Assembly: GCA_017427285.1 (NCBI GenBank)
Contig: JAFRTE010000007.1
Coordinates: 1 to 64,000 of the forward strand
DNA from: Clostridia bacterium
Lineage (GTDB): Bacteria; Bacillota; Clostridia; Oscillospirales; UBA644
DNA: 64,000 nucleotides
Direction of reading: 5' to 3'
Both the position numbers and the translations under genes were made by a program. Below the pieces are notes generated by a model. The model saw only the letters and a program-made list of their open reading frames with translations, did no database searches and had not been told where the DNA came from. Below, one piece after another: positions 1 through 64,000 of the stretch; the stretch's first letter is position 1, and the number at the start of each line of letters is the position of its first letter.

Positions 1-53
1 TCGTAATCATCGTCGTCATCGTCATTATTATATTTGCTGAAGATGCTCTTTTT

Positions 54-869
54 TTAATTTCCCGAACCGAAAAGCGACTTTTTCTTCTTTTCAGACGAGA
101 ATAATCCTTTGATTTGTTTATCGTTTGCGCTGGTATCGTCAATATCGTCATCGTCATCATCGTCAAGATCGAAATCGTCGTTCTGCATCTTTGCAGGTCT
201 GCGTAAACGAGAAGAATCGGATTGTTTTTCAGCATGAACTGAGGGCATAATAATTGTTGAATCGTTTGGGATATCAAGGTCGTCATCTTCGTCTTCAGCT
301 TCTTTAAAATCGCCCGTATCGATCGGATCCTCGGAATAAGAAGAGAGCGAAGTAGCAACATCAGCTGTTGCAACCTTTAACATTTCAAGCGCACCCGATT
401 CATATTCTTCATCATCCTTTTTAAATACAGGAATTGAAGAGATGAGTTTAACATGGTTTTCATAGATAGAAAGAAGTCTGGACTTAAAAGACTCAACTTC
501 AGCTGTCAGCTGAGTTTTAACCTGCTGCTGATGGTCAGCCTCTTCTTTCGCTGTTTCTATCAGGCGCTTAGCATAGTCTTGTGCATCGGATACGATTTTA
601 TCAGCTTTTTTCTTTGCAGATCCCATCATGTCGTCATATGATTTCTGATTGGTTACAACGGCTGATCTCATCTTATCCTGGTCGTCACGTGACCGCTCGA
701 TCTTGTCATTAAGATATGCGACTCTTTTATTAAGCGCATCACGTTCTTCAATAAGAGCAGAATAATCCTCAAGGATTCTGTTGAGGAAATCTTCAACTTC
801 GTCAGGATTGTATCCACCGACTTTTGTTCTTGAAAATTCCTTCATTTCGATTTCTTTTGGCGTAATCAT
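54..869 (-). CDS. divIVA: DivIVA family cell-division / polar scaffold protein
   Basis: Coiled-coil protein that binds curved membrane at septa and poles and recruits partners for division and wall growth. The first 35 residues carry the family's membrane-binding region (ITPKEI..KEFSRTKVGGYNPDEVEDFL), followed by coiled coil to about residue 140. The C-terminal third is low-complexity: an Asp run, then a basic end (EKKKKSLFGSGN). I chose the ATG at 869 and not the GTG at 878, because AAAGGGG lies eight bases upstream of it and the protein then starts MITPKEI as in relatives. Last visible gene of the miaB-to-divIVA operon, behind ylmH. Oddity: after the TAA the same frame stays open to the window edge with a similar Lys/Asp composition. 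Confidence 0.93.
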   Translation of the reverse strand: MITPKEIEMKEFSRTKVGGYNPDEVEDFLNRILEDYSALIEERDALNKRVAYLNDKIERSRDDQDKMRSAVVTNQKSYDDMMGSAKKKADKIVSDAQDYAKRLIETAKEEADHQQQVKTQLTAEVESFKSRLLSIYENHVKLISSIPVFKKDDEEYESGALEMLKVATADVATSLSSYSEDPIDTGDFKEAEDEDDDLDIPNDSTIIMPSVHAEKQSDSSRLRRPAKMQNDDFDLDDDDDDDIDDTSANDKQIKGLFSSEKKKKSLFGSGN

Positions 870-892
870 CAAGTGCACCCCTTTATTGTTTA

Positions 893-1645
893 TCAGTTAT
901 ATTTTTTTACTTTTAGTTTCAGCCTGTTTTTATGTGTTTTGCCTTCAAATTGTCCGACAATATATTTCCCGAACCCACATATTACTATTATGTCGTTTTC
1001 TTTTATTTTAAACGACGAATTGCTTACTTCTTTTCCGTTGATAAAAACAAGTTTATCTTGTATAGTTTTGGAGCTTTTTTCTCTCGAAAAGTTGCAGACG
1101 GATGAAACGAAACAATCTATTCTGTCTGATGTGATAATAATGGATTTTTCATCAAACTGTCGTTTAATCATCGAAAGAAAATCGCCGGATGCATAAGAAA
1201 CATGGCATGTGTTTCTTCCGACAGAAACAAGAGAAGAAGCAATATAGTCTGAAATGGATTTGTTAACGAATACATATGCCTCTGTCGGGAATGCAATAAT
1301 ATCACCGAATGAATCTCTTTCTATCCCGAGAGACATTAATGCTCCCATATAGTCTCTGTGTGTCATTGATGCATTTTTGTTGTTCGAGGCAACTCTGAGA
1401 CATTGAATGGGGAAATCGCTGTTTTCTGGTTCATTATCGAAGAAAACAGCAAGCATGCGGTATTCGGCATCATCGTATCCGCCGTATAGAAGATATTTGC
1501 ATTTGAGGTTCTTAAGTGTATTAACGGCTGCAAATGCTGAATTATCAGACAAAAAATCCGAGAAAACTGTTTTGCCGGTTTTATTAGCTTTAAGAACAAG
1601 GTCTCTGATGTGTGCCTCAAAGATAAAATCGGCAGAATCATTCAT
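893..1645 (-). CDS. ylmH: YlmH-type S4-domain RNA-binding protein
   Basis: Cytoplasmic RNA-binding protein of the YlmH family, found beside sepF and divIVA in Firmicutes. Known members bind ribosomal 50S-tRNA complexes or affect septum placement; the role here is inferred from the family. About 250 residues: an N-terminal YlmH domain and a C-terminal S4 RNA-binding domain from about residue 185 (SREKSSKTIQDKLVFINGKEV). Its start codon abuts the end of sepF, so translation is probably coupled. Confidence 0.88.
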   Translation of the reverse strand: MNDSADFIFEAHIRDLVLKANKTGKTVFSDFLSDNSAFAAVNTLKNLKCKYLLYGGYDDAEYRMLAVFFDNEPENSDFPIQCLRVASNNKNASMTHRDYMGALMSLGIERDSFGDIIAFPTEAYVFVNKSISDYIASSLVSVGRNTCHVSYASGDFLSMIKRQFDEKSIIITSDRIDCFVSSVCNFSREKSSKTIQDKLVFINGKEVSNSSFKIKENDIIVICGFGKYIVGQFEGKTHKNRLKLKVKKYN

Positions 1646-2019
1646 CAGAAATTCAATTCGCTTTCTATGTCGTCAAAAATATCTCCGGAAATATCAAGTC
1701 CTCCCGGGATAATAAGGAAAGTATGACCTGCAATCTTTTTGACCTGTCCGTTAAGTGCGTATGCTACACCGCTTAAAAAATCAACAAAACGACGTGTTTC
1801 GTTCGGAACTAATTCCAGATTAAGGATTACGGTCTTTCTGTCCAGAAGATTATCTGCGATATCAATAAGATCTTCTCTCTTCTCAGGTTTTGCAAGAATA
1901 AACTGCGGTCTCGGTTTGTAACCGTCATCCGGTTCGTTTTCGTCCTGAAAACCCTGAGCGACCGGCATATCGTCATCGTTCATAGTGTCATCAGGAAACA
2001 ATTTTTTAAAGATACCCAT
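1645..2019 (-). CDS. sepF: SepF, membrane anchor for FtsZ
   Basis: Cell-division protein that tethers FtsZ filaments to the membrane at midcell. It has the family layout: short amphipathic N-terminus (MGIFKKLF), an acidic linker, and a compact alpha/beta domain at residues 45-120 with the signatures VILNLE, RRFVDFLSG and FLIIPGGLDISGD. The length of 124 residues is slightly below that of Bacillus SepF. It lies between ylmE and ylmH, the standard ylm order. Confidence 0.95.
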   Translation of the reverse strand: MGIFKKLFPDDTMNDDDMPVAQGFQDENEPDDGYKPRPQFILAKPEKREDLIDIADNLLDRKTVILNLELVPNETRRFVDFLSGVAYALNGQVKKIAGHTFLIIPGGLDISGDIFDDIESELNF

Positions 2020-2045
2020 CTTAGGATTCCTTTCTGTTAATGAAT

Positions 2046-2690
2046 TTATTTAAAAAGTGTCCTTCCAACTCTGATCATATTGGATCCGTGCTTAACTGCT
2101 AAAGGATAATCATCAGACATTCCCATTGACAGAGTCTGAAGTTGTGTGTTTGTAAAATTACGTGTTTTGGCATCTTGAAAAAGCGAATACATTTTTTCAA
2201 AATAATATTCTTGCGCGCCTATGGGCATCACTGCCATTAATCCCTTCACCGAAATACCTGAAATGTTTGCGCAGGCATTTAAAATATCATTTAGATCATT
2301 AATTGAAGCCCCTGTTTTAGTTGCTTCATCGGCGATGTTGATCTCAATCAAAACATCCTGAATCTTATCGAGTTTAGAGGCCTGTTTTGCAATTTCAACG
2401 GCTACTCTTACGGAATCGACAGATTGGATAAGATCTGCAATGGCAACAGCTGGTTTTACTTTATTTGTTTGAAGATGGCCTATCAAATGTTTTTTAACAG
2501 GTAAAAAAAGTTCGTTTCTTTCACAAAGCTGCTGTACCCTATTTTCTCCTATATCTTTAATTCCGCACAAAATAGCTTGATTGGCAGATTCTAAGGATTG
2601 ATATTTCGTTACTGCCACAACGGTAACAGTCGAGGGTTCAGCATACTCGGATATTCGGGCAATTATTTCATTATAGTTATCTTTAATCAT
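2046..2690 (-). CDS. ylmE: YggS/YlmE family pyridoxal-phosphate homeostasis protein
   Basis: Small PLP-binding protein of the alanine-racemase N-terminal fold, thought to buffer free pyridoxal phosphate and affect amino-acid pools. The PLP lysine lies in VTVVAVTKYQSLE near residue 28; the conserved ENRVQ and HLIGHLQTNK motifs follow, and SMGMSDDYPLAVKHGSNMIRVG near the end is the phosphate-binding region. At 214 residues it is slightly short but complete. Its start overlaps the end of the HlyD-like gene by eight bases. Confidence 0.93.
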   Translation of the reverse strand: MIKDNYNEIIARISEYAEPSTVTVVAVTKYQSLESANQAILCGIKDIGENRVQQLCERNELFLPVKKHLIGHLQTNKVKPAVAIADLIQSVDSVRVAVEIAKQASKLDKIQDVLIEINIADEATKTGASINDLNDILNACANISGISVKGLMAVMPIGAQEYYFEKMYSLFQDAKTRNFTNTQLQTLSMGMSDDYPLAVKHGSNMIRVGRTLFK

Positions 2691-3927
2691 TTTTTGTAAG
2701 ATTCAATATTTTTTTATCTTCGAGGCCTTTACCTCCGATAATTACTTCATCCTGCGCTTTAAGCGTATTTTCAGCGGAGGTCGGCTGCGGTTTTACAAGA
2801 GAATATTCGTCGGTAACAAATACTATTTCTATCGGTTTAAAAAGAATACGCTGTGCTGAGAGAACATAAACTCCGGTAACACCGTCAACGACCCTTAATG
2901 CTTCATTGCTTACCTTCAACCCGGTATATGTTTTTAGAATCATATGGGAAGTTTGCTTGCGAAGACCAAACAGTTCTGCGGTCAATGTCCCGCAGCGAAA
3001 TCTTACTGCATTTTTGTCGTTGACAGGCCTTGAAATATATTCAACAAAAGTTGTTATTTTAGTTGCACCGATTTCATCAATATCAAATTCAAGGGTAACG
3101 GATTTTCCGACATATAGATCGGAAGCCACAGAAGAAGGTACTTCAGCTATAAATGCCCAATATGAATAATGCTGTAGTTTTCCGACTGCAAAATCAGATA
3201 TTTCACTTTGAGGCATTTGCATCAGCGATTCATACATTGCAACTGTCGGTTCTTTATAATCGGACATATTGAGATATTCATAACCGTCAATATTTGAATA
3301 AAAATAACCAGCAGATGGGCTGTAGAGTGATTTCGATGATGATCCGGCATCCTGATATATCTGAGAAATTTCACTTTCGATGGACGCAATAACATTTGTG
3401 ATATATGAAGATCCTTCGGATTGTAAAAGTCTCTGGTCAAAAGCAGACTGAACTTTTTCTTCACTGATACTCTTTTGATTAAAGTCATCATCGCTTCCGG
3501 AATTGAGAAAAGAAATAATTGAATTTTTAATACTCTGCTCAACTGTTAACGAATCATACTGGGTACTTTTTCTTATGGTATCCTTAAGTCTTTCAAGCTT
3601 TTTATTAAGGTATGAAAGATTTTGCATCTGACTGTCTGAAATATTATCCTGATTATATGTTGCATATGGAGAATATCTGGCTATTCTTGCCCCGTCCGAA
3701 TAATTATAGTGAATAAATTTATAATCCTCATCGGCGTAAAGAACAATTTCATCTCTCAATGCAATTCCGCTGATGTCAATATGATTATCTACAGACGATT
3801 CTTCAACAATTTCTGAAACTACCTGTTGTGAGAATAAAGAAGTAGAGAAAAAACTGAAGAAAAAGTAAGCAGCAAGAATTAATGAAAAAATATAGAACAG
3901 AAGATTAAAAAGCGAATTAGATTTCAT
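2683..3927 (-). CDS. HlyD-like membrane-anchored adaptor protein
   Basis: A 414-residue protein with one N-terminal membrane anchor (residues about 7-28) and a large extracytoplasmic part. RDEIVLYADEDYKFIHYNYSDGARI resembles the first half of a barrel-sandwich (HlyD/lipoyl-type) domain, a helical region follows (about 105-215), and the second half with a beta-rich end occurs near residues 330-400. HlyD proteins normally link an inner-membrane exporter to an outer-membrane channel, but no exporter is nearby and a monoderm cell has no outer membrane. It sits five bases after hfq and overlaps ylmE, so an envelope or division role is possible (inference). Confidence 0.65.
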   Translation of the reverse strand: MKSNSLFNLLFYIFSLILAAYFFFSFFSTSLFSQQVVSEIVEESSVDNHIDISGIALRDEIVLYADEDYKFIHYNYSDGARIARYSPYATYNQDNISDSQMQNLSYLNKKLERLKDTIRKSTQYDSLTVEQSIKNSIISFLNSGSDDDFNQKSISEEKVQSAFDQRLLQSEGSSYITNVIASIESEISQIYQDAGSSSKSLYSPSAGYFYSNIDGYEYLNMSDYKEPTVAMYESLMQMPQSEISDFAVGKLQHYSYWAFIAEVPSSVASDLYVGKSVTLEFDIDEIGATKITTFVEYISRPVNDKNAVRFRCGTLTAELFGLRKQTSHMILKTYTGLKVSNEALRVVDGVTGVYVLSAQRILFKPIEIVFVTDEYSLVKPQPTSAENTLKAQDEVIIGGKGLEDKKILNLTKND

Positions 3928-3932
3928 GAATT

Positions 3933-4214
3933 CTAGAATATATTAATCGGTCTGGAAGGTTGTATTGTCGAAATGGCATGCTTATACACCATGTTCAGTT
4001 TTCCGTCGGATTCGAACAAAATAGAATATGAATCAAATCCGCGAACTATTCCTCTAAGCTGGAAACCGTTTACAAGATATATTGTTAAAATGATTTTTTC
4101 TTTTCTAGCGTAATTCAGAAAAAGATCCTGCAAATTGACATTTTTGAACTTGAAACTATCTTGCGAGATGTTTTCTGCTGATTCGGAAACACGGTTTGTA
4201 TAATCATTATCCAT
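3933..4214 (-). CDS. hfq: RNA chaperone Hfq
   Basis: Hexameric Sm-like RNA chaperone that helps small RNAs pair with mRNAs. The Sm1 region ([20 protein letters not shown], then [20 protein letters not shown]) and Sm2 motif ([11 protein letters not shown]) are intact. The N-terminus is extended by about 25 polar residues relative to short Hfqs. I place the start at the ATG at 4214 because GGAGGTG lies six bases before it; the upstream in-frame ATG at 4241 has no ribosome-binding site. It follows miaA, a widespread gene order. Confidence 0.93.
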
Positions 4215-4252
4215 AGCATACACCTCCATATTAATTTTCAATCTTTATTATA

Positions 4253-5182
4253 TCACACTTTTAAGAATTTTACCATATGTTTTATACAAGAATTCAAAAT
4301 TTCTTCGAAATTATTTGTATCAATATTGTGCCAAATGATACTTTTGTCTCTTTTGAACCATGTTAATTGCCTTTTTGCATACCTTCGGCTTTCGAGTTTT
4401 ATCTGTTCTACCGCTTCTTCAAGAGTAATTTTATCTGATAAATAATCGTATAGCTGCCTGTAACCGATCGCCTGCGAAGCGGTCGAAGATATTTCGCCTC
4501 GGAATAAATCACTTGCTTCCTGAAGGAAACCATGATCCATCATTTCATCAACACGTCTGTTAATTCTTGAATACAGGTACTCCCTATCTAACGAAGTAAG
4601 CCCGATTTTAAAAAAGTAAAATTCAGGGTCCTGTTTTGATTCCCTGTTAAACTCTTCAACTGTTTTGCCTTCACTTCGATAAATCTCAAGCGCTCGTGAA
4701 ACACGTCTTATATCGTTGACGTTCAATTTGTCGTAAGACTCAGGATCTACAGAACGAAGCAAAGCTTTTAATTCTCCAGGACCGTTTGCGTCTGCATAAT
4801 ATTTAAGAAAATTTCTGTATTCGCTGTCTGCCTTTGCGGGAGATAATTTAATATTTTCGGTTAACGATGAAATATAAAGCCCTGTTCCTCCGACAATAAT
4901 CGGAAATTTGTTGCGCGAAATTATATCGCGAATTGTTTTTTTTGCTATATCCAGGAAGTCGGAAAGTGAAAACTCACACGACGGCTCAACAATATCTATC
5001 ATATGATGCGGTATTCCATGCATCTCTGCATCGGTTACTTTAGCTGTTCCGATATCCATACCCCTATATACCTGCATGGAGTCAGCGGATATTATTTCAC
5101 CGTTAAATTCTTTTGCAAGTTCGACCGACAGTTTTGACTTACCCGTTGCGGTAGGACCGAGAATAACAAGAACTTTATCCAC
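4253..5182 (-). CDS. miaA: tRNA dimethylallyltransferase MiaA
   Basis: Transfers a dimethylallyl group to N6 of A37 in tRNAs reading codons that begin with U; MiaB, encoded upstream in the same operon, then methylthiolates the product. The P-loop GPTATGKS is at residues 9-16, with DSMQVYRGMDIGTAK and GGTGLY following as expected. At 309 residues it is full length. It starts five bases after mutL. Confidence 0.97.
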   Translation of the reverse strand: MDKVLVILGPTATGKSKLSVELAKEFNGEIISADSMQVYRGMDIGTAKVTDAEMHGIPHHMIDIVEPSCEFSLSDFLDIAKKTIRDIISRNKFPIIVGGTGLYISSLTENIKLSPAKADSEYRNFLKYYADANGPGELKALLRSVDPESYDKLNVNDIRRVSRALEIYRSEGKTVEEFNRESKQDPEFYFFKIGLTSLDREYLYSRINRRVDEMMDHGFLQEASDLFRGEISSTASQAIGYRQLYDYLSDKITLEEAVEQIKLESRRYAKRQLTWFKRDKSIIWHNIDTNNFEEILNSCIKHMVKFLKV

Positions 5183-5187
5183 TTTCC

Positions 5188-7185
5188 CTACCCCACAATA
5201 CGCCTAAACTGCTTTTCTATTGCAGTTTTAGTCATAATGAAAACAATCGGTCTTCCGTGAGGACAATACTTCAATTTATTCCTTTTTCTCAAATATTCAT
5301 CAATAAGCCCCTTAAGTTCAAATTCAGAACTTCGCTTACCGCTTTTAATTGCTGCTTTGCACGAAATTGTATAGAGAAACTTATCAAGAAGTTCTTTTTC
5401 GGCATACGATTTAAGTTTCAGTTCCGAAGCTATTTCGGAAAGTACAACTTCAATATCTTCCTCATCGAGCACAACGGGAATTTCTCTCAGAATTAGTGTT
5501 CCGTCAAGATCATCGATATCAAAGCCCAGTTGCTTGAGTCCTGATTTGTTTTCCATTAAAACAGCTCTGTCTGATTCGGAAACAGACAAAAGCTTCGGAG
5601 CAAGAAAAGTCTGAACTTCGATATAATCAGAAGACCTGAGCTTTTCGAAAATCATCCGCTCATGCAAAGCATGCTTATCGATAAACATTATAGTTTCGGG
5701 TAATTCGATAATAATATACGTATTGAATACCTCGCCTATAAGCTTATAATCCGGAGAATTATCCAAAGAAACAGTCAATTCCTCATTGTTTGAATTATTG
5801 TGATTATTAACGGTATCTGTTGTGGAATCAGTGTCGGTTTTCGATGACGCATTTGCAAGCTGAATGATTTTTTCTGTATCGACCTCTATATTGTTTTTAT
5901 CAACAAATTCTTTTATTCTAGATACTGCTTCAAACGGGTCGCTTCGAAGACTGAATACGTCATCTTTATTCATATCTATACCATATGAATAAGAATTGCG
6001 GCTTATATTTGAAGACTGGGTATCAGATCTGCTTGAATTATTATGTGAATTCTTGAATGATATAATATCCCAATCATTGATATGCTTGATATCGTCAACT
6101 TCTTTTACTGAAGCAACGGAATCAGAAAAATCTTTTTCTGTGTCATTTCCCGGTTTTAACACATTATTTAAAGGCACCTTTATCTGATAAATGCCCGATT
6201 CCACAGACAATGCTTCACGAACGCTTTCAGAAATAGCGTTGGCAATTATTTTTTCGTTGGAAAACTTAATCTCAAGCTTTGAAGGGTGGACGTTAACATC
6301 AATTTCTGTTGAGTCGATTTCAAGGAAGAGAATACATACGGGATAGCGTCCGACAAGCATACTGTTTTTGTATGACATTTCGAAAGCAAGCTGAAGAGTC
6401 CTTGATTTTACAAGACGTCTGTTTACAAAGAAAATCTGGAAATTTCTATTGGTTTTTGTGGCGAGAGGCCTTCCTATCAAACCATGAATACCAATACCGT
6501 TTCCGTTATAATCAACGGGTATTAAATCAGAAGCAAGTTCAGACCCGAACACGGAATATGCCGCGTTATCAAGACTTCCGTTTGCAGAAGTAAAAAAACG
6601 CTGCACACCGTTTATTATATACGAAAACGCAATGTCGGTATGAGATATAGCAAGTTTTTCAATAAGACTGCTGATAGCTGCTCTTTCCGTCTGTTCAGAC
6701 TTAACGAATTTCAGTCTTGCAGGAGTATTGTAAAACAGGTTACGGACTTCTATTGTTGTGCCGTCGGAAAGTCCGATATCGCCTTCATCAATAATCCTCC
6801 CGCCTTCAAGAGAAACATAGTATCCGGAAACAGAAGACTGTTCCTTTGTTTTCAACAGTATCTTTGAGACAGCGGAAATAGCGGCTAACGCTTCTCCCCT
6901 GAATCCGAGAGTATTAATTGAGTATAAATCAGCTTTTGTTGAAATTTTGCTTGTTGCATGTTTTTTAAAAGCAGCTTTGGCGTCATCCGGAGACATGCCG
7001 CATCCGTCGTCGGTAATGCGAATATAATCGATACCACTTCCGACAATTTCAATTGTAATTTTTTTTGCCCCCGCGTCTATTGAGTTTTCAACAAGTTCTT
7101 TTACTACAGAGGCAGGTCTTTCCACAACTTCTCCCGCCGCAATCAGATCGGAAATATCGTTGTCGAGAATTTTAATTTTGTTCAT
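5188..7185 (-). CDS. mutL: DNA mismatch repair protein MutL (endonuclease type)
   Basis: Couples mismatch recognition by MutS to strand incision. The N-terminal GHKL ATPase has ELVENSIDAGA, DDGCGM and TLGFRGEAL; a variable linker rich in Asn and Ser spans about 340-475. The C-terminal dimerisation and nuclease domain carries DKHALHER followed by E (about 503-515), SCKAAIKSG and CPHGRP (641-646), the metal-site motifs of MutL in bacteria without MutH. Strand choice is therefore presumably nick- or clamp-directed. The start overlaps the end of mutS by four bases. Confidence 0.97.
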   Translation of the reverse strand: MNKIKILDNDISDLIAAGEVVERPASVVKELVENSIDAGAKKITIEIVGSGIDYIRITDDGCGMSPDDAKAAFKKHATSKISTKADLYSINTLGFRGEALAAISAVSKILLKTKEQSSVSGYYVSLEGGRIIDEGDIGLSDGTTIEVRNLFYNTPARLKFVKSEQTERAAISSLIEKLAISHTDIAFSYIINGVQRFFTSANGSLDNAAYSVFGSELASDLIPVDYNGNGIGIHGLIGRPLATKTNRNFQIFFVNRRLVKSRTLQLAFEMSYKNSMLVGRYPVCILFLEIDSTEIDVNVHPSKLEIKFSNEKIIANAISESVREALSVESGIYQIKVPLNNVLKPGNDTEKDFSDSVASVKEVDDIKHINDWDIISFKNSHNNSSRSDTQSSNISRNSYSYGIDMNKDDVFSLRSDPFEAVSRIKEFVDKNNIEVDTEKIIQLANASSKTDTDSTTDTVNNHNNSNNEELTVSLDNSPDYKLIGEVFNTYIIIELPETIMFIDKHALHERMIFEKLRSSDYIEVQTFLAPKLLSVSESDRAVLMENKSGLKQLGFDIDDLDGTLILREIPVVLDEEDIEVVLSEIASELKLKSYAEKELLDKFLYTISCKAAIKSGKRSSEFELKGLIDEYLRKRNKLKYCPHGRPIVFIMTKTAIEKQFRRIVG

Positions 7186-9782
7186 TCTGCTTCCTTTGCT
7201 TTTTGTGACAGATCATATAGCTCATTTAATGCTTCCACAGGTGTAATTACTGTTGCATCTAATTTAATCAATCTGTCTATAATTTCATCACGAAGCGTGT
7301 TTTTAAAAGATGTTTGAATATCATTATCAGTATGACTTATTTCTGATTTATACGATATTCTTCCGTTTTCAAGCTCAGACAGTATTTCTTCTGCTCTTCT
7401 GATAATATCGTCGGGAACTCCTGCCAGACGAGCTACATCTATACCGTAGCTGTCATCAGTCCCTCCCCTGACTATCTTGCGGAGGAAAATAATGTCTTTT
7501 CCTCTTTTTTTAGCAGCGATACTGTAATTCTTTATTCCTTCGTATTTTTCTTCAAGAGAAGTAAGCTCATGATAATGCGTTGCAAACAGAGACCTTGCTT
7601 TTATTTTATTTGAAACGTTTTCCAAAACGGCCTGAGCGATGCTCATGCCGTCAAAAGTACTGGTTCCTCTGCCGATTTCGTCAAAAATCAACAGGCTTCG
7701 TTTAGTGGCGTTTTTAACTATATATGCAACCTCGTTCATCTCCATCATGAAAGTGGATTGTCCCGAAACAAGGTCGTCAGTCGCCCCTACACGCGTAAAT
7801 ATTTTATCAACAACGCCGATTTGCGCAGAGTAAGCAGGCACAAAACACCCGATCTGAGCCATTATTACTATCAGGGCTACCTGGCGCATATATGTTGATT
7901 TTCCCGCCATATTCGGACCGGTAATAACAGCCATCCTGTCTGACGATGTATTCAGATAAGTGTCATTCGGAATAAATAGTTCGGATTTTATCAATGATTC
8001 AAGGACCGGATGACGTCCGTTTTTGATCGAAATAACATCCGATAAATCTATATCAGGTTGAACATATCCGTTTTTTGCCGAAACATTCGCAAAAGAAACA
8101 AGCATATCCAAATAACCGACTGCATTTGCTGTTTCCTTTATCGGAATTATATACTGTCCTATAAAATCGACAATTTCTCGATATAGATTGTTTTCCAATG
8201 CGATAAGCTTATCGCTTGCAGATAAAAGGTCCTCTTCGATTCGTTTCAGTTCGGGTGTAATGTAACGTTCGGCGTTGACCAACGTCTGTTTTCTTATATA
8301 TTCTTCGGGAACCTGCGAAAGAAATGAGTTGGTAACTTCAATATAATATCCGAATACCTTATTATATCCTATTCGAAGCGTCTTAATTCCTGTTCTTTCT
8401 TTTTCCTGCTGTTCTACTCCTGCAAGAACTCCTTTTGCGTCTGTCTGTAAAGAGCGAAGTCTGTCTATCTCTTCGTTATAGCCTTTTTTTATAAATCCGC
8501 CTTCTCTTATCAATACGGGGGGATCGTCAATTATAGCTTTTGAAATCAGAGTGCAGATCTGCGGTAAAGAATCAAGTTTATTAAATATTTCTTTCAGGAC
8601 GGATGATTGAAGAGGTTCAATTATTTGTTTTAGCTCAGACACATATGATAAAGACGATGAAAGCGCAATTAAATCTCTGGGACTGATAGTTCCATAAACG
8701 ATTTTTGAATTAAGTCTTTCTATATCTCTGATGTTTTTTAGCGCCGAGTAAAGCTGATCTCTCGTTTTATTGTCCTCAATAAGCACTCTGACGGCATTCA
8801 GTCTGTTTACGATAGCTACAGCATTCGCATACGGCCTTTCAATGCTTTTACGAAGAAATCTGGCGCCCATTGCGGTGCATGTGCGGTCAAGTACTCCAAG
8901 CAGAGAACCATGTTTTTCCTTTGTTCGCATATTTTCCGTAATTTCAAGATTTCTCCATGAAGAGGAATCTATTTCAAGAAAATCTTTCCTTGAATTAACG
9001 GTTATTTTGTTTAGATGTCTAAGGTCACAAAGCTGAGTATCGTACAGATAACCAAGCAAAAAACCGAAATTGTCGGCCGCAAGCTTATTGTCAAAAGGAA
9101 ATAGGTCTGCTTTATCACCAAGATGCGAAAGCACTTTTTCCGGAAAAGTTGCAATTTTATCTTTTATTACATCATCCGAAACTTCAGTAACAATGCAATT
9201 AGATGAATTTTTAACAAATAATGCAATTGATTCGTTTTTTAGTAGAGAAGAAGGCAGATATATTTCATTCGGGCTATATCTTGTAAGTTCACCGTATATA
9301 ACAGAATCTGAAACAGAATAATTATCGGAGAGGATAACGTCTCCCGTAGACAGATCGGCAAAACATAAAGATATTTTTCTTTCTTCCTGGAATGCCGATA
9401 CAATATATCTGTTTTTTGTTGAATCAAGCATTTCGGGGTCGGTTACGGTGCCCGGAGTAATTGTTCGGGTAACTTCGCGTCCCGTTACTTCATTGGTATC
9501 TTCGTCCTTTTTTTGTTCACAAATAGATACTTTATACCCTTTTGATATCAGGCGTGATATGTATCCGTCTACGCTGTGATAAGGAACTCCGCACATAGGA
9601 GCTCTCTTATCAAGACCGCAATCTCTTCCGGTAAGAGTAATATCAAGTTCTTTGGATGCAACGATCGCATCGTCAAAAAACATTTCATAAAAATCGCCAA
9701 GACGGTAAAGAAGAATAGAATCTTTGTATTTGTCTTTTACGGTAAGATACTGCTTCATCATCGGCGATAATGTTCCCGCCAT
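7182..9782 (-). CDS. mutS: DNA mismatch recognition protein MutS
   Basis: Recognises base mismatches and small loops and recruits MutL. The mismatch-reading Phe-x-Glu is F31 and E33 in GDFYEMF; the ABC-type ATPase has Walker A GPNMAGKST at 622-630, the Walker B region LLIFDEIGRGTSTFDG, and a C-terminal helix-turn-helix. The length of 866 residues is normal. It is preceded by ylbF and overlaps mutL. Confidence 0.98.
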   Translation of the reverse strand: MAGTLSPMMKQYLTVKDKYKDSILLYRLGDFYEMFFDDAIVASKELDITLTGRDCGLDKRAPMCGVPYHSVDGYISRLISKGYKVSICEQKKDEDTNEVTGREVTRTITPGTVTDPEMLDSTKNRYIVSAFQEERKISLCFADLSTGDVILSDNYSVSDSVIYGELTRYSPNEIYLPSSLLKNESIALFVKNSSNCIVTEVSDDVIKDKIATFPEKVLSHLGDKADLFPFDNKLAADNFGFLLGYLYDTQLCDLRHLNKITVNSRKDFLEIDSSSWRNLEITENMRTKEKHGSLLGVLDRTCTAMGARFLRKSIERPYANAVAIVNRLNAVRVLIEDNKTRDQLYSALKNIRDIERLNSKIVYGTISPRDLIALSSSLSYVSELKQIIEPLQSSVLKEIFNKLDSLPQICTLISKAIIDDPPVLIREGGFIKKGYNEEIDRLRSLQTDAKGVLAGVEQQEKERTGIKTLRIGYNKVFGYYIEVTNSFLSQVPEEYIRKQTLVNAERYITPELKRIEEDLLSASDKLIALENNLYREIVDFIGQYIIPIKETANAVGYLDMLVSFANVSAKNGYVQPDIDLSDVISIKNGRHPVLESLIKSELFIPNDTYLNTSSDRMAVITGPNMAGKSTYMRQVALIVIMAQIGCFVPAYSAQIGVVDKIFTRVGATDDLVSGQSTFMMEMNEVAYIVKNATKRSLLIFDEIGRGTSTFDGMSIAQAVLENVSNKIKARSLFATHYHELTSLEEKYEGIKNYSIAAKKRGKDIIFLRKIVRGGTDDSYGIDVARLAGVPDDIIRRAEEILSELENGRISYKSEISHTDNDIQTSFKNTLRDEIIDRLIKLDATVITPVEALNELYDLSQKAKEAE

Positions 9783-9818
9783 TTTAAACTGTTCCTTTCA
9801 ACTGATTTAATTGTTTAA

Positions 9819-10211
9819 TCAGTGACAGCCGCCTCCGCATGTGGCACAGTGAGATTTATCGCACGAACCTGTTTCGCCGGTTATCTGATAGCTTATAATT
9901 GAATAAACATTATTTACCATGTTTTCAAAAGCTTCTTTTGCTTCATTAAATTCCGTCATAAGCGGATTAGCCATAGCCGTTCTGTATGCTTCACGCATTT
10001 CATTCTGAAGTCTTTCGAATTTTGCCTCGTCTTTATCTTCTTTTTCCATTTCATTCATTACAGCCATTTTACGAAGGTTAAATTCACCTATCTGCATTTG
10101 AAGTTCGGAATCGGTTTCATATCTCGCCCTTACTTCTTCGTATTTTTTAAACTCTTCGCTGTCTTTGAGCATTTGTCCGATTTTTTTTGCAAGTTCAACA
10201 ATTTCGTTCAT
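9819..10211 (-). CDS. YlbF/YmcA family protein with Cys-rich tail (RicF-like)
   Basis: Small helical protein of the YlbF/YmcA family. In Bacillus subtilis the YlbF-YmcA-YaaT complex binds Fe-S clusters and supports RNase Y-dependent mRNA maturation. Residues 1-112 are helical with the family pattern; the tail ends CDKSHCATCGGGCH, giving four Cys plus a terminal His that could bind a cluster or metal (inference). It lies directly downstream of miaB, as ymcA does in Bacillus. Whether it acts as RicF or RicA cannot be told from the sequence alone. Confidence 0.85.
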   Translation of the reverse strand: MNEIVELAKKIGQMLKDSEEFKKYEEVRARYETDSELQMQIGEFNLRKMAVMNEMEKEDKDEAKFERLQNEMREAYRTAMANPLMTEFNEAKEAFENMVNNVYSIISYQITGETGSCDKSHCATCGGGCH

Positions 10212-10242
10212 TTTATTTACTCCTGTATTTTATTATTTTAAT

Positions 10243-11652
10243 TTATATGATTGCATTTCCAAATACCGCCCAATTAAGAGCCCTGTCTACATTGACAAAC
10301 AAGAAACTGCCGGGATCGACATTGCATGACGGGAAATTTACTATAACATTTCCGTCCGTCCTTCCTGTCATCATCGAATCATTGTTTGCCATATGACCGT
10401 CAACAAGGACTTTAACGGTTTTACCGATATATCTCTTGTTAAATTCAGTTGCTTTATGATTTTGGAGTTCACACAGTCGATTGAATCTTTCATGTTTAAC
10501 GAAGTCTTCGACCTGTTCCATTTTTGCTGCCGGTGTTCCGTTTCTGACAGAATAAATAAAAGTATAAAGTCCCTGAAAATCAATCTCATTTACAAGTGAT
10601 AATGTCTGTTGAAAATCTTCTTCTGTCTCGGTCGGGAACCCGACTATAACATCGCTTGTCAGTACAAGGTCAGGAATTACGCTTTTTGCGTAGTTTACAA
10701 GACTTATATACTTATCCCTTGTATACTTCCTGTTCATTAGAGAAAGGATTCTGTCACTCCCAGATTGAAACGGTAAATGTAGGTGCTTGCATACCTTATT
10801 GCATTCTGCAACGGTATTGATAAGTTCTTTTGTCGCGTCTTTTGGATGAGACGTCATAAAACGGATTCTGAAGTCTCCGTCAATCGAGCTAATTTCGCGT
10901 AAAAGCTTTGCAAAATTCCAATCGCTGTCTGAATCGTTGCAGTAAGAATTAACGTTTTGTCCTAAAAGAGTTATATCTTTATATCCTGAATCAACAAGTG
11001 ACTCAACTTCCGAAAGAATTGTTTCAGGCGGTCGGGAACGTTCTCTTCCCCTGACATACGGCACAATACAGTATGAACAGAAATTATTGCATCCGTACAT
11101 AACCGAGACCCATGCCTTGTAATCACTTGCTCTTTTCACGGGTATTTCTTCAACTATCGTTCCGTCTTCGTTTTTTACATCGAATATTCTCTCTCTGTCT
11201 GAAATTGCCTTATATAGATTTTCGGGGAAGCGTCCGATTGCCTGCGGACCAAAAACAAGATCGATATGCTTATATTTTTTTTTCAATTCCTCCGATACTT
11301 CCGGTCGCTGCATCATACATCCGCAAAAACAAATAATAACGCTTGGATTTTCACGTTTGATACCTACAAGAGATCCAATCGTCCCCATTACTCTCTGTTC
11401 CGCATGGTCCCGAACAGCACATGTGTTATACAAAATAATGTCGGCTTCTTCACGGCAATATGTCTGCTCATATCCCATATCCGACAGCATTCCGTTTATT
11501 TTTTCGGTATCGCTTTCATTTTGCTGACAACCAAAGGTAAAAGTAAAGAACTTGGGCTTGCAACCTTTTTCGGAAAAGTATGAATATGTAAATCCGCGAA
11601 GCTTATCAATGTATTCGTTTTGGGAGGCATACAATATCAGGTCGTTTTTCAT
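10243..11652 (-). CDS. miaB: tRNA methylthiotransferase MiaB
   Basis: Radical SAM enzyme that adds a methylthio group to i6A37 of tRNA. The auxiliary cluster Cys are C42 (FGCQQN), C78 (NTCAV) and C112 (FCGCMM); the radical SAM triad is C188, C192 and C195 (CNNFCSYC), and a TRAM domain ends the protein. The N-terminus has about 35 extra residues before the first domain. First gene of the long minus-strand operon, with its own promoter at 11687-11715 and AAGGA before the ATG. Confidence 0.97.
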   Translation of the reverse strand: MKNDLILYASQNEYIDKLRGFTYSYFSEKGCKPKFFTFTFGCQQNESDTEKINGMLSDMGYEQTYCREEADIILYNTCAVRDHAEQRVMGTIGSLVGIKRENPSVIICFCGCMMQRPEVSEELKKKYKHIDLVFGPQAIGRFPENLYKAISDRERIFDVKNEDGTIVEEIPVKRASDYKAWVSVMYGCNNFCSYCIVPYVRGRERSRPPETILSEVESLVDSGYKDITLLGQNVNSYCNDSDSDWNFAKLLREISSIDGDFRIRFMTSHPKDATKELINTVAECNKVCKHLHLPFQSGSDRILSLMNRKYTRDKYISLVNYAKSVIPDLVLTSDVIVGFPTETEEDFQQTLSLVNEIDFQGLYTFIYSVRNGTPAAKMEQVEDFVKHERFNRLCELQNHKATEFNKRYIGKTVKVLVDGHMANNDSMMTGRTDGNVIVNFPSCNVDPGSFLFVNVDRALNWAVFGNAII

Positions 11653-11686
11653 AAAAGTTCCTTAATATAATAATAACACATTATAT

Positions 11687-11715
11687 ATTATAATACATTT
11701 TTAACGATTTGTAAA
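11687..11715 (-). promoter_or_regulatory. sigma-A promoter of the miaB operon
   Basis: On the minus strand TTTACA (11715-11710) and TATAAT (11692-11687) are separated by 17 bases, about 35 bases upstream of the miaB ATG. Likely the main promoter for the miaB-to-divIVA transcription unit. Confidence 0.8.
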
Positions 11716-11762
11716 TGGGTTATTGAAAAAAAAATAAAAATTAAATAATTTATCAAACTGAC

Positions 11763-11791
11763 TTTACAAATACTTCATTTCATGTTATAAT
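11763..11791 (+). promoter_or_regulatory. sigma-A promoter of the Cys-rich gene and pgi
   Basis: TTTACA, 17-base spacer and TATAAT, with an extended -10 TG. It is divergent from the miaB promoter, with about 47 bases between the two -35 boxes. Confidence 0.8.
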
Positions 11792-11821
11792 AGTATAAAA
11801 GAATGATAAGGGGGAAATTCT

Positions 11822-12028
11822 GTGTTTAAGAAAAAACATGACATTGATTGCGCTTATTGCAAATTTGGATATATATTGTCTAACGACAGTGATTGTCTGT
11901 GTGACAAATACGGCGTTATCCAAAGAAAATATAAGTGTAGCAAATTCATGTATGAGCCGTTAAAACGTATTCCTGCCCCACCTAAAGAACCGGAAAAATA
12001 TAATGAAAATGATTTTTCAATAGAATGA
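11822..12028 (+). CDS. Small Cys-rich protein, putative metal-binding
   Basis: A 68-residue hypothetical protein starting at GTG, with AAGGGGG seven bases upstream. Five Cys in the pattern C10-x2-C13, C25-x-C27, C39 suggest a small zinc-ribbon-like or redox fold; the second half is Pro/Lys-rich (YEPLKRIPAPPKEPEKY). I recall similar short proteins in Clostridia but know no function. Its stop is 12 bases before pgi, so both are probably co-transcribed from the promoter at 11763. Confidence 0.75.
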   Translation: MFKKKHDIDCAYCKFGYILSNDSDCLCDKYGVIQRKYKCSKFMYEPLKRIPAPPKEPEKYNENDFSIE

Positions 12029-12040
12029 AAGGATTTTAAC

Positions 12041-13378
12041 ATGAATAAACCTATTACCCTTAATGAAAAATTTACAAAGAAATTCGTATCTGAAAATGAG
12101 TTCGAAGCTCTGAAACCATTTGTTATTGCTGCCGACAAGCTTATTACAGAAAAAAACGGACTTGGAAATGATTTTCTCGGCTGGGTAAATCTTCCTTCTT
12201 CTTACGATAAAGAGGAATTTAAACGAATAAAGGCAACTGCTCAAAAAATCAGACAAGACAGCGATGTTTTGATCGTTATCGGTATCGGCGGTTCTTATCT
12301 CGGTTCAAGAGCAGTTATTGAGTTTTGTGAACCTGTTTTCGGAACAAAATGCGATAACACACCCGAAATATATTTCCTCGGAAACAATCTCAGCCCTTCT
12401 CATATGGTCGAAGTTCTGAACAGATGTAAAGGCAAGAGAGTATCAGTTAACGTTATATCTAAATCAGGTACCACAACTGAACCCGCCCTTGCTTTCAGAG
12501 TAATGAAAGATTATCTTGAAAAACAGTATGGGGATGCTGCGAAAGACCGAATATATGCTACAACAGACAAAGCGCGCGGCACACTGAAGAAACTCGCTGA
12601 TGAAAAGGGTTATGAAACCTTTGTTATTCCCGATGATATAGGCGGCAGATATTCCGTTCTAACTCCCGTTGGTCTTCTTCCCATTGCCGTTGCAGGAATC
12701 GATATAGACGAGCTTATGTCCGGGGCACATCAGGCAATGGATGATTTTAAAAACGATAATCTTGACAGCAACGACTGCTACAGATATGCTGCGCTTAGAA
12801 CCATTTTCAGCCGAAAAGGAAAAACAACTGAAGTAACTGTCGGATATGAACCTTTTATCGCATCTTTTTGTGAATGGATCAAACAGCTTCACGGCGAAAG
12901 CGAAGGAAAAGACAATAAAGGACTTTTCCCTGCAAGTATGATTTTTTCAACCGATCTTCATTCTCTCGGTCAGTATGTTCAGCAAGGTCAAAGAAACCTT
13001 TTTGAAACCGTTCTTTGGATCAACAATCCCAAAATTGATATGAATATTCTTTCTGACCCGAATAATCTTGACGGACTCAACTTTCTTTCGGATAAGACTC
13101 TTAATGAAATCAATAAAAATGCTTTTATGGGAACAGTTCTCGCCCATGTTGAAGGCGGAATACCTAATATCGTTTTGGAATTAAACGATACTTCCCCCTA
13201 CTCTGTCGGATATCTGATTTATTTCTATGAAAAAGCATGTGCTCTTGCGGGATATTTAAACGGCGTGAATCCCTTTGATCAGCCCGGTGTTGAATCGTAT
13301 AAAAAGAACATGTTCGCTCTTTTGGGAAAACCCGGATACGAAGAAATGAAGGCAGAACTTGAATCGAAGCTGAAATAG
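12041..13378 (+). CDS. pgi: Glucose-6-phosphate isomerase
   Basis: Interconverts glucose-6-phosphate and fructose-6-phosphate in glycolysis. The SIS folds show IGIGGSYLGSRAVIE and the conserved VISKSGTTTEPALAFR; GQYVQQGQRNLFETV and a late Lys-bearing helix (VESYKKNM) complete the active site. The 445 residues match the short Firmicutes form. AAAGGA precedes the ATG by seven bases. Confidence 0.97.
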   Translation: MNKPITLNEKFTKKFVSENEFEALKPFVIAADKLITEKNGLGNDFLGWVNLPSSYDKEEFKRIKATAQKIRQDSDVLIVIGIGGSYLGSRAVIEFCEPVFGTKCDNTPEIYFLGNNLSPSHMVEVLNRCKGKRVSVNVISKSGTTTEPALAFRVMKDYLEKQYGDAAKDRIYATTDKARGTLKKLADEKGYETFVIPDDIGGRYSVLTPVGLLPIAVAGIDIDELMSGAHQAMDDFKNDNLDSNDCYRYAALRTIFSRKGKTTEVTVGYEPFIASFCEWIKQLHGESEGKDNKGLFPASMIFSTDLHSLGQYVQQGQRNLFETVLWINNPKIDMNILSDPNNLDGLNFLSDKTLNEINKNAFMGTVLAHVEGGIPNIVLELNDTSPYSVGYLIYFYEKACALAGYLNGVNPFDQPGVESYKKNMFALLGKPGYEEMKAELESKLK

Positions 13379-13412
13379 CCCGATAAAAGTTTCAAAATTT
13401 ATTTTTTATCAC

Positions 13413-13441
13413 TTGCTTTATCGATAAAAATATGTTATAAT
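13413..13441 (+). promoter_or_regulatory. sigma-A promoter of the small P-loop gene
   Basis: TTGCTT, 17-base spacer, TATAAT, with an extended -10 TG. It lies 35-63 bases beyond the pgi stop, so the following gene has its own start of transcription. Confidence 0.75.
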
Positions 13442-13465
13442 GTAATAAAAGGAGTGTGTTGCGAT

Positions 13466-13879
13466 ATGATAAAGGTAATTATGGGACTTAAAGGCATGGG
13501 CAAAACAAAAACTCTTATTGAAAATGTCAACAGTTCCGTTAACGAAGAACACGGAGATGTAATCTGTATCGAAAAGGATCATAAGCTCAGATACGATATC
13601 AGCTACAAAGCCCGTCTTATAAGTGCAAAGGAATATGAGATAGACAGTTTTGACAAATTCTACGGATTTGTTTGCGGGTTAATCGCAGGAAATTACGACA
13701 TTACCGCTGTTTATGTCGATTCTATTCTCAAGATATGCGGAGAGGACATGGAAGAGTTTTATTATTTTCTTAAAAAGATTGAAAAATTAACCGAAAACAT
13801 AAAATTCTTTATGACAGCCAGTTATGATATAGAAAAAGTTCCCGAAAATCTCCGTGAATATATTCATCACCACGAATAA
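13466..13879 (+). CDS. Small P-loop NTPase-like protein, function unknown
   Basis: A 137-residue protein with a Walker A-like GLKGMGKTKT at the N-terminus, a Walker B-like strand ITAVYVDSI, and a late strand IKFFMTASYD that could be a sensor-I region, so it looks like a minimal single-domain NTPase. I take the ATG at 13466 (GGAG about nine bases upstream) over the earlier GTG at 13454, which overlaps the Shine-Dalgarno. I recall similar proteins in related Clostridia without assigned function. A strong terminator follows. Confidence 0.8.
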   Translation: MIKVIMGLKGMGKTKTLIENVNSSVNEEHGDVICIEKDHKLRYDISYKARLISAKEYEIDSFDKFYGFVCGLIAGNYDITAVYVDSILKICGEDMEEFYYFLKKIEKLTENIKFFMTASYDIEKVPENLREYIHHHE

Positions 13880-13895
13880 GCAGTTTAAATATTTT

Positions 13896-13929
13896 CAGGC
13901 TCTCCCTTGATACGGAGAGCCTGTTTTTA
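13896..13929 (+). terminator. Rho-independent terminator
   Basis: A perfect 10-bp stem, CAGGCTCTCC with GGAGAGCCTG, around an 8-base loop, followed by TTTTTA. It ends the small P-loop gene; there is no T run for the opposite strand, so it seems one-directional. Confidence 0.92.
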
Positions 13930-15141
13930 TTTATTTCTTAATTTGGCCTTAAAATACAACCGTTTTGCCAATGGGAGCGCTTTTGAAATAAGCCAATACC
14001 TGAATCTTTTAATCGGCAATTCAAACTCTCCCGCATATTCCACAACTGCAGGATTAAACTTCATTTTAAAATCAGACAAGCTATCGTTTAAATCACCGTG
14101 AATACCGAGCAAGCTGAATGTTTTACATCCTTTGTTTCTGAAAAATCGCATAGCTTCAAATCTGAGCTGATTAGTAGTTCTGAATCTCGGAAAAACTGAG
14201 TCGTCAAAGCCGCTGTATAAAAGATATGCCGTTGAATTTGATTTAACAGTCAATAAAGCAGATACCGTTATTATGCTGCCGCGTTCTGATCTTATATTCT
14301 GTGCCTCTTCAAGATCCTTTTTTGCTATTTCAGATGCATCGCTGTTACCCTCGGCAATTTGCTCTTCAAGGAATGAAATAAGTTTGTCAAGATCGATTTT
14401 AGCAAAAAAATAAACATTATCCGAGCCAAATGCATTGTTTATCCTTTTGAAATATTCTTCATCACGTAAAATGATATGTTGTCTCTCTTCGGTATGCTGT
14501 GATATCCTGCAAAAGTTTTTAACGGCATTTTCTCCTTCATCATATTCAAAGAATATACCTCTGATATCTGTATATCTGCCTATAAATTTACGTATTTTTT
14601 TATCGAAGCTTTTAGCTAAAGATTCATCCGTCAGAGGGTTTCCTGATAAATCGGTCAAAGATATTTCAGCATTGTATCTCGGCTGAGTATAAGTATGAAA
14701 ATCCTTATCAAACCCCATATGTTTAAATCCAAGCGTCTGCAGAAATGACATTTTCTGTTTTCCGCTCTGATCAATAATAACGGTGTTGTCATGGTATGTT
14801 GACAGGATGATTTCTGGGTCGATCCGGACCATACATGCGCCTATTTTTTTTGCATATGCAACTACTCCTTCCGTAAAACTTTTAACGGCCTCCTCATCGG
14901 AATAATCGATAATAAATCCTCGGGGAGAGTAAATCATTTTTAATCCGGGAGCGAACTTTCTTATCAGCAACAATGCACCTGCAACCGGAATTTCGTCTGC
15001 ATATAACAAACATAAGGTGCTTTTCCAGTCGCTCTTTACTTTTGCCCACATAGGAGTTTGGGTAATGTTATAGTTAGGTTGCTTGGAAAGCCAAGACATA
15101 TATTCTTCGGAAGAAATGTCTGCAGAAAATCTGTAAGTCAT
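13927..15141 (-). CDS. FemAB family aminoacyltransferase (peptidoglycan interpeptide bridge)
   Basis: Probable FemX/MurM-like enzyme that adds an amino acid from aminoacyl-tRNA to the peptidoglycan stem peptide. The two GNAT-like halves are visible: MWAKVKSDWKSTLCLLYADEIPVAGALLLIR early, and the second with AYLLYSGFDDSVFPRFRTTNQLRFEAMRF and CKTFSLLGIHGDLNDSLSDFKMKF near the end. The start at 15141 has AGGA eight bases upstream; the longer frame to 15210 runs into rnmV without a ribosome-binding site. The amino acid added cannot be inferred. Last gene of the phoH-to-femX chain. Confidence 0.87.
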   Translation of the reverse strand: MTYRFSADISSEEYMSWLSKQPNYNITQTPMWAKVKSDWKSTLCLLYADEIPVAGALLLIRKFAPGLKMIYSPRGFIIDYSDEEAVKSFTEGVVAYAKKIGACMVRIDPEIILSTYHDNTVIIDQSGKQKMSFLQTLGFKHMGFDKDFHTYTQPRYNAEISLTDLSGNPLTDESLAKSFDKKIRKFIGRYTDIRGIFFEYDEGENAVKNFCRISQHTEERQHIILRDEEYFKRINNAFGSDNVYFFAKIDLDKLISFLEEQIAEGNSDASEIAKKDLEEAQNIRSERGSIITVSALLTVKSNSTAYLLYSGFDDSVFPRFRTTNQLRFEAMRFFRNKGCKTFSLLGIHGDLNDSLSDFKMKFNPAVVEYAGEFELPIKRFRYWLISKALPLAKRLYFKAKLRNK

Positions 15142-15145
15142 AATA

Positions 15146-15694
15146 TTAATCCTGAAAATTACATAATAATTCGAATAGTTTGTTTGTTGAAAGGTATTTG
15201 GGTAATCCAAGCGATTTTTTCAGTTCAAGTCGTTTTTTCTCGCTGTCTTTTCTGCCGTAAAGTCCCATTTCGTAAAAATCGCTTTTTTTTAAAATGTGCT
15301 TTTCGTATACGTTATCTTCAATGGAAACGCCTGCTTTTTTTAAAGCGTCAACTATTATTTCGCCCGACATTCCTTCGACTCCGAGGAGTCCTTCTTTGGA
15401 GGGTTCTCTTTTTCTGCGTTCGGTACCGTGAATATCAGGTATATAGGCATTTTTAATATATTTTTTATCAATAAAGGATAATATTTTATTCCGGATTAAG
15501 AATCCGGCTTTGTCGCCGTCCGTAAGGATTACTATCCCCCTTCTTTCAGCCAGAAGACGAAGGGTATTCATCAAATCGTTGTCTTTAAAAATACGAAATC
15601 CGCCCGTTTCAATAACAATTGTATCGATATACTGTTTTACTGCTGCCGAATCGTATTTCCCTTCAACAACTATTATTTCTTTTATTTTGATCAT
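15146..15694 (-). CDS. rnmV: Ribonuclease M5
   Basis: Toprim-fold nuclease that trims the ends of 5S rRNA precursor. The Toprim motifs are IVVEGKYD (Glu, residues about 8-15) and VILTDGDKAG (DxD), followed by the family signature EPSKEGLLGVEG. The 182 residues match Bacillus RnmV. It overlaps the end of holA by four bases. No 5S gene is in the window. Confidence 0.9.
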   Translation of the reverse strand: MIKIKEIIVVEGKYDSAAVKQYIDTIVIETGGFRIFKDNDLMNTLRLLAERRGIVILTDGDKAGFLIRNKILSFIDKKYIKNAYIPDIHGTERRKREPSKEGLLGVEGMSGEIIVDALKKAGVSIEDNVYEKHILKKSDFYEMGLYGRKDSEKKRLELKKSLGLPKYLSTNKLFELLCNFQD

Positions 15695-16695
15695 ATAAGC
15701 TCTATTATTGACATTATAAGTTCGGACAAAAGCTCGGTATAATCTACCGATGTAGTTTTAGAGATTATATCAGTTTCGGTGCAGATGTCAATTATTTTTT
15801 CTAGAGTATCAAAACTGATTGTTTTTAATTTCGCCAGATTTTTGTTCACTACAAATCCTTTTTGTCCGAGTTCGAGTTCAATTTCGGATGGTGAAAGACC
15901 TGATTCAAACAGAAGTTTAGTTTTATAAAGAGTTGTAACTGACGAATATATCGAAGCCATTATCATAATTTCATTCGTGCGCATATCAGAAAGAGTTTTA
16001 AGGACAGAAAACACTTTTTCAGAGTTTTTATCGAAAACGGCGTTAGTCAGTTCATATGTTTTTGCGTCAATTGTCTTTGATGTAATCTTGTCAATATCTT
16101 CAACGGTAATATTGACGTTACAGTAAAACGACAACTTCATTATTTCGTTTGACAATGAATACATATCCGTTGATGTGCTCGAAATAAAATACGATACTGT
16201 TTGAGGATCAATCGTCTTGCCGTGTTTTCGAAACTGTTGGCATACCCATTTGAAAAGTGTTTGTTGGTCGAGAGGACCGATGTCAACCCAAAGACCATAG
16301 TCAGATACTGCCTTTTTAAACAGCTTAAAGATTGATAATCTTGAGTCAGCAGATTCCGATATCTGATAGATGATTATCACATTGTTTTCTTCTATTTCTT
16401 TAATATGCTTTAATAACCATTCGGCAATCTCACCAGATAAGCTGAGATCTTTTAGGATAACAGCTTTCCGTTCCGCAAAAATAGGAAAAGAGGAAACAGC
16501 GTCGATAAATTCCGATAACTCAAGCTCAGAAGCATTTTTAATTACACAATCGGGATGATCCGTTTCACCGCTAAAAAGCGCCTTTTTCAGTTCATTATAA
16601 TAATAATGCTTTAAATATGGTTCATCACCGCAAATATAGTATATTCTTCGAAAATGCTTAGATTCGATATCTGATTTTAAAAGTTGCAAACTCAT
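15691..16695 (-). CDS. holA: DNA polymerase III subunit delta
   Basis: Clamp-loader subunit that opens the sliding clamp. It shows the HolA layout: an N-terminal domain with YYICGDEPYLKHYYYNELK, the FLSLSGEIAEWLL-type middle, and a C-terminal helical collar domain. The 334 residues are typical. The comEC-holA order is common in bacteria, which supports the call. Confidence 0.92.
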   Translation of the reverse strand: MSLQLLKSDIESKHFRRIYYICGDEPYLKHYYYNELKKALFSGETDHPDCVIKNASELELSEFIDAVSSFPIFAERKAVILKDLSLSGEIAEWLLKHIKEIEENNVIIIYQISESADSRLSIFKLFKKAVSDYGLWVDIGPLDQQTLFKWVCQQFRKHGKTIDPQTVSYFISSTSTDMYSLSNEIMKLSFYCNVNITVEDIDKITSKTIDAKTYELTNAVFDKNSEKVFSVLKTLSDMRTNEIMIMASIYSSVTTLYKTKLLFESGLSPSEIELELGQKGFVVNKNLAKLKTISFDTLEKIIDICTETDIISKTTSVDYTELLSELIMSIIELI

Positions 16696-16713
16696 TTTTA
16701 CTCCGATTAAGTA

Positions 16714-19074
16714 TTACTTACCGTATACTACGTCAAAACCCGCTCCGTCAGTAACAATTTCAATGGTACCGTATTCAAGAGTAGTCATAATTTTACTTCC
16801 CGCCGATAATATCCTGTCCGTCGCCTCTTTCGTAGGATGTCCGAAGGAGTTTTTACCAACAGAAATAATTGAAAGCATCGGTGATACCGTTTCAAGGAAA
16901 AGAGACGAACTGGAATATTTCGATCCGTGATGAGGAACGCTTAAAACGTTGCAGTCAAGAAATGATCCGTATTTTTCAACAAGGACAGATTCGGATATTT
17001 CAGTTAAATCACCCGGAAAAATAGCACGGAAACCGCCGTTGATATCCGCTATAACGGCAAGGCAGTTATCATTTTGATCAACGTTTTCTTCACTTAGATG
17101 CTTTGTTAAAATACAAAGATACATATTCCCGAGCTTTCGGGTTTCATCAGCTTCAATTTCAACTACTTCGGTGCCGAACTGATTGGCTTTTTCGATTAAA
17201 TCAAGATATATTGCAGGATCGCCTTCCGTATACGGAATAATTACTTCGGTTACGTTCCATTCGTCCAACAGGCTGTTTATAGCGTTACAATGGTCAGAGT
17301 GAAGATGTGAAACTATTATTGTATCAATATTCTTTATACTCTTTGAATGCAGATAATTATTTATTGCATATGAAGCATTTTTTGAACCGCCGCAATCAAT
17401 TATTACAGCGCTGTTTCCGTAGCTGACAACCGAACTCATCCCCTGCCCTACATCTATATAAGCCACATGATAAAATCCGTCGTCAGGATCGAATATCGCC
17501 TTGATCGCAGTACCGCCGAACAGCGCGACAATAAATGAAATTGCAAATACAGCCGCAGAATACGCAATATACTTTCTTTTTTTCTTTTTTGATTTGGGAC
17601 GGTTTTTCAGATAGTATATACCCGCTATAATCAACGCAATAATCACACACACTGCAATCGTCCCTAGCGCAATATCGGTTTTAGCAAAAATGGAGTTTGA
17701 TAACCATGAAGAAACTGTGAAAATCATATTAACCCCTAAAGTAACTAACTGTGCAAACAAAAGAGTAACGGTGCCACAAAACGGAATGAATGAAAAAACA
17801 ATCATCAGCAATGAAAAAATATAGACAGGAGTTACAAGCTGAAGAACAAGTATATTCGAAACAACGCCTAAAACGGTAGTATTTGAGAAAAATATCTCGG
17901 TAATGGTTACGGTAAATACAGTCGCAGCAATTGACACAGATATTATCCTCAGTATAAAAGCGAAAGGTTTTGGAACGATATGGCCTGTTTGAAGAAAAAT
18001 ACCTGTTATTAATTCGGATTTTATGTTATTGGACAATAAAACAATACCGAAAGTCGCAAAGAACGTCAACAATAATGACGGTGAAAATGCGGAAAACGGA
18101 GATACTATCAGGATCAATGTAAGAATTAAGCCGAGTAAGTTCAATGAATCTGCTTTTCTGTAAAATGCTCTTCCCAATAATGCTGCGGAAGCCATGAAAA
18201 CGGCCCGGATTGCCGATATCGTAAATCCGGATAAGCAAAGCAACAGAAATAAAACAGGCAAAGTGATCAGCAGCTTTATTGAATGCTTTTTTATCTTTAA
18301 CAGGCTTATGATAAACCCGATAAACAGCGCTACTATCGAAACATGCAAACCGGATACCGCACATATATGATAAACGCCGGATGACTGCAATATGTTTTTT
18401 TCTTCGTAAGTAAGCCCTGATTTATCCCCAAGAATCAGCGCATTGACCAAACCGTATACTTTGCCCGACTCAAGGCCTATTCGTTTGCTTATTTCGTGTT
18501 TGATATTGAAAAGAAATCGGTTAAAAGTGAAATCCGAATTGTAAACCGATACTATTCTTCCCGACGCTTCTCCAGAAAGATTAATATTAACTGAACGATA
18601 ATATGTTCTGTATTTCGGATCTGTAGTCTTATTGATATTCGCAATAATCGTATCGTCAGGTGAAACAGAAATCTTCTCTGCTGTTTTTAATGATATTACA
18701 GCGCCTGTGTCGTTGCAAACAACATTAGTCAAATAACCGTTATACGTCTTCACATTAACTGAATCTGATACAGTATAAATGTTGTTGTTGCTCGAAAGTG
18801 AAGACATCGTTTTATGCTGATAATTATAGTTTGAGACCGTCCATAAGAGAATACCGACTATAACGCAAGACGCGATAGCTGTAAAATTTTGTTTAAAAAC
18901 GGCGTTTATTTTTATTCCAGGTATTGCAGAAAATAAAAATAAGGCACCGATTGCCGCTGAAATGAATGCAGCAAGCAGCAATATTACTTTTTCATATCCG
19001 AAATACCAGGCAGTTTCGCATAGGGTTATTGAGAACAGTAATGATAATCCGGATAAAAGGAACGGCCGTTTCAT
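16714..19074 (-). CDS. comEC: ComEC/Rec2 family DNA-uptake channel protein
   Basis: Polytopic membrane protein that passes single-stranded DNA into the cell during transformation. It has an N-terminal OB-like extracellular domain, a central competence domain with many membrane segments (about residues 215-500), and a C-terminal metallo-beta-lactamase domain with SHLHSDHCNA and SVPHHGSKYSSS. The 786 residues cover all three parts. No comEA or other competence gene is adjacent, so natural competence is not shown. Confidence 0.93.
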   Translation of the reverse strand: MKRPFLLSGLSLLFSITLCETAWYFGYEKVILLLAAFISAAIGALFLFSAIPGIKINAVFKQNFTAIASCVIVGILLWTVSNYNYQHKTMSSLSSNNNIYTVSDSVNVKTYNGYLTNVVCNDTGAVISLKTAEKISVSPDDTIIANINKTTDPKYRTYYRSVNINLSGEASGRIVSVYNSDFTFNRFLFNIKHEISKRIGLESGKVYGLVNALILGDKSGLTYEEKNILQSSGVYHICAVSGLHVSIVALFIGFIISLLKIKKHSIKLLITLPVLFLLLCLSGFTISAIRAVFMASAALLGRAFYRKADSLNLLGLILTLILIVSPFSAFSPSLLLTFFATFGIVLLSNNIKSELITGIFLQTGHIVPKPFAFILRIISVSIAATVFTVTITEIFFSNTTVLGVVSNILVLQLVTPVYIFSLLMIVFSFIPFCGTVTLLFAQLVTLGVNMIFTVSSWLSNSIFAKTDIALGTIAVCVIIALIIAGIYYLKNRPKSKKKKRKYIAYSAAVFAISFIVALFGGTAIKAIFDPDDGFYHVAYIDVGQGMSSVVSYGNSAVIIDCGGSKNASYAINNYLHSKSIKNIDTIIVSHLHSDHCNAINSLLDEWNVTEVIIPYTEGDPAIYLDLIEKANQFGTEVVEIEADETRKLGNMYLCILTKHLSEENVDQNDNCLAVIADINGGFRAIFPGDLTEISESVLVEKYGSFLDCNVLSVPHHGSKYSSSSLFLETVSPMLSIISVGKNSFGHPTKEATDRILSAGSKIMTTLEYGTIEIVTDGAGFDVVYGK

Positions 19075-19076
19075 AA

Positions 19077-21434
19077 TTACTGTTTCAGAGTTACAATTGT
19101 AACTCCTGTTTCACCTTCTCCGTAAAGACCGAGACGGAAATCAGAAACAAGCGGATGTCTTTTTAGTTTTTCATGTACTGCGGCACGGAGAGCACCTGTA
19201 CCCTTACCGTGAATAATACTGACAGTATTAAGATTTGCCATAGCTGCATTGTTTAAAAGCTCATCGATAAGTCCGTCGGCTTCATCGCCGGTCATACCTC
19301 GGATGTCGAGCTCATTTTTAAACTGTCGACTTCCTCTTTCAAGCCGAAGAACGCTCGTCGGCTCTTTGTCGGTTTTCTTTCTATCGTCAAGTTCAATATC
19401 ACTGATGTTTACTTTTGTTTTTATTGACCCGGAAGATATTATCAGGTTCCCTTTTTTATCCGGTTCTTCTAAAACGACTCCAGGTTTATTGATGCTGAAA
19501 ATAATTATATTGTCTCCTTTTTTAAGCGCTCTCGGAAGCGGCTTTTTAATTCGCTTGGATTCAATTTTAGTCTCTTCTTCCAGCTTATCGGTTATTTCCG
19601 TAATTTCTTTTTTTGTCTGATTTATCCGTGCTTTAAAATCGTCTTTCTCCTTGGCTTTTCTGAGCTCATCTATTTGTCTGAGCATATACTCTACATCGCG
19701 TTTTGTTTTATCGAAAAGATCAGCTGCCTTTGCTTTTTGTTTTGCGATCTCTTTTTCTGCTTCCTCCTGTTTTTTTGCCAGAAGCGCCTCGGTTTCTTTT
19801 ATTTTTTTCTCTTCTTCCCGGCGAAGTTCATATGCGCGCTCAGAATCAACTTCAATGCTTTTTCTCTTGATCTCAAGATCAGCAAGAACTTGCTCGACCT
19901 TTACTGTTTCATTGTTTAATTTATCAGTTGCGGCAGAAATTATACTGTCACTCAAACCAAGCTTTGATGCGATGGCAAACGCATTTGATTTTCCGGGTAA
20001 ACCAATAATAAGCCTGTATGTCGGCATAAGTGTGGCAACATCAAACTCGCAGGAAGCGTTTTCAACGCCTGGTGTCTGTATAGCATATGTTTTGAGCTCT
20101 GCGTAATGCGTTGTGCACATCAAAAGAGCGCCCTTTTTTTGGATGCATTCAATTATTGCAATAGCAAGCGCAGCGCCTTCCGCGGGATCGGTACCTGAAC
20201 CGAGCTCGTCAAGTAAAACGAGAGACTTCGGAGTAATACTGTCAAGGATACCGACAATATTGCGCATATGCGATGAAAAAGTTGATAAACTCTGCTCGAT
20301 AGACTGTTCATCACCGATATCGGCAAAAATACTGTCAAAAAACGGAATTTTTGCTCCTTCTTTAGCAGGAACGAAGAGCCCTGATTTTGCCATTAAAGAA
20401 AGTAACCCTGCAGTTTTTAGCGCAACAGTTTTTCCACCTGTGTTCGGGCCTGTAATAATCAGTGAGTTAAAGTCTTTACCTAGATTAAATGATACGGGAA
20501 CAACTCTGCTTTTATCGAGAAGCGGATGTCTTGCATTAACAACATTCATGTATCCTTCCTGTTGCAATACCGGTTTAACGGCTTTTAATTCACTTGCGTA
20601 TCTTGCTTTAGCAAATGTAAAATCAAAAAAGCTCGCTATCTCATAGTCTCTGATTATTAAATTGCAAAGTCCACCTATATCTGCTGAAAATTCTGAAAGG
20701 ATCCGTTCTATTTCCTTTGTTTCCTCCGCAGCCAAAACAGACAACTCATTGTTTGCAGCAACTACCTGTACGGGCTCGATAAATAGTGTTGCGCCTGAAG
20801 ACGAAACATCGTGAACAAGTCCGTTTATTTCATTTTTATACTCCGCTTTCACGGGAAGGACAAATCTGTCGTTTCTGATTGTTATCAAAGCATCCTGAAG
20901 GTGCTTTTGATGTGTTTGAGAATGAATTAGCCCGTCAAGAATGCTTCTAATCCTTGCTCGGGCATTTGCCTTTTTCCTTCTTATTTCCCGCAAAGTTGAA
21001 CTTGCGGTATCAGAAACTTCTTCTTCCGAAATAAACGATTCAAAAATTCTGTCTTCGAGATACTTATTAACATATATTTCATTAACTGTTTCGACAAACG
21101 GAGTATTTTCAACGCGATTTTCAAAAAAATCCCGTATGCCTGCGGAACATCTTATTACGGATCCGACATTAAGTATTTCTTTGATGGATAAAACAGAACC
21201 CGAGGATGAACGTTTGCACGACTGTGTAATGTCGACTATTCCGTCGAAGTTCGGAGCTCCGAAACGGGCAAGAAAGAGCGAAGCTGATTCCGTTTCATTA
21301 AGTGATCTGATCGCTTCGTCTAAATCGGTATAAGGCAACAATGTTTCACATAATTTCTTGCCGGACAAGGAAATAGCATGTTGCTTCAGATTATCTTTAA
21401 TTTTATCAAATTCAAGCTTAGTTAAATCGTTCAT
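19077..21434 (-). CDS. mutS2: MutS2 endonuclease / ribosome-collision factor
   Basis: MutS2 family protein: a core and lever like MutS without the mismatch-reading domain, Walker A GPNTGGKT, a long Glu/Lys coiled coil (about 510-640), and a C-terminal Smr nuclease domain (LDIRGMTGDEADGLIDELL, IIHGKGTGALR). Relatives suppress recombination or, in Bacillus, split collided ribosomes. The start at 21434 (MNDLTKLEFDKIK) is five bases after recO and matches the usual family N-terminus; the longer frame to 21470 lies inside recO. Confidence 0.94.
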   Translation of the reverse strand: MNDLTKLEFDKIKDNLKQHAISLSGKKLCETLLPYTDLDEAIRSLNETESASLFLARFGAPNFDGIVDITQSCKRSSSGSVLSIKEILNVGSVIRCSAGIRDFFENRVENTPFVETVNEIYVNKYLEDRIFESFISEEEVSDTASSTLREIRRKKANARARIRSILDGLIHSQTHQKHLQDALITIRNDRFVLPVKAEYKNEINGLVHDVSSSGATLFIEPVQVVAANNELSVLAAEETKEIERILSEFSADIGGLCNLIIRDYEIASFFDFTFAKARYASELKAVKPVLQQEGYMNVVNARHPLLDKSRVVPVSFNLGKDFNSLIITGPNTGGKTVALKTAGLLSLMAKSGLFVPAKEGAKIPFFDSIFADIGDEQSIEQSLSTFSSHMRNIVGILDSITPKSLVLLDELGSGTDPAEGAALAIAIIECIQKKGALLMCTTHYAELKTYAIQTPGVENASCEFDVATLMPTYRLIIGLPGKSNAFAIASKLGLSDSIISAATDKLNNETVKVEQVLADLEIKRKSIEVDSERAYELRREEEKKIKETEALLAKKQEEAEKEIAKQKAKAADLFDKTKRDVEYMLRQIDELRKAKEKDDFKARINQTKKEITEITDKLEEETKIESKRIKKPLPRALKKGDNIIIFSINKPGVVLEEPDKKGNLIISSGSIKTKVNISDIELDDRKKTDKEPTSVLRLERGSRQFKNELDIRGMTGDEADGLIDELLNNAAMANLNTVSIIHGKGTGALRAAVHEKLKRHPLVSDFRLGLYGEGETGVTIVTLKQ

Positions 21435-21438
21435 TGTG

Positions 21439-22200
21439 TTATTCTCTGCTGACAAGCTGTCTGTAAACATTTAGTGTTTTAAGATCTGTTTCCAGTATGT
21501 ATTTCATATATTCTTCCGACAACCAACTGAGCAAGTTAAAAGAGGAATGATCCATAGTAAAGACATATCTTTTAACGCCTCGAACAGTCATAATATGATT
21601 AATTGCCGAAAACATCGATTTATCAAGTAGATGTAAGGAAGAATTCGGGAATTTGTCTGCGCAATGTCCGCACAAAAAACCCTCGTCAAAATTCCAGTAA
21701 ACAGGTTCGTTTCCGCAAGAAGAACATTCTCCTGCATTTGGCATAAGACCTGAAAGCTGAAGAAAAGCTATCTCAAAAACAAGCTTTACTGTTTTATAAT
21801 CAAGATTTTTAACTTTTCTATCAGTCAATAAATACAGTGAGTTCAGCAAAAGGCTGAGATATTCCTGCGGGTTATCTATATTTTCGGGGACAAATGTTGA
21901 TACTTCGCAAAGATATTCCCCTGCCGCCATTGCATACGGCATTTGTCTGAGCTCAGGAAATGATTCTATCATTTGTGATCCGGAATAAACCATCATTCCG
22001 TGACCTCTTGATATCAATTCAAATTTTGAATACGCAAAAAGCTGATTATATGAACCGCTCCTGTTTGTTTTTGAGGATTTTTTTGCGTAAATGATTACCT
22101 TGCCTTTTTCGGCTGTAAGAAGCTGTAATAGATTGTCATTTTCTGAATACGGTAATATTTTCAGTAAGATACCGTGAAGCTCAACAAGCTCTCTGCTCAT
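21439..22200 (-). CDS. recO: DNA repair protein RecO
   Basis: Helps RecF and RecR load RecA on gapped DNA. It has an N-terminal OB fold (ELVELHGILLKILPYSENDNLL) and a helical part with a four-Cys zinc site, CSSC ... CGHC, around residues 160-185. I place the start at the ATG at 22200, eight bases after GGGG; an upstream TTG at 22206 has no better signal. It overlaps era slightly, the classic era-recO order. Confidence 0.94.
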   Translation of the reverse strand: MSRELVELHGILLKILPYSENDNLLQLLTAEKGKVIIYAKKSSKTNRSGSYNQLFAYSKFELISRGHGMMVYSGSQMIESFPELRQMPYAMAAGEYLCEVSTFVPENIDNPQEYLSLLLNSLYLLTDRKVKNLDYKTVKLVFEIAFLQLSGLMPNAGECSSCGNEPVYWNFDEGFLCGHCADKFPNSSLHLLDKSMFSAINHIMTVRGVKRYVFTMDHSSFNLLSWLSEEYMKYILETDLKTLNVYRQLVSRE

Positions 22201-22202
22201 TA

Positions 22203-23087
22203 TCAAAACCCCAGATCATTGAGGATTTTATCATCATCGCGCCAATTTTCTCTTACTTTGACAAAGCACTTTAAAAACACTTTTTCATCAAAAAGTCGTT
22301 CCATATCAATGCGTGCCGCCGAAACACATTTTTTCAGCATTTCGCCGTTTTTCCCGATAATAATAGATTTATGCGCATTTCTTTCACAGATAATATCTGC
22401 GCTGATTTCGCTGATAGGTTCACCCTTTGTTGTTTCTTGAGATTTAAACTCAACGATATCAACGGCAATACCGTGAGGGATCTCATCACGAAGATTAAGA
22501 AGGAACTTTTCACGAATTATCTCCGAGGCAAGCTCCCGCATAGTCATTGTAGTTGCAATGTCGTCCGGGAAAAGCGGATCGCCGTCTTCGCCGTATTTTT
22601 TGATTTCCGACAAGACAAGATCGACGCCGTCGCCTGTTTTAGCGGAAACAGGAATTACGGAATCGAAATCCATCAATACGCTATATGATGAAATAACAGA
22701 CAAAATAGCGTCCTTATCGACAGTATCTATCTTATTGATCACAAGTAGTGTCGGAATATCAATACCTTTAAGCCGTTCACAAAGCTTTATTTCAGTTTTC
22801 CCGGGTTTTCTCGGTTCAACAACAAGAATTACGGCATCTACGTCGTTTAAAGTTCCGGTAGCTGCTTTAACCATATGTCCGCCGAGTTTGTTTTTCGGCT
22901 CATGGATACCCGGAGTATCATAAAAAACAATCTGTCGGCTGTTATCTGTATATATACCCGTGATACGGCCGCGCGTTGTCTGCGGTTTGTTTGATACAAT
23001 TGCAATTTTCTCACCGACAAGTGCGTTCATCAATGTGCTTTTCCCAACGTTGGCCCTTCCGACCAAAGCGATACTTGATATGATCAT
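22203..23087 (-). CDS. era: GTPase Era
   Basis: Ribosome-assembly GTPase that binds the 3' end of 16S rRNA. G1 is GRANVGKST (the usual Pro is replaced by Ala), G3 DTPGIHE and G4 NKID; a C-terminal KH domain has SIIIGKNGEMLKK. The 294 residues are normal. Its ATG shares one base with the dgkA stop. Confidence 0.97.
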   Translation of the reverse strand: MIISSIALVGRANVGKSTLMNALVGEKIAIVSNKPQTTRGRITGIYTDNSRQIVFYDTPGIHEPKNKLGGHMVKAATGTLNDVDAVILVVEPRKPGKTEIKLCERLKGIDIPTLLVINKIDTVDKDAILSVISSYSVLMDFDSVIPVSAKTGDGVDLVLSEIKKYGEDGDPLFPDDIATTMTMRELASEIIREKFLLNLRDEIPHGIAVDIVEFKSQETTKGEPISEISADIICERNAHKSIIIGKNGEMLKKCVSAARIDMERLFDEKVFLKCFVKVRENWRDDDKILNDLGF

Positions 23088-23581
23088 TATTTCTGTCCTT
23101 TTTTCTTTTCCGACTTATTATGTTTATCTTTTTTACCGCCTTTAATAAAAATAAAAGCAGGAAAAACAGTTAAAACTATAATTATCAGCCACGGAGGAGT
23201 AAAAGTAATTTTAAGTGCGTTTAATAGCTTTTCCTTTTCGGAAAATAAACAGATGGCTACTATTACCGTAATTATTGAGGAAAACAATACTGCTGCGGCA
23301 GCAAGATCTTTGGCGTCTTTGGCGTTTGGATTCTGTTCACGGATTTTGATATCAACAGTATTCTCAATAGCGGTATTCACAATTTCAAGAGCAGGTATCA
23401 TACAGAATGTAAGCCATAAAATCGCCCATTGCGTACCGTCGAGTCCGTAAAAAAACGCAAAAACAGTAACATAAAAAATTGCGACGAGCTGAATCCGAAA
23501 ACTTCTTTCCTCTCTTGTTATTTTAAGCAATCCTCTGAAGGCATAATAAAAGCTTTTAATCAAAGACTTGAAAAAACTCAT
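23087..23581 (-). CDS. dgkA: Diacylglycerol/undecaprenol kinase family protein
   Basis: Small integral membrane kinase; Gram-positive members phosphorylate undecaprenol to feed the wall-lipid carrier pool. The catalytic helix motif EIVNTAIENTVDI and the N-terminal FYYAFRGLLKITREERSFRIQ are present. At 164 residues it is longer than usual: an extra C-terminal membrane segment (PPWLIIIVLTVFPAFIFI) and a Lys-rich cytoplasmic tail follow the standard three helices. It lies between ybeY and era, its conserved position. Confidence 0.9.
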   Translation of the reverse strand: MSFFKSLIKSFYYAFRGLLKITREERSFRIQLVAIFYVTVFAFFYGLDGTQWAILWLTFCMIPALEIVNTAIENTVDIKIREQNPNAKDAKDLAAAAVLFSSIITVIVAICLFSEKEKLLNALKITFTPPWLIIIVLTVFPAFIFIKGGKKDKHNKSEKKKGQK

Positions 23582-23608
23582 TTATAATCCTCCCGAATCA
23601 ACGTTGTA

Positions 23609-24076
23609 TTAAGGTTTTCTCATATTAAGAATTTCATTCTGCTTTGCAAACATGGCTTTTTCTTCTCGTTTTGTCCTGTGGTCAAAGCCAAAAAGATGCA
23701 GCATAGAATGTGCGGTTAAAAGCTCGAGTTCCATACGGGGAGAGTGACCGCGATAAGATTGTCTGTATGCTATTTCAACGCATATCGCCATATCTCCGAG
23801 GAAAAGACGTTCATTGCGCTTTAACTGCGGATCATCGCCGTATGAATACTCGCCTGAAGGGAAAGACAGAACATCGGTTTCTTCGTCTATTCCTCTGAAA
23901 GTTTTGTTTAATTCTCTGATTTCTTCCGGGGAAACAAGCTTAATGCTTATTTCGCACGGGAAAGTAATATTCATATATTCAAGAGAATTAATGACCGTTT
24001 TGCGTATTCCGGCAAGCGTCTTGCTGCTGACGGCTCTGTTAAGCTGCGCATTGTCTATATATGTTCTTGTGTTCAC
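23609..24076 (-). CDS. ybeY: Endoribonuclease YbeY
   Basis: Single-strand endoribonuclease involved in 16S rRNA 3' maturation and ribosome quality control. The zinc motif with three His is seen as LTAHSMLHLFGFDH, preceded by RGIDEETDVLSFP. The 155 residues are typical. It overlaps phoH by four bases, and phoH-ybeY is a conserved pair. Confidence 0.95.
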   Translation of the reverse strand: MNTRTYIDNAQLNRAVSSKTLAGIRKTVINSLEYMNITFPCEISIKLVSPEEIRELNKTFRGIDEETDVLSFPSGEYSYGDDPQLKRNERLFLGDMAICVEIAYRQSYRGHSPRMELELLTAHSMLHLFGFDHRTKREEKAMFAKQNEILNMRKP

Positions 24077-25092
24077 TGATTTTTACCGGTTTTCTTTAGT
24101 ATAAATTTTTTCCTGGCTGTTATTTTACGTTCTCTTGCTTCGCGGTTTGCATCGGCCGCTTCGTACGCTTTAATAATCTGTTGAACAAGACGGTGACGCA
24201 CAACGTCCTTATATGATAAAGTGCAGATCGAGATATCTTCAATGTTTCTGAGTATTCTCTGAGCTTCTTTCAGTCCGCTTTTTTTATCCGAAGGCAGATC
24301 TATCTGGGTTATATCGCCTGTAATAATTATTTTTGAATTAAAGCCGAGTCTTGTCAGAAACATCTTCATTTGTTCGCCGGTTGTATTCTGTGCCTCATCG
24401 AGAATTATAAAGCTGTCATCAAGCGTCCGACCTCTCATATAGGCAAGAGGAGCTATTTCTATTACATTTTTTTCCATATATCTCTGGAAAGTTTCTATAC
24501 CGAGCATCTCATACAAAGCGTCGTAAAGAGGTCTGAGATAAGGGTCTACTTTTGTTTGAAGATCACCGGGTAGAAATCCGAGTTTTTCCCCTGCTTCGAC
24601 GGCAGGTCTGGTTAAAATAATCCTGTTTATCTGTTTATTTCGAAGTGCTGTAACTGCCATTGCAACGGCAAGATATGTTTTTCCTGTTCCCGCGGGGCCG
24701 ATACCGAGCGTTATCGTACTTGACGATATCGCTTTAACATATTCTTTCTGACCGAGTGTTTTTGGCTTGATAGGTCTTCCTTTTGCCGTAATACAAATAT
24801 TATCGGTTCCAAGGTCTTTCAGGAGCTGTTCGTTTCCCTCGTCTACCATTGAGATAGAATAATGGACATGCTGTTCGGTAATTGTTTCACCGCGCGATGC
24901 GATTTCCGCAAGAGCAGAAAGCACCTTGATCCCGGCTTCAACAGCCTCCGGGGGACCGGATACTTTGATATCTGGTCCCCTGTTAACTATTGATATTCCG
25001 TAATTGTTTTCTATTATTTTGACATTTGAATCAAAACTTCCGAAAACAGACATAACTATATCGATATTATCAAGATTCAGAATTTGTTCCAT
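24073..25092 (-). CDS. phoH: PhoH family ATPase
   Basis: PhoH-type ATPase, inferred to act in RNA metabolism with YbeY. Walker A GPAGTGKTYLAV near residue 135, Walker B SFIILDEAQNTT, and RLGFNSKIIITGDITQ further on match the family. A KH-like N-terminal domain covers the first 110 residues. It appears to be the first gene of the phoH-to-femX chain; I could not identify a clear promoter in the 48 bases upstream. Confidence 0.94.
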   Translation of the reverse strand: MEQILNLDNIDIVMSVFGSFDSNVKIIENNYGISIVNRGPDIKVSGPPEAVEAGIKVLSALAEIASRGETITEQHVHYSISMVDEGNEQLLKDLGTDNICITAKGRPIKPKTLGQKEYVKAISSSTITLGIGPAGTGKTYLAVAMAVTALRNKQINRIILTRPAVEAGEKLGFLPGDLQTKVDPYLRPLYDALYEMLGIETFQRYMEKNVIEIAPLAYMRGRTLDDSFIILDEAQNTTGEQMKMFLTRLGFNSKIIITGDITQIDLPSDKKSGLKEAQRILRNIEDISICTLSYKDVVRHRLVQQIIKAYEAADANREARERKITARKKFILKKTGKNQ

Positions 25093-25140
25093 CAGTAACC
25101 TTTAATATGATTACAAAATAATAATAAAGCTTTTACAGAT

Positions 25141-26523
25141 TTATTCGCCGTATACTGCGACCCTTCCCTGATAGTGAGGAAGCATATAATCTTCTACTAT
25201 CTGATCATATCTTGATACATAAGAGTCAAGCAATGATGCAACGCCTTTATCCGTATTTATTGCTTCTTCAATAACGCCTCTTGCGCCCTCTCTGAAGAAG
25301 CCGTATTCGGTATTTCTGACGACATTTGCGATGATTTCAGCATCTCTTCTGTCGTAGAAAATCTGCTCTGTCATATAGTCAATAATATCATCTTTGGTTT
25401 CATATTCTTCAAAAGGTTCATACATTTCAGAGAGTATAACGGCTGCTGCGTTCGGATCCTTGGCGTTAAACGGAATACCGGTTGAGTTGCCTAGGCCTTC
25501 ATGATAAGAGAGGTAAACTCCGGGGGTTGCGTGCGGGCCCTGCGGGAAAGGAAGAATACCGATATTATCCATCTGATACATGATCCAGCTTGTACCGGAA
25601 GTTAGTTCATAGCACCATGAAAGATACATAACGGCTTCGTTATTGATAAAATGTTCATGACCTACGGAACCTGTTTCGGGGTGGAAGCAGTCTTTATGAG
25701 TTACGTTGAAAATAGTATTTGCTCTTTCAAGTGCTTCACGACCTATATCTGTGTAAACGCCGCTCACGACTGCACCGTCCTGGAACGTTGACAGTGCAAC
25801 ACCGCTTGAAAGGAACATATTGATAGAGAAATACGGCGGATGACTTCTTAAAGCATATATAGTATTGCCTGCATCCTGATATGTATAAGCTTCAAGGACA
25901 TCTTCAAATGTATCCCAGTTCCAAACGCCATCTTCAACATATTCACGCGGGTCTGGCTGACCGAGACGCGATACAAGTGTTTCGTTAACGGCGAGCACGT
26001 GCCCGGATTGTCTGTACATTATGTCGGGCCATGCAAACGGAACGACACCGAAAATATCGTTTTTCCAGATAAGAGACTGAAGCATATTCGGCGTTCCCCA
26101 CTTCTCAACATTCTGAATATCGAGAAGGGCTGAAAGACCTGAAAGATTACCGGCTCTTACATCAACTACCATCGTGTAGCTGTCGCCCTCAACTATATCG
26201 AAAGGCTGCGATCCGGACATTACTCCCGCACGAAGCATATCGTACATTGATGATGTATAATTCGGAGTAATTTTGCAGTTTAAAGTTTTTTCGAGTTCAG
26301 CTTTTCTTTCGAGGAGCATATCAGCATTTTTTGTGCCTGAAACAAATCCGAGTTCCGTGTCGCCTGCTGTTCCGGCATAACCCCAAACACACTGGAATCC
26401 ACCAAGATCGGATGACGCATCGATGCTGAATTCAGGGACCATTTCTTCTGCAGACTGTGCGCATGAACATAGGAAAACCACAAAACCAAGCAACAATGCA
26501 ATGAATTTTACTGTTTTTCTCAT
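25141..26523 (-). CDS. Extracellular solute-binding lipoprotein (carbohydrate ABC type)
   Basis: Probable family-1 sugar-binding lipoprotein anchored outside the membrane. The signal peptide ends in a lipobox with Cys at residue 21 (VVFLCSCAQS). GVWNWDTFEDVLEAY, NNEAVMYLSWCYE and MDNIGILPFPQGP are typical of this family. There is no permease or ATPase gene nearby, so it is an orphan or uses a distant or shared transporter. It is a collinear paralogue of the protein at 61999-63423. The substrate is unknown. Confidence 0.82.
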   Translation of the reverse strand: MRKTVKFIALLLGFVVFLCSCAQSAEEMVPEFSIDASSDLGGFQCVWGYAGTAGDTELGFVSGTKNADMLLERKAELEKTLNCKITPNYTSSMYDMLRAGVMSGSQPFDIVEGDSYTMVVDVRAGNLSGLSALLDIQNVEKWGTPNMLQSLIWKNDIFGVVPFAWPDIMYRQSGHVLAVNETLVSRLGQPDPREYVEDGVWNWDTFEDVLEAYTYQDAGNTIYALRSHPPYFSINMFLSSGVALSTFQDGAVVSGVYTDIGREALERANTIFNVTHKDCFHPETGSVGHEHFINNEAVMYLSWCYELTSGTSWIMYQMDNIGILPFPQGPHATPGVYLSYHEGLGNSTGIPFNAKDPNAAAVILSEMYEPFEEYETKDDIIDYMTEQIFYDRRDAEIIANVVRNTEYGFFREGARGVIEEAINTDKGVASLLDSYVSRYDQIVEDYMLPHYQGRVAVYGE

Positions 26524-26586
26524 ATTTCGCTACCTTTCTGTTAAGTTTTTAATAAAAAATATAATCAAATTCGATTTAAATTGCAG

Positions 26587-27228
26587 TTAATCTTTTTTCC
26601 AGAGTTTAAACTTGTTTTCTGTGCCGTTGAGAATCCTTTTTATGTTTTCTCTGTGACGTAAAATAAGAATTAAAGCCATCAGACCTGTTATAATGACAAG
26701 CACCCAGCAATACGGTTTATCGTGATATATTATCCAAACGGAAATCGGCATTCCGAGTGAAGCCAAAATCGAGCCGAGCGATACCATTCTGCTGACAAAA
26801 AAGGTTATTAAAAATACAGTCAGTAAAATAAGAAACAACCTGTAGTCCAGTATCGTCATAACGGCTGCGCACGTTGTTACGCCCTTGCCGCCCTTGAACC
26901 CGAAAAAACACGGATAAATGTTTCCGAGAAGGACGCCGAAAACGCATACGGCTCCGGAAATTTCAGGTCCGATTATGCCGAGCGCCATATGATCTGCGGG
27001 GAAAATGTATTTAGCGAAAAGTCCGATCAATACACCTTTGAGGATATCAAAGACAATTACAGCTATACCCCATTTGGCTCCCATGGCTCTGGCGACGTTT
27101 GTACCGCCGGCATTGCCGCTTCCGATAGATCGAATATCTTTTTTCCCGATGTATTTAGTAACTAAAACAGATAGATTTATGCTGCCTACAAGATAACCGG
27201 CAACGAGTATAACAAGATACTGCCACAT
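26587..27228 (-). CDS. plsY: Acyl-phosphate glycerol-3-phosphate acyltransferase
   Basis: Membrane enzyme making lysophosphatidic acid from acyl phosphate and glycerol-3-phosphate, the first step of phospholipid synthesis. Conserved motifs are GSGNAGGTNVARAMG and the phosphate-binding FGFKGGKGV; five or more hydrophobic segments are visible. The 213 residues are normal. It has its own promoter at 27259-27287. Confidence 0.95.
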   Translation of the reverse strand: MWQYLVILVAGYLVGSINLSVLVTKYIGKKDIRSIGSGNAGGTNVARAMGAKWGIAVIVFDILKGVLIGLFAKYIFPADHMALGIIGPEISGAVCVFGVLLGNIYPCFFGFKGGKGVTTCAAVMTILDYRLFLILLTVFLITFFVSRMVSLGSILASLGMPISVWIIYHDKPYCWVLVIITGLMALILILRHRENIKRILNGTENKFKLWKKD

Positions 27229-27258
27229 AACAACAGATTCCTTTTTAATGATGTTTTT

Positions 27259-27287
27259 ATTTTAACATATAATGTCTTACTTGTCAA
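27259..27287 (-). promoter_or_regulatory. sigma-A promoter of plsY
   Basis: On the minus strand TTGACA and TAAAAT are separated by 17 bases, with an extended -10 TG. Divergent to the trkA promoter. Confidence 0.78.
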
Positions 27288-27310
27288 GTTTTTTCCTTTT
27301 ATTTTTTATA

Positions 27311-27339
27311 TTGACATTATTTATTATTTATGATATAAT
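27311..27339 (+). promoter_or_regulatory. Consensus sigma-A promoter of trkA-trkH
   Basis: Perfect TTGACA and TATAAT with a 17-base spacer, 24 bases before the trkA start, which implies strong basal expression. Confidence 0.85.
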
Positions 27340-27362
27340 TCATTTGATTGGAGAGATGTATT

Positions 27363-28721
27363 TTGAACATTGTTATTATCGGACAGGGAAAAGTCGGAAG
27401 CACTCTGACGGAATACCTGATTAAAGAATCTCACAATATTACGGTAATTGATATCAGCGCGAAAGCAATCGAAAACATCACAAATACGTATGATGTTATG
27501 GGGATTGTAGGAAACGGTGCAAGTTATAAAATCCAGGTTGAGGCCGGAGTAGGCAAAGCGGACCTGGTCATAGCGTCATCCCCTACGGACGAGGTTAACA
27601 TTTTGTGTTGCTTACTCGCAAAAAAAATCGGCGCAAAACATACAATTGCCAGAGTAAGAAACCCTGAGTATTCCAATCAGCTGTATTTTCTCAGAAGCGA
27701 CCTCGGTCTCAGTATGGTTGTCAATCCCGAGCTTGACGCTGCAACGGAAATGTTTAAAATTATCAGTTTCCCGTCAGCGCTGAAACTTGACGCATTCTCA
27801 CGCGGAAGAGTTGAGCTTGCCGAGATCAGAATCGATGCAGACAGTCCTCTGGACGGGCAGGTTTTATCGCAGCTGTATAAAAAATATAATTTAAAGATCC
27901 TTGTTTGCGTAGTAGAACGCGGTGAAGAGGTTGTAATCCCCGGCGGTGATTTTATACTGAAATCAGGCGATAAAATATATATTACCGCTTCTCATGCTGC
28001 CCTCTCTCAGTTTTTTAAAGCACTCAAAATTTACCAGCATAAGCTTAAAAAGGTAATGATAGTCGGAGGCGGCCGCATCGGATATTATCTTGCGGGTTTA
28101 CTTACATCTTCATCCATTGATGTAAAAATAATTGAACATGACGAAAAGCGTTGTCTTGAATTAAGCGAGCTCCTGCCGAAATGCACGGTTATTTTAGGCG
28201 ACGGCACTGACCAAACTGTTTTAAACGAAGAAGGGCTCAACGATTACGACGCAATTGTTTCGCTTACCGGAATTGATGAAGAGAATATGGTAATTTCAAT
28301 GTATGCGCAGCATTGCGGGATAAAAAAAGTAATCACGAAAATCAACAGACAGTCTTTTATGGGAATGTTGAATACAGTCGGTCTCGAATCAATTATATCG
28401 CCGAAAATCATTTCTGCAAACAGAGTTCTAGGATATACAAGAGCAATGAACAACCGCGAATCAAGCAGCTTGAAAACAATGTATAAGCTTGTTGACGGCC
28501 GTGTTGAAGCCCTTGAATTTGAAATATCAGACAATTCTGACGTTATAGGGATCCCTCTTCGAGATCTTCGCATAAAAAAAGGAATACTTATCGGATGCAT
28601 TATCCGTCGAGGTCAAATATTGTTTCCCGGCGGAAATGATACGATAGAAAAATACGACAGCGTAATAGTAATCACAAAAAACAACGGTCTTACAGAAATT
28701 ACTGATATTATTTCGAAGTAG
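27363..28721 (+). CDS. trkA: Trk potassium uptake regulatory subunit TrkA
   Basis: Cytoplasmic NAD-binding regulator of the TrkH potassium channel. Two RCK halves are present: Rossmann motifs IIGQGKVGSTLTEYL near the start and VGGGRIGYYLAGLL around residue 230, each followed by an RCK_C part. The start is a TTG at 27363 with GGAGAG seven bases upstream, giving MNIVIIGQGKVG; an earlier TTG at 27348 overlaps that site. It is followed directly by trkH. Confidence 0.94.
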   Translation: MNIVIIGQGKVGSTLTEYLIKESHNITVIDISAKAIENITNTYDVMGIVGNGASYKIQVEAGVGKADLVIASSPTDEVNILCCLLAKKIGAKHTIARVRNPEYSNQLYFLRSDLGLSMVVNPELDAATEMFKIISFPSALKLDAFSRGRVELAEIRIDADSPLDGQVLSQLYKKYNLKILVCVVERGEEVVIPGGDFILKSGDKIYITASHAALSQFFKALKIYQHKLKKVMIVGGGRIGYYLAGLLTSSSIDVKIIEHDEKRCLELSELLPKCTVILGDGTDQTVLNEEGLNDYDAIVSLTGIDEENMVISMYAQHCGIKKVITKINRQSFMGMLNTVGLESIISPKIISANRVLGYTRAMNNRESSSLKTMYKLVDGRVEALEFEISDNSDVIGIPLRDLRIKKGILIGCIIRRGQILFPGGNDTIEKYDSVIVITKNNGLTEITDIISK

Positions 28722-28723
28722 CC

Positions 28724-30160
28724 ATGAATTATCGTAATGTTTTATCTATTCTCGGAACAGTTCTTTTGGCAGAAGGTATACTTCTGTCTGTTCCCTTGTT
28801 AATAAGTTTGTTTTCAAGAGATGATTGCATACCTGCGTTTGGATTTTCCGCCCTTATTACAATTATTATAGGTCTTATTCTTTCACTTGCAATTAAAAAA
28901 ACAAGCGACCTGACGGCAAAAGACGGATTTATTATCTGCGGTCTTTCATGGATCGTATTAAGTCTTTTCGGCGCTTTGCCTTTTTTTATAAGCGGACATA
29001 TAAATTCTTATGTTGATGCTGTTTTTGAAACGGTATCCGGACTTACGACAACGGGATCATCCGTTATTTCGGATGTTGAGAGTCTCCCGAAAAGTCTGCT
29101 CTTTTGGCGTTCATTCACGCATTGGATCGGCGGTATGGGTGTTTTGGTTTTTATTCTTGCCGTATTGCCGCTATCGCAATCAAGGACTATGCATCTCATG
29201 AAAGCGGAAGTACCCGGCCCGAAAGTCGGAAAACTTGTATCGAAACTCAGATTTACCGCGCAAATACTGTATGCTATTTATATCGTTTTGACAATAATTG
29301 AAGTATTGCTGCTCCTCATAGGAGGAATGCCGTTATTTGACTCCGTTGTAAATTCCTTCGCTACGGCCGGCACGGGAGGATTTGCGATTAAAAACGCCTC
29401 AATAGCGGCATACAACAGCCCGTATTTCGACGGAGTGATTACCGTATTCATGGTACTTTTCGGTATCAACTTCAATTTGTATTATCTTATTTTGCTTGGC
29501 GATATCAAAAGCGTTTTAAAGAATCGCGAGCTTCATGTATATCTCGGTATTCTCATTCTTGCTACGGCGATTATAGCAGTTGATATTTATTCTCTTTACG
29601 GTTCCGTTTTTGAATCGATAAGATACTCGTCGTTTCAGGTCGCGTCTATTATGACAACGACCGGATTTGCAACAAGTGATTTTAACCAATGGTCAAATCT
29701 GTCTAAGACGATTCTTGTAACACTTATGTTTATTGGATCTTGCGCCGGATCGACCGGAGGCGGAATTAAAGTATCGAGAATAATGATCCTTATAAGAAAT
29801 TCCGCAAGAGAAATAAAAAGAATGATCATGCCGCGCGCTGTAATGTCCGTTAAAATTGATGGTAAACCCGTAGAAAACGACACTATTGCGGGAGCGCATT
29901 CATATCTGTGCGTTTATCTGCTTATTTTCTTTGCATCGGTTATTATTCTTTCTGTCGATCAATTTGATTTAACTACTAATTTTACATCAGTTGCAGCTTG
30001 TATCAACAATATAGGCCCCGGCTTGTCGGCTGTAGGACCGACAGGTAATTTTTCAGCTTTCAGCGATGTTTCAAAAATCGTCCTTATTTTTGATATGTTG
30101 GCAGGACGTCTTGAGATCTTTCCGATCCTGATGCTTTTCAATATATCTGCATGGAAATAA
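28724..30160 (+). CDS. trkH: Trk potassium uptake channel subunit TrkH
   Basis: Membrane subunit of the Trk/Ktr potassium transporter. The four pore-loop motifs are visible in order: VSGLTTTGSSVI, FATAGTGGFAI, IMTTTGFATSDF and NIGPGLSAVGPTGNF. Its 478 residues and two-base spacing from trkA fit a trkA-trkH operon ending in the terminator at 30180. Confidence 0.95.
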   Translation: MNYRNVLSILGTVLLAEGILLSVPLLISLFSRDDCIPAFGFSALITIIIGLILSLAIKKTSDLTAKDGFIICGLSWIVLSLFGALPFFISGHINSYVDAVFETVSGLTTTGSSVISDVESLPKSLLFWRSFTHWIGGMGVLVFILAVLPLSQSRTMHLMKAEVPGPKVGKLVSKLRFTAQILYAIYIVLTIIEVLLLLIGGMPLFDSVVNSFATAGTGGFAIKNASIAAYNSPYFDGVITVFMVLFGINFNLYYLILLGDIKSVLKNRELHVYLGILILATAIIAVDIYSLYGSVFESIRYSSFQVASIMTTTGFATSDFNQWSNLSKTILVTLMFIGSCAGSTGGGIKVSRIMILIRNSAREIKRMIMPRAVMSVKIDGKPVENDTIAGAHSYLCVYLLIFFASVIILSVDQFDLTTNFTSVAACINNIGPGLSAVGPTGNFSAFSDVSKIVLIFDMLAGRLEIFPILMLFNISAWK

Positions 30161-30179
30161 TAATAGTTTTTAAAATAAG

Positions 30180-30222
30180 TCAGACCTCTTGCTGATTTTA
30201 CAAGAGGTCTGATATTTTATTT
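30180..30222. terminator. Bidirectional rho-independent terminator
   Basis: A perfect 12-bp stem (TCAGACCTCTTG with CAAGAGGTCTGA) around a 9-base loop, with a T-rich tail on the plus side and an AT-rich one on the minus side. It lies between the convergent trkH and methyltransferase genes. Confidence 0.92.
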
Positions 30223-30864
30223 CTTAATTGACAATGTTACACCGTCGCTTATCGGAAACAAAACGGTTTTAAAATCCTGATCAGATTCAAGCATTTGCAA
30301 ATACTCATCAAGGCGCATTACGATAGTTTTATTTCTGTGTCTGTCAGGGCTGCCTTTTGCAACATACCCGTTGAATAACACGTTATCGCTTATAAATACG
30401 CCCCCGGATGAAAGGATACGTTTTATATCCGGGAAATATACGGGATACTGCCCTTTAGCGGCGTCCAAAAACACTAAATCAAATGTGTCATCCAGATTTG
30501 GAAGGATTTCTGCCGCATCTCCTTCGATCAGCTTTATCCGATGGGACTTATCGTATGCTTCAAAATTCTTCCTGGCGTCTTTTATCATCACCGGATTTCT
30601 TTCGATAGTGATAATTTCCGCGTCAGAAACAGTCTGGCTCATCAACAACGACGAAAAACCTATGCAAGTGCCTATTTCAAGTATTTTTTTCGGTTGTTTT
30701 AACGAACAGATAATTTCAAGCAAATCCCCTACTTCGGGCTCTGCAATAGGAAATCCGTTTTCACGCCATATTTTTTCTTTCTCTGCAAGCCATCCGGATC
30801 TGTCTCTGCGAATGGATTGAAGATATTCAGACACGTGGTCAAATACAATACCTGTTTTGCTCAT
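30217..30864 (-). CDS. O-methyltransferase family 3 protein (TrmR-like)
   Basis: Class I SAM-dependent methyltransferase. The SAM site ILEIGTCIGFSSLLMS, IITIERNPVM and DLVFLDAAKGQY identify the COMT-like family; the Bacillus member next to mltG (TrmR) methylates 5-hydroxyuridine in tRNA, so that role is plausible here. The start overlaps the mltG stop by four bases, a conserved neighbour arrangement. Confidence 0.85.
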   Translation of the reverse strand: MSKTGIVFDHVSEYLQSIRRDRSGWLAEKEKIWRENGFPIAEPEVGDLLEIICSLKQPKKILEIGTCIGFSSLLMSQTVSDAEIITIERNPVMIKDARKNFEAYDKSHRIKLIEGDAAEILPNLDDTFDLVFLDAAKGQYPVYFPDIKRILSSGGVFISDNVLFNGYVAKGSPDRHRNKTIVMRLDEYLQMLESDQDFKTVLFPISDGVTLSIKK

Positions 30865-31922
30865 TTTCTCAAATATGTTGCAACATTTTTTTCATGCTCT
30901 TCAAGAGTTTCGGCAAAAACATGCGCTCCCGTGCCATCGTTTCTCGAACAGAAATAATAATATGTTGTATCCTCCGGCTCTGTCGCAGCGATAATCGACC
31001 CTACGGTCGGATTCGAAACAGGTGTGGGAGGCAGTCCGTAATACATATATGTGTTGTATGGGCTGTCGATTGACAGGCTTTCGGCTGTGGATGATCCTCG
31101 ACGGTCTTCAACGGCAAGAAGATAGTTGACAGTTGCGTCACTTTGAAGCTTCATTCTGATTTTAAGTCTGTTATAAAAAACTGACGCAATAGTAGCTTTC
31201 TCGGAATCGACCTGGCTTTCCTCTTCGATAATAGACGCCATAATCATTACTTCGTAAAAATCTTTTCCGCTTTTTTCAACACGGTCAAAAATTTCTGCAG
31301 CAGTGATTTTTCTGTTAAAATTGTCTAAAAAACGTTTAACAACACTTTCCTCGGATTCATCAAGATAAAACTCGTATGTATCGGGATATAAAAAACCTTC
31401 AAGTCTGTTTTCTGTTCCTGCAGGCGGGAGATAATCATATCCGAAATCCCAACCTTTTATTACCTGCTCAAATCTGTCTTTGTTGCCGATACCGTTTTCC
31501 GTGAGAAGATCGATAATTTCGCTTACGCTTTTACCTTCTATAAACGTAATACGTACAGTCTGCCTGTAATTTTGAGTTGTTTTAAATACTTCGAATATTT
31601 CATCGTATGACATATCTTTTGACACGGTAAAAGTACCGATCTGAAGTCTGGTATCAAGCGAAGCGAAACGAGCCATCAGACGGAATACTTCTTTATATTT
31701 TATAACCCCCGCATCCTTTAAGGACTGTGCCAATTTAGAGGCGGTATCTCCTCTTTCTATCGTGATATTTATTTCTTCGGAAGAAGAATCGTCACTTCCA
31801 CGAATATCGTTCATAATATCAATGAGATATAATGCTCCTACGATTAAAGAAGCAATAAGTATAAGGCAAAAAATAAGCTTGATGATTTTTTTAATCATTC
31901 TTTTTCTTTTCTTTTTTCCCAT
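30861..31922 (-). CDS. mltG: Endolytic murein transglycosylase MltG
   Basis: Membrane-anchored lytic transglycosylase that cuts nascent glycan strands. A Lys/Arg-rich start precedes one membrane segment (about 12-33); a LysM-like part follows, then the YceG catalytic domain with the Glu in IMASIIEEESQ and SPYNTYMYYGLPPTPVSNP. The first ATG is preferred because AGGAGAG lies seven bases upstream; as a result the gene overlaps the CPBP gene by 28 bases. Confidence 0.94.
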   Translation of the reverse strand: MGKKKRKRMIKKIIKLIFCLILIASLIVGALYLIDIMNDIRGSDDSSSEEINITIERGDTASKLAQSLKDAGVIKYKEVFRLMARFASLDTRLQIGTFTVSKDMSYDEIFEVFKTTQNYRQTVRITFIEGKSVSEIIDLLTENGIGNKDRFEQVIKGWDFGYDYLPPAGTENRLEGFLYPDTYEFYLDESEESVVKRFLDNFNRKITAAEIFDRVEKSGKDFYEVMIMASIIEEESQVDSEKATIASVFYNRLKIRMKLQSDATVNYLLAVEDRRGSSTAESLSIDSPYNTYMYYGLPPTPVSNPTVGSIIAATEPEDTTYYYFCSRNDGTGAHVFAETLEEHEKNVATYLRK

Positions 31923-32707
31923 ATAAGCTCTCCTTCATTAATCAGCGGACGGTCGACTTTCAGCGCTTCTTTATACTTTTTTGCTATTGCTCCAACGGTA
32001 TTGTATAGGGCAACAAGAAACAGAAGAACAAGAAGCCATACGACGACATTGTCAAATCCGACTGTCGTAAGTCTGTTGCTGTATACAAACAGAATGTAAG
32101 ACAAAATATTATTGGCAAAATGCGCCGTCATAGAAGCGAAAATCGATCCGGTCAAATATATCATAAGTGAAAAGACCACACCGGCGAAGAGGTTGCTGAA
32201 GAAATAATAAAGCGATCCATGGACAAGAGAGAAAAACAACGATGATGTCAATATCGCCATCATTGCACTGCCGGAAGAAAGCGAAGATAAAACTGCGCCG
32301 CGGAAAAACAACTCTTCGAAAATAGCTGGAATCACAGCAACAGTGAAAACCGAAATCCAGATATTTTGTGAATCAAACTGTGAAAACGCATTAGACGGTA
32401 CGTTTACCCCAAACGATTCCAAAACGGTTATCATCAAAAGATTCAAAAGAAATCCGCCCGATATGACAAGAAAAGTCATATGAATAACGAGTTTGAATTC
32501 GGTATTCTTAATGAACTGAAATTTAAAAAATTTTCTGCGTGACATTTTCGGAGCAACAAGCTTCAATACCACGCTTCCTATAATAAACAAAGAAACGCTG
32601 AGCAGAGTATAAACAAGCTCTCTGTTTTCAAAATTAAAAAAGGAAATTGTTTTTAATACGGCGACAATAAACGTACAGATGACTGCGGTAATCAAAAATC
32701 TTCTCAT
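31895..32707 (-). CDS. CPBP family intramembrane metalloprotease
   Basis: Polytopic membrane protein (about seven segments) with the Abi/CPBP motifs EELFFRG, FFSLVHG and HFANNILSY that form the intramembrane zinc site. Family members process prenyl-type or signalling membrane proteins; the substrate here is unknown. It overlaps the upstream cyclo-ligase gene by four bases. Confidence 0.88.
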   Translation of the reverse strand: MRRFLITAVICTFIVAVLKTISFFNFENRELVYTLLSVSLFIIGSVVLKLVAPKMSRRKFFKFQFIKNTEFKLVIHMTFLVISGGFLLNLLMITVLESFGVNVPSNAFSQFDSQNIWISVFTVAVIPAIFEELFFRGAVLSSLSSGSAMMAILTSSLFFSLVHGSLYYFFSNLFAGVVFSLMIYLTGSIFASMTAHFANNILSYILFVYSNRLTTVGFDNVVVWLLVLLFLVALYNTVGAIAKKYKEALKVDRPLINEGELIWEKRKEKE

Positions 32708-33270
32708 AAACTAATATATTTCTTTTCCGTAACTATTATATCCACCGAAATGTCATATCTGCCCCTCGGTAATGATTCGGCGATAAAATCCGAATAGCAA
32801 AGGCCTATTTTGGTTCCCATAAAATCTGGTAAAAATCTGTCGTAAAAACCTTTGCCGTATCCGAGACGAAAACCTTTGACGTCATACGACATTGCGGGAA
32901 CAATTATTATATCGGATGGCAAGGGAGAATATATCTCTTTTTCATTCGCGGGAGCTTTAATATTGAAATAATCTGGAATAAGCTCGTCTTTACCGTATAC
33001 TCTGAAAAAAGACATCTTTGACTGTTCATAGCATTTCGGAAAGAAACATGCTTTGCCAAGCTTAAGAGAGCAATCGAATATTAAGTCTGTAGAAATCTCA
33101 TCTGCAGTTGATGAATAAAACAGAATCTGATTAGAAGATTTGAAGGCGCTCATATTTAAAAAGCGGTTGGCAATCTGTTCATCCAAGAATTCTTTTTCAG
33201 ATGAAGAGAGCATTTTTCTTTTATGCGAATAATACTCTCTCAATTCATTTTTGCGTGATCTAATATCCAT
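32704..33270 (-). CDS. 5-formyltetrahydrofolate cyclo-ligase
   Basis: Converts 5-formyl-THF to 5,10-methenyl-THF with ATP, returning stored folate to the one-carbon pool. It has the N-terminal basic helix (KNELREYYSHKRKMLS), IIVPAMSYDVKGFRLGYGKG and FYDRFL of the family. The 188 residues are typical. It lies one base from the DJ-1 gene. Confidence 0.92.
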   Translation of the reverse strand: MDIRSRKNELREYYSHKRKMLSSSEKEFLDEQIANRFLNMSAFKSSNQILFYSSTADEISTDLIFDCSLKLGKACFFPKCYEQSKMSFFRVYGKDELIPDYFNIKAPANEKEIYSPLPSDIIIVPAMSYDVKGFRLGYGKGFYDRFLPDFMGTKIGLCYSDFIAESLPRGRYDISVDIIVTEKKYISL

Positions 33271-33271
33271 A

Positions 33272-33808
33272 TCAGTATATTTTTTCTTTTACTTCTTCCG
33301 CAGTTTTTGAATCTTTAAGATATGAAGCAAGAGCATATCCGAAATCATATGCAGCGCCCGCACCCTTTGCGGTGATTATATTGCCGGAGCAAACAACTCT
33401 ATCGGAAGACACGTCTGCGCCGTATAGATATTTTTCAAACCCCGGATAGCAAGTAGCTTTGACTCCGTTAAGATAACCGCGTTTACCTAAAACAGACGGC
33501 GCTGCGCAAATTGCACCTATTAAAATTTTATTGTTAAATGCGGTTTTCAGTATTTCATCGGTTTTAGGATCGTTATCAAGATTCTGAGTTCCCACTCCTC
33601 CTCCGGGGAAAACGACACAATCAGCATCTGACAAATCAAGGTCTGAAAGCATCAGATCCGCAATAAATCTGATTCCGTGAGAACCTCTTACGATATTCGA
33701 ATCCGTGAAAGATACGAGCTTGCAGGAAAGGCCGCAGCGAGTTAAAATATCAAACGGGACAAGAGCTTCGGCCTCTTCAAAGCCGTCCGCCATCATAAAA
33801 TAAATCAT
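33272..33808 (-). CDS. DJ-1/PfpI family protein
   Basis: Flavodoxin-like DJ-1/ThiJ/PfpI protein. The conserved Glu is in DGFEEAEALVP and the reactive Cys in IGAICAAPSVLG at the nucleophile elbow; CYPGFEKYLYGA and CSGNIITAKGAGAAYDFGYAL match the DJ-1 group often annotated as protein deglycase. Enzymatic role uncertain; a stress or thiol role is the usual suggestion. Confidence 0.9.
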   Translation of the reverse strand: MIYFMMADGFEEAEALVPFDILTRCGLSCKLVSFTDSNIVRGSHGIRFIADLMLSDLDLSDADCVVFPGGGVGTQNLDNDPKTDEILKTAFNNKILIGAICAAPSVLGKRGYLNGVKATCYPGFEKYLYGADVSSDRVVCSGNIITAKGAGAAYDFGYALASYLKDSKTAEEVKEKIY

Positions 33809-33839
33809 ACTATTCTCGCTCCATTAATAAAGAATTGAT

Positions 33840-35837
33840 TTATCCGATAAGATCGGACAGATATTTTTCTGAGATTTCGAAAACAACAGTATCGGGAGCT
33901 TCGTTAAGAATATCTCTTAAAACGATATCTCCGTTTCTAAGGATAAAACTTGCATCAGTAAACGCTTCGGAAATAAACGGCATCATTGTAAGTGCAGCTT
34001 CGTCATGAATTACAACAATATGTTTGTTGTTTACTGCATTCTTATTCTTAGTATTTATATAGTTTTCCGTAAGATAAAGCATATTTTCATCGGTAAGCCA
34101 GTCTACAGCGCCTTCGCCGAAGAGCTTGTTTATATCGATGTAGACTGCCTGTGTTTCATCTGTATTGGACGAATTCGGATTTATCGCTGATGACGATACT
34201 ACAATATTCTGTTTTTTCTTCGTTTTAAACTGATAATCATATTCATCGTAACTGTCGCCGAATCCCATAAGCATAGCAAGGGATTTTACCTTTGAATCAA
34301 CTGTTTCGATCTCATAATTCTCTATATCGAGATTTTCAATTGACTCATCGTTGGAAGACATTTTTGTCAGGAGCATATTGGTCGAGCTGAATGCGCCTAA
34401 AGAATTCAGATAATTATCAGTTTTAAAATACACATCTCTGTCATATGACGCCGAAACAAGCATATCACGAAGTTCAACGATATTCATATCAGAATACTTC
34501 CACAGTTCATCGTAAACCTGCTGCAAACGTTCGTCCCTGGACATTCTTCTTATCGACGACGGCATCATATTCTGATATACGGAACTCTTGTAAGGCACAA
34601 TTACAACATAAAAATCAATGCCCTGAGCATTCAGTATCTTTTCGTAATTCAGGAGAGTATTTCTGATGCTTTTAAGATCATCCTTTGAAAAAGAATTCAT
34701 TCTTTTATATGTTACAAGTTCTTCAGAGCTGAAAAGCCAATTGTTTTTGCCGATAACAACTTCTTCATATCTGGAATCTGAGAAGAAGAATGTTTTCATT
34801 TCTGAATACGAAGATGAAAGCGAAGCATTGATGGGATACTGAGTCTGATACTGAATAGCAGCTTCTTCAGGATACTGTATAAATCTTGCAATGGTGAAAT
34901 CGGGCGCGGAATAATCATCGGATAAACCCGACGCAAAGAATACTCCTGTCAGAATCGGAATACAAATCACGGTTCCGAGACAAACAGCTGTAAAAATGTC
35001 TGAAAAAGACGGCTTATTCTCGGAACGGATAAAATTGATAATTGTAAGAATAAGGCATGCAATGAAAACAACAAGAGCAAAAACGGTTTTTATAATATAA
35101 TCCGCAGAGGAAGGAGATATAAATAATCCGAAAATCAGTATAAGCGCAAGAGAAAGAAGGAATAAAACGAAAAGAATAAACTCCGGAGTAGAGTACCATC
35201 CGTCCGCGCCGGTTTTTATCATTCTTATTATAAAAAGCGCTCCTGTCAGTAATACCAGAGCAATAGACATTGATATAATGGCAAGCGTGGGGCGTCCGTT
35301 TGTTACTTCAATCGGCTTGGAGTTACAGAAATATGCACCTGCCTTATTTACTTTTGTGTAAACATAACCGTCCCTGTTTGAGAAATTGCCCATTCTTGAA
35401 ACGATATCAAAAACAGAGCTGATCTTATCGTATGTTATATTGTTTTCATGGGAAAATGACTTGATCTTTATACTTCTTATCGCAAAAGCAGTACCGTTTT
35501 GAGTACCGAGCGAAAAACGCAGGTAGGATATGCTTTCTGCAGGGACTTCAAAAACTACGGACTGGAAAGAAGTCATGCCCTTGACATTAACGGTAGATTT
35601 ATGGTCTTCATCAAAACGGTTAAAGTCAAGATTATCATAGTATAGAGTAAAGGTGTCGCTGACGGTTGTTCTGACATCAAGGGTAACGGTAAAGGTCATG
35701 CCGTCGGCATCATCTCCGAGAAGAGGATTTACCGCAATAAAGAATACTAAAAGGGATAAAACGATAAAAATCGCAAAAGTAACGGCAAAGCGAATAAGTT
35801 TATTTTTGTTTATTGTTATATCAAGATTTTCAAACAT
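33840..35837 (-). CDS. AlgX/AlgJ-like membrane protein, apparently lacking catalytic residues
   Basis: A 665-residue protein encoded 15 bases after an MBOAT acyltransferase. One N-terminal membrane helix and a beta-rich extracytoplasmic part (about 40-180) are followed by a four-helix membrane block (about 185-305) and a C-terminal SGNH-like AlgX/AlgJ domain beginning VVIGKNNWLFSSEE. The usual Asp-x-His of such enzymes (Y.KTDTHWN) reads YFKTDNYLN, and the usual nucleophile motif (GDSF-like) reads IHDEAALTMMPF, so His and Ser are missing while the end (APDTVVFEISEKYL) is well kept. It is probably a non-catalytic acetylation partner (inference). Confidence 0.72.
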   Translation of the reverse strand: MFENLDITINKNKLIRFAVTFAIFIVLSLLVFFIAVNPLLGDDADGMTFTVTLDVRTTVSDTFTLYYDNLDFNRFDEDHKSTVNVKGMTSFQSVVFEVPAESISYLRFSLGTQNGTAFAIRSIKIKSFSHENNITYDKISSVFDIVSRMGNFSNRDGYVYTKVNKAGAYFCNSKPIEVTNGRPTLAIISMSIALVLLTGALFIIRMIKTGADGWYSTPEFILFVLFLLSLALILIFGLFISPSSADYIIKTVFALVVFIACLILTIINFIRSENKPSFSDIFTAVCLGTVICIPILTGVFFASGLSDDYSAPDFTIARFIQYPEEAAIQYQTQYPINASLSSSYSEMKTFFFSDSRYEEVVIGKNNWLFSSEELVTYKRMNSFSKDDLKSIRNTLLNYEKILNAQGIDFYVVIVPYKSSVYQNMMPSSIRRMSRDERLQQVYDELWKYSDMNIVELRDMLVSASYDRDVYFKTDNYLNSLGAFSSTNMLLTKMSSNDESIENLDIENYEIETVDSKVKSLAMLMGFGDSYDEYDYQFKTKKKQNIVVSSSAINPNSSNTDETQAVYIDINKLFGEGAVDWLTDENMLYLTENYINTKNKNAVNNKHIVVIHDEAALTMMPFISEAFTDASFILRNGDIVLRDILNEAPDTVVFEISEKYLSDLIG

Positions 35838-35852
35838 ATCAATCGCCCCCTT

Positions 35853-37328
35853 TTAATATCTGAAATACTCGAAAATTCCGTTTTCTCCGGAAGAAAGCGT
35901 AAGGATCGTAAAAGCGAGTATGAGCGTCATAACAACTGTACATACCGGTTTATATACTTTTTCAAACCAGCTGAATTTATCGCACAGCTTACCGTAGAGT
36001 TTTCTAAGAAGAGGTTTGGTGAACGGTAAAGCGAAAATCAATGCGAATATCGCAATAATAAACGACTCATTGTCAAAAAATTCTCTTATACCCATTCTGG
36101 TATTAATATATCCGAATCCGGCAAGAGCACGCATTATAGACCATAAATGTGCAGGCGAATCTGCTCTGAGCATTGTCCAACCGAGCATTACTACGGCTAC
36201 AGAATATATATTGCCGAGCACTCTGCGTACTTTTTCAGGTATTTTAGACTTGATCCTGCCAACCCTTTTTGTTTTTTCTATCATTAGGAAGAATCCGAAA
36301 TAAACGCCGACAAGAATTACAAGCCAGGACGCTTTATGCCAGAGGGCACACAGAAAAATCGTTATGCCCATATTTATATACATCCATTTTCTGCTGTGTT
36401 CGTTGCCGCCTACTTTTCTGTTTCCGCCGAGGGGAATATAAATATAATCCTTAAACCACGAAGAAAGGCTGACTCGCCAACGTTTTGTCCAGAATTCCGT
36501 AACGGAGCGCGCTCCGTACGGATTATCGATCTCTTCAGGTAATACGAAACCAAATAATCTTGCAATACCGAGAGCCATATCAACATAACCGGTAAATTCG
36601 TAAAAGACCTGTAAAGCAAGACATATAACACCGGTCCAGGAAATTGCGATCGAAAGACTAGTAGCCGCAAGAGAAAAGATACCGTCAACAACAATTTTAA
36701 GATTGGACGATACAAGAACAATCTTCATAAGTCCGAGAGCAAATCTGAAAAGACCTTCGGATATGTTTTTAACGGAATTATCGCGATTTGCAATCTGCGA
36801 AATCACATTTTTATATTTCAGTGCGGGTCCGACAATAAGATTCGGGAAAAATGCGAGATAAAGGCCCGTATCTGCAATACTTTCGCTTCTCGGTGTGCCC
36901 CTGTATATGTCAATATTATATGAGATCGCCTGAATGGTAAAAATTGCTACTCCGAAAGGAAGTCCGAACTCAACAATGGGAACAAATGAACCGAGTCCCA
37001 TCCAGAAGAGAGAAATAAACTCGCGAAGTGAAATAGAAAGGAATTCAGCATATCTGAAAACGGCTGCAACAAACAGATTGAAAACAACAGAAAGTATTAA
37101 GAACAGCTTTTTGTTGCCGCCTTCACTTTGAGATATCAGTTTTCCGAAATAATGATTTAAAATTATGCTTATAATAAGCATAAAACAAAAGACGGGTTCA
37201 CCCCAGGCGAAAAACGCTATACTGAACGCCAGAAGCGACAGATTTTTATATTTTTGAGGGACGGCATAGTAAATAACTACCATCAAAGGAAGAAAAAGAA
37301 GCAAAAAAAGCGGCGAGTCAAATTGCAT
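35853..37328 (-). CDS. MBOAT family O-acyltransferase (AlgI/DltB-like)
   Basis: Polytopic membrane enzyme (ten or more segments) that moves an acyl group across the membrane onto an extracellular polymer. The family features are GLPFGVAIFTIQAISY, NLIVGPALKYKNV, DNPYGARSVTEFWTKRWRVSL and the catalytic His in FLCALWHKASWLV. The 491 residues are typical for AlgI-type proteins. With the downstream AlgX-like gene it forms a polymer-acetylation pair; the acceptor is unknown, possibly a wall polysaccharide or teichoic acid. Confidence 0.92.
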   Translation of the reverse strand: MQFDSPLFLLLFLPLMVVIYYAVPQKYKNLSLLAFSIAFFAWGEPVFCFMLIISIILNHYFGKLISQSEGGNKKLFLILSVVFNLFVAAVFRYAEFLSISLREFISLFWMGLGSFVPIVEFGLPFGVAIFTIQAISYNIDIYRGTPRSESIADTGLYLAFFPNLIVGPALKYKNVISQIANRDNSVKNISEGLFRFALGLMKIVLVSSNLKIVVDGIFSLAATSLSIAISWTGVICLALQVFYEFTGYVDMALGIARLFGFVLPEEIDNPYGARSVTEFWTKRWRVSLSSWFKDYIYIPLGGNRKVGGNEHSRKWMYINMGITIFLCALWHKASWLVILVGVYFGFFLMIEKTKRVGRIKSKIPEKVRRVLGNIYSVAVVMLGWTMLRADSPAHLWSIMRALAGFGYINTRMGIREFFDNESFIIAIFALIFALPFTKPLLRKLYGKLCDKFSWFEKVYKPVCTVVMTLILAFTILTLSSGENGIFEYFRY

Positions 37329-37367
37329 AAATACCTCCGATAAACGGAATTATATATAATTATAATT

Positions 37368-37396
37368 ATTTTATCATATATTAAAGGATTTTTCAA
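37368..37396 (-). promoter_or_regulatory. sigma-A promoter of the MBOAT operon
   Basis: On the minus strand TTGAAA and TAAAAT with a 17-base spacer, 40 bases before the MBOAT ATG; CGGAGG gives a strong ribosome-binding site. Confidence 0.75.
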
Positions 37397-37535
37397 TATC
37401 ATTTTGATAATAACGGAAACTTTTACGGAAATTGTTAGTTTTAAGACAAATCTTTATCAAATTTCAATTTAAGCTGGAAATCATGACGTTGTAGTTCGTT
37501 ATATAAAAATCCTCAGAATGAAATCTGAGGACTTC

Positions 37536-37555
37536 TGGCGCGCTTTGAGGGACTC
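37536..37555 (-). repeat. Copy of the tRNA-Arg 3' end in unit 1
   Basis: Twenty bases identical to the T-stem-to-CCA end of the tRNA at 37854-37873; a second copy lies at 37695-37714. The identity begins exactly inside the T stem (GAGTCCC), like the core of tRNA-associated attachment sites, but there is no integrase nearby. Confidence 0.85.
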
Positions 37556-37641
37556 TTCTCGAGGCTCGACGCCTCTCGGTCAGAAACGGCTCCTGACAGT
37601 CCACCGGACTGTCAATTCACTACCGTTTCCGTTCGAGTCCC
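37549..37641. other. Structured insert with nested inverted repeats (unit 1)
   Basis: Complementary arms seen on the plus strand: GGGACTC (37549-37555) with GAGTCCC (37635-37641); GAGGC (37561-37565) with GCCTC (37571-37575); GAAACGG (37583-37589) with CCGTTTC (37623-37629); and, nested within it, TGACAGTCC (37594-37602) with GGACTGTCA (37606-37614) around a 3-base loop. Together they can form a three-way junction in DNA or RNA. The same arms recur 159 bp further on in unit 2, where the only change falls in an unpaired linker. Confidence 0.75.
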
Positions 37642-37802
37642 CGAAAAAAGTATTTATCAATACAAAAATCCTCAGAATTAAATCTGAGGACTTCTGGCGC
37701 GCTTTGAGGGACTCTTCTCGAGGCTCGACGCCTCTCGGTCAGAAACGGCTCTTGACAGTCCACCGGACTGTCAATTCACTACCGTTTCCGTTCGAGTCCC
37801 CG

Positions 37803-37849
37803 AAAAAAGTATTTATCAATACAAAAATCCTCAGAATTAAATCTGAGGA
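37803..37849 (-). terminator. Rho-independent terminator of tRNA-Arg, with a second weak hairpin
   Basis: Four bases after the CCA end, an 8-bp stem TCCTCAGA/TCTGAGGA (37828-37849) with a 6-base loop is followed on the minus strand by TTTTT. Directly downstream GTATT/AATAC (37809-37822) and TTTTTT form a second, weak terminator-like hairpin. The strong hairpin is repeated at 37664-37690 and 37505-37531. Confidence 0.88.
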
Positions 37850-37853
37850 CTTC

Positions 37854-37930
37854 TGGCGCGCTTTGAGGGACTCGAACCCCCGACCTACGGCTTAGAAGGC
37901 AGTTGCTCTATCCAGCTGAGCTAAAAGCGC
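37854..37930 (-). tRNA. tRNA-Arg (anticodon TCT)
   Basis: A complete cloverleaf of 77 bases with encoded CCA: acceptor GCGCTTT/AAAGCGC, D arm GCTC/GAGC, anticodon loop CTTCTAA (TCT at 37896-37894, reads AGA), T arm with TTCGAGT, discriminator G. One defect: the anticodon stem ACTGC/GCCGT has a T-C mismatch at the third pair (positions 29 and 41), where related tRNAs have T-A. It has its own promoter and a strong terminator, so probably functional. Confidence 0.93.
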
Positions 37931-37969
37931 ATATATAAGCTGAAATAAGATTTTTAAATCAGCTTAAAT

Positions 37970-37998
37970 ATTATATCATATTGATTAAAGGAATTCAA
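37970..37998 (-). promoter_or_regulatory. Promoter of tRNA-Arg
   Basis: On the minus strand TTGAAT and TATAAT with a 17-base spacer, about 40 bases before the tRNA 5' end. The leader between them contains an imperfect inverted repeat (AAGCTGA/TCAGCTT at about 37937-37965). Confidence 0.75.
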
Positions 37999-38036
37999 TA
38001 GCCAAATGTTAAATTTTAACGAAATTTGATATGAAA

Positions 38037-40109
38037 TCACTTGGCGTATGCAGGCCAAAGGTTTAAGTTCTCCTGAAGGTATCCGTAATAATCTTTATCG
38101 AGTATTTTAGTTGAATACTTAAACTTGTTGGCGACTACTTTATTCATGGAAGAGACGTACGATGAATCGACTTCAACACCCTCGTTAGGTGTAAACGTTC
38201 TGGTTTTTGCATTGTAGTATCCTGCATCTGAAAGCCAGCTGTAGTTATCAAAAATAACGAGAGAAGGCGCAGTAGACATCATGTCATAGCCCATAAGAAG
38301 TCTTGAATCGTATTCCAGTCCGAAAAGATTGTGCAATGTCGGAAGAATATCAAGGCTGCACGTTAATTTATCTATTACGGTAGGTTCCATACCCTGACAG
38401 TAGATAATGCAAACGCTTTCATAATACTCGGTATTCGGATCGAGATGACGGCCGGCAAGTTCATCGTATTCCTCATAAGTAAGTCCGTACGGAATATGGT
38501 CGGGGCTCATTACGATAACTGTATCCTCCGCAATTCCGAGTTCGTTAAGCTTTTCAAGAAGGAATTCGCATGCTCTGTCAAGCTCCATATTACATGCAAG
38601 ATATCCCTTAACAATTTCCGAATAGTCCAGATCCTGAACTTCGCTTCTGTGTTTTGTTGACATTGCGTTATCACGCCATGAATACTCCATATGGCCGCTG
38701 ACAGTCATATAGTAAGCATGGAACGGTCTGTTAAACATATATTCACCGTAAGTAAGCTCCATCATTTCAAGATCGCTTTGCGGCCACGACGGGGTTACAT
38801 TCAGTCCGTTCCCCAAACCTTTATATATATATCCCATATTCGGGTGAGAATAGTCTCTTTTATAGTAAGTATAGGTGTTGTTGTGATATGCTACTGTCCT
38901 ATAGCCCTGGGCTTTAAGAGTATTTCCCATACAGAAAGCCATCAGGTTACCCTGTAATCCGGATCTGTAAAAGCTCCAGACATCGGATTTGGGGATAAGC
39001 CCCGTACAGGCGACATATTCGCCGTCGGAAGTGGAAACAGGCCAGCTCGGAGTGTAGAAATTTGTAAAGTAGAATCCTTCTGTCATCATTTTATACAAAG
39101 TCGGCGTCGTATCGGGTCTTATAGCATATTTGGACAGAGCTTCGCAAGTCATAAAAATCAGATTTTTACCCTTGAAAAATCCGGTATACTTGTTAGTCTG
39201 AGTTGGAGTTAAACTTGAAAAGTATTTATTCATTGCATCGTAATCGGAATCGGTCTCGGTATTAAGCAAGGTTTCGAAATCGATTATCATTACGTTATCA
39301 ACGGGAGTAAATACTGTTTCTTCGACAGTTTCTTCCGTGTTGCCCTCCTCCTGTTCGGATATTTGCTCGGAAATTGGGTTTGTGTTTTCCTGAACAGGTA
39401 CAGTAATTACGTCAGGGACGTCAACTACTTCAATATCATGGTCGCTGTCTGTATAAGGCAGAATAAGATGCTGAAAATCAAGGCGAGATGACGTAAGAAG
39501 ACCAAATCTGTTTATTGAATTTTCAATCTGAAATGTGTGGAAATACAGATCATTAGAGGTTGGCGCTCCGCTTGAAGAAAGCGCTATAATAAGAATTGTA
39601 ATAAGATAAATACCGAGAGATGAAGCAACTAAAATAAGAGATGTTTTAAGCTTTGTTTTTCTCGGTTTAAGCTTGTTTTTTCTGAAAATAATATAAACGA
39701 CAACAGGGATCAAAAACAGTATTATAAAAAGAAGTGAATCAACGATTCCTTTTATGGTTGATGTTGTAAAGCCCTTGATCGCTTCTCCTGCGCCTTTAAT
39801 TGATGATAATATATAAAACTTTCTGAAAATCTGGAAATAAACAAACTGAGACCCGAAAATCAAAAGCAAAGCAATTAAAGCAACTATAGCGATTACGTTG
39901 CCTATCTTAGGTTTGAAAAAGGTGCAGATCGCAGTTAAAAAAAACCCCGCAGAAGCAGAAAAAAGAACAGTAAATAACAGACTGTCGTCAAAAGCAAAAC
40001 CGAATATTTTGATTTTTAGAATAAACTCATAAAGAATGATTGTTACAGGAAAAACAAACCAGAACAAACGCTTTGACAGTTTGCTTTTATGATTTAATGT
40101 GTTTGTCAT
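38037..40109 (-). CDS. LTA synthase family sulfatase-fold membrane protein
   Basis: Probable lipoteichoic-acid synthase-type glycerophosphotransferase. Five N-terminal membrane helices (residues about 15-180) are followed by an acidic, Val/Glu/Thr-rich linker (about 225-270) and an extracellular alkaline-phosphatase-like domain. Catalytic positions match the LtaS family: Glu in FMTCEALS, nucleophile Thr in STSDGEYVACTG, His in MTVSGHMEY, and Asp-His in MSPDHIPYG. The 690 residues are typical. It sits 21 bases after manA and is probably co-transcribed with it. Confidence 0.88.
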   Translation of the reverse strand: MTNTLNHKSKLSKRLFWFVFPVTIILYEFILKIKIFGFAFDDSLLFTVLFSASAGFFLTAICTFFKPKIGNVIAIVALIALLLIFGSQFVYFQIFRKFYILSSIKGAGEAIKGFTTSTIKGIVDSLLFIILFLIPVVVYIIFRKNKLKPRKTKLKTSLILVASSLGIYLITILIIALSSSGAPTSNDLYFHTFQIENSINRFGLLTSSRLDFQHLILPYTDSDHDIEVVDVPDVITVPVQENTNPISEQISEQEEGNTEETVEETVFTPVDNVMIIDFETLLNTETDSDYDAMNKYFSSLTPTQTNKYTGFFKGKNLIFMTCEALSKYAIRPDTTPTLYKMMTEGFYFTNFYTPSWPVSTSDGEYVACTGLIPKSDVWSFYRSGLQGNLMAFCMGNTLKAQGYRTVAYHNNTYTYYKRDYSHPNMGYIYKGLGNGLNVTPSWPQSDLEMMELTYGEYMFNRPFHAYYMTVSGHMEYSWRDNAMSTKHRSEVQDLDYSEIVKGYLACNMELDRACEFLLEKLNELGIAEDTVIVMSPDHIPYGLTYEEYDELAGRHLDPNTEYYESVCIIYCQGMEPTVIDKLTCSLDILPTLHNLFGLEYDSRLLMGYDMMSTAPSLVIFDNYSWLSDAGYYNAKTRTFTPNEGVEVDSSYVSSMNKVVANKFKYSTKILDKDYYGYLQENLNLWPAYAK

Positions 40110-40130
40110 TTTATCCCCCTCTAAAATATG

Positions 40131-41075
40131 TTATTCTACATAAGCAGAAAGTACAGTCATATTTCCTACAATCACGGTTTCACCTGCGTCAGCAGGAATA
40201 AATACGGTCGTTCCTTTTTTTACTTCGAGAGAACCGACAGTTCCTTCGCCGTCTACTACTGTAACCGATATAAAGCTACCGTCGGGAACAATGGAATATT
40301 TACCGTTAAGAGTAATCTTATCAACGACAAAATACTCGCACTTTGCAAGATTTTCAACGGTAACATCATCATTTTCCAAAACGACCTTGCGGTCGGTGAT
40401 CATCGGCTCGGGCGCAAGCTTTGCAACTTCAATTGCCTTGTCAACATGAAGAGGACGTTTGTTTCCGTTTGCATCCGTTCTGTCATAATCGTATACTCTG
40501 TATGTAAGATTGCTGTTTTGCTGAATTTCGCAGATGAGCAATCCTTTCCCGATCGCATGGATAACGCCTGAACTGATAAAGAAAACGTCGCCTTTTTTAA
40601 CAGGAACGAAATTCAGGACGCTCATCAGCTCTGGTCCTTTTGCAAGTTTGGCAAATTCCTCTTTAGATACTTCCCTGTTAAGACCGTAAACGAGTTTTGC
40701 GCCTTCTTCGGCATCTACGACATACCACATTTCGGTTTTACCGTATTGTCCTTCGTTTGCAAGAGCATATTCGTCGGAAGGATGTACCTGAACAGAGAGA
40801 TCGCTGCATGCATCGATAAGTTTGATAAGAATCGGAAAAAACTCAAAACGGGAAGCTTTTTCCCCGAGAGAAGAAGGATTTTCGGATATTGCGTCAAGCA
40901 AGGTCATGCCGGAATATTCGCCGTCTGAAACTCTGCACATCCCGTCTTTATGGCAAGCAAGTTCCCAGCTTTCGGCGGTAACGGACAGACCGCTGTTTTT
41001 ACCGTATTCTTCGTTGAGCTTATTGCCGCCCCAAATATAATCTTTAAATACTGGTTCAAGTCTTGTTATATTCAT
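40131..41075 (-). CDS. manA: Mannose-6-phosphate isomerase, class I
   Basis: Zinc enzyme interconverting mannose-6-phosphate and fructose-6-phosphate. Metal-site motifs are LSVQVHPSDEYA and GKTEMWYVVDA; GVIHAIGKGLLICEIQQNSNLTYR follows in the cupin part. The 314 residues match the short Firmicutes form. It could act with the GH38 alpha-mannosidase encoded at 52005 to bring mannose into glycolysis via pgi (inference). Confidence 0.94.
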   Translation of the reverse strand: MNITRLEPVFKDYIWGGNKLNEEYGKNSGLSVTAESWELACHKDGMCRVSDGEYSGMTLLDAISENPSSLGEKASRFEFFPILIKLIDACSDLSVQVHPSDEYALANEGQYGKTEMWYVVDAEEGAKLVYGLNREVSKEEFAKLAKGPELMSVLNFVPVKKGDVFFISSGVIHAIGKGLLICEIQQNSNLTYRVYDYDRTDANGNKRPLHVDKAIEVAKLAPEPMITDRKVVLENDDVTVENLAKCEYFVVDKITLNGKYSIVPDGSFISVTVVDGEGTVGSLEVKKGTTVFIPADAGETVIVGNMTVLSAYVE

Positions 41076-41106
41076 AATAATCTATCTCCATTCAGTCTCT
41101 GTTATT

Positions 41107-41135
41107 ATTATAGTCTTTTTTTTAACTATTTTCAA
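41107..41135 (-). promoter_or_regulatory. sigma-A promoter of manA
   Basis: On the minus strand TTGAAA and TATAAT with a 17-base spacer, 31 bases before the manA ATG. Confidence 0.78.
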
Positions 41136-41165
41136 TACTGCACAAAAATTTCACAATCGTAAAAA

Positions 41166-43934
41166 TCAGTTTTCAAAATATCTTTTAAGGTATTGGCCCG
41201 TATATGATTTTTCACATTTTGAGACTTCTCTCGGAGTGCCGGTAACCACGACGGACCCTCCCCTTTCTCCGCCCTCGGGGCCAAGGTCTATAATATGATC
41301 GGCAGATTTTATAACGTCAAGGTTATGTTCGATCACAACAACTGTATTTCCGGCATTTACAAGCTTCTGCAACACTTCAATAAGTTTGCTGACATCGGCG
41401 GTATGAAGCCCCGTAGTCGGTTCGTCAAGTATATAAATCGTTTTTCCGGTAGAACGTTTGGAAAGCTCTGTTGCGAGCTTGACCCTCTGCGCCTCGCCGC
41501 CGGAAAGAGTTGTTGAAGATTGACCTATTTTGATATATCCGAGCCCGACATCGTAAAGAGTTTGCAGCCGTCTTGAGATATTAGGTATATTCTCGAAATA
41601 TTTTAATCCTTCTTCTACAGTCATTTCAAGAACTTCGTGTATGTTCTTGCCTTTAAATTTAACTTCGAGTGTTTCTCTGTTATATCTTTGTCCGTTGCAG
41701 ACATCGCAGGGAACATATATATCGGGAAGAAAATGCATTTCCACCTTGACGATACCGTCGCCTTGGCACGCCTCACAGCGACCGCCGTCTATGTTGAAAG
41801 AGAAACGGCCGGATTTATATCCTCTTGCTTTTGCGTCAGGGGTCTGAGCAAACAATTCTCGGATATCGTTAAAGATACCCGTATATGTCGCCGGATTCGA
41901 GCGCGGAGTTCTTCCGATCGGGCTCTGATCTATATTGACAACTTTGTCTACCTGATCAAGTCCTTTGATTTCCTTATATTTGCCGGGTATATGCTTTGAT
42001 CCGTAAATCTTTACGGATAAGGCTTTATAGAGTATTTCGTTTATCAGACTTGATTTACCTGAGCCGGAAACTCCGGTAACACATGTAAAAAGCGATAACG
42101 GAATATCAACGTCTATATTTTTAAGATTGTTTTCGGTTGCTCCGATTATTGAAAGACAGCGTCCGTCCCATTTTCTGACTTTTTTCGGGACAGGAATAGT
42201 CATTCTGCCCGATAAATACTGACCCGTGATCGATTCACGGCAGTCCATTATTTCCTGAGGAGTTCCGTTAGCGACTACATATCCGCCGTGTATTCCCGCT
42301 CCGGGGCCGATATCGACGATATAGTCGGCAGCAAGCATGGTTTCTTCGTCGTGTTCAACAACGATAAGCGTGTTTCCGAGATCACGGAGATCTTTAAGTG
42401 TTTTAAGCAGTTTTGCATTGTCGCGCTGATGAAGACCGATAGAAGGCTCATCAAGTATATATATACAACCCATAAGGGATGTACCGATTTGCGTTGCAAG
42501 GCGAATTCGCTGCGCCTCTCCTCCTGAAAGTGTGCCCGCGGAACGAGATAAAGTTAAATACTCAAGACCAACAGACTGCAGAAATCCGAGACGTGAACGG
42601 ATCTCTTTTAAGATCTGAGACGCAATGGTTTCGTCTCTTGCCGACAAAGAAAGAGAATCGATAAAACCGTATGCATCACTTACGGAAAGATTGGACAGTT
42701 CATTTATATTCATACCCCCTACAGTGACCGCAAGAGAAAGAGGATTAAGTCTTGCTCCGTGACATTCGGGACATGGGATATTCTGCATAAGTGCTTCCAT
42801 TTCCTGCTTTACATAATTGCTGGTAGTTTGGTTATATCTTCTTTCAAGTGTCGGGATAATACCATCGTGAAGTTCACTTCCGTAAAGAATATCGTCAAGC
42901 GCCTCTTTCGAATACTTTGATACCGGATCCGCAACGGAAAGGCCGTACTTTCTGAGGATATTTGTATATAGTCTAAGCGCGACGCTGTTTGAGGAGATAT
43001 TTCCGAAACCGCTCGCATTGATCGCATTGTCAAGAAGACTTAATTCTTTATTCGGAATAATCAGATCGGGGTCAAATGACATGGTAAAGCCGAGTCCCGA
43101 ACAGTTTTTACAAGCGCCCATAGGATTGTTGAATGAAAACATTCTCGGAGTAAGCTCTTCAATACCGATATCATGATCTGGGCAGGAATAACGCTGAGAA
43201 TACATTTTCTCTTCGCCGTCGGGCACCGAAACGATAATAAGTCCGTTTGAAAGACGCGACGCAGTCTCACAGGAGTCTGTAAGACGTTTTCTTACTTCTT
43301 CTCTGACTACAAGACGGTCAACGACAACTTCGATATTATGTTTTTTGTTTTTGTCAAGTACGATCTGCTCGTTAAGATCATAAATAATACCGTCAACACG
43401 AACTCGCACGTAGCCGCTTCGCTTATACTGTTCAAAAAGACTCTGATATTCGCCTTTTCTTCCCCTGATTACCGGCGCCAAAATCTGAATTTTCGTCTGA
43501 TCGGGCATTGAAAGTATATTTTCGATAATACGGTCAAGAGGCTGCTGCTTTATTTCTCTTCCGCATATAGGACAGTGCGGAATACCTACTCTTGCGTAAA
43601 GCAAACGAAGATAGTCGTGTATTTCCGTTATTGTGCCAACTGTGGAACGCGGGTTTCTTGACGTTGTTTTCTGATCAATGGATATTGCAGGAGATAAGCC
43701 GTCAATATAATCTATATCAGGTTTTTCCATCTGTCCCAAAAACAGACGGGCATACGAAGAAAGAGACTCTACATAACGTCTCTGTCCTTCAGCATATATG
43801 GTATCAAACGCAAGAGAGCTTTTTCCCGAACCCGAAATACCGGTAAATACAATAAATTTGTCTCTCGGAATTTCAAGATCTATATTTTTCAGATTATTTT
43901 CTCTTGCGCCTTTAATTACAATATTGTCTCGCAT
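41166..43934 (-). CDS. uvrA: Excinuclease ABC subunit A
   Basis: Damage-recognition ATPase of nucleotide excision repair. Two ABC modules have Walker [15 protein letters not shown] and [14 protein letters not shown], with [14 protein letters not shown] and [14 protein letters not shown] signatures; zinc-binding Cys pairs occur as CKNC/CPEC in the first half and CEAC/CDVC in the second. At 922 residues it is full length. It follows uvrB by 34 bases. Confidence 0.98.
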
Positions 43935-43968
43935 TATATTTTACCTTTTTAAGTTTTTACAACAATAA

Positions 43969-45942
43969 TCAGCTGTTTTTCAGTTTTTTCACTTCGTCGC
44001 GAAGCTTTGCGGCATATTCAAATTCAAGTTTCTTTGCAGCGTCAAGCATTTCATCCGTTAGCTTATTGATAAGTCTGTCCTTTTCTGACTTGGACATCTT
44101 TTTAAGTTCGAGTTCATTTTCCGTATCCAGTTTTTTAACATCATCGACAACACTGGATACTGCAAGCGTATCGGAAATGTTTTTTACCACTGTTTTGGGG
44201 ACGATTCCGTGCTCTTTGTTAAATTCAAGCTGTAAGTTTCTGCGGCGTTCGGTTTCGACAATCGCCTTTTCCATTGCATCCGTGACGCTGTCGGCATACA
44301 TTATTACTTTACCTGACGAGTTTCTTGCAGCACGGCCTATAATCTGAATCAGAGAAGTTTCGTTTCTCAAAAAACCTTCTTTATCGGCATCGAGAATAGC
44401 GATTAACGATACCTCGGGAAGGTCAAGCCCTTCGCGCAGCAGATTTATTCCAACAAGAACATCAAACTCGCCCAAACGTAAATCACGGAGGATCTCTATT
44501 CGCTCAAGCGTGTCGATATCGTGATGCATATAGCGAACTTTGATATCGAGACCCTTTAGATAATCAGACAGCGATTCAGCCATTCTCTTTGTAAGCGTAA
44601 CAACGAGGACTCTTTCTTTTTTGTCAATTCTGTCATTGATTTCACTGACAAGGTCGTCGATCTGATTTTCAGTCGGGCGAACAGAAATTTCAGGGTCAAC
44701 AAGTCCTGTCGGCCGAATAATGCATTCCGCTATCTGAGACGATCTGCTTCGTTCATATTCAGCAGGAGTAGCGGAAACGTATATTACCTGATTTATCTTT
44801 TTATTGAATTCTTCAAATGTCAAAGGTCTGTTATCATATGCCGACGGAAGACGGAAGCCGTAGTCAACAAGATTCTTTTTTCTTGCCCTGTCCCCTGCGC
44901 TCATACCTCTTACCTGAGGAACGGTTGCATGGCTTTCATCGATGATCATCAAAAAATCGTCGGGGAAAAAGTCAAGCAATGTGTAGGGAGTGGAACCGGG
45001 AGCTCTTCCGGAGAGTACTCTCGAATAGTTTTCAACGCCTTTACAGTAGCCCAACTGACGAAGAAACTCTATGTCATACAAGGTCCTTTCCTTGATTCTC
45101 TGAGCTTCAATGAGTTTTCGTTGAGCGGTAAACTCGTCAATTCGCTCTTCGAGCTCTTGATGGATCTCCGCAAGGGCATGTTCCATTCTTTCACTGTCTG
45201 TTAAATACTGCATTGCAGGGTATATGGAAATATGCTTTAATGTTTCAAGGACTTCGCCCGTTACATGGTTGACAAGACAAATACGGTCTATTTCATTATC
45301 AAAAAATTCAATACGAACAAGTTTTTCAAATTCCGAGGACGGAAATACCTCCAAAACGTCGCCTCTTACGCGAAATGTTCCTCTTGCAAGGTCGTAATCA
45401 TTTCTTGTATACCTGATTTTGACAAGGTCTTCCATCAGTTTATCCCGATCGTATATCTGACCGAGACGCACGGAGACAGTCATTTTTTTGTATGTTTCGG
45501 GGTCGCCCAGAGAATAAATACACGATACGCTGGATACAATAATAACGTCGCGTCGTTCAAGCAAAGAAGATGTAGCAGAGTTTCTCAGTCTGTCTATTTC
45601 ATCGTTTATACTCATATCTTTTTCGATATAGGTATCGGTGTGAGGAACATAGGCCTCGGGCTGATAGTAATCGTAATATGAAACGAAATACTCGACTGCA
45701 TTATGCGGGAATAGCTCTTTGAATTCGGTGCACAGCTGCGCAGCAAGGGTCTTATTGTGAGCAAGGACAAGCGTAGGTTTATTGACATTTTCAATAACTT
45801 TTGCCATTATATATGTTTTACCGCTCCCTGTAACACCAAGGAGCGTTTGCTCTTTATATCCTTTTTTTATACCTTCTGTCAGCTTTTCGATAGCACCCGG
45901 CTGATCTCCTGCGGGAGAATACGGAGAAACGACCTGAAACAT
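43969..45942 (-). CDS. uvrB: Excinuclease ABC subunit B
   Basis: Helicase-like subunit that verifies damage handed over by UvrA. Walker [15 protein letters not shown], the beta-hairpin [20 protein letters not shown], helicase motif [11 protein letters not shown], and a C-terminal UVR motif ([20 protein letters not shown]) that binds UvrC. The 657 residues are normal. No uvrC or lexA is in the window. Confidence 0.98.
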
Positions 45943-45963
45943 TTATAAACTCCTGTAAAATAA

Positions 45964-46647
45964 TTAACCGTCCAATAAATTGCTTTGGCTGAAAGATATA
46001 TAGTCTTCATCTGCAAAAATCAAATGATCAAGCAATAAAATGCCTGATTTACTGAGACTGTCGGCAATTGCGACAGTAGTATTAATATCTTCTTTAGACG
46101 GGATTGCGGTAGCTCCGGGGTGATTATGGGCAATAACGACAAACGACGCGTTGCACTTTGCCGCTTTTTCCGTAACGTTTTTTATGCTTATTTCAGTATT
46201 GTCTTTATTTCCTTCGGAAAGTTCGGTACATGAAACGGGATTCATTTCCGAATCAAAACACATAAGCATTGCTATTTCATTTTTTTTGCCGGTAAACTTT
46301 CCCCGAAGATAGTTTCCGACGTTTTTTACGGAATAGAACTTGTTTTCGGCATTTGTTTTTTCAGCCAGATAAATTCCGAAAGCATCGCGAAACATTTTCA
46401 AAAATACGGCGGATGATGGTCCGACACCGTCAACAGTTACCAGTTCTTCAACCGTTGCGTCAAGTACACCCGACACGGTTCCAAATTTTTCGATCAGCTT
46501 TTGAGCTATCGGATATGTGTCTTTTCTGGGAATTACATAAAACAACATAAATTCCAATACCTGACACGGCGTCATTGCGGTAAATCCGTGTTTATTGTAA
46601 AACTCTCTCAGCCTTTTTCTGTGATGTTCGTGAATGTTGTCGGACAT
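45964..46647 (-). CDS. radC: RadC family JAB-domain protein
   Basis: RadC-type protein with an N-terminal helix-hairpin-helix (VDGVGPSSAVFLK) and a C-terminal JAB/MPN domain. The metal motif is intact as H-x-H-x10-D (AHNHPGATAIPSKED), although the usual PSG after HNH is PGA. The biological role of RadC is still unclear. It is encoded between nrdR and uvrB with short gaps, so it probably belongs to the same transcript. Confidence 0.9.
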   Translation of the reverse strand: MSDNIHEHHRKRLREFYNKHGFTAMTPCQVLEFMLFYVIPRKDTYPIAQKLIEKFGTVSGVLDATVEELVTVDGVGPSSAVFLKMFRDAFGIYLAEKTNAENKFYSVKNVGNYLRGKFTGKKNEIAMLMCFDSEMNPVSCTELSEGNKDNTEISIKNVTEKAAKCNASFVVIAHNHPGATAIPSKEDINTTVAIADSLSKSGILLLDHLIFADEDYISFSQSNLLDG

Positions 46648-46667
46648 TTTAATATCACCAAGAAATA

Positions 46668-47117
46668 TTAAATCTTTTTTGTTATGTTTTCCAATTCAAG
46701 TTTAAAGGTATCAATATCTTTAAAATCCTTATAAACCGAAGCGAATCTGACATAAGCGACATCGTCGATCTCAACAAGTTTATTCATTGCGAGCTCGCCG
46801 ATTTTATAAGACGGGATTTCTCTGTCGCCTTCAAACAGAAGGTCCTGCTCGATATCAGCAACGGTTTTTTCAAGTACGGAATAAGGTATATCTCTTTTAA
46901 CGCAGGCGCGTCTAAAAGAAGTAAGCAGTTTTTCGCGGTTGAATTCTTCCCTTGTTTTATCTTTTTTAATAACGATGAGCGGCGCATGCTCTACTTCTTC
47001 ATACGTGGTAAAACGTCTCTGACAACTAAGGCATTCTCTGCGTCGTCTTATCTTTTCTTCTACCGGACGTGAATCAAGCACTTTACTGTCATTATAACCG
47101 CAATACGGACATTTCAT
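46668..47117 (-). CDS. nrdR: Transcriptional repressor NrdR
   Basis: Represses ribonucleotide reductase genes in response to dATP/ATP. The N-terminal zinc ribbon has CPYC and CLSC (residues 3-34 with [17 protein letters not shown]), followed by the ATP-cone (residues about 49-139). The 149 residues are typical. The start overlaps the TIM-barrel gene by four bases. I did not find nrd genes in the window. Confidence 0.96.
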
Positions 47118-47908
47118 AATAAACTCTCCTTCAATATACTTTCTGCATATTTAACAGAATCCGCGATCTCTGTATCGTTGCCGTACACTCCCGAATAGAC
47201 CTCTATGATGTAATTTCCCGTATATCCGGATAAAGACAAATCAGTAAAAAATGTTTGTAAGTCAAAGACACCTTTTCCAGGGAGTAAACAGGTATTTTCA
47301 CCGTCGAAATCGTTAAGATGGACAAGAACGAGTTTATCAACAACGGTTTTTGAAAATTCGATCGGATCATAACAGGACATATACGCCTGTTTTATATCAA
47401 AAGTGAAGGCAACGCTGTTTTTCATATAATCGGAAAAACGCCGAATAAACTCAATGTCTCCGCTGATAAACTTGCGGACATTTTCCTGTGAAAAGACTAC
47501 TCCAGCGGCCTTTGCTTTTTCATAAAGCGTACCGTAGACATGGCAGTACTTTTCAAATTCGATACTCTTTTCAGACTTAAATCCATGAAAATTAAGTATT
47601 TTTGCGCCTAGAATATTGCAAATCTCGAAATATCTGTCATAAATCCGGAATCCGTCTTCGGTTCTTCTCGGATATTCGGAAAAGAAGAGATAAGTTTCGG
47701 CAAAAGAAGTAAAAGGATGAACGGAACAAACGGATATACCGTAATAATCGATTATTTCTTTCAGTTCCTTTATATAATCGATCTCCATTTCGGAATGGGT
47801 ATTGATAAACAATTCCATTACCGACGCGCCGGTAAGAGTTATATCCTTAATAACTGTTTCGGTAAGACGCGGATAAAAGCATCCGCTTGAAACTCCTATC
47901 CTATTCAT
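47114..47908 (-). CDS. Sugar phosphate isomerase/epimerase family TIM-barrel protein
   Basis: Xylose-isomerase-like TIM-barrel protein of about 264 residues. Signature parts are [52 protein letters not shown] and LVHLNDFDG, giving His/Glu/Asp residues for a metal site. The start at 47908 overlaps the scfB stop; an in-frame ATG at 47923 lies within scfB. It sits between scfB and nrdR; the substrate is unknown and a link to SCIFF processing is only contextual. Confidence 0.8.
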
Positions 47909-49319
47909 CTGCAATAGCTTCAAGAGCCTTTAAGTAGATAGCGCATTCAATGCGTTTTCTTTCCATTTTGCAGGAGATTTCGTGGGGCTTAAGTATATCG
48001 CGATGACAGTTGTAGTTATTTGCGGCGCAGCCGCCGGAGCAATAATATTTTGCCCAGCAATCTTCGCAGACCGGTTTATTAAGAACGGTGGACTGCTTGA
48101 AATAATCAACAAGCTCTTTTTTTGTATCAAAACCGTCCATAACATTTCCGAGCTTAAATTCGTCCATACCAACGAAGCGGTGACAAGGGTAAATATCACC
48201 GTCCGGAGTAATTGCAACGTATTCTGTTCCGCATCCGCATCCTTTAACGCGTTTTATAACGCACGGACCCTGTTCGAGATCTATCATGAAGTGAAAAAAG
48301 TTAAAAAATTCACCTTTTGCGCGAATATCGGCCAGATTGTCTGTCAACAGATCGTATTCGCTGAAAATCCTTTCCAAATGTTCTTCTTTAATGGCAAGAG
48401 GATCATTGCTGTCAAGAACAACGGGCTCAACTGAAACCTGATCAAACCCTAGCGAACGAATATGCTGAACATCCGAGGCAAAATCAAGGTTTTGCGACGT
48501 AAATGTTCCGCGAACGTAATAATCTTTTCCTTTTCTGTTTGCGACAAGCTTTTTAAACTTCGGGACAATCCTGCTATAACAACCTTTTCCAGAAACATCG
48601 TAACGCACGGAATCGTTGATTTCTTGTCTTCCGTCCAGAGAAAGGACGACATTTGACATTTCACGGTTTATATAATCGGTAATTTTATCATTAAGAAGGA
48701 TTCCGTTTGTAGTTATTGTAAATCTGAAGTTTTTATTATGCTGTTTCTCGATGGATCGCGCATATTCAACGGTTTTTTTAACGACATCGAAATTTATAAG
48801 CGGCTCGCCGCCGAAAAAATCAACTTCAAGATTATGTCTTGTGCCGGATCTTTCGACAATAAAATCGATCGCTTTTTTCGCAACTTCAAACGGCATATTT
48901 TTTCTGCCGTGACCGAAATCTCCGCCTTCGGCAAAACAGTATTTGCATCTGAGGTTGCAGTCGTGAGAAATATGAAGGCAAAGCGCTTTAACGGGATAAT
49001 CTTCCGGAAGGTTTATTGCATAATCTCTTTTTGCAAAAAGCATTTCATCTTCATATAGCTCTTTAAGCTCCGAATAAGCATCTTCTATATCGGTTTTATC
49101 AAAACTGAATACTGAAATAAGCTTGTCCCTGAAAACTGAAGGGCAAGCGGAATTTGTGAATACTGATTCGGGCGTTGATTTCTTATCCGCGCTGTCGCCA
49201 TCACACGCGTCACTGATAAGTCTGCAGAGTTCATAAGCGGTCGGCTCAAGAACATGAACCGAACCGCTTTCAACGTCCAGAACGATATTTATGCCGTTGT
49301 GAGAATAAAGATGAAGCAT
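47901..49319 (-). CDS. scfB: SCIFF radical SAM peptide maturase
   Basis: Radical SAM/SPASM enzyme that forms thioether bonds between Cys and Thr in the SCIFF peptide encoded just upstream. The radical SAM triad is C121, C125 and C128 (CNLRCKYC); an N-terminal peptide-recognition region precedes it. The C-terminal SPASM Cys run includes CVIKRVKGCGC, YPCHRF, CEDCWAKYYCSGGC and CHRDILKPHEISC. The 472 residues are typical. Its ATG immediately follows the scfA stop. Confidence 0.95.
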   Translation of the reverse strand: MLHLYSHNGINIVLDVESGSVHVLEPTAYELCRLISDACDGDSADKKSTPESVFTNSACPSVFRDKLISVFSFDKTDIEDAYSELKELYEDEMLFAKRDYAINLPEDYPVKALCLHISHDCNLRCKYCFAEGGDFGHGRKNMPFEVAKKAIDFIVERSGTRHNLEVDFFGGEPLINFDVVKKTVEYARSIEKQHNKNFRFTITTNGILLNDKITDYINREMSNVVLSLDGRQEINDSVRYDVSGKGCYSRIVPKFKKLVANRKGKDYYVRGTFTSQNLDFASDVQHIRSLGFDQVSVEPVVLDSNDPLAIKEEHLERIFSEYDLLTDNLADIRAKGEFFNFFHFMIDLEQGPCVIKRVKGCGCGTEYVAITPDGDIYPCHRFVGMDEFKLGNVMDGFDTKKELVDYFKQSTVLNKPVCEDCWAKYYCSGGCAANNYNCHRDILKPHEISCKMERKRIECAIYLKALEAIADE

Positions 49320-49469
49320 TTATTTGCGTGCTTCGTTTTCACATTTCTGGTTGGCGACTGTGCATGAAGTTTTGCATGCACTCTGGCAGGAAGTCTGGCA
49401 TTCGCCGCATCCGCCTTTGCAAGCAGATTTCTTAAGAGTTTTCTTAACAAGGGTTTTTACCTGTTTCAT
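49320..49469 (-). CDS. scfA: SCIFF ribosomal peptide precursor (six Cys in forty-five)
   Basis: Short gene of 49 codons starting MKQVKTLVKKTLKKSAC. The Cys-rich core has the canonical SCIFF spacing: C17, C21, C24, C28, C32, C36, followed by TVANQKCEN with C43. It is the substrate of ScfB, which installs thioether links. AAGGAG lies seven bases before the ATG, and the stop directly touches the scfB start. This precursor is nearly universal in Clostridia, but its final function is unknown. Confidence 0.96.
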   Translation of the reverse strand: MKQVKTLVKKTLKKSACKGGCGECQTSCQSACKTSCTVANQKCENEARK

Positions 49470-49485
49470 TTGAGTTCTCCTTAGA

Positions 49486-49514
49486 TTTATAATATGGTAT
49501 TGTTAAAATGACAA
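49486..49514 (-). promoter_or_regulatory. Promoter of the scfA-scfB operon
   Basis: On the minus strand TTGTCA and TATAAA with a 17-base spacer, starting a few bases after the yajC stop. It would let scfA be transcribed independently of yajC. Confidence 0.65.
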
Positions 49515-49520
49515 ACTGAA

Positions 49521-49919
49521 TCAGGAATCGGAAATTGTATCTTTTGACTGAATTGCCCATTTTTTAATGGAAATTCTGTTTTTATCGGCGCCTGTTTCGA
49601 TTATATATGTATCGTCGTCTTTAATCTGACGAACAATACCGGTGATGCCGCCGATAGTGGTGATCTGATCTCCGATTTCGATGCTGTTGCGCATTTTCTG
49701 GGTTTCTTTTTCCTGTTTGCGCTGAGGTCTTATCAAAAAGAAATAAAAAGCGACGATAACGAGAACAAAAGGAACAAAACTTAAAATAGTGGTCCAGATA
49801 TTGGCGGTTGGCTGAGCGGCAGCGGTTGCATCGGCAGTTGTGCCTTCCAAAGCGTTTGCGATATTGCCGTCTGAGCTGAGAAGAATTGAAAGAGATGTAA
49901 ATATTTTAGATAAAAACAT
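49521..49919 (-). CDS. yajC: Preprotein translocase subunit YajC
   Basis: Single-span membrane accessory of the Sec translocon. The transmembrane helix (about residues 46-64, FVPFVLVIVAFYFFLI) is followed by RPQRKQEKE and the KOW-like fold EIGDQITTIGGITGIVRQI. It has an unusually long Ala/Thr-rich N-terminal stretch of about 40 residues before the helix. SCIFF genes near yajC recur in Clostridia. secD/secF are not adjacent. Confidence 0.92.
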   Translation of the reverse strand: MFLSKIFTSLSILLSSDGNIANALEGTTADATAAAQPTANIWTTILSFVPFVLVIVAFYFFLIRPQRKQEKETQKMRNSIEIGDQITTIGGITGIVRQIKDDDTYIIETGADKNRISIKKWAIQSKDTISDS

Positions 49920-49953
49920 AAATATCCTCCGATATACGTATTATTCTTTTTAA

Positions 49954-49982
49954 ATTATACTATATATAGTAAAAAAAAGCAA
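49954..49982 (-). promoter_or_regulatory. sigma-A promoter of yajC
   Basis: On the minus strand TTGCTT and TATAAT with a 17-base spacer that contains the 12-base palindrome ACTATATATAGT next to the -10. Confidence 0.72.
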
Positions 49983-50051
49983 GAGTTTTAATGGGTTATT
50001 TTATGACATTTTTACGATAAATTTTATTTTTGGCTTATTATTGATTCGATC

Positions 50052-50978
50052 TCAGTTATTATCGGTCTTGATTTCATTATCGTCAAGAACAGCTTCTTCG
50101 GTATTTTCTTTAAGCTCGACGGTTGGACCGTCTTTTGCGGCAGCATTTTTGTCCTTTTTATCCTGCTTGTTGGAAACAAGCTGAATAAACCTGAAAATGA
50201 GGAAAGAAACGAGAAAATCAGCAATATATGAAAAGATACTGTCAACAGTAATATTATAAGGATTGCCTGGGAGGAAATGCATTACGAATTCGGCAAGATG
50301 CAAAACGGAAAGGAACACGGCGCAATGTCCGAACGCAACGAAGTATTTTCTGACCCGAAGTCCTGCAAGTATTTTTGAAAAATTAAGACAGGACAAAACG
50401 ATAAAGCCAAGCAAAAGGATAGTATGGGTGCTGTATGCTTTGGAAAGAATTTCGTTCAGATCGAGAAAGCGGGTAAAAAGGCGAAGAAGGTAATAAAAAG
50501 TTAATGAAAGGGATAAAATTGCCATTACGGAATTTACCGAATAACGTTTCGGGTCTGACGCGAAAAATACGATAAAAACACAGGTCAGAACAGCAAATAC
50601 AAGAATGTAAAATCTGGTATCAAGCAATAAATCCGTAAAATTCTCGAAACTGAAGTTGATCTCGGATTCAACAAAAATATCTCTGAGCGCGCTTCCCAAT
50701 ATAAAGACAGCAGAGGAGATCATTATAATTTTATCTGGAATGCCGAGCGCCCCGAAGCGCTTTCTTGAAGATTTTGATTCTGTTTTGATCAGAAATAACT
50801 CAGAAATAAAAAAGGCAATTACAAGGAAAATATAGATATTGAACAATAAGGGGATAAAGCTCTCGAGATAGTAAAATCCGTTTTCGGGATCAATTGCATA
50901 AATAATTTCCAGAACGCGGAATAATAATCCGAAAAGGCTTAACGGAAGAAGCATTTTCGTATATATTTTTGTTTTCAT
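50052..50978 (-). CDS. Polytopic membrane protein of unknown function
   Basis: A 308-residue protein with about eight hydrophobic segments between residues 8 and 265, and a charged cytoplasmic-type tail of about 45 residues rich in Lys, then Glu/Asp (NKQDKKDKNAAAK ... ENTEEAVLDDNE). I do not recognise a family. It stands as a single transcription unit with a consensus promoter at 51026-51054. Confidence 0.8.
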   Translation of the reverse strand: MKTKIYTKMLLPLSLFGLLFRVLEIIYAIDPENGFYYLESFIPLLFNIYIFLVIAFFISELFLIKTESKSSRKRFGALGIPDKIIMISSAVFILGSALRDIFVESEINFSFENFTDLLLDTRFYILVFAVLTCVFIVFFASDPKRYSVNSVMAILSLSLTFYYLLRLFTRFLDLNEILSKAYSTHTILLLGFIVLSCLNFSKILAGLRVRKYFVAFGHCAVFLSVLHLAEFVMHFLPGNPYNITVDSIFSYIADFLVSFLIFRFIQLVSNKQDKKDKNAAAKDGPTVELKENTEEAVLDDNEIKTDNN

Positions 50979-51025
50979 TAACAGTTTAATCCTTTATTAA
51001 GATATAGATTTGTTATAATCAATTA

Positions 51026-51054
51026 ATTATATCCTATTTTATTCAAAATGTCAA
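51026..51054 (-). promoter_or_regulatory. Consensus sigma-A promoter of the unknown membrane protein
   Basis: On the minus strand perfect TTGACA and TATAAT with a 17-base spacer, about 48 bases before the ATG at 50978. Confidence 0.85.
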
Positions 51055-51095
51055 GTGTTTTAATAAATAATGATATAAATCTCACGATTTCGGCT

Positions 51096-51129
51096 AAAAA
51101 AAGAAAGCCGAAAATAAATCAGCTTTCTT
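51096..51129 (-). terminator. Rho-independent terminator after the DegV gene
   Basis: An 8-bp stem (AAGAAAGC with GCTTTCTT) and T run on the minus strand, nine bases after the degV stop. An alternative pairing (TTTCGGCT with AGCCGAAA at about 51088-51113) overlaps it. Confidence 0.8.
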
Positions 51130-51137
51130 TTTTATAC

Positions 51138-51992
51138 TTATTCTGCTCTTTCAAATAAAATTCCAAGAGTGTTCGGTCCACAGTGAGAAGCTATTGTCGA
51201 TCCCGCAGGCGTATCGTAAACGGTTTCGAAGATCCCCGTTGCTTTTGCCGCTTCAACGCAAGCGGCTACATATTCGGGATGTTCAACGCAGGTATGAGTA
51301 ATAAAAACACGTTTCTTAACAAACTTCATTCCATCAACGGAAAGTCTGTCGTTAATATACTTGACCAGAATATCCTTCATATTGCCGCGGTATTTTTTAC
51401 CGACTCCGAGTTTTCCGTTTACGACCTCTATACAAGGATGTAATTTAAGAAGATTTGCTCCGAATGCGGACACTGCCGAGCATCTTCCGCCTTTATACAG
51501 ATAATCGAGCCTGTCAATTATAAAGCTGACATCCATATTTTTGGTTTCACTGTCTATCTTCTTTACTATGTCTTCTGCAGACATGCCTTCATCCCGAAGA
51601 TCGCATGCTTTCAGCAAACTGAGAGAAATACCGGTCGATAGATTTGCAGAATCGGTATAGTAAACGTTCGGAAGCTCTTTTGCGGCAATAGCTACATTCT
51701 GAAGTGTTGAAGATAAATCGTTGCCGATACCGATAAAGACGACGTCGCATCCATCATCAACAAATGGTTTAAAGAAAGTTATGAAATCGCCGACGCTTCG
51801 CGCCGCTGTTTTAGGCAGCACGTCTGTTTTGTCAACATATTCGAAAATGTCTTTCGGGAAAACGTCAACACCGTCCAGATAAGAGTCGTTGCCAAGCGTA
51901 ACGTTTAAAGGCAGCACTTTTATATTGAACTTTTCGATTATTTCATTTGTCAGATCGCAACAGCTGTCTGTTGTGATAACTACTTTACGCAA
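51138..51992 (-). CDS. DegV family fatty-acid-binding protein
   Basis: DegV/FakB-type protein that holds a fatty acid for phosphorylation by FakA. The N-terminal ITTDSCCDL, GTAARSVGDF-like PKTAARSVGDF and the DSANLSTGISLSLL phosphate/fatty-acid region match the family. The 284 residues are typical. It is the last gene of the operon starting at 58951, 12 bases after the mannosidase. FakA is not in the window. Confidence 0.92.
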   Translation of the reverse strand: MRKVVITTDSCCDLTNEIIEKFNIKVLPLNVTLGNDSYLDGVDVFPKDIFEYVDKTDVLPKTAARSVGDFITFFKPFVDDGCDVVFIGIGNDLSSTLQNVAIAAKELPNVYYTDSANLSTGISLSLLKACDLRDEGMSAEDIVKKIDSETKNMDVSFIIDRLDYLYKGGRCSAVSAFGANLLKLHPCIEVVNGKLGVGKKYRGNMKDILVKYINDRLSVDGMKFVKKRVFITHTCVEHPEYVAACVEAAKATGIFETVYDTPAGSTIASHCGPNTLGILFERAE

Positions 51993-52004
51993 TGGGATTC
52001 CTCC

Positions 52005-55000
52005 TTATAATTCAATGCAAACAGTTTTGATCTCGAAGGGTTTAACGTACATTTCAAAAGATGAATCGGTTGAGACAACGGCTTTTTCCTCTTCGAGCAT
52101 ATTTGTTTCCACGATACGTTTAATACCGTTGATTCCTACACATGCCTTAACCTTTTTGCCGGTACCGAGAGCATCGTAGAATCTGACTACAACGCCGTTT
52201 CCGTTTTCCGCCTTTTTAACTGCTTCAACAATTATATTTGAAGAGTCAAATTTAATGAGAGATTCAGGAATTTCACAGCGACCGCCAACGGTTGTGACAT
52301 TTACGTTAAGCTCGTATGCGGGTCTGACAACGCTTTCAACGGAAAAAGCATCATGAGGCAGTAAAGAATATGTGAAAGTGTGGACTCCGTTATCTCCGCG
52401 GGGATCGGGATGAGTGCTGCTCTTGAGAAGAGTGGGACGAACATCGCTTCCGAGAACGGAAATACCGTATTTGCAGTCGTTAAGAATAGCAGCGCCGAAT
52501 TCCATTTCGGATATATCAGTCCATTTATGATTGCATACCTCAAAACGAGCTCTATCCTGAGAAAGATTTCTGTGAGTGGGACGTTCCGCATAACCGTACT
52601 GAATTTCGTGACGTGCAGTACCGGAGAATACATTGAGTTCAAACCCTGCTTTAAGGAGTTTATGCTTCTCTTTCCAGTCAACTTTCGTTTCGAAATCGAC
52701 CTTTTTGCTGTCGGCGTAAAATACGGTGTCCTGAGTAAACAAAGACGCCTCCCCTATCTTCCATACGCTTCTTATACGGAGCTGAAGCTCGCCGTTTGCA
52801 ATAACTTCACGGGATACAAGGTTTGTCTGAAGCTGCATTTTAAGATACTGATCGGGGTTGATATCCCAGTTATCCCAATAATTCGGAAGATCTTCACCGA
52901 GCCATAGAGAGTTAAGCGAGCCTCCGTCCTTAACGAGCTCTCTTCCTGTTGATTTATCTGTAAAGCTTGAAATTCTGCCTATCTTATCGTATTTTACTTC
53001 CGCATAAGGCGTAATTACCTTTGTGAGAGAAGAATTGACTTTAAACGGACTCTTACCGGAATTATCAACTTTTTCGACAGAATAAACCGCTGAACCGAGC
53101 GCGGGAACATCTGCGCCGGAAACATATACTTTATTAACGCCTTCAAGGTCGGTATATTTCTGTGCTTTAATGCCCTTAGGCGCTTTATCTGTATTTTCGA
53201 GAACGAACGATTTTCTGTTCCAGCTCAAATCGTTGAAAACAGTTATTACGTTTGAGTCGATTTCGGATATTTCAAGCGCTTTTTCGGATGTTAACAGCTG
53301 AGCGGCGGATAGTCCTTCCTTAAATGCTGCGATCGCCTCATCGTTTACTCTTGCAATTGACGAGCCGGGTAAAATATCGTGGAACTGATGCATGAGAAGA
53401 TGTTTCCAGAGTTTATCAAGCTGTTCCGTAGGATATTCTTTTCCCCTGAGATATCCGAGAGTTGAAACAAACTCAAGCGCTCTCATTGCAAATTCGAGTT
53501 TTCTGTTGCCTTTTTTAACACCGGCAACAGACGTTAAAGTACCTCTGTGGAGCTCAAGATAAAGTTCGCCGAACCACTTGGGCAGATCGACAGAAGTATC
53601 CTCGAGTTTATGCATAAACTTTGAAACAGTTGTCATCTCGCCCTTTGGGCAGCCTTCGAGATCGCGAACGCGTTTTTCGTATTCTGCAAGTTCGTAAGTC
53701 GGTCCGCCGCCTCCGTCACCGTGACCGAGCGCAGCAAGACGCATTTCCTGAACGTCTTTATGCTGAACATCATTCCACATTGAAATCAGTGTTTCGGGAG
53801 TGGGATTTGCTGGGATCGTATTGAAATGCGCAAGAACGGATGATCCGTCTATTCCTTCCCATATAAACGTATCGTATGGGAACCTGTTTGTGTCATTCCA
53901 CGAAAGCTTTGTTGTGCAGAAGTAATTAATGCCGCATCCTTTAAGAATCTGCGGGAGCGCCGCCGAGTATCCGAAAACGTCGGGTTCCCAAAGGACATCT
54001 GATGAATAGTTATAATACTTTCTTGTAAAAGTCTGTCCAACAAGGAGCTGACGGACAAAGCTTTCGCCGGACGTTATATTGCAATCAGGTTCGACCCACA
54101 TTCCGCCGTTGGGCTCCCATCTGCCCTCTTTTACACGCTCCTGAATACGCGCAAAAAGCTCGGGATAGTCCTGACGGACAAAATCTGCGTGGCAAGGAGC
54201 GCTCTGGATAAAGATAAAATTATCGTTCTGCTCCATCAGATTAAGAACGGATGAAAAAGTCCTTCCGCACTTTCTGCGAGTTTCGCTGATGGGCCATAGC
54301 CAGGCGGTATCTATATGAGAATGTCCGACAAGGCCTATTGTAGGAGCTGTTTTTGAATTTTTGGAAGAAAGGAAAGGTTTCATTGCGGCGCATGCGTCTT
54401 TCAGCTTGGGGCGCCATTCACTTTCGGGCGTTTCATCAGGATCGCCGTTTATAATTGCAAAAACATGCTCGAGCACTTTCATGGCTTTAGCGGTTCGGAG
54501 ACTGTTTTTGTCTCTTGCGGTCGCTTTGACGAAAGAAAGGATCGTTGCAAGATCGAAAATAAAGTCGCGGACATCTTCGCGCTCCTGAGCTATGAAGATT
54601 CCTCCGAAAGTTTTGCAGCCTTTAGTTATTTTCGGGTTAGACTCGCCGATTCCGCATCCGGGAAACCAATGTCCGCTGTACGATTCAAAAGCGAAGTGAT
54701 ATTTGTCTCCTTTTTTCGCAGACTTAGCGAGATGAACATAAGGATGGTTGTTATCGAAAACGCCTTTAACGATATCGTTTGCAAACCATAATGTTTCGCC
54801 GTTTGTTTTTGCGCCTACAAAAAGACGCTTTCCGTCCATAGAAGAAGGAATTTTATAATCGCAGCGAAACCATGCGGTAATGCCTTCATCGCCCCACGAA
54901 GCGCCTTTCTCGATCGGTTCTCCTTTCTGTGAAGGTTCATGATGAAGTCTTTCGGGCGTTTCAAAAACAGTAACGCCTTTGACTTCGTCAATGTCCTCAA

Positions 55001-55067
55001 AACGGTAGCGTTCATACTTTTTTAATGCTCTGTTGAGCTTTTCGGTCAAGGTGTTGACAACAAGCAT
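52005..55067 (-). CDS. GH38 alpha-mannosidase
   Basis: Large retaining alpha-mannosidase, 1020 residues, without signal peptide, so cytoplasmic. The zinc/nucleophile motifs are GHSHIDTAWLWP (about residue 247) and WEPDVFGYSAALPQIL with the catalytic Asp; a central helical domain and long beta-sandwich C-terminus follow. Likely cleaves alpha-linked mannosides taken up from host or fungal glycans. It lies between a membrane-anchored repeat protein and degV; ManA at 40131 could use the mannose after phosphorylation (inference). Confidence 0.95.
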   Translation of the reverse strand: MLVVNTLTEKLNRALKKYERYRFEDIDEVKGVTVFETPERLHHEPSQKGEPIEKGASWGDEGITAWFRCDYKIPSSMDGKRLFVGAKTNGETLWFANDIVKGVFDNNHPYVHLAKSAKKGDKYHFAFESYSGHWFPGCGIGESNPKITKGCKTFGGIFIAQEREDVRDFIFDLATILSFVKATARDKNSLRTAKAMKVLEHVFAIINGDPDETPESEWRPKLKDACAAMKPFLSSKNSKTAPTIGLVGHSHIDTAWLWPISETRRKCGRTFSSVLNLMEQNDNFIFIQSAPCHADFVRQDYPELFARIQERVKEGRWEPNGGMWVEPDCNITSGESFVRQLLVGQTFTRKYYNYSSDVLWEPDVFGYSAALPQILKGCGINYFCTTKLSWNDTNRFPYDTFIWEGIDGSSVLAHFNTIPANPTPETLISMWNDVQHKDVQEMRLAALGHGDGGGGPTYELAEYEKRVRDLEGCPKGEMTTVSKFMHKLEDTSVDLPKWFGELYLELHRGTLTSVAGVKKGNRKLEFAMRALEFVSTLGYLRGKEYPTEQLDKLWKHLLMHQFHDILPGSSIARVNDEAIAAFKEGLSAAQLLTSEKALEISEIDSNVITVFNDLSWNRKSFVLENTDKAPKGIKAQKYTDLEGVNKVYVSGADVPALGSAVYSVEKVDNSGKSPFKVNSSLTKVITPYAEVKYDKIGRISSFTDKSTGRELVKDGGSLNSLWLGEDLPNYWDNWDINPDQYLKMQLQTNLVSREVIANGELQLRIRSVWKIGEASLFTQDTVFYADSKKVDFETKVDWKEKHKLLKAGFELNVFSGTARHEIQYGYAERPTHRNLSQDRARFEVCNHKWTDISEMEFGAAILNDCKYGISVLGSDVRPTLLKSSTHPDPRGDNGVHTFTYSLLPHDAFSVESVVRPAYELNVNVTTVGGRCEIPESLIKFDSSNIIVEAVKKAENGNGVVVRFYDALGTGKKVKACVGINGIKRIVETNMLEEEKAVVSTDSSFEMYVKPFEIKTVCIEL

Positions 55068-55104
55068 ACTATATCTCCTTTAAATCAAATTTTGTATTTA
55101 TTAT

Positions 55105-58100
55105 TTAATGATTGCTTAAAATGCCTTCGCCGCTCGGTTTTTCGGAAATAATCCGCCAGTCGGAATCATCGGACGTTTTGATCATATAGACTTCAACAGA
55201 CGAAGAATCTTTATTGTAAATATACCATTTATCTGCGTTACAGTCGACCGATACCTCGGCAACCACGCAGACATAGTCAGCAGGCGATCTGTACCACGGA
55301 TCGTACCAATCATAATCGGAGGGCACTTCTGCGCATGATTTTACGGAAATTTTGGTTAGGTCGTCAAAAGCATATTCCTCTTCGCTTCGCGCGTAAGCCT
55401 CGTAAAGAAGACTGTTTGCTTTTTCGGTATCTTTTTCGTTAAGATATTCAAAGAATTTAAACAGTGTTTCGGTCGGCGTCAAACCGGAAGGAGGAATAAA
55501 CGACGGAGTTTGCTCTTCCGTTTCGGTATTAGGTTCTTCCTGTTCATTATTCTGCCCGTTCTGTTCGTTCTGATCGCTTTCCTGGATGTTTTCCGTATTT
55601 TCTTCCGGCTGATCTTCTGGCGGCTGTTCAACGATTTCAATACCAGCGCCAGGAAGTGAAGCGGAAATAATCGCAAAAGTATCGTCGCCGTTATTTTTAA
55701 GCGTATAAATCACTGTATTCGTACAGTAAAGACAGAGCGGGTCGGAATACCATTTATATGTAACGAAAGCATATCCCGAATCGTCATAATTAAGAGAAGA
55801 TACTCTCTTATATCTGGTCGGTGCGCTTATACCTTCATATGAATACATATTGGTTTCAGGGTTGTATGATGGGATATCGGATGCGTCGAATTTGTCAACG
55901 CCAAAATATTTTTTTGCGGCGGCATTCATTTCGTCAGCAGAAACCAACAGTAAAGACGAATTGTCTTCTGAGGCAGTTCCAGCGCTGTCTCGTTTACAAA
56001 GCATCAAAAGATATGCAGCAACAGCGGATCTGTTTTCAAAAGAATCAATAGAGTCGAAAACAATACCCGCAGCATCGACCCACGATGTAAATCCGTCTAC
56101 AGCGGCGACAGCAGGGTCTGAAAGAGACAATGTTTCATATTCGTCTTCAGGTATAAACGATCTGACGATCAAAGAGCCGCCGGATGATCCCACAGTAAGG
56201 ATATAATTTTTGATACCTTTTTCAAACGGTGAATCAACGGGATCTTCAACGTTCATTTTAACGGTATATACGCCGTGACCGTCGGCATTCTCTATTGTAA
56301 GGTGATTCAGCATCAGGGTTTTGATTCCGCTGTAGTCAAAAGATGAATTTCCGATCAGCCTGTTTATAGTGTCGATATCCCCCGTTCGGAGAGATTCGCA
56401 GAACAGGGCGGCGGCAGTATCAGACGATTTTTCATTTACCTTCATCAGCGAATTTACAACTTCGGAATAATCTGAGGAACAAACGAACCATCTGTCTATA
56501 TACTTGCCTTTTGAATAAAAAGTACCTGTAACATTTACAGTAGAACCGCCCTCGGAAGCGGGATACAATATCATTAAAAACTTCTCGGCGCCTTTAAATA
56601 GAATTTCGGTTTTTTCCGTTTCGGTAATCTCGGGGACGCTATCAGAAGGAATAAGGTCCAATGCGGCGAGAACGGACAGGGCATCGTCCGTTTCTTCGCT
56701 GTATTTTTCGCGGAATGAATAAGCGTCTGTAACGGTTACATCTACACCCTCGGCATTTTTCTGCAAAGCTCCGAGCTCTGTGGCAGATATAGACCATGCT
56801 TCGGTATAAAGATTTTCCTGAACATAATTTATAAGCGCGCCGGAGATGGAGGAAGGAATCCGATAGACCTGTTTTTCGTTTCCGTTTATAACGGTTACTG
56901 AATTTTTGACGGTATAAAACGAGAGCGAAAGAGAGGGAACCTTATTTATCTCGAAAACAAGGTCGGGCTCGCCGAAAAGCTCAAGAACAGGACTTTCGGT
57001 CCAGGAGGAAATACCGAGAGCGGAAAGGAAATCGGGGTGAACAGATACGATATATCCGTTCTTTTTGTATTGAACAGAGACCTGTTTTTTTTCGAATATT
57101 GAATTTGAAAGAACGGTTTTAAGAGTTGAAACGGATTCCTTGCTGTCGGTTGCCGGGTTCAGATATTCGGAAACAGCCGAGAAAACAGAGGTTGGAACGG
57201 AATAGTACACGTTTTCAAACTCTGCGACAGAATAAGTTGAATATAAATTTATAGTAAATGACTGCCCCGAGCTGATAACGATATCTGATTTAGACGGAAG
57301 TCCTGCAGGGGCGGTAAATCTGCGTTCCCATTTAGCTACGTCAAGAAGGGTATCAAGAGTAGTATCGGGCGAAAGATTAAACTCCTGACCTCCTTTTGAA
57401 AGAACGATAGTATCTTCCTCGTTAAGCTTCCCGTTAAACAGAGAAGATAGATCATTGAAATACGATTTTGCAACAAATTCGGCGCTTGCAACAGAAAGTT
57501 CTTCGACAGAGTAAACGGTGTCTGATCCGTTATACTCTATTACGCCGATATTGATTGACTTATAAACGCTGATTTTAAGTCCGTTTTTTGTATCGATAAC
57601 AACGGTAGGTTCAAAATCAGGATTTGCGCTGTCGATTTCGGTCCAATCTGAAATACCGAGAGCAGAGGAAAGCTTTGCGCCCGACGCAACGGTTTTTGAC
57701 GATCCGAGAACGTAGACCGTGATATTATCCGACGCTGAAAGGAATGCGGATGCATCCTGAGGGGAAAGATAAGAATTATCGTAAAGATATGCGGATACCG
57801 ACGGCAGAACATCCGAAGGGGCTGAATAATATCTTGATTTATCTTCATATATAATTTCAACGATTTCATTTTCGCATACAGAAAGCGTATAATTATCGTC
57901 GATATTCAAAACAAGAGATTTTTCAACATCTGCATTATAGTTAGGCAGATACTTCCATTCACTGCTTTTGAACATCTCGCTTATTATATCTTTTTGAGTT
58001 ATTATTATTTTTTTACCGTTAAAAGTACCGGTAAGAACATCTTTTTCGAACAATGCACCGAGCGCGACATTTTTATTAAGCGCACTTTCATCGTCACTGT

Positions 58101-58209
58101 TTATTTTGTTAAGATAGACTGTAAGGGCAATTATTGATGCTATAAGGATAACAGCAACGGAAATTACTATTGCAATCTGACCTGCCGAAACCGGTTTTGA
58201 TGTTTTCAT
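55105..58209 (-). CDS. Large repeat-containing membrane-anchored protein, function unknown
   Basis: A 1034-residue protein with one N-terminal membrane helix (about 11-33) and an extracellular remainder. I see five divergent repeats of about 105 residues (roughly 54-150, 163-255, 267-350, 376-468 and 490-590). The first four each have a Trp (85, 189, 294, 403), then a strand, and a Y-x-x-P/V-x-x-V/I segment; the fifth lacks that Trp. A Glu/Asn/Gln-rich linker (about 850-900) leads to a C-terminal domain that resembles NTF2-like DUF4829 folds. No family assigned. It sits between a small anchored protein and the mannosidase. Confidence 0.78.
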   Translation of the reverse strand: MKTSKPVSAGQIAIVISVAVILIASIIALTVYLNKINSDDESALNKNVALGALFEKDVLTGTFNGKKIIITQKDIISEMFKSSEWKYLPNYNADVEKSLVLNIDDNYTLSVCENEIVEIIYEDKSRYYSAPSDVLPSVSAYLYDNSYLSPQDASAFLSASDNITVYVLGSSKTVASGAKLSSALGISDWTEIDSANPDFEPTVVIDTKNGLKISVYKSINIGVIEYNGSDTVYSVEELSVASAEFVAKSYFNDLSSLFNGKLNEEDTIVLSKGGQEFNLSPDTTLDTLLDVAKWERRFTAPAGLPSKSDIVISSGQSFTINLYSTYSVAEFENVYYSVPTSVFSAVSEYLNPATDSKESVSTLKTVLSNSIFEKKQVSVQYKKNGYIVSVHPDFLSALGISSWTESPVLELFGEPDLVFEINKVPSLSLSFYTVKNSVTVINGNEKQVYRIPSSISGALINYVQENLYTEAWSISATELGALQKNAEGVDVTVTDAYSFREKYSEETDDALSVLAALDLIPSDSVPEITETEKTEILFKGAEKFLMILYPASEGGSTVNVTGTFYSKGKYIDRWFVCSSDYSEVVNSLMKVNEKSSDTAAALFCESLRTGDIDTINRLIGNSSFDYSGIKTLMLNHLTIENADGHGVYTVKMNVEDPVDSPFEKGIKNYILTVGSSGGSLIVRSFIPEDEYETLSLSDPAVAAVDGFTSWVDAAGIVFDSIDSFENRSAVAAYLLMLCKRDSAGTASEDNSSLLLVSADEMNAAAKKYFGVDKFDASDIPSYNPETNMYSYEGISAPTRYKRVSSLNYDDSGYAFVTYKWYSDPLCLYCTNTVIYTLKNNGDDTFAIISASLPGAGIEIVEQPPEDQPEENTENIQESDQNEQNGQNNEQEEPNTETEEQTPSFIPPSGLTPTETLFKFFEYLNEKDTEKANSLLYEAYARSEEEYAFDDLTKISVKSCAEVPSDYDWYDPWYRSPADYVCVVAEVSVDCNADKWYIYNKDSSSVEVYMIKTSDDSDWRIISEKPSGEGILSNH

Positions 58210-58231
58210 AACAATATCTCCGAAAGAAAAA

Positions 58232-58951
58232 TTATCCGAACATTGTTCTTATCTCGGAATAATCGGGCGCTTTCCAGTAAATAACGTCTCCGTATACGAT
58301 ATCTCTTGAAACAACTGCCATAATTTTATCTCCGTCATAAAAAGCGGCGCTGTATCTGAATACTCCACCGCCCTGTTCGTTTAGATCAGTTACCGAGGAT
58401 ATAAAATCCGATACGGCAGAAGGAAGTTTTTCGGGTGATGAGTCTATTTCAAGGTAAAGAGCCTGCTGCTCCATGCCCATAGTGTCATAGAAGCTGATAT
58501 AGCGGCAGTTATACCCTTTTTTTCTGAGATCATATTTAATAAAGTACTTTTTCATTACATCATCACGGTCTCCGCCGCTGTACTGAACAATGACCTGTTC
58601 GGATGACGTATAAATATTATAAAAAAGTGTTGAGTAAACGGTTTTGCCTGACGGGGAAACAAGAGAAACATTATAGATATTCTGTTCGAAAACTGCGCAG
58701 CGAAGGGCGTTGAGGAGCTTACGGATATTCATTATATCGTCAGCCGTGACCTTTTCGCCGAAAGAGTCAATCGATAAGTAGACGGTATCACGTGCATATG
58801 ACGTATTGCGGACAACAATGCCGTATTCGGAAAGTTTTCCGCGGACATATGCATCCCGCTTTTCGATCTCAGTTTCACAGGATGTAAAAGCAAGCCATCC
58901 GGCAATTCCTGTGATAATAATAAGATAAAGGAAAGCCTTTATAAATCTCAC
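58232..58951 (-). CDS. Small membrane-anchored protein of unknown function
   Basis: A 239-residue protein starting at GTG, with a hydrophobic N-terminal segment (about 5-23) that ends in FTSCETE; this could be a lipobox or a plain anchor. The rest is a soluble alpha/beta region with no family I recognise. First gene of a four-gene operon with the repeat protein, the mannosidase and degV; its promoter is at 58974-59002. Confidence 0.75.
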   Translation of the reverse strand: MRFIKAFLYLIIITGIAGWLAFTSCETEIEKRDAYVRGKLSEYGIVVRNTSYARDTVYLSIDSFGEKVTADDIMNIRKLLNALRCAVFEQNIYNVSLVSPSGKTVYSTLFYNIYTSSEQVIVQYSGGDRDDVMKKYFIKYDLRKKGYNCRYISFYDTMGMEQQALYLEIDSSPEKLPSAVSDFISSVTDLNEQGGGVFRYSAAFYDGDKIMAVVSRDIVYGDVIYWKAPDYSEIRTMFG

Positions 58952-58973
58952 ACCGTCACCTCACATCTTTATA

Positions 58974-59002
58974 ATTTTATCACAATTATACGTTTTAGTC
59001 AA
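58974..59002 (-). promoter_or_regulatory. sigma-A promoter of the unknown-GH38-degV operon
   Basis: On the minus strand TTGACT and TAAAAT with a 17-base spacer, 23 bases before the GTG start at 58951. Confidence 0.72.
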
Positions 59003-59080
59003 TACTTTTATAAAAAAATCAGAATAAATCAATCATTTTTTTATTAAACAACAGAGAATAATCTTTTTATAATCGGTGTA

Positions 59081-59109
59081 TTGACATCTGACTTAAAAAA
59101 GGGTATAAT
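59081..59109 (+). promoter_or_regulatory. Consensus sigma-A promoter of the M28 peptidase gene
   Basis: Perfect TTGACA and TATAAT with a 17-base spacer, followed by GGAGGG five bases before the ATG at 59158. Confidence 0.85.
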
Positions 59110-59157
59110 TCAGGCGTATATAGTTCGCAGTATCAATATACTTTCTCGGAGGGATAT

Positions 59158-60384
59158 ATGAAGGCATTCGATCAAATGTCGTTTATAAACAAAATTTACT
59201 TCCCGCGTCCCGCTGGTTCGGAAGACGAACAAAAAGCAGCCGAAATAATAATCGATACAGTAAAAATGCTTGGCGGAGATGCGATATACGAGCCGTTTGA
59301 GCTAAAAGCATTCGAAATAAAAGAAGCGTCTCTCACATCATATTCGTGCAAAAAAATGTTTGTTCCCGAAGTTACCGGATACGGAAGAACGGGCTCTACA
59401 GGTGAGGACGGTATCACGGGCGCTTTTGCATACGCAGGGACGGGAAGTGATTATGAACTTGAAGGATGTGAAGGGAAAATAGTATTTGTAAATTCAATGC
59501 ATCATGATCTATACAGACGTCTTATCGAGAAAAAAGCAGCAGCTTTTATTACTTTTGACGGTTCGGTTTTTGATGACAGGAATAAAACGGACCTGAACAC
59601 ACGCTCAATCAAAGAAAAAACCGCAAAATTCGGGGAATTGCCGGGTTTTACATTAAGGGCAGCCGACGCACTTAAACTGATAAAGATGAGCCCCGAAAAA
59701 GTAACAGCTAAGCTTATTCAGAAAGATATCACTCTTACGTCCGGAAATGTTATAGCGGATATTAAAGGTGCGGAATACGGCGAAAAAATGCTCTTTACAG
59801 CGCATTACGACAGCACTAAATTTTCCAGAGGAGCATGGGACAACGCTTCGGGATGCGCCAATCTGATGGCTCTTTACTCATACTTCAAAGAGAATAAACC
59901 CAAAAGGAGCATAAGATTTATATGGTGCGGAAGCGAGGAAGCGGGTCTGAAAGGCAGCCGAGCATTTGTTGAACGGCATAAAGATGAGCTTGAAGAATAC
60001 TCTTTCGGGGTAAATATCGACATGACGGGAACAGTAATAGGCAACGATATTGCGTGCGTTTCAGGTGATGATTCAATTAAATCGTATCTACACTACTGCG
60101 CGGCTGAAACGGGATTCCCCGTATCTTTATCGTCGGGAATATTCCCGAGCGATTCATCGTCTTTTGCGCATGCCGGTATTCCGTTTGTAGTATTTCAGCG
60201 CGGAGGACAGGGCGGAATGCACAGCAGAAACGATAAAATCGAAGTTTTATCGGAAGACTCCCTCAGAAAAACGACTGAATTTATCCGTTTTGCATCGGAA
60301 AGACTTCTGAATTCATCGAGATTCCCTATCCCGAGAACAATTCCCGAGAAAATACACGAAGAGCTTGAAAATTACTTTAAATAA
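59158..60384 (+). CDS. M28 family zinc aminopeptidase
   Basis: Cytoplasmic (no signal peptide) dizinc aminopeptidase. A PA-like insert (about 80-190) interrupts the peptidase fold. The zinc ligands appear as His in FTAHYDSTKF, Asp in GAWDNASGCANL, Glu-Glu in CGSEEAGLKGS, Asp in VNIDMTG and His in GGMHSRNDKIE. The 408 residues form a complete enzyme. Monocistronic, between a strong promoter and a strong terminator. Confidence 0.92.
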   Translation: MKAFDQMSFINKIYFPRPAGSEDEQKAAEIIIDTVKMLGGDAIYEPFELKAFEIKEASLTSYSCKKMFVPEVTGYGRTGSTGEDGITGAFAYAGTGSDYELEGCEGKIVFVNSMHHDLYRRLIEKKAAAFITFDGSVFDDRNKTDLNTRSIKEKTAKFGELPGFTLRAADALKLIKMSPEKVTAKLIQKDITLTSGNVIADIKGAEYGEKMLFTAHYDSTKFSRGAWDNASGCANLMALYSYFKENKPKRSIRFIWCGSEEAGLKGSRAFVERHKDELEEYSFGVNIDMTGTVIGNDIACVSGDDSIKSYLHYCAAETGFPVSLSSGIFPSDSSSFAHAGIPFVVFQRGGQGGMHSRNDKIEVLSEDSLRKTTEFIRFASERLLNSSRFPIPRTIPEKIHEELENYFK

Positions 60385-60389
60385 AGAAA

Positions 60390-60420
60390 AACGTGGACAC
60401 GAGGGTGTTCACGTTATTTC
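60390..60420. terminator. Bidirectional rho-independent terminator
   Basis: An 11-bp stem with one G-T pair (AACGTGGACAC with GTGTTCACGTT) around a 4-base loop, then ATTTCG on the plus side and a T-rich tail on the minus side. Shared by the convergent M28 and Nudix genes. Confidence 0.88.
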
Positions 60421-60424
60421 GTAT

Positions 60425-60874
60425 TTACTGTTTAACGGGCGCTGTTCCGAAATCATCAGACCATTCGCCGAAAAGCTCTATCGGTTTTTCGGAAAAGAAT
60501 ACGGGAAGATAAAAATCAAAATTCTGAGACAGATTTGATTTATTCAGCTCGGATTTTTTTAACCAGAACACCCTGCCCTCTTCGGTCCCGCTGATTATTT
60601 CACCGGAATAATCCGAAGTTTTAAAAAGGTATTCAACGTATCTTTCATCAGAATCTTTCTTTGCCCAGTTGATTATTCCGCAAAGGATCGGATCTTTAAC
60701 GGATAGCCCTGTTTCCTCACGCGCTTCGCGTATTGCACACGAGGTAAAGCTTTCGCCGGGCTCGACATGTCCTCCGGGAAAGCAGATACCGGGATATTTT
60801 TTTATTCTTTCGATCACAACTACTTCATCGGAATCGATGTTTTCGATCATAATCATTGTTGTAAGCTCATTCAT
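60425..60874 (-). CDS. NUDIX hydrolase
   Basis: A 149-residue Nudix pyrophosphatase with an intact Nudix box, GGHVEPGESFTSCAIREAREETGL (Gly-x5-Glu-x7-Arg-Glu-x2-Glu-Glu-x-Gly). It resembles MutT/8-oxo-dGTPase-like proteins of Firmicutes, but the substrate is not evident. The start immediately follows the VanY stop. Confidence 0.9.
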   Translation of the reverse strand: MNELTTMIMIENIDSDEVVVIERIKKYPGICFPGGHVEPGESFTSCAIREAREETGLSVKDPILCGIINWAKKDSDERYVEYLFKTSDYSGEIISGTEEGRVFWLKKSELNKSNLSQNFDFYLPVFFSEKPIELFGEWSDDFGTAPVKQ

Positions 60875-61966
60875 TTACTGCTCTGCTTCTCCGTAAAGCT
60901 CGATAAACTCTTCAAAACATATACCCTCAGACATAATAAACGAAGCATATTCAACTCCGACATATCTGTAATGCCAGGGCTCGAAAATAATCTTTGTTAT
61001 TTCGGTCTTATCTTCGGGATAGCGAAGAATAAATCCGTATTTTGCAGCGTTCGCTTTAAGCCATTTTGCCGCATCCGTATTTGCATATCCCGAATTCAGG
61101 CGCTGATACGAAGGTGTTACGACATCCATTGCAAGCCCGGTGTGATGTTCGCTTGTACCGGGAACGGCAACAATCGTTGCGGCAACTCTTCTCGCATCTT
61201 CTTTTGAGTAGCCTTCTTCAATCAGATCGTCGATTTTATTGTTAAAAAGGCGCGTCTGCAGATCTATATCACGAATTGAAGAGCATATCTGCAAGTCGAT
61301 CCCGTCTTTTTTTGCATCGGCGATCATTTGTATTGCATACGGGGCAACTCGGCTATCCAAATAATAATTACCCTGAACCTGCATTTTATCGATAGTAAAA
61401 CCGTCTGGAAGATAATGATCGGGATTGACCAGAATCATATTCCACAGAGAAGTATCGACTTTTGTTGTTCCGTCAAAGTAAACGGTTTCTTCCGATTGCG
61501 GTTCGGATTGCTGAGTATCAACCGATTGAGTTTCGGCAGACTGAATTTCGGTCGGTTGATTTTTGACTGATTCGGTTGCAGTTTCCGACGCTTCCGATTG
61601 AAGCGTTGATTCGACAGCCTCGGTTTGTGCTGACGATTGAGATTCGGTTTCTTCTGTCACATCGGGGACTGTTTCTTCCGAAACTGTTTCAGTTGCTGCG
61701 GTAGATTCGGATTCATTTGCTGATTCTGTTTCCTCGGGAACATTTAAAGCGCTTTCCGAATTTTCTCCCGAAGGAATATCGGGCTCGGTAATTACAGTAT
61801 TTTCTGTAATTTGATCATCAGTAAGAGCCGACAGATCCTCCGAAACGTCCGGCTCTCCGACAGATTTACCGTCTATTGCAGACGTTCCGACAACGAATAT
61901 TATCAGCGCAAGTCCTGCAATAATAAAGAGAACACCGACAACGGGAATCAAAAAATTCTTTTTCAT
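60875..61966 (-). CDS. M15 family D-alanyl-D-alanine carboxypeptidase (VanY-like)
   Basis: Membrane-anchored zinc carboxypeptidase that trims D-Ala from wall peptides. An N-terminal membrane helix (about 5-28) is followed by a long Ser/Thr/Glu/Gln-rich linker (about 35-165) and the VanY domain. Its zinc motifs are SEHHTGLAMDVV (Ser-x-His-x2-Gly-x-Ala-x-Asp) and FEPWHYRYVG (Glu-x-Trp-His). It probably remodels peptidoglycan; vancomycin resistance is not implied because no vanHAX genes are present. Second gene of the operon starting at 63423. Confidence 0.92.
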   Translation of the reverse strand: MKKNFLIPVVGVLFIIAGLALIIFVVGTSAIDGKSVGEPDVSEDLSALTDDQITENTVITEPDIPSGENSESALNVPEETESANESESTAATETVSEETVPDVTEETESQSSAQTEAVESTLQSEASETATESVKNQPTEIQSAETQSVDTQQSEPQSEETVYFDGTTKVDTSLWNMILVNPDHYLPDGFTIDKMQVQGNYYLDSRVAPYAIQMIADAKKDGIDLQICSSIRDIDLQTRLFNNKIDDLIEEGYSKEDARRVAATIVAVPGTSEHHTGLAMDVVTPSYQRLNSGYANTDAAKWLKANAAKYGFILRYPEDKTEITKIIFEPWHYRYVGVEYASFIMSEGICFEEFIELYGEAEQ

Positions 61967-61998
61967 ATATATTTACCGTCTGAATTTGCAATTACTGA

Positions 61999-63423
61999 TT
62001 ATTCATGGAAATAATCTTCATATTCGACGATGGTAGCGTATTCGGGAATAACATATTTATCCACAGCAGTATAATATCTTGATTCAAATGATTCAACGCA
62101 TCTGGATATGGCAACGTTTTTTTCCATCTGTGTGAACATTTCAGTCAGACCGTGCTTATGGTCGTGATAATAAATATGATCAAGATTAGTTATATCCATA
62201 AAGAACCGCGCGTCACGTTCATCATTAAAATAATTACGGATAAGGTATTCGGTAATATCTTCCTCGGTTTCAAATCCTTCAAACGGCTCGTAAATTGCAT
62301 CCAAAACAAGAGCTGAAACCTCAGGATCTCTCGCCGTTATCGGAATGGCAATGGTAAAGTCAGCAGATTCATATGACGTTGCATAGTCATAGGGATTTGA
62401 AGCACCCGGGCCGCAGGGTGCGGGAACGATACCGAAGTTATCCATTTTATAAGCGATAGAATCAGAAGAAGAAAGGACCTGATATGCATCAATTAAGGTT
62501 ATAACAGATTTGCCGTCAATAAACTGGTTATAACCAGTTTCCATATTGATATTTGCGGAAGTTGAGCCGAAAAGCCATTCTGAAACCTGATTGTATGCAT
62601 CAATAGCGTTTTGCGAGAAATAGCCGAGCGTATAGGTGCCGTCGCTGTTCATGGTAATAAAATCACAGCCGTTTGACATCGCTATGATCATAAAGAGTCT
62701 GCCGTAACCAAAACATGATCCGAACGAGTATACATATTCGTTTGTAAGAGCGTCTGTATGAGCAAATGTTTCAATACAGTTGCTGAATGTATCCCAGTTC
62801 CATTCGCCGTTTTCATAATAATCTCTCGGGTCTGTCGCAACGAGATTTGATATTTTTTTTTCATTTACGGCAAACAGATTTGAAGGAGAGTTTGACAGTC
62901 TCATAGGGTGACGGGCGGGAAGAAGACCGTAAATTGCACCGTTATACATGGTGGACATCCTCAAATATCTGTTACCCCATTTTGTTTCGTCAAATACATC
63001 GAGATTGTCAAGTCCGATCAGATCGACGAAAGCACCGGAAGGAAGGTAGTCAAGGAACCAGTATGATTCTTCAGAAATCATATCAAAAGCATACGAGCCG
63101 GCAACAACGCTGTAATATGCCTGTTCGCCCGATCTGTCAACATAATTAAAATCGATCTTACAATTATAATTATTTTCGACATCTCTGAGCCGTTTAATCG
63201 CAAGATCGCCGAATTCCGTATTGTTGATGAAAGTAAGAGTTGAGTCGGCACCTTCAAAGAAATAGTCCTTGACCATACCCATTATAAGTCTCTGACCGCC
63301 GAGATTTGCCCCTGAAGCGTCCGTATCAGATACGTATTCCGGAACAATCTCCTCCACTGCCGCGCAGGAGACGAATAATAGCGCAAAAACTAAACATAAT
63401 ACAGACGCGATAATTCTTTTCAT
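61999..63423 (-). CDS. Extracellular solute-binding lipoprotein (paralogue of 25141-26523)
   Basis: A 474-residue family-1-type solute-binding lipoprotein with a lipobox around LLFVSCAAV (Cys 20). It matches the protein at 25141-26523 in order along its length: VPEY after the lipobox, DPRDYYENGEWNWDTF, then KMDNFGIVPAPCGPG and IYEPFEGFETEEDITEYL. No permease or ATPase is adjacent. It leads an operon with vanY-like and Nudix genes. Ligand unknown; the pairing with a wall enzyme may hint at wall-derived sugars (inference). Confidence 0.82.
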   Translation of the reverse strand: MKRIIASVLCLVFALLFVSCAAVEEIVPEYVSDTDASGANLGGQRLIMGMVKDYFFEGADSTLTFINNTEFGDLAIKRLRDVENNYNCKIDFNYVDRSGEQAYYSVVAGSYAFDMISEESYWFLDYLPSGAFVDLIGLDNLDVFDETKWGNRYLRMSTMYNGAIYGLLPARHPMRLSNSPSNLFAVNEKKISNLVATDPRDYYENGEWNWDTFSNCIETFAHTDALTNEYVYSFGSCFGYGRLFMIIAMSNGCDFITMNSDGTYTLGYFSQNAIDAYNQVSEWLFGSTSANINMETGYNQFIDGKSVITLIDAYQVLSSSDSIAYKMDNFGIVPAPCGPGASNPYDYATSYESADFTIAIPITARDPEVSALVLDAIYEPFEGFETEEDITEYLIRNYFNDERDARFFMDITNLDHIYYHDHKHGLTEMFTQMEKNVAISRCVESFESRYYTAVDKYVIPEYATIVEYEDYFHE

Positions 63424-63487
63424 GATTGTCCTCCCAAGAATAAGTTAATGCAAGATATACGAGGTTTTGCTTTATACTTTATATTTT

Positions 63488-63516
63488 ATTATAACACATA
63501 AACCGTTAAATGTCAA
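63488..63516 (-). promoter_or_regulatory. Consensus sigma-A promoter of the solute-binding protein operon
   Basis: On the minus strand TTGACA and TATAAT with a 17-base spacer, divergent from the regulator promoter 36 bases away (63553). Confidence 0.85.
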
Positions 63517-63552
63517 TCTTTATTAATAATATCGTTTTTAATAATTATTTGC

Positions 63553-63581
63553 TTGACAATACCTCTCACGTATGGTATAAT
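63553..63581 (+). promoter_or_regulatory. Consensus sigma-A promoter of the DtxR-family gene
   Basis: Perfect TTGACA and TATAAT with a 17-base spacer, 31 bases before the ATG. The spacer (ACCTCTCACGTATGG) may carry an operator, but I see no clear palindrome. Confidence 0.82.
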
Positions 63582-63612
63582 CAGTATAACAACAATAAAC
63601 GGAGGTCTGAGT

Positions 63613-63978
63613 ATGAAAATACAGGAATCGGGCGAAATGTACCTGGAAAACATTCTTGTGCTGCAAAAGGAAATGAATGATATAAGAGCCATTGATATTG
63701 TAAACAAAACCGGATACTCCAAGCCGAGCATAAGCAGAGCGCTGAAACTGCTTAAAGAAAACGGGTATATAAATATTGATAAATCCGGATACATATCTCT
63801 GACGGAATCAGGATCTTCAAGAGCAAAAAAAATATATGGAAGGCACAGAGCATTATCGGAAATCTTTATGAAAATCGGTATTTCCGAAGAAAATGCTGTT
63901 GCCGATGCATGCAAAATAGAGCATGACATAAGCGATGAGACATTTGAAAAACTGAAACAATATTTCGCTGACAAATAA
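63613..63978 (+). CDS. DtxR/MntR family metal-dependent repressor, iron-type site
   Basis: A 121-residue winged-helix regulator of metal uptake. The start at 63613 follows GGAGG by seven bases; the longer frame begins inside the promoter. The DNA-binding helix is GYSKPSISRALKLL. Putative metal ligands are M9, H78, C100, E103 and H104. By alignment with known members, M9 and C100 match Met10 and Cys102 of iron-responsive DtxR, where manganese-responsive MntR has Asp8 and Glu99. There is no SH3-like C-terminal domain, as in MntR. It probably represses iron uptake genes; an ATG at 63982 may begin the next gene. Confidence 0.85.
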   Translation: MKIQESGEMYLENILVLQKEMNDIRAIDIVNKTGYSKPSISRALKLLKENGYINIDKSGYISLTESGSSRAKKIYGRHRALSEIFMKIGISEENAVADACKIEHDISDETFEKLKQYFADK

Positions 63979-64000
63979 AATATGACGCCTGAATTTACAG

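Follow-up and report, generated by a model that had tools for sequence, protein, structure and literature searches.

The 64,000-nucleotide stretch of Clostridia DNA analysed here (the window) contains an intact tRNA-Arg(TCT) gene on the minus strand (37854-37930; identified by ARAGORN and by Rfam RF00005), and behind this gene its own 3' end recurs in tandem, which raises the question of what kind of sequence would build an array from the tail of a tRNA. We believe, with a probability of roughly 0.6, that the array consists of a mobile DNA element, non-autonomous and hairpin-forming, in two tandem copies. Both units lie on the minus strand and form a 159-nt direct repeat of 98-99% identity: a proximal unit 1 (37695-37853; terminator, spacer, left arm, core and tail copy, a unit class also present in sibling genomes) and a distal unit 2 (37536-37694). 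Past the last tail there is a further copy of the terminator (37501-37535, minus strand; a 94% match to the start of the unit). Direct repeats of 159 nt at 37501-37659 and 37660-37818 (98% identity) and a 55-nt segment present three times at a spacing of exactly 159 nt bear out the earlier note, which had described the tail and terminator as recurring in exact 159-bp steps. The 20-nt tail, GAGTCCCTCAAAGCGCGCCA on the tRNA strand, is found at 37854-37873, 37695-37714 and 37536-37555, each copy being followed on that strand by a CCTCAGAT..ATTCTGAGG hairpin with a T-run.

Judging from the sequences, the array would not be an assembly artefact in any simple sense, because the two unit copies differ at single sites, because a sibling genome that was assembled separately has one unit at this very locus, and because other assemblies hold arrays of two to three units at other tRNAs. 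Nor is the repeat confined to one genome, a case that the earlier note had held open as fatal to its proposal: there is the sibling with one unit, and the core recurs in many other genomes. The recent duplication proposed from the near-identity of the units fits the comparison of the two, although the family itself occurs widely. The 159-bp unit contains no gene; a 125-aa ORF on the plus strand (37518-37895) was taken as spurious, being the repeat read in frame across both units because 159 is a multiple of three, and its translation contains WRALRDSNPRP, a familiar reading of antisense tRNA. The neighbouring genes lie at 33840-37328 and 38037-40109; by eye, those on one side of the array encode an MBOAT (AlgI/DltB-like) acyltransferase and a partner, and the other side encodes a sulfatase- or lipoteichoic-acid-synthase-like protein.

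Read 5' to 3' on the minus strand, each unit opens with a terminator-like hairpin, recognised from sequence and fold (CCTCAGATTTAATTCTGAGG and then a T-run; 37829-37848 in unit 1, with copies at 37670-37689 and 37511-37530), and after a spacer comes the left arm GGGGACTCGAAC (37790-37801 in unit 1, 37631-37642 in unit 2), an inverted copy of the tRNA T-loop and T-stem. There follows the core (37741-37789 in unit 1; delimited by fold, stem B co-variation and pattern searches), in which stem B (GGAAACGG/CCGTTTC) encloses GTGAAT, hairpin C (TTGACAGTCC-GGT-GGACTGTCAA) and GAG, with TAGTGAAT between the first strand of stem B and hairpin C. The unit then runs through GACCGAG and a small hairpin D (37715-37740 in unit 1; fold, and co-variation of stem D in the family) to the tail copy, the last 20 nt of tRNA-Arg including CCA. 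The left arm is complementary to the tail copy and pairs with it (inverted-repeat pairs I3 and I4), so that the unit closes on itself; against shuffled sequences the fold of the unit had a z-score of -7.45, and that of the insert by itself -3.83. The inserts between the tails had earlier been described as nearly identical to each other and absent from the tRNA; the first part stands (98-99% between units), but the insert begins with an inverted T-arm copy that had been missed.

At orthologous tRNA-Arg(TCT) genes with the same downstream gene we found no unit in two species (G004 and G008), one in a third (G009) and two here, so that units have been gained or lost, and the suggestion that copy number be compared at such loci thus revealed variation within the genus. 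The terminators on both sides of the Arg(TCT) unit resemble each other, and part of the unit could therefore be a local duplication. The Arg cores are 98-100% identical between tRNA-Arg(ACG) and tRNA-Arg(TCT) of different species, and terminator and spacer are also common to the two loci at roughly three quarters identity. This comparison was considered as proof that the unit carried its own terminator and is weakened by what siblings show at tRNA-Arg(ACG): island-like DNA borders directly on the tail copy there, so that native and carried terminators are indistinguishable; only tRNA-Arg(TCT) provides a clean empty-site test. In one of these siblings (L262, G008:C33) an island-like stretch of ~6.4 kb, in which no integrase was recognised by eye, lies between an element tail copy and the 3' half of tRNA-Arg(ACG), with a unit at each.

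Our searches for the family core, GTGAAT-hairpin-AGAGCC, revealed that it recurs in MAGs of gut Clostridia. Within the genus, six of ten genomes have it, at tRNA-Arg(TCT), Arg(ACG), Leu(CAA), Leu(CAG) and Leu(GAG); so do seven of 20 at the level of the family and, by a pattern search, 26 of 394 at that of the order (reversed-pattern control, 0), the genomes surveyed being mostly fragmented MAGs and the exact-pattern search making the core look more conserved than is warranted. At least 119 contig stretches of GTDB genomes contain the core, and among the matches listed from these contigs all were Clostridia or Bacillota MAGs by title. Among 150 distinct copies, 57 have a detected tRNA no more than 400 bp away, usually one that lies upstream on the same strand and ends 41-83 bases ahead of the core, and a terminator-like hairpin separates tRNA and unit in nearly every case; at many loci terminators 1 and 2 are unrelated to each other. 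Variants depart from this arrangement: at tRNA-Leu(CAA) the element lies 5' of the tRNA together with a fragment from the tRNA 5' end, at tRNA-Met an inverted anticodon arm precedes it, and at tRNA-Arg(CCT) a copy lies within a D-loop fragment. In the window's own genome (G000:C14; L023, 1567-1900) two copies 133 bp apart lie 5' of tRNA-Leu(CAA) with duplicated 5' fragments of the tRNA. A second, different short element (...GTTCGCTTCATCTTCCACAGGAAGCGCTC...) sits beside the same tRNA-Leu genes (L024, ~1320-1520 and ~3700-3900; L025, ~590-735) and likewise terminates in duplicated pieces of tRNA; these sites seem to be used by two or more families of elements.

We assessed the match of each element to its host over 37 distinct copies, which adjoin 21 tRNA isoacceptors. 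In these copies the element lies behind the tRNA and a terminator on the same strand, opens with the inverted T-loop and T-stem of that tRNA, and closes with a copy of its tail, usually as far as CCA. The left arm matched the reverse complement of its own tRNA 3' end above the mean of other tRNAs in 37 of 37 copies and was strictly best with its own tRNA in 18, the T-arms of many tRNAs being alike; the 18-nt tail including CCA is a perfect copy in 24 of 37 and matches at 16 or more of the 18 positions in 31. Left arms can also be inherited, since two Trp copies have one arm in common although one of the tails has changed. The search for the insert beside other tRNAs in Clostridia that the earlier note had called for thus found the core at 21 isoacceptors, and of the readings offered there it is the non-autonomous micro-element that survives, with the core beside these tRNAs and elsewhere and with presence and absence at orthologous sites.

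Many copies lie in palindromes away from any detected tRNA; some sit in the loops of REP-like palindromes, precisely so in one case. These copies begin with T(A)AGCGAAGCG behind a run of G within palindromic repeats, and in 63 copies with a TAGCGAAGCG-type left end the left-hand target side is rich in G, which occupies position -1 in 62 copies, -2 in 55 and -3 in 50. One copy (L076, ~2600-2720) lies inside a RAYT-type transposase gene that has an intact paralogue 2.5 kb away, by which the target was the loop of GGCGCG...CGCGCC, without target duplication; both this gene and its paralogue have REP-like GTAG palindromes within the coding sequence. The element is not a classical MITE, as this one insertion, compared with the intact paralogue, shows no fixed-length target-site duplication, and at tRNA genes the whole tail is duplicated. 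Hairpin loops are common to T-loops, D-loops and the REP-like sites, and we infer that loops are the actual target.

The earlier note knew of no named element with such a layout; this is contradicted by the rtT repeats of E. coli tyrT, which have 178-bp units, a copy of the tRNA-Tyr tail and an inverted arm. At tyrT/tyrV we found AATCCTTCCCCCACCACCA tail copies, an inverted arm (GGGGAAGGAT) and hairpins between, with three rtT units in tandem and a fourth lying between the two tRNAs, and nothing of rtT-like layout at three further E. coli tRNA ends taken as controls; rtT occurs in 4695 of 5426 E. coli genomes, in 1-14 places per genome. The rtT repeats (RttR, RF00391) and the Clostridia array are alike in their tandem units behind a tRNA (178 bp and 159 bp, respectively), each ending in a copy of the tRNA 3' tail including CCA, with hairpins between, in an upstream inverted arm (GGGGAAGGAT in E. 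coli, ATCCTTCCCC here) and in variable copy number. Both also have a protein-like ORF through the repeats (tpr in E. coli; 37518-37895, probably spurious, in the window) and occur in two settings, at tRNAs and away from them, rtT-like sequences being known from BIMEs (PMC2965389). The Clostridia family differs in having another core, an arm that includes the T-loop, a terminator between tRNA and unit, and 21 isoacceptors. Both marks of the RtT layout, a tail copy including CCA and a complementary left arm, are present; however, the Rfam RtT covariance model (gathering threshold 45 bits; E. coli controls score 133-138 bits) gave no hit across this region of the window, not even at E<=10, and none in six genomes of the genus. 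Membership in the known Rfam family was rejected, and because the model fails we regard this as a separate, rtT-like family that may arise in like manner. Literature searches turned up the rtT and BIME parallels and no description of this Clostridia family, which is a real and apparently undescribed family of rtT-like, tRNA-tail hairpin elements.

The rtT parallel brings with it the alternative that the unit is a functional RNA, transcribed with the tRNA and released at the CCA ends as reported for E. coli rtT RNA, with selection on the RNA keeping the structure. The strong fold, the co-varying stems and the CCA kept in the tail copies would suit such an RNA, as would the E. coli rttR annotation, whose end coincides exactly with the CCA of the following tail copy, and a paper (PMC4986893) that reports Northern-blot signals for RtT RNAs in Actinobacillus and describes the release of such RNAs from tRNA operons. 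We consider it unlikely. In stem B, 0.72 of positions pair against 0.49 on shuffling (maximum 0.53), and across stems B and D (G-T counts of 17 and 6; A-C counts of 23 and 11) G-T and A-C are both depleted to a like degree relative to shuffles; the stems thus co-vary with Watson-Crick pairs and without the preference for G-T over A-C that same-strand RNA selection would give. As RNA selection would spare G-U, this favours DNA palindromes and points to DNA hairpins rather than a selected RNA, the palindromes being kept either by a function of folded DNA or by palindrome repair. The terminator-like hairpin between tRNA and unit in nearly all copies also speaks against the RNA device that had been proposed earlier, as do the many copies in palindromes away from detected tRNAs and the missing Rfam match.

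A second alternative is that the units are attachment-site scars or decoys of large tRNA-targeting integrative elements, mobilised, if at all, by the tyrosine integrases of those elements. The tail copies are typical attachment cores, and like tRNA-targeting IMEs, ICEs, prophages and islands the element uses the tRNA 3' end, duplicates the tail and leaves the tRNA intact; it differs in being ~160 bp long and gene-less, with no integrase of its own, and in having an inverted T-arm as its left arm. The island-like DNA that siblings have directly against their Arg(ACG) tail copy would fit, as would a tyrosine integrase ORF (L191) that the window's own genome has near the other side of tRNA-Leu(CAA), ~0.4 kb from the element copies there. 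This was the only tyrosine-recombinase motif found near tRNA copies (by a motif scan of the loci rather than a profile search), and so the earlier statement that there is no integrase holds for the gene-less unit and for the other tRNA copies but not for tRNA-Leu(CAA). Scars would not have one core at 21 isoacceptors, nor would they sit in REP-like palindromes, and we judge this explanation improbable.

A RAYT partner was suggested by the RAYT gene 0.1 kb from the L076 copy and was rejected: the gene is the insertion target, and RAYT (PF01797) does not track the element across genomes (nine of 26 element genomes, 143 of 368 others); the window's own genome has only a fragment of RAYT. IS110 was rejected as mobiliser, with its transposase in none of the 26 element genomes, and likewise a retroelement or group II intron derivative, with reverse transcriptase in three of 26 element genomes and five of 26 controls. 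Carriage by phages or plasmids was dismissed, no copy of the core being found in the phage and plasmid collections; seven viral-contig stretches contain the core in our survey. Like REP/REPIN sequences with RAYT, the elements are short, dispersed, non-autonomous palindromes; unlike them, they occur independently of RAYT, have tRNA-tail specificity, and insert into REP-like hairpins rather than being such hairpins. Integron attC sites and gene-less cassettes are also folded-strand palindromes in arrays; identity with attC was rejected, as inspection of the aligned copies showed no RYYYAAC/GTTRRRY core pair, and no integron context was seen.

Template switching at quasi-palindromes yields inverted arms and perfect stems. 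A very unlikely alternative, that passive local events alone (tandem duplication of the tRNA tail, and growth of palindromes through template switching at hairpins, the core being immobile) made the array, would account for these arms and stems, for the exact array periods and for the likeness of both Arg(TCT) terminators, and may explain copy number and stem repair, but for the core it is largely refuted by the occurrence of one core at 21 isoacceptors, in non-tRNA palindromes and in many genera, by unrelated terminators 1 and 2 at many loci and by the clean insertion in the transposase gene.

The spread of the family and the gain or loss of its units are well supported, and its reading as a spreading DNA element fairly well; the mechanism of its movement is one that we infer, and the catalyst is a guess. 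The element would move as a circle or a folded single strand and would be joined into a hairpin loop (T-loop, D-loop, anticodon loop or REP loop) by a recombinase supplied in trans or by an enzyme that the host genomes have in common, our leading guesses being host Xer-type enzymes or the tyrosine integrases of islands or prophages acting in trans. Tandem units would arise by unequal exchange between tail copies, and the terminator between tRNA and element would keep the tRNA transcript short, making the insertion harmless with the tRNA intact. More tentatively, we speculate that Clostridia and enterobacterial rtT have in common the layout of a class of gene-less DNA hairpins that enter hairpin loops as a folded strand, the outer arm possibly being rewritten for each target, by which one core could colonise many tRNA genes harmlessly.

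With these findings the rtT repeats are no longer a lone curiosity of a single E. coli operon but an instance of an architecture that recurs. Through its many tRNA targets and its sites both occupied and unoccupied, the Clostridia family provides a natural set of cases for asking how such repeats arise. If insertion into hairpin loops is true, this would be a very small mobile element that, without any known enzyme, uses tRNA genes as safe harbours.
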